NCBI RefSeq assembly: GCF_000063445.1
Contig: NC_009464.1
Coordinates: 310,001 to 374,000 of the forward strand
Length of the DNA stretch: 64,000 bases
From: Methanocella arvoryzae MRE50
GTDB taxonomy: Archaea > Halobacteriota > Methanocellia > Methanocellales > Methanocellaceae
Direction: 5' to 3'
This document shows, in pieces, positions 1-64,000 of this stretch. The notes beneath the pieces were generated by a model that saw nothing but the letters and a program-made list of their open reading frames with translations, made no database searches and was not told the origin of the DNA. The position numbers were made by a program, and so were the translations under genes. How positions within the stretch are numbered: position 1 is the first letter of the stretch; every line of letters starts with the position of its first letter.

Positions 1-404
1 GCAGCAAAGCTGCCACGCTCCACGCCGCAAACGGGGCGGCGTTCCGCACTAGGGTATACCCTTCCGCCGTTCTACGTACTTCCTTCCCCCAAAACCTACG
101 CTTTTCGGTGTTTAAGGCTTTCGGCTTTCGCCCGCCTTGCAAAAGAAGTTGTATCGGAGAGCGTAGCAGGGCGGGAAGGAAATACAAGCGGCTCAGGCTG
201 CCCCTTGTTTATATAAATATATTAATATGTGTATTCATATTTGTGATTAGTTAATCGAAATCACTTTCTGACCAACAATTAATTTTCGCAGCATTATTTG
301 TTATCCCAATACGATTATTGTAGATTCTTGCTACCATATTGTAAATTGGGTGGTTATATATACTATTGGTTAAGTATTAATGGGTATTGTTGGAGGCATC
401 TTAG
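1..404. other. Non-coding left edge, no gene recognised
   Basis: No convincing open reading frame is seen. Bases 1 to about 210 are GC-rich with short inverted stretches, for example CCCGCCTTGC near 150 facing GCAGGGCGGG near 167, and could be the tail of a feature that starts outside the window. Bases 210 to 404 are strongly AT-rich and supply the promoter and ribosome binding site of the lipoprotein gene that follows. The abrupt change in composition fits the boundary of an acquired segment, but this is inference. Confidence 0.4.
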
Positions 405-1292
405 TTGAAAGTGTCTTTTAGATATATATCTATATTTATTGTAGTCTTATCAGCTATAATGATAACTGGTTGTACAGGTTCACAAGTGGTTAGTTCAAAT
501 AGCGATACACAACCGAGTCAACAACACCCAATATATCAACAATTGACTACACCTACACCTACACAAGCCCCTACAGTAGATCCAACAATCGCTTTAAGAC
601 AAAATGCTTTAAGTGATTATCAGTCGAAAATTAGTATAGTCTCCATAGAACAACAATCTTTAGATAATTATGTAAATACACCATACACATACGTTGATCT
701 TAATGATTATAAAACGTGGATTGATAACTACAATATAAAAGCATCATCGTATCAACAAAAATGTTACGATGCGATATCATCTGGAAACATTTATCTCCAA
801 TATTTAACAGTAGGAAATGACGAGTATAATAGAGTAAAACAAAATGAAGCTACTTTTTCTAGCAACATTCAAATATATAATAATAATTACAACCAATTTA
901 TATCAGACTACAATAAGAAAAAGGCAACAAATGATGCATATAATAATTATGAATCTAAATTACGTGTTGTACAATCCACATCTCAAGACTTACAAGATTA
1001 TGTAAATTCATCAACAATATTTTCTGCCCTTAGTAGTAGCTATATAGAAGGTTTTAATACAAAAGTTACTGCTTACGCCACAGCTTGTGATAACGCTGTT
1101 TATGCAGGCCAAGAATATCAGAAATTTTTAGACCCAGGAAGTACAGCATATAACCAAGTTTCAAGTATCAATACCGAATTAACAAATTCAGCAGCCGAAT
1201 TGAGGAAGACAAACGAAGAAGTCCAGAAAGACAGCTCGTATTTGTCTGCGTTAACATCATTAATAAAAATTCTTCCGATGTTAGCCGTATGA
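405..1292 (+). CDS. Secreted lipoprotein with two tandem ~100-residue repeats
   Basis: A 295-residue predicted lipoprotein of unknown function. The start is TTG at 405, supported by GGAGG at 392-396. The N-terminus is basic, then hydrophobic, and ends in a lipobox (MITGC, Cys at about 23), followed by a Ser/Thr/Pro/Gln-rich linker with TPTPTQAPT. The rest appears to be two diverged copies of one unit (about residues 70-165 and 178-275): each has a Tyr-x-Ser-Lys start, a Leu-x-x-Tyr-Val-Asn motif, a central Cys-x-x-Ala followed by Gly-x-x-Tyr, and a Tyr-Asn near the end. The gene is clearly AT-rich compared with the core genes at 2.6 kb and beyond, which suggests acquisition together with the neighbouring recombinase. 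No family is recognised. Confidence 0.8.
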   Translation: MKVSFRYISIFIVVLSAIMITGCTGSQVVSSNSDTQPSQQHPIYQQLTTPTPTQAPTVDPTIALRQNALSDYQSKISIVSIEQQSLDNYVNTPYTYVDLNDYKTWIDNYNIKASSYQQKCYDAISSGNIYLQYLTVGNDEYNRVKQNEATFSSNIQIYNNNYNQFISDYNKKKATNDAYNNYESKLRVVQSTSQDLQDYVNSSTIFSALSSSYIEGFNTKVTAYATACDNAVYAGQEYQKFLDPGSTAYNQVSSINTELTNSAAELRKTNEEVQKDSSYLSALTSLIKILPMLAV

Positions 1293-1333
1293 ACCACATT
1301 TTAAATTAAAAACAAATATTTTTTTAGTAAAAA

Positions 1334-2542
1334 TTATTCAAGTAGTTGTGTTAACTTCTCCAGCTTCCCCGGCTGCTTCAACAACTTCAATATCTGCCTG
1401 TCGGCTTCGGTTATCTCTTCCCTAAGCTCAGCCACGCCCTCTTTAAGCGACCGCCCGCACTTCGGACAATAATTAGCCAGGGAATCGCTAACCATCCCGC
1501 AAACGCATTTTTGCGGCTTAGTCATCGGCTTAGTCTCCACTTTCAACGATAAACCGGCCTTAGTCTTAATCTCATTCTGAATATCGCTATCAGCAAGCTT
1601 AACGTAAACCTCAAACATTTGAGTCTCGACTTTCTGCCACATCATCTTTTTAATGATGCTCTCTTTATACCCCTCTTTAATCATATTGGTAATACGAGAA
1701 GCCCGGAACAAATGTGGAGATAATGGCTTTTTCGTACCCGATGCCGCTATCAACTTTTCTAACAGAAACTGCACAGTCCGGTAAGATAACGGCTCTCCAA
1801 CATATCCGTTACTGTGAACCCTAAACACGAAATCGCTTTCTGTCGCCTCTGGCATATCGTTCCTTAACTGTATCAGGTAAGGAACAGAAGCAACGACATA
1901 CGGGTATCTATAACCGCCGACTTTCTCATCTTCAATTTGCGCCCGGCAATCCGTATCTGTAAAGGTTAAGTCCTTCCAGGTAACCCGCCCAATTTCGCCC
2001 ACTCTCGCCCCCGACTCATACATAAACATGATTAACGCCCGGTCACGGGAATTATCACAGAGCTTAACGAACTGCTCTATTTCTTCAGGTGTCAATATGT
2101 CCTGTGGCTGGAATTTGCCTTTAACAACCTTGGGCGGCTTTATCTTTTTCATCTCTTTAGTCGGTATCTCTGCTATGATGCCCTGCTCGCCCATGTAATT
2201 AACAAACGGCATAACATGCTGCATTATCTTTTTCCGGGTATTATCCGTGTAAGCTTTTCCGCTAATGTCTCCGCCATTTCGCAGCTTCAAAATACCGAGC
2301 TTTAACGCTGTTATGTTCAACTGGTTATAGTCAACTTCAAGAAATCGCCGGAACTGCGTTAATGATGTCGCAATCAGGGATGCCGTACTATCCCTGATTT
2401 CACCGTTCGACATCTTATCAATGATGTACGTTTTAATGATGCCCGCTTCGGTCTGGTTTATCATCCCGTCAGCGAGCCGTTTTGTTAAAACAACCTCGTA
2501 TGTATATGCATCGTTTTTAGGGCGGAAACGCTTGTTTATCAT
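1334..2542 (-). CDS. Tyrosine recombinase/integrase with C-terminal zinc ribbon
   Basis: A 402-residue site-specific recombinase of the phage integrase/XerC-D class. Visible catalytic elements are Arg in GARVGEIGRV (about residue 180), His and Arg in the HLFRASRI box (about 278-285), and the nucleophile Tyr in FEVYVKLAD (about 313). An N-terminal SAM-like DNA-binding region precedes the catalytic domain. After it comes a CxC...CPKC zinc ribbon (about residues 345-363) and a charged helical tail, an arrangement common in euryarchaeal integrases. It lies convergent to the AT-rich lipoprotein gene and next to the trpS-pheS core genes, so it may mark one end of an integrated element that continues left of the window. 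No tRNA attachment site is visible close by. Confidence 0.85.
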   Translation of the reverse strand: MINKRFRPKNDAYTYEVVLTKRLADGMINQTEAGIIKTYIIDKMSNGEIRDSTASLIATSLTQFRRFLEVDYNQLNITALKLGILKLRNGGDISGKAYTDNTRKKIMQHVMPFVNYMGEQGIIAEIPTKEMKKIKPPKVVKGKFQPQDILTPEEIEQFVKLCDNSRDRALIMFMYESGARVGEIGRVTWKDLTFTDTDCRAQIEDEKVGGYRYPYVVASVPYLIQLRNDMPEATESDFVFRVHSNGYVGEPLSYRTVQFLLEKLIAASGTKKPLSPHLFRASRITNMIKEGYKESIIKKMMWQKVETQMFEVYVKLADSDIQNEIKTKAGLSLKVETKPMTKPQKCVCGMVSDSLANYCPKCGRSLKEGVAELREEITEADRQILKLLKQPGKLEKLTQLLE

Positions 2543-2597
2543 ATACTATTATAGGCGTCCATCCTGGATAAATGTTTGCAACTGATACACTGGTCGT

Positions 2598-4085
2598 TTA
2601 CTGTTGCCATACAACGGGCACGCTCCTGAGGAAGTTTATATCGCATAGAGGACCATGTAGGTCTCTGATATCAGTGTAGCCGTAATTGATCATCATGAGC
2701 CGTTCCAGCGCGAGGCCCCACGCCACTACAGTGCTGTTGATACCGTAGGGCTCCATCATCTCCTCCCGGAACATGCCGGAGTTGCCCACTTCTATCCAGC
2801 GGCCCGTCTTGGGATGGCGGCCGTAGATTTCGAGGCTGGGCTCGGTGTACGGGTTGTACGTCGGCTTGAACTTGAGCACGGTAATGCCCATACGAGAGTA
2901 GAACTCCTTGAAAGTTCCCATGAGCTCTTTCATACTGAGGTTGTCGTCCATGATCCACCCTTCGATCTGGCAGAATTCCAGCAGGTGGGTGACGTCGATA
3001 GTGTCGTTCCTGAAGACCTGGCTCACCGAGAAGTACTTCTGGGGCGGCTTCGAGTGCTTTGCGAGGTACCGGGCCGTGAGAGATGTCGTATGGCCCCGGA
3101 GCACCAGCTTTCGGGCAATAGTCTCGTCCCACTCGTAGTTCCAGCCCAGAGAGCCGGAGCTGCCTCCGTCCCGGTGAACTCTCCTGACACGCTCCACGAG
3201 ATTCTGGGGCAGGCTATGAATGTATTTCGGCTCTTTCAGGTTGAACTGATCCCAGTGAGTCCTCGCAGGGTGGTCCTGGGGCATGAATAAGAGGTCGTTG
3301 ACGTAGAACTCCGCGTCGACCATGGGCCCTTCCATTTCCTTGAAGCCCATTTCGATGAGAGTTCTCTTGACAGCGTCCATACCCATGCGCAGAATGTGCT
3401 TTCTGCCGCCGTACTCGGTCTGGACAGGAAGGCTCACGTCGAACTTGCGGAAAGTCTTGCCCTGCCAGGAGCCGGTGGCGATCATCTCGGGGGTGAGCTG
3501 GGCGATCTCTTCGGTGATCTCAATGCCGGCCTGCTTGACTGCGAGGCCGGAGTCAGTGATCTTGACAAACTTAGTCTTAGTCTCCCTGAGCTCGATCAGG
3601 TTTCTCTTGAGGAGATCCTTGATCACCTTGGCATCGAAGCCTTTCTGGGACTCGCCATTCGAGATCGCGGCGAGCATTTTCTCATCGGCAGAGGCATCTG
3701 CTTTCTGCGGAAGAAGGAACATGTCGCCGTCTTTCTTTTCGAATTTGGCCCAGCCCTTCTGCCTGAGCCAGCCCATGGCGATGTTCACCGTTGCGGGCGG
3801 GAACTGCTTCTTGAGATCGTTCAGTGTGATACCGTCTGCCGGGAGGGCATCATGAATCACCCGTTCGGGAAGCCCTTCGGCCGCATATTTTCTGCCTTCG
3901 TCGGTCAGGACGTATTCTGACTCGACCTCGTCTCTCAGAGTCGCCAGCCCTTTTTCGGCCAGCATGGCGGCGCCCTGCACTGCAGCCTCAGGCTTGAGGC
4001 CTGCAGCGGATGCCAGATCCTTTGCCGTGACCTCTTTCAGGTCAAGCGACCGGAGGACCAGCCGCTCGTTGATAGAAAGATCCAT
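2598..4085 (-). CDS. pheS: Phenylalanyl-tRNA synthetase alpha subunit
   Basis: Cytoplasmic catalytic subunit of the (alpha-beta)2 class II enzyme that charges tRNA-Phe with phenylalanine. The 495-residue length and N-terminal winged-helix modules (about residues 1-190) are typical of archaeal/eukaryotic PheS. The catalytic domain shows motif 2-like [10 protein letters not shown] (about 352-361), then [10 protein letters not shown], and a C-terminal motif 3 with GLALERLMM (about 456-464). A GAGGGT ribosome binding site precedes the start. It lies 33 bp downstream of trpS on the same strand, so the two synthetases probably form an operon. The beta subunit gene is not in the window. The opposite-strand frames through this gene are shadows. 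Confidence 0.97.
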
Positions 4086-4118
4086 AAGTTACACTACCCT
4101 CTTTCTTGGTTGAACCGA

Positions 4119-5381
4119 TCACTTGAACTCTTTACACTTCTTCACGGAGATCTGCTCGCCTTCTTTGGCGCTGCAGTACTCCTTCATCGTCTTCATCAGT
4201 TTCGCTACTTCTTTCTTGTCCTGCGGCCGCTTCAGCTTATCGTAGACTGCGCTGTAGTCGCTGACTATGAAGTCCTGGACTTTGTCCCTGGCCGCTTCCC
4301 TCTTCTCCTGGTGCTTCTCCAGGAACTTAACTACACGATCGGCGAGCTCCTGCTTGCATTCGCCGCACATGATCTCGCCCCGGACGCACTTCTGCTCCCG
4401 CTGGTCAAGCTTTTCCTGGTCCATTTCGAACAGGTAATAGTAATACTGGAAGATGGCGCAGACGCTAGGCGTGCCGCCCAGCCTCTTCTGCTCTTCGATA
4501 GAAACCCGGCCGCCCGTGAATGCGCTTAGCACCTTTTTCCTCGCCACCTTCAGGTCGTCGACCGTGTAGATGGTCGATTCCGGCTTCGAGGCGGACATCT
4601 TGTCCGAACCGGAGAGGCTCGGCAGGAAGGTGCAGTGGATTGCCGCGGGCTTGTAATAGCCCAGCTTAGGCGCAATGTCCCTCGTAACCCGGAAGTGCGG
4701 GTCCTGGTCGATGGCCTGCGGAATGAGCACCGGGATGTTCTTGCCAGCCTCAACCGATGGCAGAAAAGCCGGCGCCGACTGGAACGAGGTGATGAAGATC
4801 ATGCCGATGTTGGTACTGTTGTCGAAGCCGAACACGGCCCTGGCCGTGCTGAAAGTGACTCGCTTCGCCACTTCCATGGCAATGCGGTACAGAGTCTTAG
4901 AATACTCGAGATCCGAGAAGATCTTCGTCTTCTTCGGGTCGAAGCCCAGGGCGATGACGTCCAGCGCATTCTCATAAGTATAGGACATCGCTTCTTTCAT
5001 CGACAGTTCCGGCTTGAACAGGAACTTCTCGTCGTCCGTCATCTGGAAGTACAGCGGGGCGTCGAACTTGTCCTGCAGGTACTTCGTGAACATCCAGGGC
5101 ATCAGGTGGCCTAAGTGCGTGTGGCCGGACGGGCCTCTGCCGGTGTACAGGACGAACTTTTCTCCCGCCTCGTACCGGTCCAGCAGCCACTTCAGGTCGC
5201 GGTGAGAGAAGAAGACCTTACGCTGCAAAGCCATCGGCAATTCGTCGCCGGTCAGCCGCTTCCACCGGTCCAGTAACTCGGCGTCGATCGGCTCAGTGCC
5301 GAAGTCCTCGATCAACTTCTTGTAATCGATAGTTCCGCTCACGTCCCAGGGTGTGACAGTAAAATCCTGATTCATCATCAT
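4119..5381 (-). CDS. trpS: Tryptophanyl-tRNA synthetase, archaeal type
   Basis: Class I aminoacyl-tRNA synthetase charging tRNA-Trp. The 420-residue protein has the archaeal/eukaryotic N-terminal extension, an HIGH-like GPSGHTHLGH (about residues 83-92) and a KMSKS-like DKMSASKP (about 260-267). The Cys-containing segment near the C-terminus (CVRGEIMCGECK) also occurs in archaeal TrpS. It is the first gene of a probable trpS-pheS operon. Three consecutive ATG codons stand at the start, directly after a GGAAG; the third may be the one used, because the first leaves no spacing. Confidence 0.96.
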   Translation of the reverse strand: MMMNQDFTVTPWDVSGTIDYKKLIEDFGTEPIDAELLDRWKRLTGDELPMALQRKVFFSHRDLKWLLDRYEAGEKFVLYTGRGPSGHTHLGHLMPWMFTKYLQDKFDAPLYFQMTDDEKFLFKPELSMKEAMSYTYENALDVIALGFDPKKTKIFSDLEYSKTLYRIAMEVAKRVTFSTARAVFGFDNSTNIGMIFITSFQSAPAFLPSVEAGKNIPVLIPQAIDQDPHFRVTRDIAPKLGYYKPAAIHCTFLPSLSGSDKMSASKPESTIYTVDDLKVARKKVLSAFTGGRVSIEEQKRLGGTPSVCAIFQYYYYLFEMDQEKLDQREQKCVRGEIMCGECKQELADRVVKFLEKHQEKREAARDKVQDFIVSDYSAVYDKLKRPQDKKEVAKLMKTMKEYCSAKEGEQISVKKCKEFK

Positions 5382-5553
5382 CTTCCGTTTGGATTAAGAG
5401 GAAAGCGCTAAATGTAGCCATACAAGACAGGCGCTTTGCCCGAAATACACAACGCAGATAACTACTTTAATTTACATTAATGTTACTGTGACAACGGACG
5501 AGAAGCAGTAAAGCCAGTAGATATTCACGCCCAGGCCGGGCTGGAGAGAAGGG

Positions 5554-5561
5554 CTTTAAAC
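5554..5561 (+). promoter_or_regulatory. Candidate TATA box for leaderless GNAT gene
   Basis: CTTTAAAC lies 24-31 bases upstream of the ATG at 5585. There is no Shine-Dalgarno sequence before that ATG, so the spacing would put transcription initiation close to the start codon and give a leaderless mRNA. Inferred from spacing only. Confidence 0.35.
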
Positions 5562-5584
5562 ATTCACTTAAATTTATTTTAGAC

Positions 5585-6025
5585 ATGAGCCCTGAAACCA
5601 GCTTATCATACGATATAGAGATACGCCATGTCGAAGCCCGGGATGTATCGGAGATCGCAGATCTCTACAGAGCGGGCGGCTGGTGGCAGGAAGCCTGGGA
5701 CACGGAAGGAATCACTCCGCTGATCAAGGGCAGCAGCGCCTTTGTCGTGGCCATTGACAGAAAAACATCCCGGGCGATAGGCATGGGAAGGCTCATATCA
5801 GACGACGTTTCGGACGGCTATATCCAGGACGTAGTCGTCTACCCTCAGTATAGAAAAAGCGGGATCGGAGGCAGGATCGTCTCTGCGCTTGTAGCCTCTG
5901 GCAAAAGCAAAGGCCTCGGCTGGATCGGCCTCATCGCCCAGCCCGGCTCGGAGCTTTTTTACACTGAGCTCGGCTTCCAGCCCATGAAAGGGCATACCCC
6001 CATGCTGTACAAAGGAGGCGATTAA
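5585..6025 (+). CDS. GNAT-family N-acetyltransferase
   Basis: A 146-residue single-domain acetyltransferase. The acetyl-CoA-binding motif A is visible as QDVVVYPQYRKSGIGGRIV (about residues 85-103; Q/R-x-x-G-x-G/A type). The C-terminal FYTELGFQ motif is typical of small GNATs. The substrate is unknown. The stop codon abuts the ATG of the DUF2156 gene, so the two are almost certainly co-transcribed and may modify related substrates. Confidence 0.9.
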   Translation: MSPETSLSYDIEIRHVEARDVSEIADLYRAGGWWQEAWDTEGITPLIKGSSAFVVAIDRKTSRAIGMGRLISDDVSDGYIQDVVVYPQYRKSGIGGRIVSALVASGKSKGLGWIGLIAQPGSELFYTELGFQPMKGHTPMLYKGGD

Positions 6026-6976
6026 ATGCTGTCCTTAGACGATTTCAAGCCCGTCACGTTAGACGATGCTGACTTTTTCCGGCAGTACTATTCCAGATAT
6101 CCGCAGGTCCACAGTGACAACACATTCACCAATATGACCTGCTGGAACCACTATGCCAATTATAGCTATGCTAAAGTAGATGATAACGTCATTCTCGCCA
6201 GCACTATCGACGGGGTCACAAAATTCCGGCCGCCTATCGGCCCTTACAATCCCGACCTCACCAGAGACCTGGTCAGCCTCGCCGCAGAGACGGGCGAGGA
6301 GGAGCCTATCATCCTCATCGATCCCGCCTCTGCCAGCCTGATATCGTACGTGTACCCGGACATGGAGATGAGCCTGGATAGAGACCAGTCAGAATACGTC
6401 TACCGGGCAACCGACCTTGCCGAACTGCAGGGCAGAGACTACCTGTACATTCGCAGGGACCTCAACAAATTCAGGCGAAACCACTCGCACAGAGTAGAGC
6501 CGATCACGGCGGCAAACGCAGCGCACGTCAAGGATTTCCTCGATCAGTGGTTCGCCGCCAGGAACCCCGAAGACAGCGGGATGATCAGCCACGAGAAAAA
6601 GGCCATAATGTACGGTCTCGATCACATGGCAGAACTGGGACTGTCCGGGCTGGCTATCAAAGTAGACGGCCGGATCGGCGCAATCTCGATGTACGAGCGC
6701 CTGAACGGCGATACCGCGCTGGTGCATTTCGAGAAAGGGCTCCAGGACTACCCGGGCATCTACAAGGCGATCAACGCTGAAACAGCCGCCCTTCTCGGGA
6801 AAGAGTTCACCTACATCAACCGTGAGAGCGACATGGGCGTGCCGGGGCTGCGGGAAGCAAAAATGCGGTACCACCCGCACCATATGGTGGAAGTATATTC
6901 GGTTGTCAGGCCTAAAGATCACTGCATGTTACAGTATACTGAGAAATGCAAATGCTGCAGCGGCTGCTGTGGCTAA
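6026..6976 (+). CDS. DUF2156 (LPG-synthetase C-terminal-like) acyltransferase
   Basis: A 316-residue protein matching the DUF2156 pattern, a double-GNAT fold related to the catalytic domain of aminoacyl-phosphatidylglycerol synthetases (MprF-like) but with no membrane part. Visible signatures are FTNMTCWNHY near residue 35, YLYIRRDLNKFRRNHSHR (about 139-156), LVHFEKGLQDYPGIYKAIN and the final YINRESDMGVPGLREAK. An upstream GGAGG supports the start. The C-terminus ends in KCKCCSGCCG, five cysteines in ten residues, not expected for the family and possibly a metal or redox site. The gene directly follows the GNAT gene. Substrate unknown. Confidence 0.85.
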   Translation: MLSLDDFKPVTLDDADFFRQYYSRYPQVHSDNTFTNMTCWNHYANYSYAKVDDNVILASTIDGVTKFRPPIGPYNPDLTRDLVSLAAETGEEEPIILIDPASASLISYVYPDMEMSLDRDQSEYVYRATDLAELQGRDYLYIRRDLNKFRRNHSHRVEPITAANAAHVKDFLDQWFAARNPEDSGMISHEKKAIMYGLDHMAELGLSGLAIKVDGRIGAISMYERLNGDTALVHFEKGLQDYPGIYKAINAETAALLGKEFTYINRESDMGVPGLREAKMRYHPHHMVEVYSVVRPKDHCMLQYTEKCKCCSGCCG

Positions 6977-7007
6977 AGAATCCGGGATAAGGGAAAAATT
7001 TACTTTT

Positions 7008-8069
7008 TTACAGCTTGATCCGGCCCAGGCTGAAGTACTGTATCCCACTCCGGTCAAAGGCAAAGACCATGTCCTTACGGACGCTATTGGCGAGCCGGAT
7101 AGATCTAGATAAATCCTGCATCTGATAGACGTGGTCGTTTTCCACATAGCCGACCAGATATTTAGAGTGAGGGATCTTCTCGATGGTTTCGATCTTTTCA
7201 TAGACTCGGAAATCACTGCCGAACTTGAACCCTGTCTTTGCCACGAGGCCTTTGTCCCTGAGATCGGTATACGTCTTAAGCTTGCCCACGAAAGAGGACT
7301 CGATCTGCAGCGCCTTTGCGGTGAAGTCGTCCGGGGTCATGATACGGCCTTCGTAATCCGTGACTTCTAGCTTGCCCCGCATGATCAGGTAGGCTGCCTC
7401 GACCAGCGAGAGCTGTAACCTTCGGTCGTCCATCGGATTACCGTAGAAACCATCCTGGTGCAGGCGAGTCGATACTTCGGTGTCCCAGATGACGACCCGG
7501 TCCTGCAGGAACGTGGCCGAGCCGGGCACCGGAGTTAACTGGACAGGCTCCATGCCGCCTTTTAGCACGTTGAACTTGACACCATAGTAGGTGATGTCGC
7601 TCTCCTCATCCACGATGGCGAGGACCATCTCTTTCCGGACGTTCAGGGCTGCCTGCAAATTGCTGATCAGCTGCTGCAGCGGCATCGGCTTGCGCTCTGT
7701 AACGACATGGACGAAGTACTTTGATGGCGCTACGTTGGGCTTGCCACCTCTCGGATAGACCCTGAAGTCAGTCACACTGGGCTGCACGTAGTAGCCCCGC
7801 TCCCGTAAATCTCTGTAGACGATGTACTTGAGCTCGAAGTACTCCTGCGCCTGAGATGCGGCGATGAAAAAGTCCCTGAACGAAAGCGATCTGCCCTCCT
7901 GGTCCACGCTGATGCGCTCCCGGTCCAGCAGGTAAGCCGCTTCCACCAGTGCCAGCTCCAGCGTCTCGCCTTTCAGGCGGCCGTAGTACTGGGCGTTGTA
8001 CAGCTCGGCTACCGCCTCGCCGCCAAAGATCACTTTATCGCCTTTCAGGACTCCCTTCATGCTATCCAT
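7008..8069 (-). CDS. endA: tRNA-splicing endonuclease, tandem-fused form
   Basis: Removes introns from pre-tRNAs (and archaeal pre-rRNA) at bulge-helix-bulge motifs. The 353 residues contain two EndA units, matching the fused homodimeric class known from Archaeoglobus-type archaea. The C-terminal unit carries the triad: Tyr in DFRVYEK, His in IPHSKYLVG, and Lys in VRKDMVFAF. The N-terminal unit aligns (DFRVYPRGG, VAPSKYFVH, VRKEMVLAI) but has Pro where the catalytic His should be, so it is probably the structural half. It is convergent with the DUF2156 gene 31 bp away. Confidence 0.95.
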   Translation of the reverse strand: MDSMKGVLKGDKVIFGGEAVAELYNAQYYGRLKGETLELALVEAAYLLDRERISVDQEGRSLSFRDFFIAASQAQEYFELKYIVYRDLRERGYYVQPSVTDFRVYPRGGKPNVAPSKYFVHVVTERKPMPLQQLISNLQAALNVRKEMVLAIVDEESDITYYGVKFNVLKGGMEPVQLTPVPGSATFLQDRVVIWDTEVSTRLHQDGFYGNPMDDRRLQLSLVEAAYLIMRGKLEVTDYEGRIMTPDDFTAKALQIESSFVGKLKTYTDLRDKGLVAKTGFKFGSDFRVYEKIETIEKIPHSKYLVGYVENDHVYQMQDLSRSIRLANSVRKDMVFAFDRSGIQYFSLGRIKL

Positions 8070-8140
8070 TGCGCCTTAGTTATTGGCCATAATATAAAAA
8101 GATTGAGCAGGGATTAAGATCATTTCAGGCATTGTCCGGG

Positions 8141-8284
8141 CAGTCAGGTACCGTTTACACAAAGTACACAAGGTACACGAAGTACACGAAGTTTTACGAT
8201 AAGATCATATTACGGCATGCCGCTTTTACTATACTTAGTGTACCTTGTGTACTTCGTGTACTTCGTGTAAATGGTACGGGCACC
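8141..8284. repeat. TACACGAAG-type inverted-repeat element, copy R1 (intact)
   Basis: A roughly 140-bp element. The left arm (8147-8192) carries repeated TACACGAAG/TACACAAGG words and the right arm (8239-8277) carries their complement. The central loop includes GGCATGCC. The two ends differ outside a shared GTACC core: one reads CAGTCAGGTACCG, the other (opposite strand) GTGCCCGTACC. The same two ends occur in the 45.1-45.6 kb copy, which shows that this is a defined unit rather than random low complexity. No coding potential. Confidence 0.8.
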
Positions 8285-8323
8285 CATAATAGAGATTTAT
8301 AGAATGGCAATAATAGAACCTGG

Positions 8324-9271
8324 TCACTCGCCCTTGATCTCATCGAACGCCAGGTCTTCCCACTTGCGCAGCCCTTTGACGATGTCGAACTCCACGGGCG
8401 TCAAAACTGGCACGCCGAACCGCCCGGCGTCGTCGATGGCTACCCGGGGGCAGACCGTGGATACGTAGGCGTCGACCTTAAAAGATAGCAACCGGTCTGG
8501 CGTTATCTCTCGGATGGAGATTAGTGTAGCGTCGCCGGCGGTCTCTTTGATCCGGCGGGCGAGTTCGAGCCGTTTCTGACCGGTTTTTGTGCCGATGATG
8601 ATGCCCCACTTTTTGGCGTCCATCGCTTTAGCCATGAGAGCGTACCGCTGCCTCATGATCTTTTCGACGTCGACCTTTCGGGCTTCGCCGGTAAAGGGGT
8701 CTGCTGCGATGACCGGGACTCCGGTGCTCAGCTGGGCGCCCATCGGGTGGAAGTTGCCGCTGCCTACATACAGGACTGTGTCCACGCCTGCCGGTGTGGC
8801 GCTGAAGTTGCAGCCCAGCAGCTGGCCGGGGTACGTGATCCGGGAGTCGCCTCTGGCGATCACCGGAGTCTTCCCCGCCTCGATAAGCAGCTGTTCCATC
8901 CTCTTGAGCATGTGGATGTGCTGGACAGTGGTGACGATGCCGACTTTCTGCCCGAGCAGCGGCAGAGCGTTCCTGATGGCCGTGTCAACCTCGACTTCGT
9001 GATGGTACTCGATGAAGACGATACGATCGTCGTCCATCAGCCGGGAGTGCCCGAAATGGAACAGGACGTCGACCATGTCCAGCAGGCTGTCGTCGATGTC
9101 GCAGGCGCCGTAGCACGGATCGCCGGATACGATTACGAGAGCGCCAGTCCTGGCCTCCACGTCTTTCGCAATGCCCGGGCCCTGCCTCTTCAGGCCCTCG
9201 GGAAACTGGAGCCCGATAGTCTTCGCCTTACGCTCCTCTATAATGCGGACAATACCGTCGACGTCGATCAT
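8324..9271 (-). CDS. dph2: Diphthamide biosynthesis protein Dph2
   Basis: Archaeal Dph2 is a homodimeric [4Fe-4S] radical-SAM-like enzyme that transfers the 3-amino-3-carboxypropyl group of SAM to the target histidine of elongation factor 2, the first step of diphthamide synthesis. The three cluster cysteines are visible in the expected places: DPCYGACD (about 52-59), LLGCNFSA (about 152-159) and STVCPRVAIDD (about 271-281). The 315-residue length is normal. The gene stands alone between two repeat elements. Confidence 0.95.
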   Translation of the reverse strand: MIDVDGIVRIIEERKAKTIGLQFPEGLKRQGPGIAKDVEARTGALVIVSGDPCYGACDIDDSLLDMVDVLFHFGHSRLMDDDRIVFIEYHHEVEVDTAIRNALPLLGQKVGIVTTVQHIHMLKRMEQLLIEAGKTPVIARGDSRITYPGQLLGCNFSATPAGVDTVLYVGSGNFHPMGAQLSTGVPVIAADPFTGEARKVDVEKIMRQRYALMAKAMDAKKWGIIIGTKTGQKRLELARRIKETAGDATLISIREITPDRLLSFKVDAYVSTVCPRVAIDDAGRFGVPVLTPVEFDIVKGLRKWEDLAFDEIKGE

Positions 9272-9719
9272 AAACGGTTTTAGTTATGCATCCTTTTACT
9301 ATATAGCTGCCGAGACGTGGGGAACAATATCTGAGTAGCCAGTATTTCCGGGCTCGTTGGTTTGAAGTTGCTATCTGCCCAGTGCTCTGCCGTTGCATGG
9401 ACTCTCGTGGGTAGCACAAAGACACAAAAATCATTTTTTAGATGGACACGAAATGCCCGAAAGCTCTAAGTTCACGGCTAAACCGCGAATTGCACTAAGA
9501 CACCGGTTAAAGCTCGAAGGCCACTAATACACGGCTTTAAAACACGAACAAGTTCCGCTAAAAGACGAAGACACCAAGTTAAAACAAACAACCATTTCGC
9601 CTTACCCCTGCCATGACGACTGCTACCTTACGGCTGTGCACCATAGTATTATAATAAAAAATAGGTTATATCTGCTATTGTTATAAGGCCGCCAGTCCCG
9701 CCAAGAGGCCAAGCAGTCT

Positions 9720-9978
9720 CATTATGAATAATGGGATATTCAGGTAAAGGCTATGAAAAATTGAAAGTTGGCCCTGTATAGGTCGAAAATACCGCCAAGA
9801 GCGCCAAGAAGCCAAGCTCGCCAAGAGCTATTTTTTCATGGAACGCCAAGGACTTTGTGATCAGTATCAGAAGATATCGCTAAAAATCTTGGCGTACTTG
9901 GCTCCTTGGCGTGCCTGGCGGTATTTTCGACTCACACAGGGCAAACATTAAATTTTTCATACTCTTACTTGAAAATAC
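9720..9978. repeat. CCGCCAAG-type hairpin element, copy a
   Basis: The left arm contains CTATGAAAAATT...GGCCCTGT...GTCGAAAATACCGCCAAG; the right arm contains CTTGGCGTGCCTGGCGGTAT followed by TTTCGACTCACACAGGGC and the complement of TATGAAAAATTT. The words GCCAAG and its complement recur about every 8-12 bases. A second copy, interrupted, is present at 44512-45118. The internal segment with ATCAGAAGATATCGC is shared by both copies. Confidence 0.8.
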
Positions 9979-9992
9979 CCTTTCATCCACGA

Positions 9993-10090
9993 GTCTTTCC
10001 TGAAACATTTTTGACAGTTCCTTTGCTATGATATTCGCCTGTTGAATACCTGCGAATGCAGGCATTCTCAAGGCGATTCTCGACAGCCGA
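9993..10090 (-). repeat. Fragment related to the TA-duplicating element
   Basis: GAGTCTTTCCTGAAAC at the left end resembles the terminal repeat of the element at 45249-45580, and the following ~95 bases match the right arm of that element in inverted orientation, including the CCTGCGAATGCAGGC palindrome (10049 region here, 45511 region there). Only this one arm is recognisable, so it is likely a decayed or solo copy. Confidence 0.6.
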
Positions 10091-10099
10091 TTTTCCCCC

Positions 10100-10205
10100 T
10101 CGTTCCTCTGGCCCCTCACCTTCCCCCTCTCAGACCTCCTGACCTCCCTGACCTCCCAGTTTGAAAAGTCTCCCTGATCTCCCGGCACTCCCCAATCTCC
10201 CATTT
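10100..10205 (-). repeat. GACCTCC-type element, single arm
   Basis: A pyrimidine-rich stretch repeating CTGACCTCC/CCTCCCTGA words, with the segment TGACCTCCCAGTTTGAAAA matching the TGACCTCCCAGCTTGAACG of the 44680-44970 element. Only one arm is present. Confidence 0.55.
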
Positions 10206-10662
10206 TCCATGGTACGGATACGCAAGCCGGATGACAACGACATAATCAGGATACCGTTAAACGATGGCAACTGCTTGTTCAACCGTGTTTTAGTTTGGTG
10301 TCTTCGAGCATTCGCGGAACTTGTTCGTATTTTAAGACCGTGCCCTTTGTGCATTATGTCGATTAATTGTGATTTCGTGCAGTTCGCGTTTTAGCCGTGT
10401 ACCTTAGAGCCTTAGAGTTTTAGTGTCCCTCTAAAAAAGTAGTTTAGTGTTTTCGTGCTACGCACGCAAGCCCAAACAACAGTGTAACACTGGACCACCC
10501 AATGCACTATAAGAAATGCGATATGGGCTGCATAGAACGACCTTAGATCTGGTAGAATAGTAAATCGGACGACACGGGCGGGTTGTCGCTCAACCCATTT
10601 TATGATTGGCGCTAAAAATTCGGCAATATAGCAATTTTTCAGAATTTTTATATGGCATTTGT

Positions 10663-10670
10663 TTTATAAA
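10663..10670 (+). promoter_or_regulatory. TATA box of first tRNA-Thr gene
   Basis: TTTATAAA lies about 31-38 bases upstream of the tRNA at 10701, the usual position of an archaeal box A for a tRNA gene. It indicates that the first tRNA-Thr copy still has a promoter despite its odd anticodon loop. Confidence 0.55.
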
Positions 10671-10700
10671 AGTATGCTAAACAAGGTATTGCAAGTAGAA

Positions 10701-10777
10701 GCCCCTGTGGCTCAGTTGGCTAGAGCGGCTGACATGTAATCAGCAGTGCGGTAGTTCAAATCTATCCGGGGGCTCCA
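10701..10777 (+). tRNA. tRNA-Thr(UGU), atypical A33, CCA encoded
   Basis: A full cloverleaf can be drawn: acceptor GCCCCTG/CGGGGGC, D-stem GCTC/GAGC, anticodon stem GCTGA/TCAGC with loop CATGTAA, T-stem GGTAG/CTATC with TTCAAAT loop, discriminator T. The anticodon at positions 34-36 is TGT, decoding ACA. Position 33 is A, where U is nearly universal. Unlike the next gene, it encodes its own 3' CCA (10775-10777). It may be a decayed or functionally altered copy, but its stems are intact and a TATA box precedes it. Confidence 0.85.
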
Positions 10778-10916
10778 TATTATCCAACAAATACAGCAAT
10801 TTGGCAGCCAGCATGTGACGGCAGGCGTGGGGTATGTCTGCCGCCATGTGATTGTAAGATCATGGTCACGCGCAAAATATTAATACAGCAATCGACATTT
10901 TATTCTCGCTTACAAT

Positions 10917-10990
10917 GCCTCTGTGGCTTAGCCCGGTATAGCGGCTGACTTGTAATCAGCAGGTCGCGAGTTCAAATCTCGCCGGAGGCT
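10917..10990 (+). tRNA. tRNA-Thr(UGU)
   Basis: The cloverleaf has acceptor GCCTCTG/CGGAGGC, anticodon stem GCTGA/TCAGC with loop CTTGTAA (normal U33, anticodon TGT), T-arm GCGAG/CTCGC with loop TTCAAAT, and discriminator T, as expected for archaeal tRNA-Thr. No CCA is encoded and a T-run follows immediately. It lies 140 bp after the first tRNA-Thr gene, has the same anticodon, and is the canonical copy. An AT-rich AAAATATTAATA at 10873-10884 is a plausible TATA region. Confidence 0.93.
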
Positions 10991-11249
10991 CTTTTTACTT
11001 TTAAAATCAAATTTATTGTCTATTTGCTAAAATGGTTCTGTTTCGAAGTGTAGATGTAATAATACAAATTTATACGTATTTGGCATTACATGCTGACTCG
11101 TACGATTCTTTAGATACATTAATTCCGAACAGTATAAACGTTTTAGTACTTATACCCATGATGCAAAATAAGTGATATTAGCTAAGCATCCTTTGAACTA
11201 ATAGAAATTATTTATATAATGGTTAGTTCAATGATGTTAATGCGATAAT

Positions 11250-11468
11250 ATGAATGAAAAAACTCGCAAGATTTTTATGGGTATTTGTTTTCTCCTGATG
11301 GGGATAAGCTTTGTAGGCATTACAATTTTGGAAAAGACAATTATTACCTGGGATTTGCATACAGCATTTTATATATTCCGCTTTACAATTGGTATTATCT
11401 CAGTTATAGCGAGTGGTTACATATTATTACCAATTATATATTATATGCTAATAAAAAGATCGTCGTAG
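11250..11468 (+). CDS. Small two-helix membrane protein
   Basis: A 72-residue hypothetical protein with two predicted membrane segments (about residues 8-26 and 40-66) and a positive C-terminus. It sits alone in AT-rich sequence between tRNA-Thr and the large surface protein. There is no strong ribosome binding site. A longer frame beginning at 11285 in another phase overlaps it, but that frame has less plausible composition. No family is recognised, and it could be a remnant. Confidence 0.45.
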   Translation: MNEKTRKIFMGICFLLMGISFVGITILEKTIITWDLHTAFYIFRFTIGIISVIASGYILLPIIYYMLIKRSS

Positions 11469-12084
11469 TCTATGCGATTCAATATATGGGGACAGAGTTC
11501 CAACTAAAAACTATTTTTCCATTTCCGTATTATTGTACGTCGCTCGGTTGTTGTGTTTATTATATTACCTATCTGATCCACGCCATGCCCTTCGTAGCGT
11601 CATGCCATAGATTACCTCATGCATGTCCATATACGGTCAAGGAGAGAGCCGCGATCTTTTAACGTGGCCGTACTTTTGCCCTTGCCCTACTCGGTGTCGT
11701 CGCAACCCATAATACGCCGGCCTGCTTTACACCCCTACACCCGGTCCCCGCTCATAAATTGATATTTTCGAGCATAGAACTCACCCACCTCCGGGGCACA
11801 GTCCATCGTTTAAAGGTTGCAACTTAGCCCGCTCCATCTAAAGTCTAAAAATATACCTGCAAGTTCGAGGTCTGGCCATTGGCTTCCAACAGGCAGATCC
11901 AGGCGAAATATTGGATACTCTTCAAGGAAAGCGGCTGGTAAAAGAACCACATGCCAGCGATAGGAAAAGGCGTTGATTCAATGGTCGAGTATACGCTTAT
12001 CCACTAACCGATAGTATTATTAACACATAACCTGGAAACATTAGATAATTTACCCAGCAATGCCAGTTAAATAAGAGGTTTAGA
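11469..12084. other. Non-coding stretch upstream of surface-protein gene
   Basis: No supported gene. Short reading frames exist but lack codon-use or motif support, and parts near 11880-11990 may be decayed coding sequence. The last ~20 bases hold the AGAGGT ribosome binding site of the following gene. Confidence 0.4.
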
Positions 12085-15000
12085 ATGATACACGGTGGAT
12101 GCCTCAGGCTATCGAACATTTCTCTGGTCGCTATTCTAATACTGATCTTTTCAATCACTATAGTTGCAGATACTGCAAATGCCTCACCGAACGCCTATAT
12201 ACCTACAAGAGACAACACCGTTGTAGTACTTGATGCGTATTATGGCACCTATATTTATACGATACCGGTAGGTATCGACCCCAGGGGCATAGCTGTAAGC
12301 CCTGACGGGTTAACAGCATATGTGGCCAATTATGGTAGCGGCACGGTTTCGGTGATCGACACCACATCCAAGACAGTTAAAGCAAACGTTACAGTAGGAG
12401 CCAATCCATATGGCGTTGCGATTAATGGCGATGGATCAAGAGTGTATGTGACAAATTATGGCAGCGGTACAGTATCGGTGATTTCGACGACAGGCAACCA
12501 GGTCACTGCCACTATACCAGTAGGTTTAAATCCTGTAGGTGTGGTTGTATCCCCGGATGGAACGAGAGTATATGTAGCAAATTCAGGAACAAATACTGTT
12601 TCTATTATCAGTACGGCGGATAATTCAGTTACCGATAGATTAGTGGGTACTGCCCCCAGAGGAATAGCGATAACCCCCAACGGGTTAAAAGTGTACGTAG
12701 CAAATTATGGTAGCTCCACCGTTTCGGTCATAAATACCGTTAGTGATACTGTTGCACCAATACCAATATATGTAGGAGAAAACCCTACAGGCGTTACCGT
12801 AGCCACTAACGGCCGCTGGGCTTACGTGACAAATCCGAAAGAGAATACTGTTTCAGCAATCGATACTGTAACTGATTTTGAAGAACAAGAACATACTATA
12901 CCTGTAGGAACCGGCCCCGCGGGTATAGCGAAAGTCCCTGGCGAAAACAGTGTATTTGTGGTGAACACCGGGAGCAACAGTATTACGATCATCGATACTA
13001 ATAGCAATTCAGTCAGGCATCATTTTAGCATAGGTACCACGCCGTCCGCCTTCGGCGAGTTTATAGGTATCTCGCATAACCAGGCTCCTGTGCTGAGCAC
13101 GATCGGTGACAAAGTCGTGAATGAACTGGAACCCTTAGCGTTCAACGCTTCAGCCACAGACTCCGACGTACCGGCTCAGACGCTGTACTATTACCTCACT
13201 GGCAGTGTCCCGACAGGTGCCAGTATACACCCGGCTACCGGCGAATTCTTCTGGACACCCACAGAAGCCCATGGGCCCGGCGCATACACGTTTACCATCG
13301 TAGTATCGGATGGTATGTCTTTTGACAGCGAGACAATTAACGTCACGGTCAATGAAGTCAACCAGGCCCCCGTTCTGGCTGAGATAGGCAATAAAGCAGT
13401 GAACGAAGAAGCTACGCTCTCATTTACGGCAACCGCAGTAGATACAGACATGCCGGCCAACAATTTAACTTACTCACTGGTAAACGCCCCTGCAGGTGCA
13501 AGTATCGACCAGTCTTCCGGTGTCTTCACCTGGACACCCACAGAAGCCCAGGGACCCGGCACCTACACGTTCACAGTATGCGTATCCGACGGCTCTCTGG
13601 CTGATACAGAGGACATCATGGTTACGGTAGATGAGGTAAATACCGCCCCAGTACTTGCCATAATTGGTGGAAAGACTGTAGATGAAGGGACCGCTTTAGC
13701 CTTTACTGTCAGCGCATCCGATTCGGACCTGCCAGCCCAGGCCCTGACCTTTTCGCTCGCCGGAGCCCCCACAGGAGCGAGCATAGATGAGACGACGGGA
13801 GCATTCACGTGGACACCGACCGAAGCCCAGGGTCCAAACTCGTATACGTTTGATATCGTAGTCTCTGATGGCCTCGTGGCGGATAGCGAGACGATCACTG
13901 TTACAGTAAACGAGGTCAACGCCGATCCCGTACTGTCAGGAGTGCCGGCATCGCTTTCCTGCGATGAGCTGACTGCCTGTACGTTCACAGCTTCCGCCAC
14001 AGACTCAGACATGCCGGCCCAAACAGTGACGTTCTCGTTGTCCGGCGCCCCGGCGGGAGCGAGCATAAACGCCGGGACAGGCGCGTTCACCTGGACACCC
14101 ACAGAGGCCCAGGGACCTGGCAGTTACACATTTAGCGTGGTAGCATCCGATGGCGTAACGACCGACAGCCAGAGCATCACGATCACGGTTAACGAGGTTA
14201 ACGTAGCCCCGGTGCTCGGCGCCATCGGCGATCAGACGGTGAACGAAGGGGAGGCTTTAACATTCACGGCTTCAGCCACAGACTCCGACCTGCCCGCCCA
14301 GACCCTGATCTTCTCGCTGTCCGGCGCCCCGGCAGGAGCAAGCATAGACATGAATACAGGAGTATTCACCTGGATGCCGAACGAAGCCCAGGGACCCGAC
14401 TCCTACACGTTTAACGTCGTCGTATCAGATGGGCTGCATACGGATAGCGAGGAGATCACTGTCACCGTAAACGAAGTAAACCAGGCACCAGTGCTCAACG
14501 TGATAAGCGATTGGACGACGAATGAAGAGACACTGCTAACATTCACGGCGACCGCATCTGATCCTGACTTGCCGGCTCAAACGCTGAGTTTCAGCCTCGC
14601 CGGCAGTGTTCCGGCAGGAGCGGCGATAGACTCTGCGGGGACTTTCACCTGGACACCGACAGAGGCCCAGGGACCCGGCAGCTACACCTTTGAGGTAGTA
14701 GTCTCGGATGGCCTGGCTACCGACAGCCAGGAGATCACGATCACAGTAAATGAGGTTCTGAAATACCTGAACGTCTCCTCGAACCAGTCCAGTCTTATTG
14801 TAGGCCGTCAGACCGCAGTCCTGTTTACAGTAACCTCCGCGGATTTGCCGGTCGAAGGAGCTACAATCACTCTGACCGGCAACGCCACAGGTACAGGATT
14901 GACAGGCTCTTCGGGCACTGCAGTGATAATCGTAAATTCTAGTTCAGCAGGCAGTATTACCATAACAGTGAGCAAGGCAGGATATGAAACCGAAATTGCA

Positions 15001-15318
15001 ACCCTGAAGGCCATTGTTCCTCTGCCAGCCTCCGGCGGCAGGCCTGTAACTATCAGTATGGATGAGATGTACACCCGGCCGACACCGACTCCCATACCGA
15101 CGGTGACACCAATCGCAACAGCGACTCCGGTGTCTACTGTTACACCTACGTCAGAAACGGTAATTACCCCGGCTCCGGCGGTCAACTCGACCCCTACAGC
15201 ATCTTCGGCTCCCGGCAGCCAGGCACTGCCGGTCGGCCCGATCGTCTGGGTCCATTCAATTGCTATTACCGCCGCCGGAATTCTGGTAGCCTGGTATTTA
15301 CTGGTGTGGAAAAAATAG
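12085..15318 (+). CDS. Large surface protein: YVTN propeller, six cadherin-like repeats, C-terminal anchor
   Basis: A 1077-residue cell-surface protein. Residues 1-35 form a signal peptide (cleavage likely after TANA). Residues ~36-330 are a seven-bladed YVTN/YNCE-type beta-propeller, each blade showing V/A-YV-x-N-x-G-x-x-TVSVI and ending in a P-x-G turn. Residues ~335-890 are six ~94-residue dystroglycan/cadherin-like (He_PIG type) repeats with the pattern APVL-x-x-I-G...V-x-E...FTWTPTEAQGPGSYTF...VSDG...ITVTVNEV. A Big/carboxypeptidase-regulatory-like domain follows (~895-990), then a Thr-Pro linker and a terminal transmembrane helix ending in WKK. It probably acts as an S-layer-associated adhesin or matrix protein. 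GAGGT precedes the start and a strong terminator follows. Confidence 0.92.
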   Translation: MIHGGCLRLSNISLVAILILIFSITIVADTANASPNAYIPTRDNTVVVLDAYYGTYIYTIPVGIDPRGIAVSPDGLTAYVANYGSGTVSVIDTTSKTVKANVTVGANPYGVAINGDGSRVYVTNYGSGTVSVISTTGNQVTATIPVGLNPVGVVVSPDGTRVYVANSGTNTVSIISTADNSVTDRLVGTAPRGIAITPNGLKVYVANYGSSTVSVINTVSDTVAPIPIYVGENPTGVTVATNGRWAYVTNPKENTVSAIDTVTDFEEQEHTIPVGTGPAGIAKVPGENSVFVVNTGSNSITIIDTNSNSVRHHFSIGTTPSAFGEFIGISHNQAPVLSTIGDKVVNELEPLAFNASATDSDVPAQTLYYYLTGSVPTGASIHPATGEFFWTPTEAHGPGAYTFTIVVSDGMSFDSETINVTVNEVNQAPVLAEIGNKAVNEEATLSFTATAVDTDMPANNLTYSLVNAPAGASIDQSSGVFTWTPTEAQGPGTYTFTVCVSDGSLADTEDIMVTVDEVNTAPVLAIIGGKTVDEGTALAFTVSASDSDLPAQALTFSLAGAPTGASIDETTGAFTWTPTEAQGPNSYTFDIVVSDGLVADSETITVTVNEVNADPVLSGVPASLSCDELTACTFTASATDSDMPAQTVTFSLSGAPAGASINAGTGAFTWTPTEAQGPGSYTFSVVASDGVTTDSQSITITVNEVNVAPVLGAIGDQTVNEGEALTFTASATDSDLPAQTLIFSLSGAPAGASIDMNTGVFTWMPNEAQGPDSYTFNVVVSDGLHTDSEEITVTVNEVNQAPVLNVISDWTTNEETLLTFTATASDPDLPAQTLSFSLAGSVPAGAAIDSAGTFTWTPTEAQGPGSYTFEVVVSDGLATDSQEITITVNEVLKYLNVSSNQSSLIVGRQTAVLFTVTSADLPVEGATITLTGNATGTGLTGSSGTAVIIVNSSSAGSITITVSKAGYETEIATLKAIVPLPASGGRPVTISMDEMYTRPTPTPIPTVTPIATATPVSTVTPTSETVITPAPAVNSTPTASSAPGSQALPVGPIVWVHSIAITAAGILVAWYLLVWKK

Positions 15319-15323
15319 TACCG

Positions 15324-15358
15324 TTTAGCGGATACGTTATCCGCTAAAACTCTTTTTT
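15324..15358 (+). terminator. Hairpin terminator after surface-protein gene
   Basis: An 11-bp perfect stem, TTTAGCGGATA / TATCCGCTAAA, with a CGT loop (15324-15348), followed by CTCTTTTTTAT. It begins six bases after the stop codon. Confidence 0.7.
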
Positions 15359-15621
15359 ATTTGCTTTTAGGTATTGCAGCCTCACGTATAGCGTATTAAC
15401 ATGTGTCACTTTTCTGACTGTCTTAATTCGCAAATTTTAATACCCTTGCCACACTATGACATACTGGTTATCAATAAACGATAGCCTGCACAGTCGTGAT
15501 AAAACTTTCAATCAATCTATAATGATTAGAGCAGCAACCTTAAATCAGGTGAAAGTATACAGATTATCGGATATCAGTTAATATCAGTTGTCAAGTCACC
15601 AGTTACAGAGAAGGTAAACTC
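15359..15621. other. Intergenic region with repeated ATATCAGTT upstream of cupin regulator
   Basis: Mostly AT-rich. Near 15573-15590 the word ATATCAGTT occurs twice nine or ten bases apart, which may be an operator for the helix-turn-helix regulator that follows. This is weak inference. GAAGGT at about 15611 is the ribosome binding site. Confidence 0.3.
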
Positions 15622-16176
15622 ATGCAGGAACGAATCAAGGAAGTGGCCGCCCGGATAAAGGAGCTCAGGGAAATCCTGGACATCAGCCAGGAAAGCATGG
15701 CTTCCGATCTCCGGATAAGTCAGGATACTTACCGCAGGTACGAGAACGGCGAAGAGGATATTCCAGCGAGCATCCTCTACGAGATCTCGAGAAAGCTGGG
15801 TGTCGAGATGAGCATTCTCCTCACGGGCGAAGCCCCCAGGATGCACTATTTCACCGTGACCAGAAAAGGGCAGGGAGTAAGTGTCGAGCGGAGGAAGCAG
15901 TACAAGTACCAGAACCTCGCAGCCAACTTTATAAACAAGAAGGCCGAGCCTTTCATCGTCACGGTAGAGCCGAAGCCCGAAAGCACTCCGGTGCATACCA
16001 ATTCTCACCCGGGGCAGGAGTTCAACCTGATTCTCGAGGGAAGCCTTAAACTATTCATCAAAGACCACGAGATCGTCCTCGAAGAAGGCGACTCCATCTA
16101 TTTCGACTCAAGCTGCGATCACGCCATGGTAGCGCTGAATAACAAGCCTGCCAGATTTCTCGCCATCATAATGTGA
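15622..16176 (+). CDS. XRE-type helix-turn-helix regulator with cupin sensor
   Basis: A 184-residue transcription factor: an N-terminal XRE/Cro helix-turn-helix (about residues 10-65; [22 protein letters not shown] is split across the two DNA-contacting helices) and a C-terminal cupin barrel (about 110-182) with [16 protein letters not shown] and [14 protein letters not shown] motifs. Such proteins usually sense a small ligand in the cupin domain and regulate the adjacent operon. The stop codon lies 17 bases before the ATG of the acyl-CoA synthetase, so the two form a regulator-enzyme pair and an acyl compound is a plausible ligand. Confidence 0.92.
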
Positions 16177-16193
16177 GGTATAGAGGTAAAAAA

Positions 16194-17861
16194 ATGTCAT
16201 TGTTACACAAGTTCCTGGACAGGACCGAATTCAATTCTTACGAAGATTTCAGACAGAACCTCAAGATCAAAGTCCCTGAAAACTTCAACTTCGCCTATGA
16301 TGTCGTAGACGTCTACGCCAGAGAGAGCCCCGACAAGATCGCCCTCGTCTGGTGCGACGACTTCGGCGGAGAGAAGATCATCAGCTTCTCCGAAATGAAG
16401 CTGATGAGCGACAGGGCAGCCAATCTGTTCAAGAGCATCGGGATCAGAAAGGGCGACGCGGTCATGTTAGCCCTCAAGGGCAGGTATGAATGGTGGCCCA
16501 TCATGCTCGCGCTCCACAGGATCGGTGCGATCGCCATCCCTGCCACCCACATGCTCACGACTAAAGATATCGTGTACAGGCTAAAGCTCGCCGATATCAA
16601 GATGATGATAGCGGCAGAGGACAAATACCTCGTTCCGGCAGTCGACGCTGCCCAGAAAGAGTGCCCGGACATCCTTAAGTATAAAGTGGTTGTGAACGGC
16701 AATCATCCCGGCTGGATCGACTTTGATACAGAGGTAGAGAAGGCTGGTGATCACTTCGAGCGGCCGACCGGCGAAGAGGCCACGAAGAATGAGGACATCT
16801 CTATCCTGTACTTCACCTCGGGAACTACCGGCATGCCCAAGATGGTGGTGCACGACTTCGCCTACCCGCTGGGGCATATCCTCACGGCAAAGTACTGGCA
16901 GAACGTCATGGACAACGGCCTCCACTACACGGTGGCAGATACCGGGTGGGCAAAGGCAGTCTGGGGCAAAATATACGGCCAGTGGATAGCAGGCACGGCC
17001 GTATTCGCCTACGACTACGAGCAGTTCAACCCTGTGAACCTGCTGGAGATGAACCAGAAATACAAGGTCACCACTTTCTGTGCCCCGCCCACAATCTACA
17101 GGTTCCTCATCAACGAGGACATGTCGAAGTACGACTTCTCCCACCTCAAGTACTGTGTGGTAGCAGGCGAGCCCCTCAACCCGGAGGTATATAACAAGTG
17201 GCTTAAGCTCACCGGCATCCGGCTGATGGAAGGCTACGGACAGACTGAAATGACGGTCTCGATCGCCACCTACCCGTGGATGAATCCCAAGCCCGGTTCC
17301 ATGGGCAAGCCCTCCCCGGGCTACAATATCGTCCTCCTCAACGCGCTGGGTAAACCATGCGAAGTCGGAGAAGAAGGCGAGATCGTCATCGATACCAGCA
17401 AAGGGATGCCAGTGGGCCTGTTCAAAGGCTACTACCGCGACGAGGCGCGGACGAAGTCCATCTGGAACAATGGCCTCTATTATACAGGCGACATGGCCTG
17501 GATGGATGAAGACGGCTACATGTGGTTCGTCGGCAGGTCTGACGACGTCATCAAGAGCTCCGGCTACAGAATCGGCCCCTTCGAAGTCGAAAGTGCCCTA
17601 ATCCAGCACCCGGCGGTCGTGGAGTGCGCGATCACGGCAGTGCCCGACGAAATCAGGGGACAGGTCGTCAAGGCTACAGTCGTCCTTAAAAAGGGCTACG
17701 ACCCATGTGACGCCCTGAAGAAAGAGCTCCAGGACCACGTGAAGAAGGTCACAGCGCCTTACAAGTACCCCAGGATCGTCGAGTTCGTCCCCGCCCTGCC
17801 CAAGACTATCAGCGGCAAAATCCGCAGGGTGGAGATCAGGGACAAGGATAAGGCAGCTTAA
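16194..17861 (+). CDS. AMP-forming acyl-CoA synthetase
   Basis: An ANL-superfamily enzyme activating a carboxylic acid with ATP and joining it to CoA. Visible motifs are the P-loop [13 protein letters not shown] (about residues 204-216), A5 motif EGYGQTEMT (about 345-353), A8 hinge [20 protein letters not shown] (about 444-463) and the C-terminal catalytic Lys in [10 protein letters not shown]. Length and pattern resemble medium-chain (ACSM-like) acyl-CoA synthetases more than Acs acetyl-CoA synthetase. The ATG at 16194 is preferred over the in-frame GTG at 16173 because GAGGT (16183-16187) sits at proper distance. It is co-transcribed with the cupin regulator. A terminator follows. Confidence 0.92.
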
Positions 17862-17886
17862 CAATGCAGATGGAAAACAGGCAAAT

Positions 17887-17926
17887 GTAGAGCCGGAGTT
17901 TTCAAAGGCTCTACAATACTTTTTCT
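17887..17926 (+). terminator. Hairpin terminator after acyl-CoA synthetase
   Basis: GTAGAGCC (17887-17894) pairs with GGCTCTAC (17907-17914), 12-base loop, followed by AATACTTTTTCTTT. Confidence 0.65.
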
Positions 17927-17992
17927 TTAATTGCCTGCCGAACAGTAGCTATTTAATTGTTTGTAATAAATCATACTAATGCAGGTTTTACC

Positions 17993-18556
17993 ATGGTTAT
18001 TAAAAAAGAAGTCATATTTACAATCGCATTTACTGGCCTGCTGTGCTTTGCAGCAGGTATGCTGACGGGCGTGATCATATTCTCCGGCGATACTCAGGAC
18101 CAGGATACGGGACTGTTATTAATGGCGGGTGGGGACGTCTCGCAAGGCGGGGTCAGGACAAACGGAGGTACGTTGACCGGGAACATCAGCGCAGTCGGGC
18201 GGTGGGCTGATACGGAGATTATGAATGATGGTACTCTTTATACAATATATCGAATTTTTGATAAGGATAACACAATGACTATAGAAGGCAGAAGTGCGTC
18301 TTATAGGAAGTACTGGCATGCCAGAGTAATCGGTGAAGATACCGAATATAATAATTATCCGCCGGTCTACTACCGAAATGAAAAGTTGACGAGCGTTTAT
18401 GCGATCTGGATAACCAGTACAGCTGACGAAGACTACTCGAAAAAGTATCCTGACTTCGTCATCGTAGATGATATGATGTACGCGTTAGAAGTGGTACCGA
18501 GTACATACAAACTCAATACATATGGTATGGGAGGATATAGAATTGGAGATAGATAA
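17993..18556 (+). CDS. Membrane-anchored extracytoplasmic protein of unknown function
   Basis: About 187 residues. One N-terminal transmembrane segment or signal anchor (about residues 8-30, FTIAFTGLLCFAAGMLTGVI) precedes an extracellular domain with no recognised motif, rich in Asp, Tyr and Thr. The ATG at 17993 is chosen because AGGT lies 6-9 bases upstream; an in-frame TTG at 17957 would add a hydrophilic stretch. The domain contains YNNYPPVYYRNEK and ends in YGMGGYRIGDR. Isolated by a terminator on its left. Confidence 0.65.
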   Translation: MVIKKEVIFTIAFTGLLCFAAGMLTGVIIFSGDTQDQDTGLLLMAGGDVSQGGVRTNGGTLTGNISAVGRWADTEIMNDGTLYTIYRIFDKDNTMTIEGRSASYRKYWHARVIGEDTEYNNYPPVYYRNEKLTSVYAIWITSTADEDYSKKYPDFVIVDDMMYALEVVPSTYKLNTYGMGGYRIGDR

Positions 18557-18635
18557 GACTGAGATGCGAGCTTTAACCTTCGGATACCGGAATTCTAATA
18601 CGAACTGAATTGCATGGGGATATGCGGAGAATAGC

Positions 18636-19007
18636 ATGGAGAAAGATCGGTACGAGCGCGGCAGATCGCTGCTCATGGACATCAATGCAAACAATGCCGA
18701 AAAGCTGGTAGAATCCCTCAAAGACGTTGCGCCAGACATGCACAGGTACGTCTTCGAGTTCGCGTACGGGGACATCTACAGCAGGCCGGGGCTTGACGTA
18801 AAGACCAGAGAACTGGCCACTGTGGCTGCGCTGACAGCGATGGGCCACCTCCCCCAATTGAAGTCACACATAGACGCCGCCCTCAACACGGGCTGGACTA
18901 AAGAGGAGATCGTAGAGGTCATCATGCAAATGGCCGTATACGCAGGATTCCCGGCGGCGCTGAATGCATTATCTGCTGCGGACGAGGTCTTCAAGAGAAG
19001 GCAGTGA
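18636..19007 (+). CDS. Carboxymuconolactone decarboxylase (AhpD-like) family protein
   Basis: A 123-residue all-helical protein with the family core [20 protein letters not shown], then [21 protein letters not shown] and a terminal [16 protein letters not shown]. It has no CxxC, so it is unlikely to be an AhpD-type peroxidase partner and is closer to the CMD branch; methanogens carry many of these with unknown roles. GGAG precedes the start. The GNAT gene starts two bases after its stop. Confidence 0.88.
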
Positions 19008-19008
19008 G

Positions 19009-19557
19009 ATGCACGAGCCCAGGATTCGTACTTCCAGGCTGGAGCTGATCGCTGCCACCGTCGAGCTGATCAGAGCTGAGATGGCCGATCGAGACCGATT
19101 TTCAAAGTTGCTGCAAGCCCGGGTGCCCGGTGAAGAGGAAGACGAAGCCTGGCCCCCGGAAAACATCCGTGACGTCATCGGCCTGTTCTCCGCTTACCTC
19201 GAGCGGGAACCCGATATGGCCGGCTGGCTCAACTGGTACTGGGTGCTGGTCGACGATAGGACAGATCGGAGAATTTTAATAGGCAACGGCGGCTTCACCT
19301 CCAGACCGGTCAACGGCACCGTAGCCATCGGCTATTCAGTATTAAGGCAATACCAGGGCAGAGGCTATGCGACAGAAGCTGTCGCAGCGCTGGTACAGTG
19401 GGCGTTTGAGCATACAGAGGTCGACCGCATAATCGCCGAGGTCGTTAACGATAATGTCCGTTCTGTAAGGGTATTAGAGAAAAACAGCTTCCACCTTGTT
19501 GGAAAAGGGTCGGAAGAAGGCACCAGCCGCTACGAGCTAAACCGTTTTAGTTTTTAA
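19009..19557 (+). CDS. GNAT acetyltransferase, RimJ/RimL-like
   Basis: About 183 residues. The N-terminus TSRLELIAATVELI is typical of RimJ/RimL-like enzymes, and motif A reads YSVLRQYQGRGYATEAVAAL (residues ~105-124), followed by RIIAEVVNDNVRSVRVLEKN and a C-terminal GSEEGTSRYEL. The substrate may be a protein N-terminus or a small amine. The start at 19009 follows the stop of the preceding gene (19005-19007); an upstream in-frame ATG at 18964 lies inside that gene and is less likely. Confidence 0.9.
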   Translation: MHEPRIRTSRLELIAATVELIRAEMADRDRFSKLLQARVPGEEEDEAWPPENIRDVIGLFSAYLEREPDMAGWLNWYWVLVDDRTDRRILIGNGGFTSRPVNGTVAIGYSVLRQYQGRGYATEAVAALVQWAFEHTEVDRIIAEVVNDNVRSVRVLEKNSFHLVGKGSEEGTSRYELNRFSF

Positions 19558-19587
19558 ATCTTTCAGGGCTCTGCGATTCAACTAGAC

Positions 19588-19994
19588 GAACGCTGTGCTG
19601 TGCCTTATTTGATTGTATAGGATACCCGAGACTACATATCGAACGCTGCGCTGTGCTAATCCTCACAGATGCCACAGATTCTGATTGATTCCACAGATTT
19701 CTCTGCTGAATCCACAGATTACTACACAATATCACAGATGGAATACGCTAATACAATTCGATCACAGATAGCAATCATAAGATAGTCAATCAGAACACTA
19801 TTTGTTTATCTCTAGAATCCATCAGAATCATAAAATTCTGCGTCGTCTGTGCTATCCCATCAGGAATCTGTGGAATCTGGCAGAATCATCAGATTCTGCA
19901 CCATCCGTGGAATCTGTGAGGCTTTGCACAGCGCAGCGTTCGTATTGCTGCCTCACCAGTCCGAGCGATCAGAAACACACAGCGCAGCGTTCGG
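19588..19994. repeat. CACAGATT-type inverted-repeat element with GC-rich ends, nested double copy
   Basis: The inner element, 19641-19941, is bounded by GAACGCTGCGCTGTGC and its complement GCACAGCGCAGCGTTC. Inside are repeated CACAGATT/CACAGATG words on the left and AATCTGTG words on the right. A second pair of the same ends (GAACGCTGTGCTGTGC at 19588 and CACAGCGCAGCGTTC ending about 19993) encloses the first, so one copy seems to sit within another. The right edge touches the stop codon of the MFS gene at 20001. Confidence 0.75.
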
Positions 19995-20000
19995 ATCCGT

Positions 20001-21404
20001 TCACGCTTTTTGCACCACAGGCTCGGAAGTGTTTTTTCGCATCTTCCCTCTAGCCATAGATGCCAGGATGCCGGCGGCGCAGAGTACTGCCGAGATTATG
20101 AACGCTACCTTGATGCTCGTAATTAGCAGCGGGTACTGCTCGGGGGTGATCTGGACACGGCCTATGAAGACGGAGAATGTCAGCATGGCGATGCCGAGGC
20201 TGAGCATCTGGCCGACGAGCCGCATGGTGCTGACCATGCCTGATGCCACACCGTAGTCGCACCGGTCTACCGAGCTCATTATGGCGTTAGTATTCGGGGA
20301 AGAGAAGAGCGCGAAGCCAAGGCCGATGAGGATGAGGCTGCCTACGATGTACAGCAATGACGTCTCCGAGCTGAGCAGCGTAAAGAGCAGCAGGCCGACT
20401 GTGGTGATAGCCATGCCCGCCGATGCCACGTACTGCGGCTCCATCCTGTCGGACAGCCTGCCGGCGAGGGGTGACAACACAGCCTGCATTACGGGGGCTG
20501 CTATCAGTATAAGGCCCGCCGTCTGGGGGTCCATCCCTTTGATATACTGCAGATACAGGCTGAGCAGGAAAGACACCGAGAAGGTGGCGCTGTAGTTGAT
20601 CAAAGCTGCTGCGTTGGAGAAGGTGAACGAGACGTTATTCACGAACAATGAGAGCTTGACTACAGGTGCTTTGTGCCTCAGCTCCCACCAGATGAAGATC
20701 GCCAGCGCAACCAGGCCTCCGACAATCCAGAAGGCTCCGGAGATATCCGGGAGCAGGGACAGGCCGTACATCAATGCGAAGAGCATGATACCGTAGATCG
20801 CGCAGCCGCCGATGTCGAACGGGGCTTTTTCGGCACACTGGACATCTTCTTTCAGCTTCCACAGGGTAAAGCCAAGGGCGATCAGGCTCAGGACTCCGTT
20901 GAGGACGAAGATGTACCGCCAGCCGACCTGCTGGGTGATAATGCCACCCACGACAGGGCCCAGCGATAAGCCCAGGTAAACGAGGGCCACGTTGATACCT
21001 AGCACTTTGCCCCGGTCTTTCGGGGGGAAGGAGGACGTCAGGATGGCCACGCTCGTGCCGAATATCATCGCGCTGCCGATTCCCTGGAGTACCCTTGACA
21101 GGAGAAGCAGCCAGATGGTGTCCGATACGGCAGACATAAGCGTGAAAACAGCAGTCGCCGTCATACCGGCGATGAAGACGATGCGCCGGCCGTACATGTC
21201 GGAAAGTCTGCCAAAAGGCACGATAAATATGGCAGTAGACAAGAGATAAGCAGTCACCACCCACCCCAGCAGTACGGCGTCAGGCTGGAACTCGGCTCCC
21301 ACCTGAGGTAGGGCGACGTTCATCGAAGCGCCCAGAAAGGGAGTAATAAAGGCGGCGATACCCGTGATCAGCAGGATCATTTTCCTGTCTATTGCTTCTA
21401 CCAT
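20001..21404 (-). CDS. MFS drug/proton antiporter, 14-helix DHA2 type
   Basis: A 467-residue integral membrane transporter. The N-terminal helix pattern LITGIAAFITPFLGASMNVALPQVGAEF is typical of EmrB/QacA-like exporters. Motif A is visible as GRLSDMYGRRIVFIAG (about residues 65-80) and motif C-like LGLSLGPVVGGIITQQVGWR (about 147-166). Hydrophobic segments fit 14 helices. It likely exports a hydrophobic or cationic compound using the proton gradient; the substrate is not predictable. The stop codon lies at the edge of the CACAGATT repeat. Confidence 0.92.
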   Translation of the reverse strand: MVEAIDRKMILLITGIAAFITPFLGASMNVALPQVGAEFQPDAVLLGWVVTAYLLSTAIFIVPFGRLSDMYGRRIVFIAGMTATAVFTLMSAVSDTIWLLLLSRVLQGIGSAMIFGTSVAILTSSFPPKDRGKVLGINVALVYLGLSLGPVVGGIITQQVGWRYIFVLNGVLSLIALGFTLWKLKEDVQCAEKAPFDIGGCAIYGIMLFALMYGLSLLPDISGAFWIVGGLVALAIFIWWELRHKAPVVKLSLFVNNVSFTFSNAAALINYSATFSVSFLLSLYLQYIKGMDPQTAGLILIAAPVMQAVLSPLAGRLSDRMEPQYVASAGMAITTVGLLLFTLLSSETSLLYIVGSLILIGLGFALFSSPNTNAIMSSVDRCDYGVASGMVSTMRLVGQMLSLGIAMLTFSVFIGRVQITPEQYPLLITSIKVAFIISAVLCAAGILASMARGKMRKNTSEPVVQKA

Positions 21405-21626
21405 TAAATCACGCTTAAAGATCGTAAAAGGTGATCAGCTATATAGCTTATTATTGCGATTCAAGGACAGGTAGCGACCGATCTGACACAGGATTCATGC
21501 TGACGACAGCGCGGCTTCGGAGAGAGTACCGCCTGACCCTCGACTGGACTAGTTCCTGCCGGGCCGGTGGTCTGGCCGATACGAGCACAGAGTTTAAAGT
21601 CAAACAGGTTACAAGGTACAGATAGT

Positions 21627-22310
21627 ATGAAAAGAAGAATCAGCGCCATTTTACTCTTATTCATCCTCCTGTCGGCTACAGTAGTTATAGCAGGCTGTAC
21701 CCGGCCGGGAGACAGTAATCCGACCGCCACTCCGACGCCGACTCCGGATAATACGACTATAATCAGTCCCGGAGCGCTCCTTTTTGACATGAGCAAGTTC
21801 CACGAGTTCGAGTACGACATCTATGCGTCGGACGGTAAAACTTCGGTACGCGTCGGCAAGCTAAAGGCGGAGTACGAAATTGTGCCTTACGGTAATGTAT
21901 CAGATGCGAGACATATGAGAGAAACCCGCATCATCGGCGAAGGGAGCGGGGCTGTCACCACTATCACAGACCTCTACTATAGGCAGTCGAATAACTGGAT
22001 ACTCGGTGGCCATGCTACCACCATAACGGCCAACGGAACTACCGAGAAAGAGATTCCCGAGGACGACCCCGCATACTGGAACGCCGATATGGCCACCATC
22101 TCGTCAAACGTAGAGTTTTATGACCATGGCATTGATCCAGTAGCGGTCGATATGGGATTCTTCCCCCGGGCAAAGAAGTATACCAGCACAGATAGCGGGA
22201 TTACGCTGTGGATGGATGAAAGCGTGCCCATCCCGGTCAAGATTGCAGGTAGTGGCATCAGCGACGGCACCCGGATCACCACCACTATGGAACTGGTCAG
22301 ATACAGCTAA
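21627..22310 (+). CDS. Secreted lipoprotein of unknown function
   Basis: About 227 residues from the ATG at 21627. The signal peptide MKRRISAILLLFILLSA ends in lipobox VIAGC, followed by a TPTPTPTP linker. The globular part (about residues 55-225) has no recognised domain; it shows alternating beta-type segments such as FEYDIYASDGKTSVRVGKLKAEYE and ends with RITTTMELVRYS, similar in style to LolA/LppX-like lipoproteins found in methanogens. A terminator follows. Confidence 0.82.
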   Translation: MKRRISAILLLFILLSATVVIAGCTRPGDSNPTATPTPTPDNTTIISPGALLFDMSKFHEFEYDIYASDGKTSVRVGKLKAEYEIVPYGNVSDARHMRETRIIGEGSGAVTTITDLYYRQSNNWILGGHATTITANGTTEKEIPEDDPAYWNADMATISSNVEFYDHGIDPVAVDMGFFPRAKKYTSTDSGITLWMDESVPIPVKIAGSGISDGTRITTTMELVRYS

Positions 22311-22332
22311 AAATATCGATACAACCATTTTT

Positions 22333-22385
22333 GGCCTGGCCGGCATGCCTGAACAAAGTATGCCGGATGGCCGGGCGTTTTTCTC
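22333..22385 (+). terminator. Hairpin terminator after lipoprotein gene
   Basis: GGCCTGGCCGGCAT faces ATGCCGG-A-TGGCCGGGC with a loop around GCCTGAACAAAGT, followed by GTTTTTCTCC. Confidence 0.65.
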
Positions 22386-22556
22386 CTAATAGGCTCTACA
22401 TCACTTATAAGTGTTGTACAATGTCTGTATAGACAAAGTATTAATACAATTACAATTTACAAAAAGTAAATATCAGTCAGCTGGCGTATCCATGGGGTTG
22501 TCCCCCGGCTATGAACCGCTCATGAAAGACTCTGACAACACATAAGGTATACAGAT

Positions 22557-23624
22557 ATGGATCCCATAACAATTCCAGTTTCCGCTACAGGAGAGGCGAC
22601 AGAGAGAACTGTCCATGAAAGCCCCAGGCCTGTCGATGGAGAGTTGCTCGATGCATACTCCAGGACTGTGGTCAGTGTAGTAGAAAAAGTCAGCCCCTCA
22701 GTCGTGAAGATAGATATCAAGCGTAAGATGCTGGTCAGGCAGTCGTTTTTCAACCAGGCCGAACAGGAGGTGCCGGGCAGCGGCTCCGGCTTCATCTTCA
22801 CCCCTGACGGCTATATCCTGACCAACAGCCACGTCGTCCACGAGGCATCCCAGATCGACGTCATACTGTCCGACGGCAGAAAGTTCCCGGCCAGGGTGAT
22901 CGGCGACGATCCGGCCACAGACCTGGCAGTAGTCAAGATTGAGGCGCCCAACCTGGTGCACGCCACCCTGGGCGACTCCCAGTCGCTCAAAGTAGGACAG
23001 CTGGTCATCGCGATCGGAAATCCTTACGGCTTCCAGTGTACAGTCACTTCGGGCGTGGTCAGCGCGGTTGGAAGATCGCTCCGGACGTACAACGGCCGGC
23101 TCATCGACGACGTCATCCAGACCGACGCGTCTCTCAACCCCGGCAACTCCGGAGGGCCGCTGGTGAACTCCGCCGGAGAAGTCATCGGCATCAACTCCGC
23201 CATCATCTTACCGGCCCAGGGCATCTGCTTTGCCATACCCTCCAGCATCGCAAAGTTCGTCGCCTCGAAGCTGATGAGGGACGGCAAGATCAGGCGTGGC
23301 CGCATAGGAGTTGCAGGCCAGAACGTGGTCATCAAGGACGAGATAGTCGAGTCTCTCAAGCTCAGCTCTAACCAGGGTGTGCTTGTGGTCAACCTCGAAC
23401 GTGGCAGCCCCGCCGACAGGACTGGCCTCGTAGCCGGCGATGTTATCATCGGCCTGGACGACAAGCCCGTCAACAACGTGGACGACCTCCACAAGCTGCT
23501 CAGCGAAGAAAAGATCGGCGTCCCGGCGACCCTCACCATCGTCCGGATGTATGACAAGCGGCAGATGAAGATCACCCCGGAAGAACAGCCCGACGGGCCG
23601 ATGAAGCGCATACCCGTCGAATAA
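22557..23624 (+). CDS. HtrA/Deg-like serine protease with PDZ domain, no signal peptide
   Basis: A 355-residue trypsin-fold protease. The triad is visible: His in TNSHVVHE (about residue 95), Asp in ATDLAVVKIE (about 125), Ser in NPGNSGGPLVNS (about 201). A single PDZ domain occupies roughly residues 255-345 (GVLVVNLERGSPADRTGLVAGDVI). Unlike bacterial DegP, the N-terminus has no signal peptide or membrane segment, so it is probably cytoplasmic and acts in protein quality control. AAGGT precedes the ATG. An imperfect stem pairing CCAGCC (23635-23640) with GGCTGG lies just downstream. Confidence 0.93.
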   Translation: MDPITIPVSATGEATERTVHESPRPVDGELLDAYSRTVVSVVEKVSPSVVKIDIKRKMLVRQSFFNQAEQEVPGSGSGFIFTPDGYILTNSHVVHEASQIDVILSDGRKFPARVIGDDPATDLAVVKIEAPNLVHATLGDSQSLKVGQLVIAIGNPYGFQCTVTSGVVSAVGRSLRTYNGRLIDDVIQTDASLNPGNSGGPLVNSAGEVIGINSAIILPAQGICFAIPSSIAKFVASKLMRDGKIRRGRIGVAGQNVVIKDEIVESLKLSSNQGVLVVNLERGSPADRTGLVAGDVIIGLDDKPVNNVDDLHKLLSEEKIGVPATLTIVRMYDKRQMKITPEEQPDGPMKRIPVE

Positions 23625-23691
23625 CAGCCAGAGCCAGCCCGGTCAACCTCCGCCGGGCTGGTTTATCATTTGATACAGCCAGTATTCACAC

Positions 23692-23940
23692 TGCAAAATG
23701 TTCACCACAGAAGCTCACAGAGAACTGTTTTACCGCAGAGGCACAGAGACGCACAGAGATACACAGAGATACATAGAGATTTTTTGATATAATGATGGGC
23801 ATACAATAGATATTGAAGTAAGTCTCTGTGTACCTCTGTGCCTCTGTGGTGAACCGTTTCTCTGTGCGTCTCTGTGAGCCTCTGCGTCTCTGTGGTAAAT
23901 AGTAGCTCTGTGAGTCTCTGTGCACACTGTGGTGAGCCGT
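23692..23940. repeat. CACAGAGA-type inverted-repeat element
   Basis: The left arm (23692-23790) repeats ACACAGAGATAC/GGCACAGAGACGC words after TTCACCACAGAAGC; the right arm (23820-23940) carries the complement (CCTCTGTGCCTCTGTGGTGA and further CTCTGTG words). The short AT-rich loop contains TTTTTTGATATAATGATGGG. Frames through this region give only low-complexity peptides. A CCTGTGCCTCTGTGGTAAG fragment of the same type lies at 31388-31406. Confidence 0.75.
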
Positions 23941-24111
23941 TTTCCATCATGCCCTGTGCACCCTGTTTTGATCCCTTAGTACAAGGCAATTTGATTTCAT
24001 TAGTCGTCATCATTTTTCAAATCCGAACTTTTTGCCGGCGATGGCGGCGGTGTAGAATATCTCTGCGCAAGCCTAGAGCGTTGTGCTATTTAATCAAGGT
24101 GGGTCCACCGC

Positions 24112-25224
24112 ATGACTTCGACGGTTTACTTTGCGAGGCTGAAGACTGGAAAGACGAGGGTCAACACGATCACCAAGATTCAGAAGCTCTTCGACGCGGC
24201 GGGGTTCGGCAACATCATCGCCGAGGATGAGCTGGTGCCGGTGAAGGTACACTTCGGAGAGCGGGGTAACGATACGTATGTGCGGCCGGTCTATGTCAGG
24301 CAGGTGGTGGACAAGATCAAGGCGAGGGGCGGCAAGCCGTTCCTCACTGACACAAACACACTGTATTCTGGCAGCAGACATGATTCTGTGGAGCACCTCA
24401 TCACCGCTGTCGAGCATGGGTTCAGCTATTCGGTCGTGAATGCCCCGTGCATTATTGCAGACGGCCTGATCAGCGATAATTATCGGGAAGTGCCGATTAA
24501 GGGCAAGCATTTTCAGAGCGTGAAAATCGCGAGCGACATCCTCTCGCCCAGGAGCATGATCGTCCTTTCACACGTCAAAGGCCACGGCATGGCCGGTTTT
24601 GGGGGAGCGATCAAAAACCTGGGCATGGGATGCGCGCCGGCTGAAGGCAAGATGGATCAGCACAGGGGCTTACGGCCCCTCGTGGATGAGAAAGGCTGCG
24701 TAGGCTGCGGGCGCTGCGCTGCGGTCTGCCCCAGGATTGCGGTGCACATGGAACAGGATATCGCAGTAGTGGACGACGAGGTCTGCATTGGCTGCGGCGA
24801 GTGCATGACCGTTTGCCCTGTCGGATCCATCAGCTTCAACTGGGAGAAAGACATCGTTCCGTTTATGGAGATGATGACGGAGTATGCCCTTGGAGCAGTC
24901 CAGGGCAAGGAGGGGCGGATCGGCTACATGAATTTTCTGATTCATATTACGCCCGAATGCGACTGCGTCCCATGGAGTGACGCCCCGATCGTCCCGGACA
25001 TCGGCATTCTGGCCTCCACAGATCCGATAGCAATCGACATGGCAAGCTTCGATCTCGTGAAGCAGCAGATCGGGCTCCGGGACAGCAGGCTCAAGGATCA
25101 TTTCGAGCCCGGGGAGGACAAGTTCGAGGGCACATGGGAGAAGACGAAAGGCCTGGTCCAGATCCAGTACGGAGAGAGCATCGGGCTGGGGTCGAGTAAG
25201 TATACCTTGAAGGAAATCCGGTAA
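24112..25224 (+). CDS. DUF362 protein with two [4Fe-4S] ferredoxin motifs
   Basis: A 370-residue protein. The DUF362 region occupies most of the length (VPVKVHFGERGNDTYVRPVYVRQ about 41-63; FLTDTNTLYSGSR; LSHVKGHGMAGFGGAIKNLGMG about 144-165; DPIAIDMASFDLV near 300). A dicluster ferredoxin insert at about 195-245 has CVGCGRCAAVCP and CIGCGECMTVCP. Family members bind Fe-S clusters, but the reaction is not established here. GGTGGG precedes the start. It stands alone. Confidence 0.9.
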   Translation: MTSTVYFARLKTGKTRVNTITKIQKLFDAAGFGNIIAEDELVPVKVHFGERGNDTYVRPVYVRQVVDKIKARGGKPFLTDTNTLYSGSRHDSVEHLITAVEHGFSYSVVNAPCIIADGLISDNYREVPIKGKHFQSVKIASDILSPRSMIVLSHVKGHGMAGFGGAIKNLGMGCAPAEGKMDQHRGLRPLVDEKGCVGCGRCAAVCPRIAVHMEQDIAVVDDEVCIGCGECMTVCPVGSISFNWEKDIVPFMEMMTEYALGAVQGKEGRIGYMNFLIHITPECDCVPWSDAPIVPDIGILASTDPIAIDMASFDLVKQQIGLRDSRLKDHFEPGEDKFEGTWEKTKGLVQIQYGESIGLGSSKYTLKEIR

Positions 25225-25327
25225 TTACTTTTTTGCTTGCTGACCAGGCAGTTATATAGAAAGCGATATATACTAGATAATGATAACTAATTTTATATAA
25301 TATGCTTAGAATGCCGGGGTCTCAAAG

Positions 25328-25524
25328 ATGGTTTCAATGCGGGCAGAGCTGATCAAGGATCAACCGACCTGGGACAAATTTGTAGAGGAAAGCAAGGACA
25401 GCACGATATTCCACAGATGGGAGCTACTCCACATCATAGAAAGACATAGCGGATACCAGCTATTACCCTACGGGGTTTTTCTGAGAGATGAGCTGATTTC
25501 GGTTTTTCCACTTTTCTATAAGAA
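25328..25524 (+). pseudogene. FemAB/GNAT-like gene, 5' part, split by insertion sequence
   Basis: Codons 1-65 of a former ~336-residue acyltransferase (VSMRAELIKDQPTWDKF... FHRWELLHIIERHSGYQLLP), a start seen in FemAB-related and lipid-II-type peptidyl/acyl-transferase proteins. The reading frame runs into the insertion sequence at 25525 and ends in a meaningless tail. If one copy of the 6-bp target duplication and the insertion are removed, the frame continues exactly into 27207-28020, so the disruption is probably recent. Confidence 0.9.
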
Positions 25525-27200
25525 CCTGACTTCCGGGGTTTTGGACATACTATGGTTCGAGGTTGAGGGTTTTCAGGATTTCTTTAACCTTTTTTGTAGG
25601 CTCGGTCATGATCATTTCGCCGTTTTCTAACTCGATCTTTTTCAACTTCTCCAATTCGAAAAGCATTGACTCGACCGTATACTCTTTAAGCAAACCGTTT
25701 TCTTTCATCAAGCGTAGCAGCCTCATTCGTATACTGAGCGCTAAGAAACAGGTGAAGAGGAGTCCTTTCAACGTCTCAGTCTTCTTCACGTTCAATGGTT
25801 TAAGCCGGACGTCGCTTTTTATGGTCTTGAAGGCTTTCTCAACGAGGTCCTTCTCCCGGTACATGGCTAAACATTCATCCCACGCGGGCGCAGCACCATG
25901 ATACAAGAGTAGGAAGCGGCCCATCTTATTCAATCTTTGAGCCACCGCGTTATTCTTGATCTCGACGATAAAACGGTTCTCTCGTACCTTGTAGGAGAAG
26001 AATGGTTGCAGGCTGCCAGTGATGCTTTCAAAGGTATCCTGTGGGTTCATCCAGGATTGAAGCTCTTTCTCCTGCAACCGGGTGCGCATATCGTACAGTC
26101 GGCTCATGAAACACTCTTTCTCATCCTGCTCCCGAGTGGGACTGTAATACAAGAATCCATTAAGAGTAACCTCATCAATTTCAAGCTTGACCGGTTTAAC
26201 GTAAATGGTTTTATCATTATATTTCTCGAGGTACACTGGATTACGGATATCCCGGCAAGTACTGATCAGTTCTTTAACACTTTTCAGGGTATGGCTCCCG
26301 GGTATGATGAAACTGGCCTTTTCCCTTACCAGTTCACGTATGTTGCCTTTACTGAAGAAGCCACGATCCAGGACGAGTGAATACTCTGTTATTCCCCGTG
26401 TCCGGATCCGTTTTAACGTATTAACCAGTGTCAGCACGTCGACAATGCTTCCGGGGTACAGGTCATACATTAACGGCAACCCAGTCTTTTGATCTACGAC
26501 CATGCCCAGGTTAACCTGTTCCAACGTGTTATGCTCACGATTATACCCATACTCCAGAAGACTTATTTGAGTAGAATGGGATGAAAGGCTGGTAATATCG
26601 AACACGAGCGCAGCCCCGTTACCATGCGCTCTCGTCCACCGGTCCATAAATCGATCCGGCACATCGTCAGATCCGAGACGCTCCAGGAGTTCGCTAATAT
26701 GCTGACTCTTCAACCGTAAACCCGGATGCATTTTACACAGGATGGATGACTCGTACCATGATTCCAACATTAACGCTGGCACCGGTTTGAGTACACGATT
26801 CAATGCCAAGGCCTGTACTGCCATGGAATCCTTCTCATTCAAAAGACCCTGGAGGATATCCTCTACTCCGAGTTCTTTCATAATGTTCAGAGCGGGGAGT
26901 AGTTCGCCGTAATTAAAGCAGGTTTTAGGATGACAGAGTCTGACACGACTGGGTTTTCCATCGATGTTTTTGCCCAGGTATTTGACTTTCTGCCTGCTGC
27001 GTTTAATGCTCGGATCGTAGGTGGTAGTTACCTCATAGAAATACTCGTTATCCCCATCCTTTTTCTTTCTGATAAAACTCCCCATAGTATGTCCATATGG
27101 ACACACTAACTACTTAAATATTCCCACAAGAAACACAAGAACACCGACAACTCAAAGAGAAAACAACTAAAAACTAATGACCAAAAACCCGGAAGTCAGG
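25525..27200 (-). mobile_element. IS1634-type insertion sequence, 1676 bp
   Basis: An intact insertion sequence. The ends are inverted repeats: the left end reads CCTGACTTCCGGGGTTTTGG, and the complement of the right end reads CCTGACTTCCGGGTTTTTGG. It is flanked on both sides by TAAGAA (25519-25524 and 27201-27206), a 6-bp target duplication. One transposase gene fills it. The matching ends, perfect duplication and uninterrupted transposase indicate recent movement. Confidence 0.95.
25550..27106 (-). CDS. IS1634-family DDE transposase
   Basis: A 518-residue transposase of the IS4-related IS1634 group. The N-terminal part has the repeated beta-type region with QKVKYLGKNIDGKPSRVR; the DDE residues are seen as Asp in LVFDITSLSSHS (about 168), Asp in SLVLDRGFFSKGN (about 246) and Glu in REKDLVEKAFKTIKSDVRLK (about 430). 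The gene lies within 25525-27200 and is complete. It catalyses cut-and-paste transposition of this element. Confidence 0.95.
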   Translation of the reverse strand: MCPYGHTMGSFIRKKKDGDNEYFYEVTTTYDPSIKRSRQKVKYLGKNIDGKPSRVRLCHPKTCFNYGELLPALNIMKELGVEDILQGLLNEKDSMAVQALALNRVLKPVPALMLESWYESSILCKMHPGLRLKSQHISELLERLGSDDVPDRFMDRWTRAHGNGAALVFDITSLSSHSTQISLLEYGYNREHNTLEQVNLGMVVDQKTGLPLMYDLYPGSIVDVLTLVNTLKRIRTRGITEYSLVLDRGFFSKGNIRELVREKASFIIPGSHTLKSVKELISTCRDIRNPVYLEKYNDKTIYVKPVKLEIDEVTLNGFLYYSPTREQDEKECFMSRLYDMRTRLQEKELQSWMNPQDTFESITGSLQPFFSYKVRENRFIVEIKNNAVAQRLNKMGRFLLLYHGAAPAWDECLAMYREKDLVEKAFKTIKSDVRLKPLNVKKTETLKGLLFTCFLALSIRMRLLRLMKENGLLKEYTVESMLFELEKLKKIELENGEMIMTEPTKKVKEILKTLNLEP

Positions 27201-27206
27201 TAAGAA

Positions 27207-28020
27207 AGACCTGATGATCAGGATTGTGACGACGTCACCCCCTCAGACAGGTATCCCGTACCTCGGCCCCGTACTGTTCAAAGCAGCAGAGGATATGAAT
27301 CCCAGTAAAAGGGAAAAATACATGCACAAAGTTATCGAAGCCGTTATCGCCGAGATCAACATGCTCAGCCCAAACTACACGTACATCCACCTGATGCCCG
27401 GGCACAGAGACGTCAGGCCGTTTATGTGGCACGATTTTCTGGAGAGGTGCAACTACACATACTTAGTTGATCTTGATCCGCCGCTAGAAGAGATTCTGGC
27501 CGGCTTTGACAAGGATGCCAGACGCCTGATAAGGGAAACAGGCAAGAAAGGCCTTGAATTCAGGGAGAGCCCAGATGTCGACGCGTTTTACGAAATCATG
27601 CAAAAACGATATGCCGAACAAGGATTGGCCATACCAATCATAAGTCCCCAATATTTGAGTGATCTGCTCGAGGCATTCCCGGAGAACCTGAGGATGTACT
27701 CGCTACGGCACGGAGATGAGATTATTTCGATTGTCATAGTAGCGATATACCATGGCAAGATGATATACTGGATGGGCAACCCGAGAATAAGTAACGGAAT
27801 TTCGGGTAACGAGTACTTGATATGGGAATCAATCCTGAGGGCTAAAGCCAAAGGCTGCAAGGAATTTGAAATCAACGGAGCCGGAGAACGCCGTCTATAC
27901 CAGTTCAAATCGAAGTTCAATCCACGGCTAGAGGTCTGTTACGTGGTCTATAAGAAGGACAGACTGGGCTCAATGGCAGAGTGGGCGTATGCCAACTTTG
28001 TGAAAAAGATCAGGGCCTGA
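27207..28020 (+). pseudogene. FemAB/GNAT-like gene, 3' part
   Basis: The remaining ~271 residues of the split acyltransferase. The segment contains LDPPLEEILAGFDKDARRLIRE (about mid-protein), a typical FemAB/BioF2-like linker, and the C-terminal acetyl-CoA-type fold with GNEYLIWESILRAKAKGCKEFEINGAG and YQFKSKFNP. In the restored gene the product would attach an amino acid or acyl group to a cell-surface precursor; the true substrate is unknown. An internal ATG at 27214 could permit translation of the C-terminal piece, but activity is unlikely. Confidence 0.88.
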
Positions 28021-28174
28021 AGCCGATTTCGCATACACTCAATGCCTCCGGAATTCCGAGGTACTTTGCCAGGCCGCCGCAACCATAAACAGGCAGTAGT
28101 AAGGAGTTGGATTATCTGGCGATAAAGAATATATGCCCTGCCACGTATTCCTAATACGTAGTGAGTGATTTATT

Positions 28175-28735
28175 ATGATATCTAGAAAAGGCTGGATACC
28201 GGCAATTCTGCTGGTATTGTCGCTGGTTTTAATCGCCGGTTGTACCGGGCCGGCAGAAAAGACCGTGAAAGCGGGAGATAATGTCACCGTAGATTACATC
28301 GGCTGGTTCGACAATGGCACGATTTTCGACACATCCATTGCATCCGTAGCGCAGGATGCGGGCATCTACCACCCGTTGAAAGACTATACCCCCCTGTCGT
28401 TCATCGCAAGCTCAGGCAGCATGATCTCGGGCTTCGACAACGCGACGATGGGCATGAAGATCGGGGAATCGAAGAACGTCACCCTGTCCCCGGCTGAAGC
28501 GTACGGAGAGTACGACCCTGAGATGATCATACCGGTCAACATGACCGACCTGACTTCCCAGAATATTACGCCTTATGTAAATCAGACGTTATACGTAGGC
28601 TATACCGGCCAGCAGGTCAGAGTCCACAGTATACCGAACAATACGACAGTGCTCATCGACGTCAACCACCCTATGGCAGGTAAGACTCTGAACTTCCAGA
28701 TCACGGTAAGAGATATTCAGCCGGGTAACGTTTAA
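28175..28735 (+). CDS. FKBP-type peptidyl-prolyl isomerase lipoprotein
   Basis: A 186-residue secreted foldase. The signal peptide ends in lipobox LIAGC (Cys about 23). The FKBP/SlyD-like domain follows: VTVDYIGWFDNGTIFDTS (about residues 38-55), SGSMISGFDNATMGMKIGESKNVTL (about 84-108), an insert-in-flap segment, and a final NHPMAGKTLNFQITVRDI, the SlyD-like closing motif. It probably assists folding of exported proteins outside the membrane, such as the subtilase encoded next. Terminator downstream. Confidence 0.93.
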   Translation: MISRKGWIPAILLVLSLVLIAGCTGPAEKTVKAGDNVTVDYIGWFDNGTIFDTSIASVAQDAGIYHPLKDYTPLSFIASSGSMISGFDNATMGMKIGESKNVTLSPAEAYGEYDPEMIIPVNMTDLTSQNITPYVNQTLYVGYTGQQVRVHSIPNNTTVLIDVNHPMAGKTLNFQITVRDIQPGNV

Positions 28736-28748
28736 GCTCAGACTAAAT

Positions 28749-28778
28749 CCTTCCCGTACGGGAAGGTGTATTTTTTTT
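28749..28778 (+). terminator. Strong hairpin terminator after FKBP gene
   Basis: An 18-base perfect palindrome, CCTTCCCGTACGGGAAGG (28749-28766), followed by TGTA and eight T residues (28771-28778). Confidence 0.8.
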
Positions 28779-29013
28779 AAGGTTACAGCAGCCGGATTTT
28801 ATTAAAATGTCGCAAGTGCCGTCACCTTAAATCAATTGGTAGTAAATAGCCTGGTTTACAGGCCTTTCGGCACCATTTGCAGGCAATTATTGCTGTTTAT
28901 CTAAAATTAAAGCAAAATTTAGCCCATTATTAGTAAATAACTGTAATTACAACGTTATTGGTTAATTCAGAAAGTATTTATCCTATTCCTCAATGTGTCC
29001 TATTAGAACATCT

Positions 29014-29029
29014 GGAGGGATAAGCCATT
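29014..29029 (+). promoter_or_regulatory. Shine-Dalgarno plus AUU start codon of subtilase
   Basis: GGAGGG at 29014-29019 lies 7 bases before ATT at 29027-29029. An in-frame TAA stands at 29021-29023, and no ATG, GTG or TTG occurs in frame between that stop and the ATG at 29102. Starting at ATT gives a complete signal peptide; starting at 29102 would remove it. The site therefore decides the start. Confidence 0.75.
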
Positions 29030-30565
29030 AAAAAACGTATACTTGTAATTGCAGTCATATGTCTGGCAATTCTGGCGAGTTCTATTCTCGCGAGCGCCAG
29101 CATGACGATGCAAGGCACTCCGAAGGAGAACTGTGTCGATGACAACACCTACATCGTAGTCTTCGACGACAGCCAGGATCTGGCCAGCATTATGGAGGAC
29201 CAGATTACTGCCTTCGCTGCTGAAAATAATGCTACTATCACCCACACATACGATACCATCAATGGTATTGCCATTAAAGTTCCCGGCGAGCAGGCTGCTG
29301 AGAAGCTCAACTCGCTAAAGAACGTAAAATACGTGGAGAAGAACATTGTCTTTCATGTCACGCTGAAGGAAGCATCACCCATAGTCGGCGCCCCTCAGGT
29401 CTGGGATCTGGGATATACAGGCAAAGGCGTTAAAGTGGCCGTAGTTGACACGGGCATCGACGGCTCCCACCCAGACTTCAAGGGCAGGATCACCGAGTTC
29501 AAGGACTTCGTAGGCAGCAAGACTGAAGCGTATGACGACTTCGGCCACGGCACCCACTGCGCCGGCATCATTGGCGGCAGCGGCGCTGCATCCGGCGGCA
29601 AATACAAGGGCGTCGCCCCCGAAGTAACGTTCACAGGCATCAAGGTTCTCGGCAAGGACGGCTCTGGCAGCCTTGACACCATTCTCGCAGGCATCAACTA
29701 TGCAGCCAAGAGCGACGCCCAGATCATCTCCATGTCGCTGGGCTCTGACGACCACGCCCAGTCTATAGACGATGCGGTCACCAGAGCTGTGCAGAACGGC
29801 AAGGTTGTCGTTTGTGCAGCAGGCAACAGCGGCCCCAGTGCAAAGACCGTCGGCTGCCCTGCAGACACTCCAGCAGCCCTGACCGTCGGCGCCACTGACA
29901 AGAGCGACAACATCGCGTCGTTCAGCTCCAGAGGCCCGACCAAAGACGGCAGAGTCAAGCCTGACGTCACTGCACCGGGCAAGGACATCGTATCCACCCG
30001 GGCAGCCGGCACCAACAACCAGAAGGCGATCGATAACTACTACCTGTCCATGAGCGGCACCTCGATGGCATGCCCCATGGTATCCGGCGCAGTCGCCCTG
30101 CTCCTCGAGAAGAAGGCGGACCTTACGCCGGCCGAGGTAAAGGAAATCATGGAGAAGACGGCTAAGCCCCTCGGCTCCGGCGTACCTAACAACAACTATG
30201 GCTACGGCAGGATCAGCATAATCAACGCTATCGACTACCTCGATGGCAAGTACACTCCGGCACCCTCGCCGACGCCGACTCCCGCGCCGACTTCGACTCC
30301 CAGGCCCACGCCTGCTCCGACCTCGACGCCCAAGCCGAGCCCTAAGCCGACCGCGACTCCGCAGCCGACCCCGGGCGACCCCGGCCACAAATATCCAGGC
30401 TACCCGTACCCCGGCTACCCATATCCGGGCTACCCGTACCCGATAAACCCGAACCCGGGCTATCCTGGCTACCCGTACCCTGGCTACAACCCGTACCCCG
30501 GCTACCCGTACCCGGGATACCCGAGCCCCGGCTACCCGGGATTCCCCTATGCTGAAGAGCAGTAA
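29027..30565 (+). CDS. Secreted subtilisin-like serine protease with Pro/Gly/Tyr tail
   Basis: About 512 residues from the AUU start. A Lys-Lys-Arg N-terminus and hydrophobic core with SILASAS form a signal peptide; the in-frame ATG at 29102 lies just past it. An I9-type propeptide follows ([17 protein letters not shown]...[25 protein letters not shown]). The S8 catalytic domain shows Asp in [15 protein letters not shown], His in [12 protein letters not shown], the oxyanion Asn in AAGNSGPS and Ser in [21 protein letters not shown]-rich linker precedes a tail of about ten PGYPYP-type repeats ending AEEQ, possibly a wall-binding or spacer segment. It probably degrades or matures surface proteins. 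Confidence 0.92.
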
Positions 30566-30583
30566 AACAGATTGAAAAATTGA

Positions 30584-30615
30584 GCCGGGTAAATCTGCCC
30601 GGACCTTTTCATTTT
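30584..30615 (+). terminator. Hairpin terminator after subtilase
   Basis: CCGGG (30585-30589) pairs with CCCGG (30598-30602), followed by ACCTTTTCATTTTTG. Confidence 0.5.
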
Positions 30616-30770
30616 TGATTTCATCCTTTTCACAGTAGTAGCTGTTACTGTCACCGGGCGTGCAGACATGATCTTCAAAGTAGATGCGATCATGCCCCGG
30701 GCCGGTTGAAAATTATTCTTGATTCGGCTGACGGATGTAAATTCCGGGTTTTTAGCCTGTCAGATAGATC

Positions 30771-31310
30771 ATGATGCGAGAAGAACAGTTGTACAGTATT
30801 AGCATCATGTCGGAGGGTCCTCATACGGCTACGGAAGATAACAAGGCACTGGTACGCAGGTACTACGAAGAGTTTTACGATCGCAGGAACCTTGCAGTCA
30901 TCGACGAGCTGGTTTCCGAAAAATATGTCCACCACATACCGGACGTGCTCAACCAGGTGATGGACTACCAGGACTTCCGGAAGAGAGAGCTTCAGATGTC
31001 AGGCGCTTTCCCGGACCTCAGCCGGTCGATCGAGGACATGATCGCTGAAGGAGATAAGGTAGTCACCCGCTCGATCATGAAGGGTACCCACACGGGCAAC
31101 CTCCCCAACATCCCCGCCACAGACCGGAAGATCGATGTAGACTGTATTGTGATTAACAGAATAAATGATGGCAAAATCGTAGAAGGCTGGGAATCCTACG
31201 ACTCGCTGGGCATGTACCTGCAGCTGGAAGTAATCCACATGGTCAGCACCCTGAGCAAAGCACGGCATGAGAGAGGAGCCTTCCCGCCGCTGAGAACATG
31301 GCCAGAGTGA
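30771..31310 (+). CDS. SnoaL-like (NTF2-fold) polyketide-cyclase-family protein
   Basis: A 179-residue protein, or 167 if the ATG at 30807 is used. The SnoaL-like pattern is clear: NKALVRRYYEEFYDRRNLAVIDELVSEKYVHH at the N-terminus, then FPDLSRSIEDMIAEGDKVVTRS, GTHTGNLPNIPATDRKIDVD and RINDGKIVEGWESYDSLGMYLQLEVI. This NTF2-like fold binds small organic ligands, but the role in archaea is unknown. Neither possible start has a clear ribosome binding site. Confidence 0.85.
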   Translation: MMREEQLYSISIMSEGPHTATEDNKALVRRYYEEFYDRRNLAVIDELVSEKYVHHIPDVLNQVMDYQDFRKRELQMSGAFPDLSRSIEDMIAEGDKVVTRSIMKGTHTGNLPNIPATDRKIDVDCIVINRINDGKIVEGWESYDSLGMYLQLEVIHMVSTLSKARHERGAFPPLRTWPE

Positions 31311-31458
31311 ACTACAAAGTCACCATATAGTACTGATTAACCGGGGCGTCGGACGCCTTTATCGATGTGCCTGCGGGGGAGGCAGCCTGTGCCTCTGTGG
31401 TAAGCCCCGCCGCCGTCGGCACTTCTGTGATATGCGCCTTTTATAGTTCTCTGGCTGA

Positions 31459-32841
31459 CTAATCGTACGATGGTATCACGACCTCTACGTCGTTGCCTGA
31501 CCCTGATCCGCCCTGGCCGTAGCCGCTGGGGAACGGGTATTTAGCCCTTATGATGTTATCGTTGAAGACACTATCGATACAGGCCTGTGCCCAGATGCCG
31601 TCGGTGCCGCCTCGAATGTCGTTGCCGATCACCTGCATGCGCTCGCACCGGCCGAAGTTACCGTTGTCCTGGTCTTTGCCCAGCCGGATGTTGGAGCCGC
31701 TGTTGCGATAGACGTTGTCCCTGATGATGCAGTCTTTGCAGGAGTACCATCTTGTGCCATAGTAGTGCTCGCCTATGTAGTTCTTCTCGAAGACACAGTT
31801 GTTAAGGTACCTCAAAGCGGCGCCGTCCACGTCGACCTTACCTTCGCCAGGATGGTACATCGCCTCGCCGAGGTCGTTCCCGGTAAAGGTGCAGTTGTTC
31901 AGGTGCTCCACGTGCAGCTCTACTTCGCTGTTGCTCTCGAAATAATTGTTTTTAATGAGCGCGTTATCGCAGTAGTAGAGCCTCAGGCCATAACCGTTCC
32001 TGTAGCAGTGGTTGCCCTCGATGATGAAGGGGAATTCTGGCGTGCCAGATATGCCCTGCGCGAAGATCCCGCATTCTCTGCCGGTGACGCTGAAACCGGT
32101 CACGATGCACGGGGCTTCGATATCGATGCCCCTGACCAGCGCGCAGTCTTCACCTTTAAGGATCATCGGCTTCCTGATGGTGAGAGTTTCTGAAGAATGG
32201 TCTCCCCGGACAATGACCAGATCACCGATAGCCACGTCGTTGATCAAAGACAGGCTCTGGCCTGGCTCTATGATCAGTGCAGGAGCCGGCAATGCAGTCG
32301 AAGTATACTCAGGAGGTACCCAGTCGAGGTTGGGCGGGCGCATTTTGGCCAGAATAGCTGCCGGTATGTCGGCGCTCGCTCGCGGCTCGACGGTTTCATA
32401 GTTGCTGACCGGCATGTTGACCCAGCTGCCGGATGCGGGGACTGTGATCACAGGTCCTGGCGTAGGTGTAGGCGTAGGCGTAGGCGTCGCAGTGCTGCCG
32501 GGCGGATGGTCGCCCAGCCACTGGTACCGGTTGGCAGACCTGACAGGTGTTTCACCGGGCAGCGCCAGATCATAGATGTAGCCGTCAGGGCCTTTACAAT
32601 GAATGGTGCCATCGATGCTTGTCACTTCAGTGTATCCCGGAGGGCATACAGGGGTATCAGGATCAAAGGAGGTATTCACAGAAGTCTTGATTGTAGGTGT
32701 TACACTTGGAGAGGCGGTCGCGTTTGCTCCGGGAGCGCCTGAAAGAATGCCTCCCAGGCAGCCGGAAAGGCCGACGCCCGACAGTACGATACAAGCAATG
32801 AGGAGTGCGGATAACCAGTATACTTTTTTCACTTCACGCAA
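31459..32841 (-). CDS. Right-handed parallel beta-helix lipoprotein
   Basis: A 460-residue surface lipoprotein. The signal peptide ends in lipobox VGLSGC (Cys about 28). A Thr-Pro linker (about 115-127) and a NosD/pectate-lyase-like beta-helix follow (about residues 185-440), marked by successive rungs with Asn ladders such as IEGNHCYRNGYGLRLYYCDN, ALIKNNYFESNSEVELHVEH, CTFTGNDL, CVFEKNYIG and CIIRDNVYRNSG. It is probably a carbohydrate-binding or carbohydrate-modifying surface protein; no lyase residues can be assigned. Isolated gene. Confidence 0.88.
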   Translation of the reverse strand: MREVKKVYWLSALLIACIVLSGVGLSGCLGGILSGAPGANATASPSVTPTIKTSVNTSFDPDTPVCPPGYTEVTSIDGTIHCKGPDGYIYDLALPGETPVRSANRYQWLGDHPPGSTATPTPTPTPTPGPVITVPASGSWVNMPVSNYETVEPRASADIPAAILAKMRPPNLDWVPPEYTSTALPAPALIIEPGQSLSLINDVAIGDLVIVRGDHSSETLTIRKPMILKGEDCALVRGIDIEAPCIVTGFSVTGRECGIFAQGISGTPEFPFIIEGNHCYRNGYGLRLYYCDNALIKNNYFESNSEVELHVEHLNNCTFTGNDLGEAMYHPGEGKVDVDGAALRYLNNCVFEKNYIGEHYYGTRWYSCKDCIIRDNVYRNSGSNIRLGKDQDNGNFGRCERMQVIGNDIRGGTDGIWAQACIDSVFNDNIIRAKYPFPSGYGQGGSGSGNDVEVVIPSYD

Positions 32842-33066
32842 GGAAATGCCTCGTTAAATATAATTACCTACATATAATACTTGTTGGATATATAAGGCTT
32901 ACCGTAGTTTTGCTCCCCAGAGTAAGGTGTAAAATTGCACAGGCCACCTTGACATGCAAAGAATGCATAACAATTATCGCAAAAATACAATAGTATAAGG
33001 TACTATAGCATAATTATATATTACATAATAATTAATAATATAGTAATTAATCTCTTTGGGGGTAGT

Positions 33067-33855
33067 ATGAAACGAGAAGTTGACGGCCGGATCAAACTGG
33101 AAGAAGACGAAGAAGCGATATTAGCGCTATTGCACAGGGCAAACAGCCACGCCTTGAGAGGAGGGGTGAGCTATAGCGCAATCGAAAAGGCGTCAGGCCT
33201 CGATACTGCCAGGATAGACTATGCCGTCAGTGAACTAATAAAAAACAACGTGATCACGAGCAACGGGAAAGCCGGAACTGTTCAGCTGACGCCATACGGG
33301 AGAATTTGCGCTGTTTATGTAGTCGAAAAGCCAAAACAGGCAGAAAAACAGGCCCGGTTTCTGAGCGAACTGTATGCCCGTTCACATAAAGAGAACAGGC
33401 TTGCGCCCGGCTCCGCCGTAGACAGGTACATCATTGGCAGATCTGTCGGCTGCAACGTTATAGAGGTCGATGAGATTTGCGCTGAGTTGAGAGATCAGAA
33501 CCTGATCGAAGACGAGTTGAAAGAGGTAAAGATATTCCCTGGTACGGACCTGGAAAGAGTAAGAGAGGTGCCAACTAAGAAGATCCGGATTACACCTGCA
33601 GGCATTGTTTTGATACTCAAGCGTACCCAGAAGACCCCTGACTCTACGCTGGACCTATTAAAAGCTCCGCAACCAGAGGAACCTCAAAAACCCCCGGTCG
33701 AGACCCTTGTCGACTCCTCGCCAGCGGAAGAAACAACCGCCACTCCAAAGACTAAGACAAAAAGCGTAGAAGACGAAATCAGTAATATTATCCAGTCAAT
33801 CGTGCTGGGCGCACTCGCGATCGGCCTGACAATCCTGATCGTCTTTTACAAATGA
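33067..33855 (+). CDS. Membrane-tethered winged-helix protein
   Basis: A 262-residue protein of no named family. Two winged-helix-like segments are visible: residues about 15-85 (EAILALLHRANSHALRGGVSYSAIEK, AVSELIKNNVITSNG, VQLTPYGRICAVYV) and about 95-180 (SAVDRYIIGRSVG, VDEICAELRDQNLIED, IRITPAGIVLIL). A Pro/Thr-rich linker leads to a C-terminal transmembrane helix (about 237-260). It could be a membrane-bound transcription regulator. GGGGGT precedes the start within strongly AT-rich promoter sequence. The gene ends 20 bp from the convergent kinase gene. Confidence 0.75.
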   Translation: MKREVDGRIKLEEDEEAILALLHRANSHALRGGVSYSAIEKASGLDTARIDYAVSELIKNNVITSNGKAGTVQLTPYGRICAVYVVEKPKQAEKQARFLSELYARSHKENRLAPGSAVDRYIIGRSVGCNVIEVDEICAELRDQNLIEDELKEVKIFPGTDLERVREVPTKKIRITPAGIVLILKRTQKTPDSTLDLLKAPQPEEPQKPPVETLVDSSPAEETTATPKTKTKSVEDEISNIIQSIVLGALAIGLTILIVFYK

Positions 33856-33875
33856 ACGGGCTGAAGGTATATGAT

Positions 33876-35783
33876 TCAGGCCCTCGTCGGCAGCAGGATC
33901 ACAAACTTAGCCCCCTGAGTATAATCGCCCGGCACCCGGTCTTCAACCCACACCTCCCCATTATAGAGCTCGACGAGGGAATTTACCAGGTACAGGCCTA
34001 TGCCTCGGCCGCTGGCTTTCTTAGCGCCTTTACCGAACCGCTCGAAGATGCTTTTTTTCAGCTTATCCGGTATGCCAGGGCCATTGTCCTCGACTGAAAT
34101 CCGGCAGTAGGTAACATGGTCCAACTTGACCTGCTCTGCCCGGACATTTATGGTCACCGGGCCGACAGAATGCTTGATCGAATTGCCTATCAGGTTTTCG
34201 AAAACGTCGCGCAGCAGATCGTTAGCTGTAACCGTACAGTCGCAGCCGATATCGGTCAAAATCGTGACCTGCCTGCCGGGAATGTCGGAAAACAGCTGCA
34301 ACACATCTATAAGTGTCTTCTGGACATTCATCTCCCGCAGAGGCAGGCCTTCTTCCCGTGTCTGCTGCAGCTTTTTCACCCGCTGGATCAGGCGGGAGCT
34401 GTTTTTCAAAGACTCAAGGGGTTTCAGGATATACTCAGCAGCCGGGTGGTCCGATCCGATGACCTCGAGAGCGATCTCCAGAAAGCCCATGGCTACCTGG
34501 TTCATGTTGTTGATGTCATGGCCCATCAGATCGAGGTACATCTCTGCCTGGACTTTTGCGTCCTCCAGAGATATTTCGACCTGCTTCCGATCCGTAATAT
34601 CCTGAATAGTGCCAAAATTACCGATAGGACGCCCGCCCTCATCCAGTATTATCCTGACCGACTCGACATGCACGTACCGGAGAGTGCCATCGGGCCTGAT
34701 AATACGGTAGTCAAGGCTGCTGGGCCGGTTTTCTTCCAGCGCCCGCCACATGTCATCGTTCACCCTTTCCCTGTCGCCGGGATGTATCATGGACAAGTAC
34801 AAGTTATAGTTGGGCTTTACTATACCGGGCTCCATCCCCAGGATGCGGTAAAACTCATCCGACCACTCATGTTCGCCTGTAGCGCTATCCCATCGCCATG
34901 TCCCGATGTGGGCGATCTTCTGCGAAAAAAGCAGGTCCGCTTCTCGCTTTTTAAGGACAATTTCAACCTTTTTCCGATCGGTGATGTCCTGGTTAATGCC
35001 GAACAGTTTTACTGGCTTGCCGGCCTCATCGCAGACGATCTCACAGTGGCTACTAATATAGCGGACGGAGCCGTCAGGCCTGACAATCATGAAGTCGATG
35101 CTGGAAGGCTTATGTTCAACCATCATCGAATTGATAAAACTGACTACCCGCTCCCTGCTCTCGGGGTGCACTGCGCTTATAAAAAGATCATAGTCCGGCT
35201 TAGCTGTCTCAGGATCAAAGCCGAAGATCCTGAAGGTCTCGTCCGACCAGTACATCTCTTCGGTGACAAGATCTACTTCCCAGTTCCCGACATGAGCGAC
35301 CTGCTGGGCTTTTTCCAGCCGCTCCCGGATCAGCCGGAGCTTTTCCTCGAGATTCAGGCGATCGGTGATATCCTCATAGGTGCCCAGAATACCGATCACA
35401 TTGCCCTGCCGATCGTGCAGGGGAATCTTATTAGTGTCAAGCCAGGACCGGGTGCCATCCGCCTGTAGCTGAGGCTCGATAATATGGTACTTAGGCTGAT
35501 TGTTATCCATCACTTCCCGATCGTCTCTGCGGAACGCATCCGCTTCCTCCCGGGTCCATGCCAGATCATAATCAGTTTTGCCCACGATCTGGTCAGGAGT
35601 CCCTACTCCCGCGGCTATCGCAAAATGTTTATTACACCCCAGGTAAACCGAGTTACGGTCCTTCCAGAAAATCCGCTGGGGAATGTTATCCATTACCATC
35701 TGTAACAGTTCCCTGGAAAACGGGCGAGAGTTCTGCCCAAAGTCATCCTCCGTAAGGTTGCCCGGATCCCTTAGCCCATTCAT
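33876..35783 (-). CDS. Soluble sensor histidine kinase with three PAS domains
   Basis: A 635-residue kinase with no membrane segment. PAS domains occupy about residues 25-145 ([20 protein letters not shown]), 155-275 ([19 protein letters not shown]) and 285-405 ([19 protein letters not shown]), each ending in the DITDRK-type PAC motif. The phospho-acceptor box is [12 protein letters not shown], followed by the ATPase domain with N-box [15 protein letters not shown]1 EDNGPGIPD and G2 [14 protein letters not shown]. The core is nearly the same as in the three kinases at 36.0, 38.1 and 41.8 kb. No response regulator adjoins. It is divergent from the kinase at 36036. Confidence 0.93.
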
Positions 35784-36035
35784 ACGTAATCAAGTTTAAT
35801 ATATTCATTGATATAAATAAAGGCAGATGAAAATATCGGCCAGTTGATCTGAAAATAAATACATTTGCCGGCCCTCTCAGGATACCCCCGCATAGTGTAT
35901 CCATCACCAGAGCATTTCTGCCAGCCACTAAAAAATAGCTTATTTTCAATTCCTTCTAAACTGTACACAATACAGGCCTATACGGCTATGTATGCAATTA
36001 GCGCGGGTGATAAATAATAATTAGATATATAATGA

Positions 36036-38030
36036 ATGTCGGCGATATTAAACTATATGGCCCGTCGTTTTCTAGATCTATCGGAGCTGGGCGAATTTAC
36101 TGCAGCTGCCGTAGAAAACGATACTGTATCCTTTATTGCCGCCTATGCGGATGGAAGCACTTTTACATGCAACCTTGCATTCTGCAAACTCACAGGTTAC
36201 TCAAAGGATGAAGTAAGCAGAATGAAGTGGCCGGAAGATTTTACGAAATCCGAGTACAGAGCCCAGGCGATAGATCTGATTAAAGGTGTTTTTTGTAATG
36301 TAGCGCCTTATACATACGAGTTAGAGCTGGTACGTAAGGATGGATCGCCGGTCCCCGTGGACGTTTATGTTCACAAATTCTGCGATGAAGCCGGAACTAC
36401 CCAGTACCTTTACTCCTTCATCACAGATATGACAGAACACAAGAGACTGGAAAATGCGCTCAGGGCGAGTGAAAGGAAATACAGGGAGCTGGTGGAGAAC
36501 GCTAATAGCATCATCTTAAAAATGGACTTAAACGGGAATATCACCTTTTTCAATGAGTTTGCCCAGAAATTTTTCAGGTTCGAGCTAAATGAGATTCTGG
36601 GTAAGAACGTTATGGGAACAATCGTGCCGATTAAGGAGTCAACCGGGCGCAATCTCACTCAAATGATCCGGGATATATACGATCACCCTCAAAAGTACGT
36701 AACTAATGAGAATGAAAACATGCGCAGTAACGGCGAGCGAGTATGGATATCCTGGACTAATAAGGCAATAATGGACGAACAGGGTAATATCGTCGGGGTA
36801 CTCAGCGTGGGAAATGATATCACTGCCCTAAAACATACTGAATCAGAACTAAAAAAATCGAGGGACGAATTAGAGGCAAGAGTCAAAGAAAGGACAGCCG
36901 AGCTTGAGAGGGTCAACAAGTTTCTACTTGATGAGATCGAAGCCCGAAAGCGCGCAGAGCAAGTGACAGTTGAAAGCGAGGAGAAATTCAGGATTCTTGT
37001 TGAAACAGCACCGCTGGCCATATTTTTTCACCGTGGTATAAGCTTCATTTATGCTAATCCGGCAGCTGAAAGGATCACAGGCTTATCGGCAGACGAAATA
37101 AAAAAGGTGAAATTCTGGGAACTGTTCGCCCCGGAGTTCAGGGACATGGTCAGGGAACGCGGACTGGCTATGTTACGTGGCGAGGACTCGCCATATAGCT
37201 ATGAGGTGAGGCTGCAGACGACAGGGGCTGAAAAATGGATGGAGATCACTTCCACAAGAGTCACTTATAAGGGCAACCCCGCCATCCTGACCATAGGCCA
37301 GGATATTACCCAGTATAGAGAGACTATGATAGCGCTACACAATTCCAAAGTAGAGGCCGAATTATACGTCGATCTGATGAGCCATGACATCAATAATATA
37401 AACCAGGCAGGCATGGGAAACCTGGAATTACTTAAAAATGAGGCTAAACTGAATGAGTATGAACAAGAACGAGTGGCTAATGCACTGGCAGCGTTCGAGA
37501 ACAGCTCAGAACTGATTGATAACGTTAAGAAGCTGAAGAAGGCTAAAGATCATAAGCTAAAGATAGAGAAAATCGACTTAGGGCCAGTTCTCGATGAAGT
37601 CAGGAATAAGTATCTGGCCACTCCGGGCCGAGACGTTACTATCAATTTTGAACCGCGCAGCGGATGTTACGTCAATGCAGACAGTATGATCTACGATGTG
37701 TTCTCGAACTTAGTCGGCAATTCGATAAAACATTCCGAGGGCGCGGTGGTGATAACCATCAATTTAAACAGCGCAGTCATCAATAATGAGAAATATTACA
37801 GGGTTTCCATTGAGGATAACGGGCCTGGCATAGAGCCCGACCTGAAAACAAGGATCTTTAACCGCATATACTATGAGGGCGGGATTATGAGAGGTAAAGG
37901 TATAGGGTTATACCTGGTTAAAGTACTGGTAGAATGTTACCACGGCGGCATAATCGTGGAAGATCGTGTACCGGGCGATTACACTAAGGGTGCCAGGTTT
38001 ATCGTGATCTTACCTGCAGCCGATAAATAA
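36036..38030 (+). CDS. Sensor histidine kinase with three PAS domains and coiled coil
   Basis: A 664-residue cytoplasmic kinase. PAS domains lie at about 20-140 (FIAAYADGSTFTCNLAFCKLTGYSK), 145-270 and 320-435 (LVETAPLAIFFHRGISFIYANPAAERITG). Between the second and third is a coiled coil (about 275-320; KKSRDELEARVKERTAELE). The H-box reads DLMSHDINNINQ; the ATPase domain shows DVFSNLVGNSIKHS, EDNGPGIE and GKGIGLYLVKVLVE. It is divergently arranged with the kinase at 33876-35783 over a 250-bp AT-rich spacer. Partner regulator unknown. Confidence 0.93.
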   Translation: MSAILNYMARRFLDLSELGEFTAAAVENDTVSFIAAYADGSTFTCNLAFCKLTGYSKDEVSRMKWPEDFTKSEYRAQAIDLIKGVFCNVAPYTYELELVRKDGSPVPVDVYVHKFCDEAGTTQYLYSFITDMTEHKRLENALRASERKYRELVENANSIILKMDLNGNITFFNEFAQKFFRFELNEILGKNVMGTIVPIKESTGRNLTQMIRDIYDHPQKYVTNENENMRSNGERVWISWTNKAIMDEQGNIVGVLSVGNDITALKHTESELKKSRDELEARVKERTAELERVNKFLLDEIEARKRAEQVTVESEEKFRILVETAPLAIFFHRGISFIYANPAAERITGLSADEIKKVKFWELFAPEFRDMVRERGLAMLRGEDSPYSYEVRLQTTGAEKWMEITSTRVTYKGNPAILTIGQDITQYRETMIALHNSKVEAELYVDLMSHDINNINQAGMGNLELLKNEAKLNEYEQERVANALAAFENSSELIDNVKKLKKAKDHKLKIEKIDLGPVLDEVRNKYLATPGRDVTINFEPRSGCYVNADSMIYDVFSNLVGNSIKHSEGAVVITINLNSAVINNEKYYRVSIEDNGPGIEPDLKTRIFNRIYYEGGIMRGKGIGLYLVKVLVECYHGGIIVEDRVPGDYTKGARFIVILPAADK

Positions 38031-38138
38031 TTATTTCTACTCTGACAGAGTGCCTATATATGCCGTGCTATCAGGGTGAGTCCGGTTTCGACGCTTAAGG
38101 AAAAATAAGTGTAAAACTCAGCCCAGAAACGGTTTGTT

Positions 38139-39929
38139 TCAGGAATTGCCGGCATCACCAGAAGGCAGCAGGATCACGAACCTGCTACCCGCCTTATAAT
38201 TACCGGGTACCCGGTCTTCGACCCAGATTTTCCCCCGATAATCTTCGACGAGCGTTTTCACAAGGTATAAACCCAGCCCCCTGCCGTGGGCTTTGGTGGC
38301 TCCCCGCTGAAACCGGGCGAACAGCCGGCCCTTTACCTCAGGTGGGATGCCGGGACCGTTATCCTCGACTGAAATTTTACAATACTTCTGGCCGCCCTCG
38401 TAGACATCTTTCACACTAAGATCAATCGTGATCGGCCCGGTCGAGTGTTTGATCGCGTTGCCGACAAGGTTGACGAAAACATCCTTCAGCAGTTCGTTAG
38501 CATTAACTGTGCACCCACATACAGGGGTCAGATTAACCGTTACCTCCCGGTCCAGCACTTGCAGAAAGTCTGACCGGACCTCGGAAAGCACCTGACCGAC
38601 ATCGATCGGATAGTGGCGTAGTTCGCGGGCTTCTACTTTTTGCAGCTTCCCCACATTGTCGATCAGCTTCGTGCTGTTATGCAGCGAATCAAGAGCTTTT
38701 TTTACATATTCCCGCTCTTCCGCATCCTTCTTTATTGAAACAAGCGCCATGTCCAGGAAGCCTATCCCAATCTGCAGCATGTTGTTGATGTCGTGGCTCA
38801 TCAGGTCGAGGAAGAGCTCGGCCCGCTGTTTCTGGTTGTTCAGCTCTTCCGTGGCTTGTTTTTGCACTGCAGTACTCCGCTCCAGCCGGTCCATCATCGA
38901 GTTGAAAGCCTTCGACAGATTGCCGATTTCGTCGTTCGTCTCAACCTTACCGCGCACGCTGTAGTTGCCTGCCGAGACCTGCTCCATAGTCTTCGAAAGC
39001 TCGGTTAGCGGCCGGGTCAGGTACACGGAGAGGAAGAAACTGCCTATGAAAACTACGCTCAGTAACAGGACCAGCACGATTAAGATGTCTACGATCCTGT
39101 AGAAGATTTCCGAGTAGACGATGCCCATCGGCGTACTCACCGCGGATCCCCAGCCTGACACCGGCATCGGGGAAAAGCCCACTATACGGAGCTGTTTATC
39201 GTACGTATTACTGGTCTCGACGATGCCCTCAGATCCGGCCCTTATCCTCTGCGCCGACAGAACGTGGGAAAGGTTAGTATTTGTGGGAACCATCGTTTTC
39301 ATCTCGGTAGCTACGACGACGCCCTGGCCATCCAGAATATAAAAATCCCTCGTCGGGTCGATTTTCTGGCTGGAAATCATATCGCTGATAGTGTCAGAGC
39401 TGATGGTCGAGACAATCATGCCTATAATAGAGCCGTTATCAACGACAGGGGAAGAAACACTAAAGCCGTAGTTTTGCAATGTATCGCTGTAATAAAGATT
39501 CGTTACATAGGTGCCGTTACTTTTCAAAGCGAGATCATACCAGCCGTACTCCACAAAATTAGTAGTATTAGCCCCTTCCGAGTGGTACAGCACATTCCCG
39601 TCGGCATCCAGAATGATAATGAGGTCTACGTCGGGTAAAAATACCAGGTTGTCCCCTATCTTTTTTAACTCTCCGGTATCGTGGTTTTTTACGGCTTGAA
39701 CGGTATAAGGGCTGCTGGCCGAAACATTGTTACTGTTTGCAATATCCCGGATGAAGCTGCCAAAATAGCCGGAAAACAGCCTTGCATCCTGGAGGTTGGA
39801 CATGCCAATGCTGTTTTTGGTTGTCTGATAGGTTGTATAGATCCACAAACCGCCGAGCACCAGCACGATAATAATACTGGCAGATAAAAGCACCAGAGTG
39901 ATTTTCGCCCGGAACGATTCGAGAAACAT
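38139..39929 (-). CDS. Membrane sensor histidine kinase with Cache domain and HAMP
   Basis: A 596-residue receptor kinase. Transmembrane helix 1 is at about 10-30, an extracytoplasmic dCache-like sensor at about 35-280 (LPDVDLIIILDADGNVLYHSEG, GSIIGMIVSTISSDTIS, RDFYILDGQGVVVATEM), helix 2 at about 283-306, then HAMP (LTRPLTELSKTMEQVSAGNYSV) and a coiled coil. The H-box is DLMSHDINNMLQ, with [23 protein letters not shown] and GRGLGLYLVKTLVE. It likely senses an external small molecule and shares its output core with the three PAS kinases nearby. Confidence 0.94.
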   Translation of the reverse strand: MFLESFRAKITLVLLSASIIIVLVLGGLWIYTTYQTTKNSIGMSNLQDARLFSGYFGSFIRDIANSNNVSASSPYTVQAVKNHDTGELKKIGDNLVFLPDVDLIIILDADGNVLYHSEGANTTNFVEYGWYDLALKSNGTYVTNLYYSDTLQNYGFSVSSPVVDNGSIIGMIVSTISSDTISDMISSQKIDPTRDFYILDGQGVVVATEMKTMVPTNTNLSHVLSAQRIRAGSEGIVETSNTYDKQLRIVGFSPMPVSGWGSAVSTPMGIVYSEIFYRIVDILIVLVLLLSVVFIGSFFLSVYLTRPLTELSKTMEQVSAGNYSVRGKVETNDEIGNLSKAFNSMMDRLERSTAVQKQATEELNNQKQRAELFLDLMSHDINNMLQIGIGFLDMALVSIKKDAEEREYVKKALDSLHNSTKLIDNVGKLQKVEARELRHYPIDVGQVLSEVRSDFLQVLDREVTVNLTPVCGCTVNANELLKDVFVNLVGNAIKHSTGPITIDLSVKDVYEGGQKYCKISVEDNGPGIPPEVKGRLFARFQRGATKAHGRGLGLYLVKTLVEDYRGKIWVEDRVPGNYKAGSRFVILLPSGDAGNS

Positions 39930-40147
39930 AGAAATATTGTTCTTATACGTGTTTAAATCAGATCAGAATATTATTCACGGCATCACGGATATAAAAGAAA
40001 GAGCCTGCCGTGGTATGAAAGCGATAGATCTCAAACGAGTCGAGTATGCGGAGCCTGGCGATCACGCTTTTACCTGCTACTGAACAATAAGTCATTAAAA
40101 TGACTTTCAATTTTAACAAAATTATTAGGGGTGACACGATGTCCGCG

Positions 40148-40894
40148 TCACCGTGCCATCAGCGCGAACACGCCCCATCCGAAGTATTCACGCGTGTAAG
40201 CGGCGTAGCGTTTTGGTTCCGATGTCAGTCTGGCTCGAACCTCTTCTGCGAAGTCGTCGTCGGGATTGGCTTTGAGCCATCTGCGCATGGTGAGCCACTT
40301 GGCCGCCTCGTACCTGTCCCAGCCTTCCTGGTCAGCCAGAACCATTTCCACAACGTCGTAGCCGAGGTCGCCGAAAGACTCTATAAGGTCTGGTAGCAGG
40401 AGAAAGTCGGAGATAGATTCAGCATTGCATGCTCTGGCAACGTCTTCCGTCGGCGGTAACTGCCGCCAGTAGGGCTCGCCGATGAGGATGATTCCTTCGG
40501 GGAGAAGACTCTTCGCCAGAAGCTCGATGGTGCCGGCGACTCCCCCGCCGATCCAGGTGGCACCGAGACAGGCTGCCACACCGACCTTTTCGTCCGCGAC
40601 ATAGCCAGCAGCGTCGCCGTGGATGAACTCGACCCGATCGGCGACTCCAAGCTCTTCGGCACGGAGTTTCGCTTGAGCGGTGAACAACTGGCTCAGGTCT
40701 ACGCCGACGCCGGCGATCCCGTAATCCCGTGCCCATGTGCACAACATCTCGCCCGAGCCACTGCCGAGGTCGAGCACACGAGTCCCCGGCTCCAGGCGCA
40801 ACACAGCGCCGAGAGTGGCGAGCTTTTCTGGGGTGAACGGATTATGGATGTGGTGAGCACTTTCGGTAATATTGAAGATACGTGGGATGTCCAA
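40148..40894 (-). CDS. Class I SAM-dependent methyltransferase
   Basis: A 248-residue Rossmann-fold methyltransferase. Motif I is RVLDLGSGSGEML (about residues 39-51), the acidic motif II is GVGVDLSQLFTAQA (about 62-75), and motif III is GVAACLGATWIGGG (about 107-120). The cap-like C-terminal region with WLKANPDDDFAEEVR and KRYAAYTREYFGWGVFALM resembles UbiE-like small-molecule methyltransferases found in cassettes of unknown function. Substrate unknown. It lies between two kinase genes on the opposite strand. Confidence 0.9.
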   Translation of the reverse strand: MDIPRIFNITESAHHIHNPFTPEKLATLGAVLRLEPGTRVLDLGSGSGEMLCTWARDYGIAGVGVDLSQLFTAQAKLRAEELGVADRVEFIHGDAAGYVADEKVGVAACLGATWIGGGVAGTIELLAKSLLPEGIILIGEPYWRQLPPTEDVARACNAESISDFLLLPDLIESFGDLGYDVVEMVLADQEGWDRYEAAKWLTMRRWLKANPDDDFAEEVRARLTSEPKRYAAYTREYFGWGVFALMAR

Positions 40895-41212
40895 TGCAAA
40901 AACACCTTTTACTTAATTGTATAATATCTGGGATATACCCTTTGCTATGGACGACGACGCAAGAGTCCCCCACGACAACGATGTCATTTGCATATCATCT
41001 CATGGCTCGAACGTTATTTTTATCTATGGCATTGGAGGCACCGTACGTGCCCCGCCATTAGAAGGCGTTCGAGGGTAGGTGCATGATATAAGTACAGCAG
41101 TCCCGGGCCGCCAGCCTGCCGCTGGACAAACGCAGTGTGAGTTCTATTTGCCAGTTTTTTTGTTATATAATCCCTTTTCATTATACGTAAATGGATAGCA
41201 ATTTGTGCAAAA
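40895..41212. other. Intergenic, no gene seen
   Basis: No supported reading frame. The final bases (about 41200-41232) resemble the sequence just downstream of the methyltransferase gene (about 40115-40145): both contain an AAAATTAT stretch and GACACGATGTC. A shared 3'-end element is possible. Confidence 0.3.
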
Positions 41213-41584
41213 TTATAAGAAGGGAGACACGATGTCTGCCCTATCTCCGAATATTTCTTTTACTCTGGCTTTTGCCTTCGATTTAGAGTCATCATCTATA
41301 TGCATCATCACCGATGAAAAAATACCCATTAGTAATGCTGCATCATCGCCGTATCCCAGCCCTACAAGGAAATCAGGAATGGCTTCTACTGGCGCAATAA
41401 AATACCCCAGTCCGCCGAGGATTAACAGTTTGACTGGCACTGGTGTGCTATCTTTTATAGCGATATACCATAGCAATAGAGCGTGATATACAACGCTTGC
41501 ACCTGCAACCTTGCCATATCGATTTATTTTATGCCAGAATCGGGGCTCTGAATAGTTATGCTCGTAACCTTGTACGCTTTCCAT
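41213..41584 (-). CDS. DUF1232 (YkvA-like) small membrane protein
   Basis: A 123-residue protein with the DUF1232 signature: YHALLLWYIAIKDSTPVPVK, then LGGLGYFIAPVEAIPDFLVGLGYGDDAALLMGIF (broken across about residues 57-92; the conserved Y-x-x-x-P-x-D-x-x-P-D pattern is seen as YFIAPVEAIPDFL). One or two hydrophobic segments suggest membrane association. Function unknown. The ATG has no strong ribosome binding site. Confidence 0.88.
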   Translation of the reverse strand: MESVQGYEHNYSEPRFWHKINRYGKVAGASVVYHALLLWYIAIKDSTPVPVKLLILGGLGYFIAPVEAIPDFLVGLGYGDDAALLMGIFSSVMMHIDDDSKSKAKARVKEIFGDRADIVSPFL

Positions 41585-41774
41585 TTTTACCAGTAGAGGT
41601 TTTATTTGCAGTATGCGATTATAGCCTTTCTTATTAAAAAAACCGCTGCCATTACGACCGCTTCGGCAACCCGGACATCAGCCATTTGGGTTTAGCATAG
41701 ATGCAGTCCGCTCGTGTTTTATTTCATAATAATATTCTATATAAGTAATAACTGTAATATTAAAATGTTATTTT

Positions 41775-44405
41775 ATGGTCCAGGACAGAGACACACAAAT
41801 TATCGATAGCGAGAGGGAGAGTGAAGCATGGCTGGAGAAGATACAGTTTTTAAGCGATGCTATGGAGTCCACCTCACAGCCATTCTGTGCTTGCGACCGC
41901 GATGGTTCTATCCTTGTTTTTAATGAGGCCTTCTGTCGCCTCACCGGCTATACCCGAAAAGAGCTAGTTAAGATAAACTGGGTTACAGATCTGACGCTGC
42001 CAGAGTCCCTGGAGAAAGAGTACAGGGTACTTAGAGTTCTCGAGAAGACTCACCAGCCTCAGAGATATGAAAAAAGCTGCCGAAGAAAGGATGATACGAT
42101 AGTACCTGTTGAGATATTAGTGAATTTTGCCCCGGATTCTAAGGGGCAACCCCTGTTCTATTATTTTTTAATTACAGATATGACCAGGCGTAAGCAGGCT
42201 GAGGAAGTGATGCGGGAGAGCGAGGAAAAATTCAGGACTCTCGCCGAGACTGCTTCTGTGGGCATCATGCTCTTCAGAGAGGACAAGTATATTTATACTA
42301 ATCCGTATATGCAAAAGATTTTAGGCTACACAGGGGAAGAGCTGCTGGCCATGAACTTCTGGGAGGTCGTCCATCCTGACTTCCGGGAGCTTGCGCGGAT
42401 CCGGGTACGTGAGCGGCTGCAAGGCATACAGGTACCGTCTCGCTATGAGATCAAGGTCATAACGAAGGACAAAAAGACGCGATGGGGGGAATATTCGGCG
42501 GAGGTGATCAGGTATGATGGCAAGCCGACGGTGATCGGCATATTCTACGACATTACCGATCGCAAACTGACCGAGGAAGCGTTACGAGAGAGCGAATTCG
42601 ATTTAAAGAAGGCTCAGGAGATCGCCCACCTGGGAAACTGGGCGTTGGACGTGGATACCGGCGAGCTCACAGGCTCGCTGGAGAACGACCGGATATTCGG
42701 GTTTGAGCCTGGCGGGGGTCCTCGTAACATTGAAATGGTGCGGTCCCGGGTCCACCCCGACGATCTCTCAATTATGGATAATTTCCTTGCGGACGTAACA
42801 CGGGACGGAAGGCGAGAGAGCATTGAATATCGCATCGTGAAGCCAGACGGATCCCTGAGGTACCTGAACACTATCGCCGATAAAGTAGACAGGGACGAGT
42901 CGGGAAAGATAAAGCAGGTGTATGGAATAACTCAGGACATTACAGGTCACAAAAAGGCAGAAGAGGAGATCAGAGCGGAGAAGAGCTTTTCTGACGCGAT
43001 CATAGACACCATACCAGGCATCTTCTACATGTTCGATGACCGGAACAGATTCGTCCGGATGAACAAGAACATGCTGACGGTGCTGGAGTACACGCCCGAT
43101 GAGCTGTTAAGCCTGGATGTATTAGATGTGGTGGCAGAGCAAGACAGGGATCAAATAATCGACGCGTTTCAGGAGATCAGCAAAAAGGGCTATGTGACCA
43201 GAATAGCGAATCTACTCACCCGGACGAAGAAGCAGATCCCGTATCTGCTCAGCGGCTATTCAACGCAGATCCACGGGAAACGGTACCTCATTGGAATTGG
43301 TATCGACGTCACTGACAAGGTTAAGGCGGAGAAGGCGCTCCGCGAGAGCGAGGAGATGTTCCGGGCGTTCGCTGAGTCTGCAAAGGCCGAAATCGTCCTG
43401 ATCAAGGGTAACAGGTTCATCTACGTAAATCCGGAAAGGGTCAGGGCTCTGGGATATACTAAAGAAGAGCTGATGGCCATGAAAGTCGAGGATACGATCC
43501 ACCCGGACATGCGGGAGATTGTGAGGGACCGGGTGCGCAGGCGGCTTCAGGGCGAGCCTGTGCCTTCACAGTACGAGGCCAGGATGATCACGAAGAGCGG
43601 TGAGACATACTGGGAGGAGATATCGTCGACAGTGATCGACTACAAAGGCGAGCCCACAATTCTGTCTATGGGCTTTAATATCACGGCCCGTAAGCGTGCG
43701 GAACAGGCGCTGAAAGAGGCAAAGATGCAGGCTGAGCTGTACCTGGACCTGATGAGCCATGACATCACCAATATGAACCAGGCGCTTATGGGGAACCTGG
43801 AGTTACTGGATATGCTGAGCGAAACCGGAGAGATCGACAAAGGCTTGATCACAAGCTCAATTGAGATAATAAACCGAAGCACCAGGACGATCAGAGATGT
43901 GAAAAAGCTCACCCAGATTCAAGCTGGAAACGTTCCTCAAAAAGTAGTGAACGTATGTGAAATCCTGGATAACGTAAAGTCAAAGTATTCAAAAGTGCCC
44001 GGCAGATCCGTTACCATAACATATGCCCCTGGAGCAAACTGCCTTGTCATGGCAGGCGATATGCTGGAAGACGTGTTCGACAATCTCGTAGACAACGCAA
44101 TCCGGCATTCCCAGATAGCGGTGACCATCGATCTTACTATTGATCAAGTGCTTGATAAAGGGATTACATATTTAAGAATCGATGTTTCTGATAATGGGCC
44201 CGGCATCCCCGACGAGCTCAAGAAGACGATCTTAATGACCCCGGAGGAACTGGAAGGAAAGTCAATCCGCAGGGGTTTCGGCCTATATCTGGTCAGAACG
44301 CTGGTAGACTATTACCATGGCAAAGTCTGGGCGGAAGACCGGGTACCGGGCGACTACATGAAGGGCGCCCGATTCGTAGTATTATTACCAGCGGCAGAAA
44401 AGTAG
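41775..44405 (+). CDS. Sensor histidine kinase with five PAS domains
   Basis: An 876-residue cytoplasmic kinase. PAS units begin at about residues 25 (DAMESTSQPFCACDRDGSI), 148 (LAETASVGIMLFREDKYIYT), 270 (KAQEIAHLGNWALDVDTGEL), 398 (DAIIDTIPGIFYMFDDRNRF) and 520 (FAESAKAEIVLIKGNRFIYV); most end in a DITDRK-like PAC. The H-box is DLMSHDITNMNQ, with Thr in place of the first Asn found in its relatives. The ATPase domain has [23 protein letters not shown] and an altered lid (EGKSIRRGFGLYLVRTLVD). It starts without a Shine-Dalgarno sequence and is likely leaderless. Confidence 0.94.
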   Translation: MVQDRDTQIIDSERESEAWLEKIQFLSDAMESTSQPFCACDRDGSILVFNEAFCRLTGYTRKELVKINWVTDLTLPESLEKEYRVLRVLEKTHQPQRYEKSCRRKDDTIVPVEILVNFAPDSKGQPLFYYFLITDMTRRKQAEEVMRESEEKFRTLAETASVGIMLFREDKYIYTNPYMQKILGYTGEELLAMNFWEVVHPDFRELARIRVRERLQGIQVPSRYEIKVITKDKKTRWGEYSAEVIRYDGKPTVIGIFYDITDRKLTEEALRESEFDLKKAQEIAHLGNWALDVDTGELTGSLENDRIFGFEPGGGPRNIEMVRSRVHPDDLSIMDNFLADVTRDGRRESIEYRIVKPDGSLRYLNTIADKVDRDESGKIKQVYGITQDITGHKKAEEEIRAEKSFSDAIIDTIPGIFYMFDDRNRFVRMNKNMLTVLEYTPDELLSLDVLDVVAEQDRDQIIDAFQEISKKGYVTRIANLLTRTKKQIPYLLSGYSTQIHGKRYLIGIGIDVTDKVKAEKALRESEEMFRAFAESAKAEIVLIKGNRFIYVNPERVRALGYTKEELMAMKVEDTIHPDMREIVRDRVRRRLQGEPVPSQYEARMITKSGETYWEEISSTVIDYKGEPTILSMGFNITARKRAEQALKEAKMQAELYLDLMSHDITNMNQALMGNLELLDMLSETGEIDKGLITSSIEIINRSTRTIRDVKKLTQIQAGNVPQKVVNVCEILDNVKSKYSKVPGRSVTITYAPGANCLVMAGDMLEDVFDNLVDNAIRHSQIAVTIDLTIDQVLDKGITYLRIDVSDNGPGIPDELKKTILMTPEELEGKSIRRGFGLYLVRTLVDYYHGKVWAEDRVPGDYMKGARFVVLLPAAEK

Positions 44406-44511
44406 GTTTTTTCAGCCCTCATCTACACATGTATCGCTACCGATATTTATTGGCGAATTCGTAGGTCACGATCGTTTCATTTGTTCCCGATCCGTGAACT
44501 ATAGTCTTATG

Positions 44512-45118
44512 AAAAATGAGATATTCAGGTAGAGGCTATGAAAAATTAATAGTTGGCCCTGTGTGAGTCGAAAATACCGCCAGGCCCGCCAAGGTGCCAA
44601 GCTCGCCAAGAGATATTTTTCATGGAACTCCAAGAGGCCAAGTACTCATCTCATGAAAACTGGTTTTTCTAGTTAAGCCGATGAAAAACTCCTGGAGGTC
44701 GGGAGTTCCCGGGAGGCGGGGGAGGATTTTCAAGCTGGGAGGTTCGAGAGGGTGGAGAGGTCGAAGAGGAGGTCCGGGAGTGTGGAAAGGTCAGAGAGGA
44801 TTTTTTAAGTTAAATCTCTCAGACCTCTGGGTACTCACATAACCTCCTCTCTGAACTCAATGACCTCCATGACCTCCCAGCTTGAACGTTTCCTCTCTAA
44901 ACTCCGTGAACCTCTCCGACCTCCCCCTCCCCCGACCTCTCAATACCTCCCTGACCCAGATTTTTCATGAAACGCCAAGGATTTGGTGATCAGGATCAGA
45001 AGATATCGCCAAAAATCTTGGCGTGCTTGGCTCCTTGGCGTGCCTGGCGGTATTTTCGACCCATATGGGGACAACTTTCAATTTTTCATACCCCTACTTG
45101 AAAATACCCTTTTCATCC
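44512..45118. repeat. CCGCCAAG-type hairpin element, copy b, interrupted
   Basis: Same ends and arms as the 9720-9978 element: left arm ATGAAAAATGAGATATTCAG...GTCGAAAATACCGCCAGGCC, right arm CTTGGCGTGCCTGGCGGTAT and complement of the left. The internal ATCAGAAGATATCGCC is also shared. The continuous left-to-right internal sequence of copy a is here broken near TTTTTCATGGAAC by a ~290-bp GACCTCC-type element (44680-44970) bounded by a second TTTTTCATGAAAC. Confidence 0.78.
44680..44970. repeat. GACCTCC-type inverted-repeat element, both arms
   Basis: The left arm is purine-rich (GGAGGTCGGGAGTTCCC..., repeated GAGAGGTC words), the right arm pyrimidine-rich (repeated GACCTCC/ACCTCCCTGAC words); they are complementary. 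Outer edges read ATGAAAAACTCCTGGAGG and the complement of ACCCAGATTTTTCAT. The element lies inside CCGCCAAG copy b. A half-copy of its left arm stands at 49066-49195 and a half-copy of its right arm at 10100-10205. Confidence 0.72.
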
Positions 45119-45248
45119 ATGAGTCCTTACTGAAACGTTTCGTACGAGTGCCCGTACCGTTTACACGAAGTACCCGAAGTACACGAAGTACTCAAAGTAC
45201 GGTAAAAATGGCATGCTGTAAGATGATCTTATCGTAAAACTTCGTGTA

Positions 45249-45580
45249 TAGTCATTTCTGAAACTTTTTGGACGTCTGTCCGATCAGATCGTGGGGCGTA
45301 TAGCCCTTGCTTATTCACGTGTGAACGATGACGAACGCTGCGCTGTGCTTGGACACAGATTGGACAGATGATACAGATTGGACAGATACGATAAGGAAAA
45401 ATTGGTTAGACGATATCCTATTTCAGGTAGTATCTGTATAATCTGTCAAATCTGTACAATCTGTGTCCCGGCACAGCGCAGCGATCGTTCACGCATCGCC
45501 TCGAGAACGCCTGCGAATGCAGGCGTTCAAAAGGCGAACATCCAGGCACAGGAATGTCCAAAAAGTTTCAAGAAAAACTA
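45249..45580. mobile_element. 332-bp non-autonomous (MITE-like) element with TA target duplication
   Basis: Terminal inverted repeats of about 25 bp: left TAGTCATTTCTGAAAC plus TTTTTGGAC, right complement TAGTTTTTCTTGAAAC plus TTTTTGGAC, 21 of 25 matching. It is flanked by TA on both sides (45247-45248, 45581-45582), while the uninterrupted homologue R1 has a single TA at that point. TA duplication is the hallmark of IS630/Tc1/mariner transposition. No transposase is encoded. A CACAGATT-type hairpin lies inside (about 45333-45490). A related arm lies at 9993-10090. Confidence 0.82.
45333..45490. repeat. CACAGATT-type hairpin with GAACGCTGCGCTGTGC ends
   Basis: Left end GACGAACGCTGCGCTGTGCT, then repeated ACAGATTGGACAGAT words; right arm repeats AATCTGT words and ends GGCACAGCGCAGCGATCG. 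The same ends bound the 19641-19941 element. It sits within the TA-duplicating element. Confidence 0.72.
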
Positions 45581-45683
45581 TACTTCGTGTACCTTGTGTA
45601 CTTCGAGTAAACGGTACCTGACTGTCATAAAAGATTTAAGAATAACTCTACTCAAACATGATAAAAAAGGATCAGACAGCAGT

Positions 45684-46547
45684 TTAGCTATGAGCCAGCC
45701 GCTGCCGATCGAAACTCATCATGTAAACAGTACGGCGGCCTGCCTTTTCCACTAAAACCCCAAAGTAGGACCGGTCCGTCCAGCCCCTGGGAAGATAGCC
45801 TTCAGGGCCGCCGATGCCGAGACGGACGAGGTAATTAGCGTCTTCCTCGACCTCGAGCTGCTTTTCCCGGATCCGCCTGCCTTGCAGTTCAATAAACTGA
45901 TCAGGGAGCTTATCCAGAATGTTTTCTACGACGCCGTTCCGCTGCCGGTATACGACTTCCCGGTGGTCGTGGCCGCAGACGATGACGAACCCGTCTCTCT
46001 TAAACACTTCTTTGACAGCTGCGAATGCCTCATCAGGCAGATAGTGATAGCCATCGTGGGCCATATAACTGCTGCCGGTCTCAGAGATGCGCTGCCAGGA
46101 CTGGGCATAGTGCCAGGTCGTCTCAAAATCAGCATCTCCCGGGATCAGCGAAGCCGGGTCAAGAGGCCCTCCGTGCGCCGCAAAGAGCAGCCTGGGCTGG
46201 TCTACGTAAGTCCGGGGCATGCCATCGAAAAAGGCCTCGTAGGCCCCAGAAGCCTTGTAATCCTGATGGGCGGCCAGGCTGAGGGCATCGGGCGTGCTGA
46301 TCTTTCGACCAAGAAGAAACGCCTCCTCGTGGTTACCGATAATCGACACGACGTTATCGAGTCCCTGCAGCCGTTCCACAACCTCCCGGGGATGGTGCCC
46401 CCGCTCCAGGAGGTCTCCCATGTTGAGGATCTTTTCCACCGGACCGTAGCGCTCTGAAAAGGCATCGCTGCCGGCGATCTCGAGGATGTCGTTCAAGGCC
46501 AGTATGTCCGCGTGTAGGTCTGATAATAGAAGGATTGATCCTGCCAT
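45684..46547 (-). CDS. Calcineurin-like metallophosphoesterase
   Basis: A 287-residue phosphoesterase with the metal-binding motifs in order: LLSDLHADILAL (D-x-H, about residues 6-17), GDLLERG (about 44-50), GNHEEAF (about 76-82), AAHGGPLDP (about 128-136) and CGHDHREV (about 192-199). Two metal ions would be bound; the substrate may be a phosphoprotein or a nucleotide. A lipid- or AppppA-type role cannot be assigned. The start has no strong ribosome binding site. Confidence 0.93.
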   Translation of the reverse strand: MAGSILLLSDLHADILALNDILEIAGSDAFSERYGPVEKILNMGDLLERGHHPREVVERLQGLDNVVSIIGNHEEAFLLGRKISTPDALSLAAHQDYKASGAYEAFFDGMPRTYVDQPRLLFAAHGGPLDPASLIPGDADFETTWHYAQSWQRISETGSSYMAHDGYHYLPDEAFAAVKEVFKRDGFVIVCGHDHREVVYRQRNGVVENILDKLPDQFIELQGRRIREKQLEVEEDANYLVRLGIGGPEGYLPRGWTDRSYFGVLVEKAGRRTVYMMSFDRQRLAHS

Positions 46548-46778
46548 CGTAGCCCTAATGGAAGGTCATAGATTAAAGCTATTCTGTCTATATACAATAT
46601 GCTGGGCTTGCGTTTCCTGTCCTTGTCTCAGATAACCCGGTGCGCCCCGGGGTCGTACGCTCTTGACTTTCCGGACTTCGTCGAACATGTTAAAGTAGAA
46701 GTGTGACGCGTTGTTCGCCATTGGCCGGCAAATTCGACAACGGGAAGATATTGTTGAGAAAAAAGATATGGCTGGCTG

Positions 46779-47360
46779 TTAAGCCGGTGCAGGTTTTCTA
46801 CTGCTTGCCAGCGCCAGTTTAACCGCCAGTAACGCCAGGATAATGCCGAGAGCAATATTCAGGATGCCGATCACCTGTGCCAGGGCTATGAGTCCCGTAA
46901 ACGGACGAAAAATTAATATCGCTCCCGCGATCACCGATAGTACTCCGACAGCGACGAGTAGTAGTTCGCCCTTGATCGCCTTGCGAAGGTCGACAGCGAG
47001 AAGTACTTCCAGGATGCCGGCCATGATCCAGTAAGCCCCCAGCATTATCCCTAAAAACATGACTGTCTTTCCAGGTATGAGGACAATAATGGCTGCCACT
47101 GCTATAGATATCAGGCCGTGGAGGAGTCGCCAGAACCACCGGCCGTCCTTTACGCTCACCATCTGGAGCAGGACCAGCACACCGTCGAAGAACAGGAAAG
47201 CGGCAAGCAGGTAAACGAAGGTCAACAACGACAGGCCGGGCCAGAACAGTAGTGCAAACCCGAACAGGATAGCGATTAACGCTCGAAGCCCGACATCCCA
47301 CCAGGATACATTCCATGAGGCAAACCCCATATCTTCGTATGTAAGACCAGTATTAGGCAT
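46779..47360 (-). CDS. HdeD/DUF308 family membrane protein
   Basis: About 193 residues from the ATG at 47360 (GGTGT lies 6-10 bases upstream); a longer start at 47411 would add 17 residues without a ribosome binding site. Six hydrophobic segments can be seen, with the HdeD-type repeats ALIAILFGFALLFWPGLSLL, GLISIAVAAIIVLIPGKTVM and GVLSVIAGAILIFRPFTGLI, each a helix hairpin ending in a P-G/F turn. In bacteria HdeD relates to acid resistance; the archaeal role is unknown. Reads toward the phosphoesterase gene. Confidence 0.88.
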   Translation of the reverse strand: MPNTGLTYEDMGFASWNVSWWDVGLRALIAILFGFALLFWPGLSLLTFVYLLAAFLFFDGVLVLLQMVSVKDGRWFWRLLHGLISIAVAAIIVLIPGKTVMFLGIMLGAYWIMAGILEVLLAVDLRKAIKGELLLVAVGVLSVIAGAILIFRPFTGLIALAQVIGILNIALGIILALLAVKLALASSRKPAPA

Positions 47361-47527
47361 CAATACACCACTAAGTAAAACGAAAGCCAGTTTTATTAAA
47401 ATATTTAACATAACTCACGGAGGACATAATACTGTGAGAAAATGGATCTGTCCCTATTTTCGTTGAATAAGGATACTGGCAATTCCCGTAATCGTCATTC
47501 CGAAAGAAGGTTAAAAGCTAAAGCTAG

Positions 47528-47612
47528 TGCGGGGGACGAGATTTGAACTCGCGAATCCCTTCGGAACAGGACCCTCAATCCTGCGCCTTTGACCTGTCTG
47601 GGCTACCCCCGC
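47528..47612 (-). tRNA. tRNA-Leu(GAG)
   Basis: An 85-base tRNA on the minus strand. Acceptor GCGGGGG/CCCCCGC, anticodon stem GCAGGA/TCCTGT with loop TTGAGGG (U33, anticodon GAG for CUC), the long class II variable arm (GTTCCGAAGGGATTC), T-arm GCGAG/CTCGT with TTCAAAT, discriminator A. No CCA is encoded and no intron is seen. Confidence 0.95.
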
Positions 47613-47797
47613 ATCTCGAAAAGATGGTTACTATACTATTCAGGCGCTGACATCCACGATCAGATTACAGTAACGTGAAAGCCTTGAGTGCGAATCATTA
47701 AAGGCATTTTTGCGATATAAAACTTTCCCTCACAGCACACGATTGCACCTAAACAGTTCGAATCTTTTATCTACCATCGGACAAGAAATAATCAATA

Positions 47798-49060
47798 ATG
47801 GTGACTACTAAAACCATCCCGGAGATCAACGAGCGCATAGAAAAGGGCACTGTAACGGTCATGACCGCTACCGAAATCCTCGCTATCGCCGAAAAGGGCG
47901 AGCGGATCCCCGACGTTGACGTGGTCACCTGCGGCACCAAGGGCATCATGAGCGGCACCATGGCCAGCCTCTCGTTCAAGGTCGCCGAGAAGAACGCCTT
48001 CATCCGGGCAAAGGGCCTGTGGCTCAACGGAGTTCCTGCATACCCCGGGCCTTGCCCGAACGAGCGCCTGGGCATCGTAGACGCCATCGTGTACGGCACC
48101 GCCCACAGCACTTACGACCACCACTATGGCGGCGGCCATCTGTTCAGGGATCTGGTAGAGGGCAACGAGATCGAAGTAGAGGTTGACACCGGTTTGGCTG
48201 AAAGACTAACTACTACCGTCACCCTGAGCGACATGGGCCACGCCCGGATGATCGCCACCCGGCACGCTTTCAAGAACTACCTCGCATACGTCAACCCGGT
48301 GGCCGAAACCCTGGAAAAGTCCATCTTCTCGGTCGGCGCTTTCTACGGCCCCTACAAAGAGCTAAAGTTCTGCGGCTGCGGCGAGCTAAACCCCATCGAG
48401 AAAGACCCCGACTTAGAAGTCCTCGGGGCAGGCACCAGAGCCCTCATCAACGGCGCCCCCGGCATGATCACCGGCGCCGGCACCAGGAGCACCAGAGAGA
48501 AGCCCAACTTCTCCGCCGTCGCCGACCTGAAGCAGATGAAGAGCGAATACCTGGGCGGCTTCGTGACATCAGAAGGGCCGGAAGTCATTGCATCATGGGC
48601 CGTACCTGTGCCGGTGCTGAACGACCGGGTGCTGAAGAACATCCTGAAAACAGACAAGGAAATTCCGCTGCCAGTCGTCGACGTCCGGGGACGGATCGAG
48701 CTGGGCAGGATCACCTATGCAGACGTGTGGAAGAATTGCGATTTCGCCGTTCGTTTCAACCCCGATTTGTGCGACTCCTGTGAGCCCTGCAAGGGGGAGT
48801 TGATCTGCCCGACGGCTGCTTTGAGTAAAGAGTCGAAGCGCATAGACAGGTCCAGGTGCTTCAACTGCGGCACATGCGTAGGCCTGTGCCCGGCAGTATC
48901 GGCCAACATGGGCAGCGTAGAGTTCAACGGCATGACCATACCCATCACCGAAAGGCATTCCGACAGGCTGGGAGCCATGAAGATCTCCAACGAGTTGAAG
49001 AAGCAGATCGCCTCCGGGGAGTTCAAGCTGTCGGAGATCGTGCAAAGAATAACATTTTAA
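47798..49060 (+). CDS. DUF39 homocysteine-biosynthesis protein fused to ferredoxin domain
   Basis: A 420-residue DUF39 protein. In Methanosarcina, DUF39 proteins (MA1821 type) with a small ferredoxin are required for making homocysteine from aspartate semialdehyde with sulfide. Here the DUF39 part covers about residues 1-320 (CGTKGIMSGTMASLSF about 44-59; PGPCPNERLG; YGTAHSTYDHHYGGGHLFRD; FCGCGELNP) and the ferredoxin is attached at about 325-390 (CDSCEPCKGELICP and CFNCGTCVGLCP). No Shine-Dalgarno sequence is seen, so the mRNA may be leaderless. It follows tRNA-Leu, which is on the other strand. Confidence 0.92.
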   Translation: MVTTKTIPEINERIEKGTVTVMTATEILAIAEKGERIPDVDVVTCGTKGIMSGTMASLSFKVAEKNAFIRAKGLWLNGVPAYPGPCPNERLGIVDAIVYGTAHSTYDHHYGGGHLFRDLVEGNEIEVEVDTGLAERLTTTVTLSDMGHARMIATRHAFKNYLAYVNPVAETLEKSIFSVGAFYGPYKELKFCGCGELNPIEKDPDLEVLGAGTRALINGAPGMITGAGTRSTREKPNFSAVADLKQMKSEYLGGFVTSEGPEVIASWAVPVPVLNDRVLKNILKTDKEIPLPVVDVRGRIELGRITYADVWKNCDFAVRFNPDLCDSCEPCKGELICPTAALSKESKRIDRSRCFNCGTCVGLCPAVSANMGSVEFNGMTIPITERHSDRLGAMKISNELKKQIASGEFKLSEIVQRITF

Positions 49061-49065
49061 CGTAC

Positions 49066-49195
49066 ACCTCGAAAAGCCCGGAGGTTGAGAAGTTCCCGTG
49101 AGGCCGGGGAGGATTTTCAAGCTGGGAGGTCCGGGAGGGTAGAGAGGTCTGGGAGGAGGTCCGGGAGTGTGGAAAGGTTGGAGAGGTTTTTCTAA
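49066..49195. repeat. GACCTCC-type element, solo purine-rich arm
   Basis: From CCCGGAGGTTGAGAAGTTCC to GAGAGGTTTTTCTAAAGTTA, about 125 bases match the left arm of the 44680-44970 element nearly throughout (shared GGAGGATTTTCAAGCTGGGA and GGTCCGGGAGTGTGGAAAGG). The complementary arm is absent. Confidence 0.7.
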
Positions 49196-49211
49196 AGTTA
49201 TTTAATGTAAA

Positions 49212-49251
49212 ATCACAGTGGGCCAGTATATTCACACCCACCCACTGTGAT
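49212..49251. terminator. Hairpin between convergent genes
   Basis: ATCACAGTGGG (49212-49222) pairs with CCCACTGTGAT (49241-49251), 11 bp, 18-base loop. It lies between the DUF39 gene and the small minus-strand gene ending at 49327, so it may be a bidirectional terminator, although T-runs are weak. Confidence 0.45.
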
Positions 49252-49326
49252 GCTTGATTAAAATCGCTTTGTCAGGCCTGAGTCGATCCTCTATACTAAC
49301 GACTGGAAACACCCAGGCCAACGGCC

Positions 49327-49554
49327 CTAAAAGCGCAGGCCGTAATATTGGTTGTGCATGTAGCAATACGTATCGTAGATCGTGCTCTGCGCTTCGGCGC
49401 CAGGTACGAGGAGGCCCTGGAGGCTCGCGCTTAGGCTCATGCGGGCAGCCTCAATCTGCTCTGCTGTGAAGAGACCGTTCATGGCCAGTGTGATGCTCAA
49501 CATGACTAGAATCGTGGCAACGACATAAAACATGCTGGTTTTTCCGTTATCCAT
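49327..49554 (-). CDS. Small single-helix membrane protein
   Basis: A 75-residue hypothetical protein. A short hydrophilic N-terminus (MDNGKTS) leads to one hydrophobic helix (about residues 8-28) and a helical exposed part ending YCYMHNQYYGLRF. GGGGT lies 8-12 bases before the ATG on the minus strand. No family recognised. It is next to two GC-rich hairpins (49667-49720). Confidence 0.5.
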   Translation of the reverse strand: MDNGKTSMFYVVATILVMLSITLAMNGLFTAEQIEAARMSLSASLQGLLVPGAEAQSTIYDTYCYMHNQYYGLRF

Positions 49555-49915
49555 TTATCAAATACCCCGTTTAATTTGCGTTTAAAATGGGTTTTCGGGG
49601 ATAGTATAAAACTTTTGTCGAAAACAGGATAAAATTTGTCGTTTTCAGGCGGAAAAACGGACGAAGGCCCCGGCCTCAGGCCGGGGGCTGTGTTCGTTAC
49701 AGGCGTTGCCTGACGCCTGTATAATATGCTGGTTGTAGACGGTGTATACCCCCATCGCCCACGAAGCCAAATATATCTACAATATACTTAAATATTCGCT
49801 ATTTAAAGAGAATTTGCGAATTAGAAATTAGAGGTTGCGAGTAAGCATATTTTAAGTCGTGGACGAGCTCTGAATAAATAATTTGCATAATAGTTTTTAC
49901 CATCAGATAGCAACC
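49555..49915. other. Intergenic with two GC-rich hairpins
   Basis: CCCCGGCCTCAGGCCGGGG (about 49670-49688) can fold, flanked by ACGAA and TTCGT that extend the pairing; ACAGGCGT-TGCCTG-ACGCCTGT (49699-49720) forms a second stem. The remainder is AT-rich promoter-like sequence. Could hold a small RNA or terminators; no gene assigned. Confidence 0.4.
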
Positions 49916-50962
49916 CTATCGGCCGCCTTTGATGATGCGGTTCCAGAATCCCCGGTCGATGTACTGCCGGTACCACCAGTTGAAGTTGACTGCCATCAGG
50001 CTGCGCACGATGGGTATGCGCTCCAGCAGGAAAATTCCCTTGTCTGCCACGTACAGGAGCGCGAGGTAGGATAGTAAAGCGGCCAGCCAGCTGAGAATCG
50101 TGCCGGCAGTCCCGGCGGGGAATACGATGCCGGCCTGGCTGATGGCTGCAAAGATCCACTCTGCCGGAAACAGGAGTATTCCGACCAGCAGTACTATCCG
50201 GGGTATGGACGTGTTGATCGCCTTCCGGGGGCAAATATTGATGCACCTCATGCATCCCTGGCATCTCCAGTCCCACCCCGGCCGGCCTGCAGTGAGCCTT
50301 ACTACCCCGGCCGGACAGGTCTTGACACAGGTTCCGCAGCCGTTGCAGTTTCCGTCTGCCACGTAGAGCTTGGCTAATATGTGCCGGCCTACGAGGCCAT
50401 AGGCGAGGCCGAAAGGCACACACAGGAAAGCCAGCAGCAGGTTGTGCCTGACGCTCCTCTCGCCACGGACAAGCTTTTCAGCTAGCCAGTCGACCCGGCG
50501 ATCTCCGAGTTCCCGGATCTCCGATTGCCGCCCCTCGCCAGGTACGGGAAGAACAATCCTTAAGGCAACGGTGTATGGGGCGGCATCTGCCAGTACAACG
50601 TCATAGCCTTTCAGCCGCAGAATCAGCCATGCGTGATCGAATGACCAGCCGGGATCGCCCTGTATTCCGGGCACCCGGGAAGTAGGGTGAAAGGATCCGT
50701 TGATGGCAATAACTGCTGCCTTCGCATTTTTGCCCGGCGGCAGCTTCCACAGGTAGCGAGCCATGAGGTCTGGAATATCGCAGGCATATACAGGAAAGGT
50801 GAAGAGGTGCAGATCATAGCTCCCGGCCGGTGGCCTGGTTCCCCGGATTACCTGCTGCCACTCGACAGAATAGCCTGCTTCCTTCAGCCGGCGCTCCACC
50901 ACCGTTGCCGCGTGGTAAGAATTTCCAGTGCCGGAAAAGTAATGGATCAGAGCGGATGGCAT
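49916..50962 (-). CDS. Flavodoxin-like/ferredoxin membrane protein (EFR1 type)
   Basis: A 348-residue redox protein. The N-terminal flavodoxin-like fold has the phosphate loop YFSGTGNSYHAA (about residues 8-19) and FTFPVYACDIPDLMARYL (about 54-71). A dicluster [4Fe-4S] ferredoxin follows (about 212-255; CNGCGTCVKTCP and CQGCMRCINICP), then two or three transmembrane helices (about 262-320). It resembles EFR1-family proteins and may pass electrons from flavin to Fe-S at the membrane. The partner is unknown. Confidence 0.88.
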   Translation of the reverse strand: MPSALIHYFSGTGNSYHAATVVERRLKEAGYSVEWQQVIRGTRPPAGSYDLHLFTFPVYACDIPDLMARYLWKLPPGKNAKAAVIAINGSFHPTSRVPGIQGDPGWSFDHAWLILRLKGYDVVLADAAPYTVALRIVLPVPGEGRQSEIRELGDRRVDWLAEKLVRGERSVRHNLLLAFLCVPFGLAYGLVGRHILAKLYVADGNCNGCGTCVKTCPAGVVRLTAGRPGWDWRCQGCMRCINICPRKAINTSIPRIVLLVGILLFPAEWIFAAISQAGIVFPAGTAGTILSWLAALLSYLALLYVADKGIFLLERIPIVRSLMAVNFNWWYRQYIDRGFWNRIIKGGR

Positions 50963-51221
50963 CTCTCAAGCCCTCAATATATAATTGATGTATCATTTTG
51001 ATATATAGGTTACATAAGAGAACCTCGCAGTAGAAAAAGTAAGGGTATTCAGTTCGTGTGCACTGTCGATGCGGGCCTTGAGCTTATCCGATGCCATGAT
51101 ACTGGCAATGAGCATGCCGTCCAGAGGAAGATTTACGGGTTCACGGTAAGTATTATCTGGCATCACAGTATATGCAATTGACATATTATCTCTGGCCATC
51201 AAAACCTTTTTAACATCAAAA

Positions 51222-51249
51222 GTAATAATAATGTTCTAAAAAATGTTAC
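51222..51249. promoter_or_regulatory. Candidate NikR operator upstream of nikR
   Basis: GTAATAA-N14-ATGTTAC, 28 bp overall, located 38 bases before the nikR start. The half-sites are imperfectly complementary (GTAAtAa against GTAAcAt), but geometry and sequence match the perfect palindrome at 54155-54182. NikR sites of the GTGTTAC-N14-GTAACAC kind are known from other organisms. Suggests autoregulation. Confidence 0.45.
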
Positions 51250-51286
51250 TATTTACGCCAGAATCAGGCCAGGATGTGGATACAAG

Positions 51287-51709
51287 ATGGATCAGGAACT
51301 AATGCGTATTGGGGTTTCTCTGCCCGACAATCTACTGGACCGCTTTGACAACATCATCGAGAAGCGGGGCTATTCATCCAGGTCAGAAGGTATCCGCGAC
51401 GCCATCCGGAACTACATCATGCACTACGAGTGGATGAACGAAGTTGAAGGCGAGCGGATCGGCGTCATCACGCTGATCTACGACCACGACCAGCGAGGCC
51501 TGGTGAACAACCTGACCGACATCCAGCACGAGTACATGGGCATGATCAAATCTTCCGTCCACGTCCACCTCGACCACGACAACTGCCTGGAACTAATCAT
51601 GCTACAGGGAGAGGGGAAGCAGGTCAAGGAAGTGGCCGAGAAGATGATGGCCCTCAAAGGCGTCAAGCACGTCAAGCTGACCACGGTTTCTCCCAACACC
51701 GAGCTATAA
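51287..51709 (+). CDS. nikR: Nickel-responsive regulator NikR
   Basis: A 140-residue ribbon-helix-helix repressor with ACT-like nickel domain. The N-terminal ribbon is [19 protein letters not shown] and the helix region [18 protein letters not shown] (residues ~5-42). Nickel ligands are visible as His in QHEYMG and the His-x-His...Cys cluster [14 protein letters not shown] (about 88-101). In nickel excess it represses nickel uptake. It begins a run of genes (nikQ 9 bp after, nikO 8 bp after that), so it is probably autoregulated with the transporter. Confidence 0.95.
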
Positions 51710-51718
51710 GGCCTTAGC

Positions 51719-52657
51719 ATGATCCCAGACTGGTTGAAAGAGACAGATCCCCGCCCGCCCGGGCGCTTTGACGTGAAGCGGGGCAGGAAAAGTTTCATCG
51801 GCAAGACGCTGGGAGACATGTTCTCTTTCTTCGGGGAAACGCTGACATCGGAAAACTACTCCAGGAGAAACGGCCTGCTCCAGAGCCTCGATCCCAGGGT
51901 TAAGCTGGCCTCGATCCTGGCGCTGGTCGTAGCGGTGACGATGATCAAGGATCTTTACCTCCTGATCTTCGTTTATGCGCTGACCCTGCTGTTCGCCGGG
52001 CTGAGCAAGATCAGCATCGGCTTCTTCGTCAAGAGAGTCTGGCTGTTCATACCCATCTTCACTGGCATCATCGTCCTTCCCGTAATCTTCAACGTGGTCA
52101 CTCCGGGAAATTTGCTGGTACCGCTGGTGACGTTTGGCCCGAATGCCAGCATCGGCGGCATACTTTTGCCCGAGACGTTCGGCATTACCACCCAGGGGTT
52201 GCTGACAGCCGTGACGTTCACCATCAGAGTGGCGACCTGCGTCTCGGCTATCGTCCTGCTGTTCCTGAGCACACCGCAGGAAGCGCTGTTCAAGGCGTTC
52301 AGGGCGCTGGGAGTGCCTAAAGTGTACGTGCTCACGCTGGACATGTGCTACCGGTACATTTTCATGTTCATCGACATAATCCGGGACATGTTCATCGCGA
52401 AGAAGAGCCGGACCATTCGTAGCGAAGGCACCTTCGCAGAGCAGAAATGGGTCACCGGGCGCATTGGCTACACTTTGATTAAGACGCTGGACATGAGCGA
52501 TAAGGTGCACAAAGCTATGGTGTCCAGGGGCTTTAACGGGGACATCAAGATTATGCAGAAATACACGATGAAAATGCGGGACTACATTGCCCTGGTCACC
52601 GTTTTCGGCTTCAGCATCTTCCTGATCATGCTATCATACAACATTATTAAGGTATAG
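51719..52657 (+). CDS. nikQ: Nickel ECF transporter T component
   Basis: A 312-residue CbiQ/NikQ transmembrane protein that couples the ATPase to the substrate-binding component. N-terminal extension, then SLDPRVKLASILALVVAV (about residues 59-76), five or six helices, and the two Ala-Arg-Gly-type coupling motifs in altered form: the second reads AMVSRGFNGDIK (about 262-273). The nikR context favours nickel over cobalt. It is co-transcribed with nikR and nikO. Confidence 0.93.
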   Translation: MIPDWLKETDPRPPGRFDVKRGRKSFIGKTLGDMFSFFGETLTSENYSRRNGLLQSLDPRVKLASILALVVAVTMIKDLYLLIFVYALTLLFAGLSKISIGFFVKRVWLFIPIFTGIIVLPVIFNVVTPGNLLVPLVTFGPNASIGGILLPETFGITTQGLLTAVTFTIRVATCVSAIVLLFLSTPQEALFKAFRALGVPKVYVLTLDMCYRYIFMFIDIIRDMFIAKKSRTIRSEGTFAEQKWVTGRIGYTLIKTLDMSDKVHKAMVSRGFNGDIKIMQKYTMKMRDYIALVTVFGFSIFLIMLSYNIIKV

Positions 52658-52665
52658 GAATTATC

Positions 52666-53505
52666 ATGGAACCGATCTTCGACTTGCGAAACGTTTCGTT
52701 TGCCTACGCGGACAAGTATCACGCCTTAAAGGACGTCAGCCTGAAAATCAACGCCGGCGAGCAGGTAGCGATCATGGGAGCGAACGGGTGCGGCAAGTCT
52801 ACCCTGCTGTCGATTCTCAACTGCCTCATGTTCCCGACTTCGGGAGAGTTTTACGCGTTCGGCAACCCCGTGACCGAGGAAGCTTTCGACAGCCTCGAGG
52901 GGAACGAGTTCAGCACATTCTTCAGAAAGAAGGTGGGCTTCGTCTTCCAGAACTCCGACGTCCAGATGTTCTGCTCCACTGTTTTCGACGAGATCGCCTT
53001 CGGCCCGCTGCAACTGGATATGAAGCCCGAGGATGTCCGGAAAAGAGTGGACGAAGTGATTGCGATGATCGGCATAGAGAAGCTCCGGGATAGGGCGCCG
53101 CACACACTCAGCGGCGGCGAGAAAAAGAAGGTCTGCATCGCTTCTGTACTCGCGACAAACCCCGACGTGCTGCTGCTGGACGAGCCTACGGCCGGCCTCG
53201 ACCCCAGGACCCAGCTCTGGCTAATAGAGCTGCTCCACGAGCTCGGGCACGCAGGTAAGACCATTGTGACGGCCACCCATGACCTCGATGCGATAGAACA
53301 CATCAGCAGCAGGGCCATCGTGATGAGCGAAGACCACACGATCAGGGCAGACACCCACAGCGCTTCCGTAGTCAACAACATGGAACTGCTTTTGTCGACC
53401 AACCTCATCCACCGGCACATGCACCGGCATGGCAACATCACCCACCAGCACATTCATACCCACGACCACGATCACGTCCACGAGCACAACCATAACGAGG
53501 GGTGA
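52666..53505 (+). CDS. nikO: Nickel ECF transporter ATPase with His-rich tail
   Basis: A 279-residue ABC ATPase. Walker A is GANGCGKSTLL (about residues 38-48), the Q-loop GFVFQNSDVQMF (about 91-102), the signature LSGGEKKKVCIASVLATNP (about 147-165), Walker B VLLLDEPTAGLDP and H-loop His in VTATHDLDA. The C-terminal ~30 residues contain 13 histidines (such as HTHDHDHVHEHNHN), a probable nickel-binding or storage tail. It energises uptake with NikQ, NikM and NikN. Confidence 0.95.
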   Translation: MEPIFDLRNVSFAYADKYHALKDVSLKINAGEQVAIMGANGCGKSTLLSILNCLMFPTSGEFYAFGNPVTEEAFDSLEGNEFSTFFRKKVGFVFQNSDVQMFCSTVFDEIAFGPLQLDMKPEDVRKRVDEVIAMIGIEKLRDRAPHTLSGGEKKKVCIASVLATNPDVLLLDEPTAGLDPRTQLWLIELLHELGHAGKTIVTATHDLDAIEHISSRAIVMSEDHTIRADTHSASVVNNMELLLSTNLIHRHMHRHGNITHQHIHTHDHDHVHEHNHNEG

Positions 53506-53510
53506 TCGCT

Positions 53511-54101
53511 ATGACCAGCGACCGTCTCAGGAAGCAGATCGACTTCATCGTCGAGATCGACCGGCTCAAACAAGTGATCAGGCAAACCTACCTGATGGAC
53601 AGCTCGAGACAAGAAAACAGCGCAGAGCACTCGTGGCATTTTGCTGTCATGGCTATGCTTCTGGCGGAACATACGGACGAGCCTGTCGACGTGTTCAAGG
53701 CAGTAAAGATGGCGCTGATCCACGACGTGGTGGAAGTGGACGTCGGTGACATCTTCGTCTACGATCAGGAAAGGATGGCTGAAAAGGAAGCCAGGGAAAA
53801 AGAGGCTGCAAAAAGACTTTTCGGACTGCTGCCCCCCGACCAGGCCGAAGAATATCGGGCGCTGTGGGAAGAGTTCGAGGCCAGAGAGACCCCGGAAGCC
53901 AGATATGCCGCTGCCATCGACAGGCTACAGCCAGTACTCCATAATTACTATACGCACGGCAAAGCCTGGAATGCCCACGGCGTCAAAGCTGAAAGCGTGC
54001 TGAAGGTCAACAGACGCATAGGCAACAGTTCTACAGAGCTCTGGGGCTTCGCTAAGGAGATTATTGAGGAATCGATTCGTAAAGGCTACCTGAAACAATA
54101 G
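53511..54101 (+). CDS. HD-domain phosphohydrolase (YfbR-like)
   Basis: About 196 residues. The HD motif set is visible: His in SAEHSWHFAVMAMLL (about 36-50), His-Asp in MALIHDVVEVDVGDIF (about 73-88) and a later Asp in AAIDRLQPVLHNYY (about 141-154). Similar proteins hydrolyse 5'-deoxynucleotides. It begins six bases after nikO, so it is in the nickel operon, but a link to nickel is not obvious. The ATG at 53511 follows GGGGTGATC; the in-frame GTG at 53502 would overlap the nikO stop. Confidence 0.88.
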   Translation: MTSDRLRKQIDFIVEIDRLKQVIRQTYLMDSSRQENSAEHSWHFAVMAMLLAEHTDEPVDVFKAVKMALIHDVVEVDVGDIFVYDQERMAEKEAREKEAAKRLFGLLPPDQAEEYRALWEEFEARETPEARYAAAIDRLQPVLHNYYTHGKAWNAHGVKAESVLKVNRRIGNSSTELWGFAKEIIEESIRKGYLKQ

Positions 54102-54434
54102 ATCGGAGTGCTGTGGCCAGTAGTATGAATATTATATCTATCCTGTAAGATTGGGTAATACTTTTACATGTAAAAGTATTACAAATGTGCTACTTTTTCT
54201 TTTCAATTGTAATATTTCAATAATGGCCCATATGCACAGCATTACTGGCTACATAGAAGTTAACTATTCAAGTTGGAACTGGATGAATCGACTTACGTCA
54301 TAGGTATTCCCTAACAGTTGTACTGGCAATTGAGTTAATTCCAGTTCACAATTATAAAAATAATTTCTCGAATTTAGTGTTACTAAACGATAATTTTTTA
54401 TAACAATAAGTGCTATTTCTTGCTTGGTGATACA
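54102..54434. other. AT-rich regulatory region upstream of nikM
   Basis: No gene. It holds the 28-bp palindrome at 54155, a weaker GTGTTAC half-site pair at 54377-54406, and GGTGA (54426-54430), the ribosome binding site of nikM. Confidence 0.45.
54155..54182. promoter_or_regulatory. Perfect 28-bp palindrome, candidate NikR operator or terminator
   Basis: The half-sites GTAATAC and GTATTAC are separated by 14 bases that are also self-complementary (TTTTACATGTAAAA). The 7-N14-7 spacing matches the second candidate upstream of nikR. It lies 253 bp upstream of nikM and 53 bp after the HD gene. A 12-bp hairpin with CATG loop followed by a T-rich stretch is an alternative reading as terminator. 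A weaker GTGTTAC (54377-54383) ... ATAACAA (54400-54406) pair lies nearer nikM. Confidence 0.5.
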
Positions 54435-55145
54435 TTGCATATACCTGATGGGTTTCTCGGGCCTGAGACATACATATTCTTCTTTATCGTGATGATACCG
54501 ATCTGGCTGTACGCCAGCTACAGGCTCAATAAAGAGCTGCGGTCCAGGCAGGTTCCCCTGCTGGCGCTGTCAGCCGCCTTCACATTCGTGCTGATGATGA
54601 TCAACATCCCGGCCCCCGGCGGTGGCACAGGCCACGCAGTCGGAGCAGCTATCATAGGGATCGTCTTAGGCCCATGGGCAGCAGTCGTGTCGATTACCGT
54701 TGCCCTGGTCATCCAGGCCCTGCTGTTTGGAGACGGCGGCATCACTGCCATCGGCGCCAACTGCTTTAATATGGCCTTCGTAATGCCTTTCAGCGCCTAT
54801 ATCATATATCGCCTAATCAGCGCAGGGTCGAAGATCACGTCGGGCCGCAGGCTGGCTGCGGCAGCTATAGCGGGCTATTTCGCCCTCATCATCGCAGCCA
54901 TGACTACCGCCATAATGTTCGGCATCCAGCCCATCCTGCATCCCGCGATCGATGGCCAGCTCCAGTACATGCCATACGGGCTGAACGTGACCATACCCGT
55001 CATGCTCTTCGAGCACCTGTTCCTCAGCCTGCTGGAAGCCCTGGTCACAGGCTTAATCTTCGCCTACCTGCAGAAGACTGATCCGAAGCTGCTGGAAGGG
55101 AGAAAGAAAAAGAAAGCCCGGAAGGCTCCCGCGGGGGTGGAATGA
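54435..55145 (+). CDS. nikM: Nickel ECF transporter substrate-binding component NikM
   Basis: About 236 residues. The start is placed at TTG 54435, giving the N-terminus M-H-I-P-D-G-F-L; in this family the N-terminal amine, His2 and an inner His bind nickel, so nothing should precede Met-His. GGTGA (54426-54430) supports this choice over the upstream TTG at 54420. The core has IPAPGGGTGHAVGAAIIGIVLGPWAA (split here around the conserved GTGHAVGA, His about residue 62) and GDGGITAIGANCFNMA (about 98-113). Seven helices fit. It overlaps nikN. Confidence 0.93.
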   Translation: MHIPDGFLGPETYIFFFIVMIPIWLYASYRLNKELRSRQVPLLALSAAFTFVLMMINIPAPGGGTGHAVGAAIIGIVLGPWAAVVSITVALVIQALLFGDGGITAIGANCFNMAFVMPFSAYIIYRLISAGSKITSGRRLAAAAIAGYFALIIAAMTTAIMFGIQPILHPAIDGQLQYMPYGLNVTIPVMLFEHLFLSLLEALVTGLIFAYLQKTDPKLLEGRKKKKARKAPAGVE

Positions 55146-55477
55146 TGGACAGGAACACCAGAAACCTGATCATCGGGCTGCTCCTGCTCGTCATCCTGAC
55201 GCCACTCGGCCTCCTCGCAGCGGGAGAGACGTTCGGCGAATGGGGCACCGAGGAGCTGGAGGAGAAGATCGGCTACGTCCCGCCCGGCATGGAAAGCCTG
55301 GCCAACATATGGAGCGCGCCCCTCTCCGACTACGGCTTCCCGGGCAACGACACCCCGATCGGCGTGGTCTCCGGCTACGTGTTCTCGGCCATCGTCGGCG
55401 TCATAGTATGCGGCGGCATCCTGTACCTCGCCGGCAAATACATAGCAAAGAAGAACGACGCCGAGGACGACGAGTAG
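55142..55477 (+). CDS. nikN: PDGLE-type accessory membrane component NikN
   Basis: A 111-residue protein with two transmembrane helices (about residues 8-27 and 78-98) and an external loop resembling the PDGLE domain: EEKIGYVPPGMESLANIW then APLSDYGFPG. Such proteins accompany CbiM/NikM as the small component. The start overlaps the nikM stop (ATGA) and is preceded by GGGGGTGG. Completes the nickel transporter. Confidence 0.87.
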   Translation: MMDRNTRNLIIGLLLLVILTPLGLLAAGETFGEWGTEELEEKIGYVPPGMESLANIWSAPLSDYGFPGNDTPIGVVSGYVFSAIVGVIVCGGILYLAGKYIAKKNDAEDDE

Positions 55478-55549
55478 AGATTATCTATCGTGGCGCAAAC
55501 ACTCTGTAAACAGGCAGCACGACGAATGGCGCGTGCTGCCAGTTTATTT

Positions 55550-56047
55550 TCACTTATACTGATTCCTGAAGCTGACCTCAGCCAGCGACTTTTTAGCTTT
55601 CTCAGGCGCCTCGTCCGGATACCCCGCCGCGATGAGCGAAACCAGCGTATACTTATCCGGCACTTCGAGCAGCGTCCTCACTGCTTCGACATACTCCTTC
55701 TTATCCCCGGCAACCCAGCAGGTCCCGATACCGCTGGCAGCGGCTGCGGTAATGATATTCATAGTTGCAGCGCAGCCATCCTCGAGGTAGTACTTCTGGC
55801 CCTTCTCGCAGAAAACGGCAAAACACGCTGCACTGTCTTTGATAAACCTGCCATGGTCGGCCATGTTGGCCAGCCGCTCCAGCTGCACTTTATCAGTGAC
55901 GCAGCCGATGAGCCACGGCTGGATGTTGATCGCCGTCGGGGCAAGGCGTGCGCAGTCGAGGATTTCGGTAAGAACGTCGTCGGGGATGGGCTGATTTTTA
56001 AACCGCCTGATACTCCTCCGCTTTTTGATAACATCGATCAGATCCAT
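55550..56047 (-). CDS. Nitroreductase-family flavoprotein
   Basis: A 165-residue FMN-dependent oxidoreductase. N-terminal IKKRRSIRRFKNQPI (about 8-22; the RRS-x-R phosphate-binding motif), then ARLAPTAINIQPW (about 33-45), and AAASGIGTCWVAG (about 103-115) near the flavin. It is shorter than typical nitroreductases (about 190-220) but complete. The physiological substrate is unknown. Confidence 0.92.
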   Translation of the reverse strand: MDLIDVIKKRRSIRRFKNQPIPDDVLTEILDCARLAPTAINIQPWLIGCVTDKVQLERLANMADHGRFIKDSAACFAVFCEKGQKYYLEDGCAATMNIITAAAASGIGTCWVAGDKKEYVEAVRTLLEVPDKYTLVSLIAAGYPDEAPEKAKKSLAEVSFRNQYK

Positions 56048-56083
56048 GGTAGGAAGTTATGCTACCCGGATATTTAGCGTTTA

Positions 56084-56560
56084 TCAAACAACTTTCTTGA
56101 TCGTGGCAGCAAAGCGATCGATGACTGCATCATACCTCCCGGCTTCTACGTCCTTCTCGAAGGTGAAGGCGGACGAGACGTACTTCATGCCCTTTTTCTC
56201 CAGCGCTTTCCGGATCCGGGACAGCGTCCGCTCCCCGCCGCCCACTTTAGTCTCGATCACGGCAGAGAATGGCTTGCCCCTGCAATTCGTCACCATGGAG
56301 AGGTACTTTTCCACGTAGGGGGAGGGCCCGTCAGCCCAGACAGGAGTGGCGACAATGAGGAAGTCGACGTCAGAGAGGTCGGTTTTACACTCTTTGATAT
56401 CTGCCTGGACGGTCAATAGCGAGGAGAGCGCCTTGCCAGGCTTCTGAGGTTCATGTGCCGGTTCGATGCGCTCCAGTCGTGCGCCAGTTTTGGAGGCCAG
56501 ATCCTTAACGACCTTTTCAGTGTGGCCGGAGTGAGAGTAGTAGGCGATCATCGTGTTCAT
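56084..56560 (-). CDS. Flavodoxin-like protein
   Basis: About 158 residues. The FMN phosphate loop YYSHSGHTEKV (about residues 7-17), then VDFLIVATPVWADGPSPYVEKYL (about 77-99) for the isoalloxazine region and CRGKPFSAVIETKVGGG. Likely an electron carrier or FMN reductase. It starts upstream of the nitroreductase gene on the same strand with a 36-bp gap, so the two may be co-transcribed. An in-frame GTG at 56569 is an alternative start. Confidence 0.9.
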   Translation of the reverse strand: MNTMIAYYSHSGHTEKVVKDLASKTGARLERIEPAHEPQKPGKALSSLLTVQADIKECKTDLSDVDFLIVATPVWADGPSPYVEKYLSMVTNCRGKPFSAVIETKVGGGERTLSRIRKALEKKGMKYVSSAFTFEKDVEAGRYDAVIDRFAATIKKVV

Positions 56561-56752
56561 GGTGATCACAAAATATGCTATACTCAGGGAGGCGAAAAGG
56601 TATGGAAAATTTTCACGGGAATAATAGGAGATCAGCTGTAGCTTTACAGAGTCACAGGAAAATGAGAACGTTTTAGCACTTAGTTATTGTATCGATGTGC
56701 CCTGATCTACTGGCCCTTTACCTGCCTCCACTCGGAACCTGTAGCACCCCTC

Positions 56753-57721
56753 TTAATGCACCGTGTCACCCTTCTTCTTGAGGTGCTCGTAGCCTTTGCA
56801 GGAAATTTCCGTCCGGGCACCCCGGTCATCCAGTACCAGCCCTGACTCCGTCACTTTACCGATGACGGTGAAGTCGACACCTTTGATGTTGCCGACCTCG
56901 TCAGGATTGACCGTGAACAGCAGCTCAAACTCGCCGCCGAAGCAGATGGCCATGTCCAGCAGTTCCGTCCGGCTCCTGGCTACCTTGCGCGCTTCTTCCC
57001 GGACAGGCAGCGCATCCGCATACACGATGAATCCGACCTTGCTTGCGACAGACAGTTCGTATACTGATTTCCCAAGGCCGTCGCTCACGTCCATCATCGC
57101 CGTCACGCCGGGGTATTGCGCAAGAATCATCCCTTCCCCCAGCCTTGGCTCCGGCCTGAAGAAGCTCCTGAACAATATTTGCCGGTCTTCGGGAGATGCT
57201 TCCCTCTCGCCGGTGAGCACTTTGAAGCCGGCAGCCGTAGTGCCCAGGTAACCAGTTACGCAGAGGAGGTCTCCGACCTTCGCCCCCGACCGGAGCTTTA
57301 CCTGGTCTTTGTTGACCCGTCCGAAAGCGGTCGTGACGATGGTCAATTCCTGGTGCTGGTCCGTGTCACCGCCGATGATGTCAGTACCATAGCACTTAGC
57401 ACAGTTCCGCATGCCGGTGGCGATCCCGTCGATGAACTCGATGTCGGTATCCCCCGGGATGCCTATCGCAGCCACGACACCGACGGGCCTGGCGCCCATT
57501 CCGGCAACGTCGCTCAGGCTCACCGCCACGCTCATCCACCCGATGTCCTCCCCCGTCATCTCCCGGGGAAAGTCGGTCACCCGGTGCAGCATATCGGTAG
57601 TCACCACGAGGTAGTCGTTGCCATTATCGATCACCGCGCAGTCGTCGCCTAAATAGGGTGACTGAAGAATTTTCCCGATCCGCCGGATGAGGCCGATCTC
57701 GCCGATCTCGTTTGCTTTCAT
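56753..57721 (-). CDS. thiL: Thiamine-monophosphate kinase
   Basis: A 322-residue ThiL phosphorylating thiamine monophosphate to the diphosphate cofactor. N-terminal EIGLIRRIGKIL, then DDCAVIDNGNDYLVVTTDMLHRVTDF (metal and substrate Asp residues, about 22-47), GWMSVAVSLSDVAGMGARP (about 63-81), GGDTDQHQELTIV (about 117-129), and the active-site MMDVSDGLGKSV (about 213-224). Length is normal. Monocistronic by spacing. Confidence 0.95.
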   Translation of the reverse strand: MKANEIGEIGLIRRIGKILQSPYLGDDCAVIDNGNDYLVVTTDMLHRVTDFPREMTGEDIGWMSVAVSLSDVAGMGARPVGVVAAIGIPGDTDIEFIDGIATGMRNCAKCYGTDIIGGDTDQHQELTIVTTAFGRVNKDQVKLRSGAKVGDLLCVTGYLGTTAAGFKVLTGEREASPEDRQILFRSFFRPEPRLGEGMILAQYPGVTAMMDVSDGLGKSVYELSVASKVGFIVYADALPVREEARKVARSRTELLDMAICFGGEFELLFTVNPDEVGNIKGVDFTVIGKVTESGLVLDDRGARTEISCKGYEHLKKKGDTVH

Positions 57722-57781
57722 GGCACAGAGAATTACGTGATGAAGGTAGATTAGGATATCGAACCGGGAGCCCGTGGACTA

Positions 57782-58729
57782 CTAAAGTGGATAGATCAGA
57801 GTTGCTCTAGTCCCGACGAGGGCGGCGTCGATTTCGCCGGACAGGCTTTCGTAATCATCTCTGGTCAGCAGCAGGTTTGCGTTCCGGATGCCGGCAGGCT
57901 CTAAGAGTTTCATGGCTGCGGCGGCGAGGTCTCTGGCGCTGGCGCCGGAGCTCCATGCGTAGACGGTGGCCTCTTCGATTGAGCCCGAGGTCCAGGTGAT
58001 CATGGACGGATGCCCCGAGACGCTCAGGAAGGATGTTCGTTTATCGACGCTGGCGAATGCGGGAAGGGCGTAGCTGTCGCTCAGCTCGAACAGGTGATAC
58101 GCGGAGCTCTGGAGCCGCCCGATGGTCAGGTCCATGCCCCATGTGAAAGACTGTTTGCTCAGCGGCGGCTGTAAGGCCGATGTCTCAACCATGTACCGGC
58201 GTACCGGGGCGTTTAGCTGGACCAGGCGATGGCCGTAGGAGAAGCCGCATTTCAGGTAAAACGCCTCGTTATGGGGCATGGCCGATACTGTTAGTGATTC
58301 ACAGCCCCTCTCCCTGGCCACTTCCCGGGCGTGCCGGATCAGGCTGATGCCAGTACCTTTACCCGTGAAATCCTTGTGGACATACAGCAGGCCGATGTGA
58401 CAGTTTCTCCCGTACGGCTCGCCTTCCCTGCCGATGAAGAGCTCCATCTCGGCCACGATGCGGCCGCCAAGCTCGGCGACGTATGGGAGATGGCGCATCA
58501 GCAGCAGGTTATTCAGGTGGATGGCACAAGTCTCAGGGCTCATCCACGGGCCGCCGAAGCCCCACCGGTCCTCGACCGAGAGATGATCGTACTCGACGTC
58601 GAACTGCTCGCTGTCCACGATGCGGTACCAGTTAAAAACGTGGGATTTATGTACCTCGCAGATAGCGGCGGCATCGTCCAGCCTGGCCAGGCGGAACGTC
58701 AGTTTGGGGCTGCTTTCTGCGACGTGCAT
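57782..58729 (-). CDS. GNAT acetyltransferase with C-terminal extension
   Basis: A 315-residue protein. The N-terminal GNAT domain (about residues 1-165) has motif A GLLYVHKDFTGKGTGISLIRHA (about 113-134, split at KDFTGKGTG) and FYLKCGFSYG. The C-terminal ~150 residues carry a second degenerate domain (FLSVSGHPSMITWTSG, ending YIYPL-type). It starts 32 bp after the ABC ATPase gene on the same strand, so the pair may be an operon. Substrate unknown. Confidence 0.87.
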   Translation of the reverse strand: MHVAESSPKLTFRLARLDDAAAICEVHKSHVFNWYRIVDSEQFDVEYDHLSVEDRWGFGGPWMSPETCAIHLNNLLLMRHLPYVAELGGRIVAEMELFIGREGEPYGRNCHIGLLYVHKDFTGKGTGISLIRHAREVARERGCESLTVSAMPHNEAFYLKCGFSYGHRLVQLNAPVRRYMVETSALQPPLSKQSFTWGMDLTIGRLQSSAYHLFELSDSYALPAFASVDKRTSFLSVSGHPSMITWTSGSIEEATVYAWSSGASARDLAAAAMKLLEPAGIRNANLLLTRDDYESLSGEIDAALVGTRATLIYPL

Positions 58730-58761
58730 GATATCTGGATGGCGCCAAAATTAAAAATAAC

Positions 58762-59667
58762 TTATTGCTGCTCGAAGAATGACCGGTACAGGTCTTCGAG
58801 GCTGGTCATACTCTGCCGGGCTTCAAATATTTCAGTCATCGCCGAAGCCTGCCGGATGACCATGGGGATGTGGATGATGTCGTCGACCTCTACGGTCACG
58901 TAGTCGCTGCCGACATAGGTGCGGTTGATGAACAGCTGTTTGTTGATCGCCTGGACAAGCCGGGGCAGGTTCATCTGGCTGGTGCGAAGCGTGATGGCAG
59001 GTCTACCGATCTTCTCTCTGACAGAGGTCATGCTCTCGTTCATGAGAGTGGCGCCGTCCTTGATGATGGTCACCCCGTCGCAAACCTTGTCGAGCAGGTC
59101 CATGTTATTGGCTGTGATCAGGATCGTTTTGTCGCCCGCTTCGCGGAGGTCATTGATGAACTGCATGCAGAAAAGCGGGTCCAGTTCAGCCAGCGAGCCG
59201 TCCATGAGGATTACGCTTGCGTCGGTGATCAGGCCCATGCCAAGGGTGATCCGGCGCTTCATGCCCCGGGAGAGTTCTCCGATCCGGGTGTCCAGATCAT
59301 CGGTGAGCCCCAGCATTTCGCTCAGCACGTCGACTCGATAAGCGATCTCTTCTTTGTGGATGCGGCTGGCCTTGCCGTGTTTCCACAGCATCTTGCGGGG
59401 CGTCTGGTTATCGGGGATGTTGCAGATGTCGGGGATCTGGCTGACCTGGCGCTGGATCTCCCGGACATTAGTTACAGGGATGTCGTTGATGGCAACAATA
59501 CCTGAATCGGGTTTGATCTCCCCGGCTAGCAGCTTGATTACGGTACTTTTACCGCTGCCGTTAGGGCCCACCAGAGCGTGGACTGTATTCTTTTTAACGG
59601 AAAGCTCGAAGCCGTTTAAAGCCCTGAGTTTTCCGTAGCTTTTGACAACACCGTGAGCCTCAATCAC
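58762..59667 (-). CDS. ABC-type ATPase with degenerate catalytic residues
   Basis: A 301-residue ABC protein without a permease neighbour. Walker A is GPNGSGKSTVIKLLAG (about 33-48), the signature region LSRGMKRRITLGMGLI (about 130-145). Walker B reads VILMDGSLAELDP: the catalytic Glu after the Asp is Gly. The switch position reads ITANNMDLL, with Asn where His is expected. The C-terminal ~80 residues form a separate domain (PAITLRTSQMNLPRLVQAIN, TVEVDDIIHIPMV). ATP binding without efficient hydrolysis is possible. It is adjacent to the GNAT gene. Confidence 0.88.
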   Translation of the reverse strand: MIEAHGVVKSYGKLRALNGFELSVKKNTVHALVGPNGSGKSTVIKLLAGEIKPDSGIVAINDIPVTNVREIQRQVSQIPDICNIPDNQTPRKMLWKHGKASRIHKEEIAYRVDVLSEMLGLTDDLDTRIGELSRGMKRRITLGMGLITDASVILMDGSLAELDPLFCMQFINDLREAGDKTILITANNMDLLDKVCDGVTIIKDGATLMNESMTSVREKIGRPAITLRTSQMNLPRLVQAINKQLFINRTYVGSDYVTVEVDDIIHIPMVIRQASAMTEIFEARQSMTSLEDLYRSFFEQQ

Positions 59668-59787
59668 TCAGACCACTACCACAACTAATTATAGTTAACT
59701 TTTAACTATTTATACTTTGAATCTCCCGGCCCTTATAGCCCTGAATAAGACAAAATTCATATTACCCTGTACCTATAAGACAGGAGG

Positions 59788-60720
59788 ATGAGCGAGAACA
59801 GGATCAGACACGCTGACATTCACGGCACTATGACGGTGAATCAGCTTGTCAGGCAAATGGAAGGCTGCGCATTCGGCGCCGGCCGCATAGGGGCTGCCTG
59901 CGACATACTGGAAGAAATGCAGGCAGAGGATGTCACGAAGTTTCTCGGCCTGTCTGGAGCCATGGTTCCGGCTGGCATGCGCAAAATTATCTCGGACATG
60001 ATCCGGGACGGCTATATCGATGTTTTAGTCACTACCGGGGCCAACATGGTCCACGATGTCATCGAGGGCATAGGCTGCTGCCACGAGAAAGGCAGCGCCA
60101 CGGCAGACGACATGGAACTGAAGAAGCAGCACATCAACAGAATCTACGATGTATACCTAAACGAGGACTACTTCGGCGACCTCGAGGACAAAATGCAGCA
60201 GATATACGGCAGCCTCGACCCGGCGAAGACGTATTCTATCAGAGAGCTGATGTCCGAAATCGGGAAGAATATTGAAGACAAAGACTCGATACTCCGGGCT
60301 GCCTACGACTGCAACGTACCCGTCTACTGCCCGGCAATCCAGGACTCGGTGCTGGGATTGCAGGCCTGGCTGTTCAAACAGGCCAACAAGTTGAACGTAG
60401 ACGTTTTTGCGGACATGCGAAATTTTATGGACACCTGCTATGAGGCAAAGCGTACCGGAGCAGTGCTGCTCGGCGGCGGAGTGCCCAAGAACTACATTCT
60501 CCAGAGCATGCTGGTGACACCCCGGGGCGGATTCGACTACGTGATCCAGATTACGATGGACCGCGCTGAGACGGGCGGCTTATCCGGAGCCACGCTGGAC
60601 GAGGCGAGAAGCTGGGGCAAGGTAGGAGACAACGCAAAGGCCGTGCAGGTCATCTGCGACACTACGATAGCACTGCCTCTGATGCTCGCCGCAGTTAGCG
60701 AGAGAAAAGGAAGGAAATGA
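59788..60720 (+). CDS. dys: Deoxyhypusine synthase
   Basis: Uses spermidine and NAD to form deoxyhypusine on the conserved lysine of aIF5A. Length 310. Signatures: VNQLVRQMEGCAFGAGRIG (about 15-33), FLGLSGAMVPAGMRKIISD (about 52-70), VTTGANMVHDVIE (about 82-94), NVPVYCPAIQDSVLG, GGGVPKNYILQSML, and the catalytic Lys in EARSWGKVGDNAKAV (about 272-286). GGAGG abuts the ATG with no spacer, which is unusual; a later ATG at 59830 is possible but would cut the N-terminal helix. Overlaps the following gene. Confidence 0.95.
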   Translation: MSENRIRHADIHGTMTVNQLVRQMEGCAFGAGRIGAACDILEEMQAEDVTKFLGLSGAMVPAGMRKIISDMIRDGYIDVLVTTGANMVHDVIEGIGCCHEKGSATADDMELKKQHINRIYDVYLNEDYFGDLEDKMQQIYGSLDPAKTYSIRELMSEIGKNIEDKDSILRAAYDCNVPVYCPAIQDSVLGLQAWLFKQANKLNVDVFADMRNFMDTCYEAKRTGAVLLGGGVPKNYILQSMLVTPRGGFDYVIQITMDRAETGGLSGATLDEARSWGKVGDNAKAVQVICDTTIALPLMLAAVSERKGRK

Positions 60721-61037
60721 TACTCATGCCAACCGAGGAATATCTTAAAGGCTACGTCGAAGGCTTCAAAGAAGCTCTGGCCACTGTGGGCCAGGACTTG
60801 CAGGACCACGAGTTCGAAGACTATACGGTCGAGAACTATGGCGAGCTTTACCAGAACATCGCTAAGCAGATGGGCAACTGTGTGGTCTGCAAGGACATAG
60901 GCACCGAAAAGGGCTGCCCCGCAGGGAAGACCATCTGGTGTCCCCGTATTATGGAAACGATGGCCGATGACATGGCGATGACGAGCAAGGAAAAGCTGCT
61001 GTCGCCGCCGGACAAGGACAACCAGCCGGAATCCTGA
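60717..61037 (+). CDS. Small Cys-containing protein co-transcribed with dys
   Basis: A 106-residue hypothetical protein (103 if the ATG at 60726 is used; GGAAGG at 60709-60714 favours that). The N-terminus is helical and acidic (EEYLKGYVEGFKEAL); a Cys cluster CVVCKDIGTEKGCPAGKTIWCP (about residues 60-81, four Cys spaced C-x2-C-x8-C-x7-C) may bind a metal. The C-terminus is helical. Its start overlaps the dys stop codon. No named family recognised. Confidence 0.72.
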   Translation: MILMPTEEYLKGYVEGFKEALATVGQDLQDHEFEDYTVENYGELYQNIAKQMGNCVVCKDIGTEKGCPAGKTIWCPRIMETMADDMAMTSKEKLLSPPDKDNQPES

Positions 61038-61069
61038 GCCATTAAGATAAAAGAGACGGAGGAGCTTCG

Positions 61070-61735
61070 ATGATGGTGAACGGCCTGCCGGTCGTCAAAG
61101 GCAGTGATCTGGCATGCGCCGGCTGTGGCACGTGTTGTACAGTCTACGGACTGGTAGACCTTCACGTCACCGATATATTCAGGATATCGGAGTTCCTGGG
61201 CCTCACGCCGGAACAGTTTTTCGACCGGTACACCTATCTCGCAGAGGATAAGGACGGTAACTGGGCTTTCTCGCTGGACATCAACGGAGGCTGCCGGTTC
61301 CGCATCGACGACAGGTGCTCGATATACCCGGTCAGGCCGGATACTTGCGCTCTATACCCTTTCAACTACATCTGTGTGAACCTCTCCGGGACGACTAAAA
61401 AGGAGATCGCCCAGTACCCCCAGTGCTTTGTTCACAATCTCGAGGAAAATATGCTCGTCGTACCCGATATCGAGCGCACCATCGACAGCAGGATTATGTT
61501 CATGGTAAAAGAGACCTACATGGCAGGCTTCGACGGCACGTTCCGGGAAGAAGAGGCCAGGCCGTTCCATGAAAAAGGTCTGATGCTGGTGAAAAATCCC
61601 AGAATGCGGGACATGATGTACCGGAAGCTGCTGAAAGAGATGATGCTCAAGGTGCCGGTGAACGAGGATACGATGGAGCCGGCATTGTCGGAGCAGGACA
61701 TCAAGGCAATATGCGATCATGTCCGTGGCATATAG
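61070..61735 (+). CDS. YkgJ-family cysteine-cluster protein
   Basis: A 221-residue protein with the YkgJ/CxxCxxCC pattern: CAGCGTCCTVYGLVDLHVTD (about residues 16-35), then FLGLTPEQFFDRY, then CRFRIDDRCSIYPVRPDTC and ALYPFNY (about 73-98). The eight or so cysteines are thought to bind Fe-S or zinc. Function uncertain. GGAGG precedes the ATG. It is 32 bp after the previous gene and is likely in the same run as dys. Confidence 0.9.
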   Translation: MMVNGLPVVKGSDLACAGCGTCCTVYGLVDLHVTDIFRISEFLGLTPEQFFDRYTYLAEDKDGNWAFSLDINGGCRFRIDDRCSIYPVRPDTCALYPFNYICVNLSGTTKKEIAQYPQCFVHNLEENMLVVPDIERTIDSRIMFMVKETYMAGFDGTFREEEARPFHEKGLMLVKNPRMRDMMYRKLLKEMMLKVPVNEDTMEPALSEQDIKAICDHVRGI

Positions 61736-61803
61736 CGTTTTATCGTAATCTTATATACGCCGCCCAAACCCTTTATTTACCATAACGGCCCTTTACTCCC
61801 CGG

Positions 61804-62556
61804 ATGAAGTATCTGGTTTCCCCGTCGCCCCAGGAGGCGCTTGACGCGCTGCTGGAGGGCCGCAGCGACTCTAAGAAGAGCATGGCTACAATTATCGGCC
61901 GGTGCAAGGTAGAGTACTCGGGCCGGGCAAAATCTTTTCTGGATTATGGTGATCGGCTGGTCATTGTGAAGCCTGACGGGACGATTATGGTACACAGCGA
62001 CACTAAACGGGAGCCTCTCAACTGGCAGCCCCCCGGCACGAAGATCGAGTATTCGCTCGACGACGGCCTTACAATCCTGGCCCGGCGGACCAGCCCGGTA
62101 GAGACTATGCACATCCATTTCAGGAAAGTCCACGCGCTGACAGTTTTCCAGCTCGAAGACGGAGCCGAGCTGAACCTGGTAGGGGAAGAGTCGGATCTCG
62201 TAGACAAGATAGAGAAGGACCCCTCGATTATCGAGCCGGGGCTCCGGGTACTGCGGAGAGAAAAGACGACAGACTCCGGCTACATCGACCTGTTCTGCGA
62301 AGACGCTAAGGGCAATACAGTAATCGTAGAGGTCAAGCGCACTTTGATTTCGCACAACGCCGTATACCAGCTTGAAGCCTACCTGATCGACTTCAGGAAG
62401 AAGAACAAGGAGGCGCCGGTCAGAGGCATCCTCTGCGCGCCCAGAATATCCGAGATGGCGAAGACTCTCGCGGATGAAAAAGGCCTGGAGTACAGGCAGA
62501 TCGAATGGGACTTCGAGCTTAAGGATAAAAAACAGCGATCGCTGGATTGTTTTTAA
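61804..62556 (+). CDS. nucS: Endonuclease NucS
   Basis: A 250-residue mismatch-/branched-DNA endonuclease acting with the sliding clamp. The N-terminal DNA-binding half has IIGRCKVEYSGRAKSFLDYGDRLVIVKPDG (about residues 30-60, broken across GRAKSFL). The RecB-like catalytic half has DSGYIDLFCEDAKGNTVIVEVKR (about 156-178), giving Asp and Glu-x-Lys, then QLEAYLIDF. Acts in archaeal non-MutSL mismatch repair. Normal length. Confidence 0.95.
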   Translation: MKYLVSPSPQEALDALLEGRSDSKKSMATIIGRCKVEYSGRAKSFLDYGDRLVIVKPDGTIMVHSDTKREPLNWQPPGTKIEYSLDDGLTILARRTSPVETMHIHFRKVHALTVFQLEDGAELNLVGEESDLVDKIEKDPSIIEPGLRVLRREKTTDSGYIDLFCEDAKGNTVIVEVKRTLISHNAVYQLEAYLIDFRKKNKEAPVRGILCAPRISEMAKTLADEKGLEYRQIEWDFELKDKKQRSLDCF

Positions 62557-62869
62557 AATGAGCAACATCGCCGGGATCGCCTTTTGAAAGGGCGCCGGCA
62601 TAAAGGCTCTGGTCAATCGTGGCAGCCATGGCAGTCAGGTTCGCACTATGCCGAAAAGCCAGGCTGTATCCGTTCCCGGCGGTATCGATCTCCTGAATGG
62701 CCAGAGCCTGTTAGTAAGCCGACATAGGGCTTATTGTTAATATCGTTATCGTTTACGCATCCTGATATACCAATGTGGATACCATAGCGATAATTCAGCC
62801 TGCCATATCGGAGTCAGGCATTTTATTCCTGCCAAAAGTATATTTTGGATACTGTGGTATCTCCACGAG
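62557..62869. other. Intergenic region upstream of MFS gene
   Basis: No gene seen. Some short matching stretches (GATACCA/TGGTATC) occur around 62770-62860 but no clear element. No clear Shine-Dalgarno sequence for the following gene. Confidence 0.35.
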
Positions 62870-64000
62870 ATGCTGAAGAGGTTGACAGCACTCGATCTAT
62901 TTTTGATCATGTTCGTGCTGATGTTCTACGGAAGGCTTAGTGTCGTGCTTTTCATCCCCCAGTACGCCATCGACTATGGCATACCTGCGCCTTATTACAG
63001 CCTGCATTTCGCCATGGTCAGCATAGGCTCGGCAGTGTCCAACCTGCTCAGCATTATTCTGCTGCGGCACGTCAATCCAAAAAAGATGTTCCTGGCTATC
63101 GGTGTAATCTCCGCCATCTACGAAATACTGCTCTACTTATACCCCTCTCCTGAAACGCTGCTGATCTCAGGCCTGCTGATCGGCCTGGCAGCCGGGACTT
63201 TCTGGAGCCTGACTTTCCTGATGGTGTGCGAGCTTATCGATGCCTACGGCTTATCTACCACGGACGCGTTTTCCCGGTACAACGTCATCACGACTGTAAT
63301 GAGCGCCCTGACCCCCCTCATCGCCGGGGCGATCGTACAGACTTTCGGGTACGGCATATGGCTGCTGTCCGCCCTGGCATTCCTCATCATCTCCACGGCG
63401 ATCATGGCGTTCTTCAAAGACCCGATCTACTACAAGACTTATGGCCAGTATCCCATCAAGGAAGACCTCGGCAAAGTGCTCGGCAACAAGCGCACAGTAA
63501 TTACTTTCCTGCTGATCATGCTGTTCATGACGCTCACCGTCAGCACCTGGTCTTCGCTGTCAAAAGTCTTCTTCGCCAACATCGGCATTCGCAGCGTCTG
63601 GCTGGGAGTGCTGAGCGTAGTGGTCAGCGTCGTCACCATCATCGTATACTGGCTGCTTGCCAGACAACGCTTCGGCAACCGCAGGATGATCGCCACTCTC
63701 GGCATTGTCATATTTGGTGCTGAACTGCTGCTGATCACCTTCACGTCCAACCCGCTCATCGTCTTTATCCTCGAGGGCATCGTAGGCACCGCCGGCATAG
63801 CAGCCGTCAGCTTCTCGACCCAGAACATCCTGAAGAACACGTTCCAGGAGCGGACCTACATCGGCCGGCCCATCTTCGCGCTGGGCATGTACATCGCCAA
63901 CGCCATCTGGTTTGCCGCCTGCGGGTACATCATCGCCGATTGCGGAGGCTATACTGCCGTGGGGCAGATCCTCGGCATCACCGTAGACCAGTTCGGGTTC
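62870..64000 (+). CDS. MFS transporter, truncated by window end
   Basis: An open frame from the ATG at 62870 to the end of the window (377 codons, continuing). Translation gives a polytopic membrane protein: MLKRLTALDLFLIMFVLMFY, SAVSNLLSIILLRHVNPKKMFLAIG (a motif A-like loop), GLLIGLAAGTFWSLTFLMVCELIDAYG, and a central hydrophilic loop KDPIYYKTYGQYPIKEDLGK, followed by six further hydrophobic stretches. About eleven helices are visible so far. Substrate unknown. Confidence 0.85.
   Translation, partial: MLKRLTALDLFLIMFVLMFYGRLSVVLFIPQYAIDYGIPAPYYSLHFAMVSIGSAVSNLLSIILLRHVNPKKMFLAIGVISAIYEILLYLYPSPETLLISGLLIGLAAGTFWSLTFLMVCELIDAYGLSTTDAFSRYNVITTVMSALTPLIAGAIVQTFGYGIWLLSALAFLIISTAIMAFFKDPIYYKTYGQYPIKEDLGKVLGNKRTVITFLLIMLFMTLTVSTWSSLSKVFFANIGIRSVWLGVLSVVVSVVTIIVYWLLARQRFGNRRMIATLGIVIFGAELLLITFTSNPLIVFILEGIVGTAGIAAVSFSTQNILKNTFQERTYIGRPIFALGMYIANAIWFAACGYIIADCGGYTAVGQILGITVDQFGF

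Follow-up and report, generated by a model that had tools for sequence, protein, structure and literature searches.

Arrays of short words flank GxxExxY genes and probable miniature mobile elements in Methanocella arvoryzae

We have found that the arrays of short words in the genome of Methanocella arvoryzae MRE50 are tied to GxxExxY (PF13366/TIGR04256) genes, around which they form flanking arms. This association appears to be new. Gene and arms constitute one unit that occurs in near-identical copies at unrelated sites, varies in presence and carries words that co-vary with the protein. The word-repeat loci are probably small mobile elements with word-array ends, in which full units carry GxxExxY and the copies in the stretch analysed here are gene-less miniatures. 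Together, these loci look like a family of word-ended elements that extends over archaea and bacteria.

Word elements in the window and the genome

The stretch of DNA that was analysed, hereafter the window, comprises 64,000 nucleotides (NC_009464.1:310,001-374,000) of the 3,179,916-base M. arvoryzae genome (G000). A first census of inverted repeats scoring at least 50 covered 444 kb, made up of the window and 19 stretches of the same genome, and returned 44 inverted pairs; dinucleotide shuffles returned none. A second set of stretches brought the census to 844 kb (27% of the genome) and 81 merged inverted loci, 58 of which are built from tandem 7-base words. These belong to the CACAGAT (19), CACAGAG (14), CGCCAAG (12), GGAGGTC (6), TACACGAAG (5) and CGCAAAG (2) families. 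The other 23 loci are unlabelled, a few of them being small CGCAAAG hairpins. Word elements account for about 2.1% of the sampled DNA (17.8 of 844 kb), and one CACAGAG word block (G000:C1:108829-109028) is present in six perfect tandem copies at a spacing of 35 nt.

The original prediction had described several unrelated word families with one architecture and one size. The common architecture was borne out, but the elements range from 130 nt to 1115 nt, and most of the words proved to be variants of a single degenerate word, CRCNRAK. This consensus fits CACAGAG, CACAGAT, CGCCAAG, CACGAAG and CACTAAG, and does not fit GGAGGTC. The placement of the elements in non-coding, intergenic DNA was upheld, as 53 of the 58 have less than 20% of their bases in open reading frames (ORFs) of at least 150 aa, and such ORFs hold 12.6% of element bases versus 78.6% of all sampled bases.

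Within the window, inverted word arms were expected at six places and are present in five regions (8.1, 9.4-10.5, 19.6-19.9, 23.7-23.9 and 44.5-45.6 kb), with none in shuffled sequence; at 49.1 kb there are only direct GGAGGTC repeats (49125-49184), which lack an opposing arm, and no word-bearing inverted repeat. The element at 8148-8277 is gene-less and belongs to the TACACGAAG family, whose word CACGAAG fits CRCNRAK; its arms (8156-8184 and 8232-8260) are 93% complementary. The 9.4-10.5 kb element has outer arms of ACACGAA/CACTAAG words at 9379-9586 (left) and 10286-10493 (right), complementary at 75-82%, and the right arm weakly resembles, at the DNA level, the arms of a GxxExxY unit of genome G019 (L204; 62% over 135 nt, E 2e-4). 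Enclosed by these arms is a CGCCAAG element (9730-9982) that is self-inverted across 253 nt and has the words that also flank the GxxExxY gene of L003 described below. A one-sided GACCTCC array (10080-10205), found by reading, was seen on a single strand, and no opposing arm was found within 7800-10800.

The CACAGAT element at 19587-19993 is of the same family as the GxxExxY-bearing locus L001 and has 53-nt end units starting with CGAACGCTGCGCTGTGC, with left ends at 19587 and 19640 and right ends at 19942 and 19993. Elements of this family (this copy, L114, L127, L133, L232 and L237) carry one to three such units in tandem on each side, and the units also occur solitary. In several CACAGAT copies (19808-19914; L124, L132, L235 and L238; alignment A2), a micro-palindrome like CAGAATCATCAGATTCTG lies between words in one arm only. 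A CACAGAG element occupies 23706-23942.

Nesting was also part of the original prediction and was upheld, although the 45.15-45.62 kb locus is not a simple case of it. A CGCCAAG element (44513-45113; arms 44534-44611 and 45016-45093, 86%) is broken up by a GGAGGTC palindrome (44729-44886), the centre of which lies about 6 nt from that of the outer element. The TACACGAAG element at 45154-45617 has a right arm that carries a large insert; by eye, this insert seems to be accompanied by a TA duplication, and the inner block lies in that arm and not in the loop. This element contains a CACAGAT element (45331-45488) with arms that are 85% complementary. Inspected by eye, the insert (45250-45590) has the ends TAGT..TTTCTTGAAACTTTTTGGAC and contains other palindromes.

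CRISPR arrays consist of direct repeats of 21-40 nt and unique spacers of equal length. The elements described here have 7-nt words at 8-10 nt from start to start in opposed arrays, and were rejected as CRISPR arrays. A known RNA family was rejected too, since the sole Rfam matches of the window at the gathering score are three tRNAs.

GxxExxY genes between word arms

GxxExxY genes commonly occur amid words of this kind, which prompted a test. The M. arvoryzae genome has four PF13366 matches above the curated cut-off, one of which is a fragment; the three full genes score 121-140 bits with TIGR04256 (cut-off 35). Two of the four are enclosed by arms of two word families of the window. At L001, the gene lies between 126-nt CACAGAT arms (1003-1128 and 1883-2008) with the CGAACGCTGCGCTGTGC end that is also seen at 19.6 and 45.3 kb of the window, and at L003 it lies between 42-nt CGCCAAG arms (1363-1404 and 1947-1988) of the family found at 9.7 and 44.5 kb. 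The fragment, L004, is located among CGCCAAG and GGAGGTC elements, and no arms were found at L002.

The survey of other genomes used 33 loci of the phylum, including those of M. arvoryzae, and 80 named loci, mostly from Bacteroidota, for a total of 113, of which 111 were usable. The upstream flank of each gene was aligned with the reverse-complemented downstream flank. Mismatched pairs (n = 600), none of which scored above 39, gave a 99th percentile of 34, which served as the threshold. Significant inverted arms were found at 50 of 111 GxxExxY genes (16/33 in the phylum set and 34/78 in the named set), and the remaining 61 missed the threshold. Pseudo-gene positions in the same loci never exceeded it (0/130), and neither did the ParE control genes (0/29 usable, from 33 of the same genomes). 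The arms usually start no farther than about 100 nt from the gene. All 19 further loci, which are added copies in already sampled genomes (G009, G019, G029, G265 and G211) and in part repeat loci of the first set, score 74-396.

At least two CRCNRAK words occur in an arm of 37 of the 50 significant pairs, and 13 have no such words. The distance from word to word is mostly 8, 9 or 10 nt (36, 66 and 30 cases), and each end holds some 2-10 word copies, often with an outer TTWACC. The words point inward, with 329 forward and 136 reverse upstream and 387 and 193 downstream in mirror reading; exceptions include GGAAATCT-type, CATATAAG-type and some reversed arms. Families of the window recur at the 132 GxxExxY loci (CGCCAAG at 2, CACAGAT at 4, CACAGAG at 5 and ACACGAA/CACTAAG at 3), and the TACACGAAG and GGAGGTC families were found at none of the 132.

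Arrays and gene also coincide at the level of whole genomes. Arrays of three CRCNRAG words were counted in 294 genomes of the phylum, those with at least six arrays being termed array-rich. PF13366 is present in 33 of 46 array-rich genomes versus 18 of 248 others (Fisher 2e-20), or in 28 of 46 versus 7 of 248 at E ≤1e-8 (Fisher 1e-20); genome counts were tallied by eye, and both tests leave kinship among the genomes uncorrected. The other 13 array-rich genomes have no PF13366 match. Forward and reverse arrays are nearly equal in number (160/141 in M. arvoryzae and 77/77 in G009). CGCGAAG arrays are abundant in G105, G130 and G270, which have no PF13366 match, and the relatives G079, G157 and G256 have both. 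G183, G203 and G272 contain many scattered short PF13366 fragments, mostly of profile positions 2-36, that are possibly decayed copies.

The GxxExxY protein is predicted to be a Cas4-like PD-(D/E)XK nuclease. An AF2 model built from a 26-sequence alignment has a pLDDT of 94.8 and a pTM of 0.88. Its best match in the PDB is SSO0001 (Foldseek E 1.9e-3; VIA Z 9.6, rmsd 3.6, 99 aligned), which we take to be a Cas4, and the Hjc resolvase also matches (Z 6.9, rmsd 3.1, 85 aligned); the VIA comparison gave many middling matches and only the first passed Z 8. A profile search at E up to 1 found no relative of solved structure by sequence. The catalytic pattern comprises E37, E87 and K89 in 112 of 112 sequences and D77 in 111 of 112, a conservation that is inflated by the 80 named loci having been found through their GPGLLE and ExK motifs. 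A defence-system identity was rejected, as PADLOC gave only weak Cas4-like matches (best E 8e-5) and one to PDC-M36A (E 0.006). Phage spread was likewise rejected, with the L001 protein matching no phage record and five plasmid records. GxxExxY is named in PMC8934634 and PMC12085832.

Copies, second cargo and arm evolution

Gene and arms are shared by copies whose surroundings differ. L198 and L199 (G009) are 98.8% identical over 641 columns that span the gene as well as its arms, and their flanks are unrelated; L196 and L197 share a unit that is 96.3% identical over 752 columns, and L202, L203 and L204 (G019) are 88-93% identical across about 1040 columns, with unaligned flanks in both groups. 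Presence also varies, as the original prediction had implied. The 8.1 kb element is missing between the same genes in G019, which has a 104-nt gap there, and in G029, which has another gene-like stretch in the gap. The 9.4-10.5 kb block is missing between the same genes in both. The 19.6 kb element is missing from G029 as well, but so is a neighbouring gene. At 23.7 kb, G029 has a CGCAGAG-word element between the same two genes, so that this may be an old site or a hot spot. Inverted ends, a feature of miniature inverted-repeat transposons (MITEs) and insertion sequences, are present in the window elements. Target duplications sought by eye were not consistent, one insert at 45.3 kb having TA on both sides. 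Some units occupy the centre of another palindrome or lie close to it (the flanks of L203 and 44.8 kb in the window), with nested offsets of 24 to 430 nt; we do not claim centre targeting because the insert at 45.15-45.62 kb sits in an arm.

The words follow the protein. On a tree of 112 GxxExxY proteins, 68 of which have a word label, the full word requires 33 changes versus a mean of 49.2 and a minimum of 43 in 200 label shuffles, none of which was as low. Word base 7 (G/T) requires 4 changes (shuffled mean 14.8, minimum 12). Within Bacteroidota (43 rows), the full word requires 20 changes (mean 29.0, minimum 24), and base 2 alone is borderline (1/200 shuffles). The tree is weakly resolved, with 23 of 108 inner branches starred, so it is safest to conclude that the gene and its arms have descended together as a unit. 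Recognition of the word by the protein may underlie the co-variation.

A second gene class has the same layout. Genes of the S23 family (PF05635) have inverted short-word arrays at 30 of 56 usable loci (L134-L193), namely 20 of 28 in 33 genomes of other phyla and 10 of 28 in the phylum, the latter half being less clean as a few mismatched pairs there score high (99th percentile 64). Their words are different (e.g. AGTTGAC, GTAGGC and TAGTCGA), and at least two CRCNRAK words occur in none of the 30 S23 arm pairs versus the 37 of 50 GxxExxY pairs (Fisher 4e-12). S23 genes with this layout and other words link the word elements to 23S rRNA intervening sequences. According to PMC4990558, that of Coxiella is closed by a terminal stem of 28 bp and its loop holds an S23 ORF, upstream of which lie tandem GACAGAT heptamers; the authors there term the origin of such sequences unclear.

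GxxExxY is therefore not the sole cargo of this architecture, and might be a passenger. Both genes would then have been picked up in the loops of ordinary miniature transposons moved by another transposase, which would also accommodate the array-rich genomes that have no PF13366. We consider this rather unlikely. Two unrelated protein families do share one layout, but the word class is specific to the cargo, the word follows the GxxExxY tree and the catalytic residues of GxxExxY are kept. The only transposase family covered, PF01797 (RAYT), has no match in M. arvoryzae, with controls matching in 5 of 14, and was rejected as the mover; S23 was rejected on the same grounds, there being no PF05635 match in this genome.

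The arms may alternatively be RNA or DNA hairpins of inserts that, like intervening sequences, fold out of transcripts and are tolerated, with the gene as a secondary tenant. Most loci do have inverted arms, and the stem, S23 ORF and heptamers of Coxiella (PMC4990558) speak for it as well. The arms themselves make this reading improbable, as they are often only 70-80% complementary although their words are kept. In alignment A2, inspected by eye, word variants have no partners that would restore pairing and small palindromes occur in one arm only. Between the arms of GxxExxY loci, words are 91.5% and the rest 77.0% identical, and between those of gene-less elements of M. arvoryzae 96.5% and 74.0%, both in local alignments that somewhat favour matched words. 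Orientation-corrected arms of the CACAGAT family show a modest contrast, with words 93% and spacers 83% identical. Arms within an element are 74-98% identical, versus 82-99% between sister copies (74-78% and 93-99%, respectively, in G009), and general homogenisation of arms is not supported. Words that are kept above the rest, together with low likeness within elements, accord better with arrayed binding sites than with selection for a perfect hairpin. In L206 (G265), both arms were seen by eye to share an additional stretch of some 55-57 nt at mirror positions, which neither arm of L207 or L208 has; arm-to-arm copying and a twice-repeated insertion both fit.

Very improbable is vertical inheritance of immobile repeats with a regulatory or structural role, the words of each genome drifting together; the other-word element of G029 between the same genes at 23.7 kb would suit it, but the 8.1 and 9.4-10.5 kb elements are missing from two relatives and near-identical units lie at unrelated sites.

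Candidate mechanism and known systems

Small mobile elements with word-array ends thus remain the preferred reading. A complete unit holds one GxxExxY gene, encoding the predicted nuclease, between inward-pointing word arrays. The nuclease may recognize its own words, which would form a putative array of binding sites at each end, and cut there, after which cell repair would copy or move the segment. Gene-less copies would be moved in trans. Tentatively, and with less confidence than mobility itself, we propose a new class of mobile element that would be moved by a stand-alone, Cas4-like nuclease reading arrays of its own, lineage-specific word, with S23 genes and 23S rRNA intervening sequences as a sister class.

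MITEs are short, gene-less elements with inverted ends, many copies and presence/absence variation. The word elements share all of these properties but end in short-word arrays, and no consistent target duplication was seen. Cas4 and RecB-like PD-(D/E)XK nucleases resemble GxxExxY in predicted fold and catalytic pattern, whereas GxxExxY is a stand-alone protein of 120-150 aa encoded between word arms and, as the PADLOC search indicates, matches Cas4 weakly in sequence. REP/REPIN elements and their RAYT (Y1, HUH) genes, as described in PMC3733652 and PMC3116915, likewise combine many gene-less palindromic intergenic repeats with a less frequent gene that lies between inverted copies of them; here, that gene is predicted to encode a PD-(D/E)XK nuclease, PF01797 is lacking, and word-array ends take the place of 20-40 bp REP palindromes. 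The 23S rRNA intervening sequence, as described in PMC4990558, has a small gene between complementary ends with adjoining tandem heptamers. M. arvoryzae differs in lacking PF05635 and in its word class, and its elements in the window have protein genes and tRNAs as neighbours, with no rRNA found there by Rfam. In the same genus, a transposed satellite family of Methanocella conradii is reported in PMC6749651.

In many archaea and bacteria, word arrays fill the DNA between genes. Their link to one family gives TIGR04256, a widespread and little-studied gene, a testable role, with the arrays as its putative recognition sites, and suggests a framework shared with 23S rRNA intervening sequences. 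Co-variation of word and protein across archaea and bacteria would amount to a natural specificity code for a small nuclease.

Follow-up and report, generated by a model that had tools for sequence, protein, structure and literature searches.

MITEs, short transposons that have terminal inverted repeats but lack a transposase, are little studied in archaea. The Correia elements of Neisseria target TA and have TATAGT-like ends, and they serve here as a lead only. ISY100 of Synechocystis, a member of the bacterial IS630 family, uses TA as its target in nearly all cases and duplicates this dinucleotide by cut-and-paste transposition (PMC2170065). In pneumococcus, the RUP, BOX and SPRITE repeats insert into one another, and RUP has IS630-like ends (PMC3049150). 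A 2024 review records MITEs in only a handful of archaea, and the passage that names them does not mention Methanocella (PMC10969869). Our literature search found no description in Methanocella of the repeats reported here.

The element examined in this work, a 332-bp insert designated E, resembles ISY100 in its duplicated TA target, which for ISY100 results from cut-and-paste transposition (PMC2170065). ISY100 is autonomous and has a transposase, whereas E is without one. By analogy, E and its relatives may also be likened to RUP of Streptococcus pneumoniae, whose ends are similar to those of IS630-Spn1: both are short, multicopy, bounded by terminal repeats and devoid of a transposase, and RUP is related to an IS630 of its own genome, as E and its relatives may be. 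Unlike RUP, the E population is archaeal, has a different end sequence and long word-array hairpins, and shows a strong bias to one host repeat.

The window, which is the whole 64,000-nucleotide stretch analysed, corresponds to positions 310001-374000 of a 3,179,916-bp contig of Methanocella arvoryzae MRE50. Two inverted copies of one TACACGAAG repeat (R) are found in it, R1 at 8141-8284 (minus strand) and R2 at 45148-45625 (plus strand). The sequence-only reading had described them as an uninterrupted and an interrupted copy, and the two indeed align end to end with a single long difference, an insertion in R2. At the break point R1 has one TA, as do other intact R copies, whereas R2 has TA on either side (45247-45248 and 45581-45582) of element E (45249-45580, plus strand, TAGT...ACTA ends). 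In the R1-R2 alignment the net insertion is 334 bp, that is, E and one TA. The 5' sequence of E is TAGTCATTTCTGAAACTTTTTGGAC and its 3' end is the imperfect inverse; the left terminal inverted repeat (45249-45273, plus) matches the right one (45556-45580, minus) at 21/25 positions. The alignment bears out both the single versus double TA and the 21/25 match claimed earlier. As a host element, R2 extends over 45121-45648 and has outer GAGT-type ends, with end matrix matches at 45119 and 45650. R1, assigned by its alignment to R2 and to genome copies, has no recognisable outer ends, and many R copies elsewhere do carry them (e.g., TATAGTTATTCTTGAAACTTTTAGGAC and TATAGTCGTTACTGAAACGTTTTGTAC).

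The interior of E contains two modules. A CACAGATT hairpin with GCGCTGTGC-type ends occupies 45331-45488 (inverted repeat I8), and the same module is present at more than 10 other loci. Its arms, 45331-45389 and 45430-45488, are 85% complementary, and the hairpin proposed in the sequence-only reading is real. A GC-rich palindrome lies at 45496-45537 (repeat D19) and has many copies in the genome. The fold of the whole element gave a z of -15.9 against shuffled sequences. No transposase ORF was detected in E by the ORF check, only a chance ORF running across it, and the element had no match to an Rfam family.

Genome-wide comparison yielded three full copies of E, in the window and at 607906 and 2174760, which are 99% identical with 2-4 differences in 332 positions. 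Each is flanked by TA and sits at a different TA in a different copy of R. When the flanks of E are joined they give R sequence, and this aligns to intact R copies with the junction ungapped. An equal filled/empty structure in R is seen for a fourth element (1019406-1019802), which has GACCTCC cargo and related ends. Four further related elements have at least one end inside R (2102029, 2608284, 1335044 and 1706500). The host repeat is not a chance effect of low-complexity words, the concern attached to the original R1/R2 comparison: ∼22 substantial copies of its 106-bp left part occur genome-wide, and the closest of the others is 95% identical (E-value 4.5e-43). At four sites the filled target can be compared with its reconstructed empty state; together with many empty R copies, these sites show that transposase-free elements, E among them, transposed into R and duplicated TA, as had been claimed for E.

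The ends of R and those of a further element, the CGCCAAGG repeat (G), are of the TAGT type, like those of E, and both the end profile and the end matrix find terminal repeats common to elements with different interiors. The end pattern had 27 matches in the genome vs. 0 for a reversed control, and 70 matches were obtained with a 27-nt end profile at an E-value of at most 10; the sequence-only reading had made its case depend on further copies with the same ends at TA sites, and these were found. One case of R within R was seen (2038807-2039004). G-type elements are known from searches and from selected stretches of the genome. In the window, one G with a TATAGTCTTATGAAAAATG end (44502-45112, plus strand, assigned from its sequence) is interrupted by a GAGGTC-word repeat and abuts R2, and its end matches other loci at 19/19 positions. 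The TATAGTCTTATGAAAAATG end directly follows R words in several cases, e.g., at 759343, 1335454 and 3064975. At many loci, among them 44502-45648 of the window and 759343 and 1335454 of the genome, G is joined to R or to other elements at a near-constant junction, CTTTTCATCCACGAGTC. From the recurrence of this junction it looks as if a composite G-R unit had spread. In a second island of the window (9642-10215), the same junction, CATCCACGAGTC, links a CGCCAAGG repeat to an element that carries GACCTCC cargo and has a CTTTCCTGAAACATTTTTGAC end.

The CACAGATT hairpin and GC palindrome of E also occur together in repeats that have other outer parts, such as TCTCTAATAAGGATAATTAG (L007, L014, L015 and L018; also L008, L010, L011, L013 and L026), and it looks as if interiors pass from one type of repeat to another. 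Palindromic mini-elements of 66-82 bp with TAGTC...TTGAAACAT ends were noted near 1865973-1866054 (L178) and near 2827576-2827641 (L195), and these are possibly minimal members of the E/R population. A CACAGAG-word palindrome at 23706-23922 of the window is a word-array hairpin of similar style. The genome carries a nested, transposase-free population of TATAGT-ended elements; their ends fall into two or more kinds, and their interiors are interchangeable.

Among the three other genomes of the order that were searched for homologues, two had no end-pattern or repeat match; a same-genus genome had one end-pattern match, and its only repeat match was a weak one to the GC palindrome. In a search of 295 genomes of the phylum, two marginal single end matches lay outside the source genome. 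Three scattered end-pattern matches were found in the genome_contigs set and nine in viral contigs, and there were none in plasmids or phages. The expansion is confined to the source genome among those searched. This confinement, the same-type ends of R and the genome-wide recurrence of nesting go beyond what had been read from the window. Another genome of the phylum (G236:C1:3163185-3163334) has a long ACAGATTCA tandem array with 53 pattern matches, which is unlike the hairpins of E.

The DDE_3 (IS630) transposase domain was detected at only one locus of the genome. This resident IS630 is single-copy, has TATAGT ends flanked by TA, and is split into two overlapping frames, orfA and orfB. The overlap (1430-1500 of L056) has an A-rich, slippery-looking stretch, which suggests programmed frameshifting. 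Of the 295 genomes searched in the phylum, 84 others contain IS630 relatives, and since most of these relatives have a similarly short open frame, the split may reflect normal frameshifting. An end matrix was built from these relatives, most of whose borders were set by comparing copy pairs in other genomes (TATAGTTATTAACTAAACATTT, TATAGTCAGTAACATAACTTTC, TATAGTATTAGACAAAACATTT and others). The MITE ends matched it at P ∼1e-5 per position, or 1e-4 to 3e-3 when the TATAGT hexamer was excluded. They conform to the consensus of archaeal IS630 ends, TATAGT with AAC at positions 16-18, and elements such as L225, L242, L253 and L257 have TATAGT...AAC in the same register. These archaeal IS630 elements are ∼1.1 kb long and have a transposase, and none in the source genome carries the exact MITE end. 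By these end comparisons, the IS630 type of the E ends is well supported, and the IS630/Tc1-mariner assignment, for which TA had been the sole basis, now also has the ends of archaeal IS630 elements in its favor.

The right end of the resident IS630 agrees with the left end of E at 18/24 positions (P 3e-4 after TATAGT) and with a G-type end at 19/24 (P 1e-4). The resident locus had no strong match to the full 27-nt end profile (best anywhere 4.4 bits), and a prefix-preserving shuffle test reached significance only when its right end was compared with certain element ends. With no strong profile match and a mixed shuffle test, we dropped the resident IS630 from exact partner to candidate. An autonomous element with exactly the ends of E was not found in the 295 genomes of the phylum. 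The IS630 transposase that the sequence-only reading had suggested looking for does exist in this genome, but its ends are not exactly the same as those of E. On its partial end similarity, the resident IS630 is an unproven candidate helper.

In the explanation that we consider highly probable, E is a MITE moved in trans by a putative IS630/Tc1-mariner-type transposase into R, an older MITE with ends of the same type. In the catalytic step, the transposase would cut at the TAGT...ACTA ends, and the cut element would go in at TA and duplicate it. The tandem TACACGAAG words of R offer many G-TA-C sites, the context most used by these elements, and for this reason R copies would serve as repeated landing sites where nests build up. 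It is very improbable that no transposition took place, with the R-E copies arising by recombination or copying of one composite, or R1 by precise excision: composites such as G-R are indeed found at several loci, joined at a constant point, but E lies at different TAs in differently flanked R copies, and many R copies are intact. We give hardly any credence to a REP/BIME-like system, in which a Y1 (RAYT-type) transposase would spread palindromes and would depend on hairpins, not on terminal repeats. The strong hairpins in E and the many copies of the GC palindrome would fit such a system; the precise TA duplication and the long terminal repeats common to elements with different interiors argue against it. 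Within the preferred explanation, the source of the transposase is evenly balanced. It may have been a related IS630 with TAGTC..CTGAAACTTTTTGGAC ends, since lost from the genome, rather than the resident copy, whose ends fail the profile and which has AAG at positions 16-18, where the MITE ends and the IS630 relatives have AAC. Against a lost helper, no such IS630 was found in relatives, and the resident one has its partial similarity to the elements.

The concentration of insertions in R may have more than one cause. A hand count from the scored list gave ∼17 non-R elements with strong ends (scores ∼28 or more) genome-wide, and 8 of the ∼17 are in R. As estimated from the window, R holds ∼0.2% of the TAs and 1.7% of the GTAC sites of the genome. 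The binomial P, computed for 8/16 and 8/20, was 2e-18 to 2e-17 with all TAs as targets and 7e-11 to 6e-10 with all GTAC sites as targets, coding DNA included in both. Targets inside and outside R mostly have G before TA and C after it, and the R arrays are rich in G-TA-C sites. Because targets outside R are also mostly G-TA-C, motif preference likely contributes to nesting in R, and tolerance may add to it. Survival alone is possible, though we doubt it: a TA-inserting MITE with no transposase preference for R would be harmless and kept in old intergenic repeats and lost elsewhere. Members of the population at the loci read are largely in intergenic repeat islands, and the same alternative has been given for the mutually inserted pneumococcal repeats (PMC3049150). 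However, 8 of ∼17 insertions in ∼0.2% of the TAs is above the expectation from non-coding tolerance alone, and G-TA-C is common to targets outside R as well. A tentative and rather unlikely proposal is that the TACACGAAG arrays are a dedicated landing pad, whose tandem 9-bp words with many G-TA-C targets would attract the whole TATAGT-ended population (several end and cargo types, R included). Newcomers would then gather in repeats, not in genes, and composites would spread further.

The E population is a new group of MITEs of the IS630/Tc1-mariner kind. Its mechanism is ordinary and its self-nesting unusually strong. Small repeats nested in one another were already known from pneumococcus (PMC3049150); the interest lies in the extent of self-nesting and in the possible landing-pad role of R. 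The common cargo hairpins point to interior exchange between such elements. The filled and empty sites document, cleanly and several times over, how elements without a transposase transposed specifically to TA in an archaeal genome, and with insertions recurring in one repeat, target choice can be tested directly against selection.
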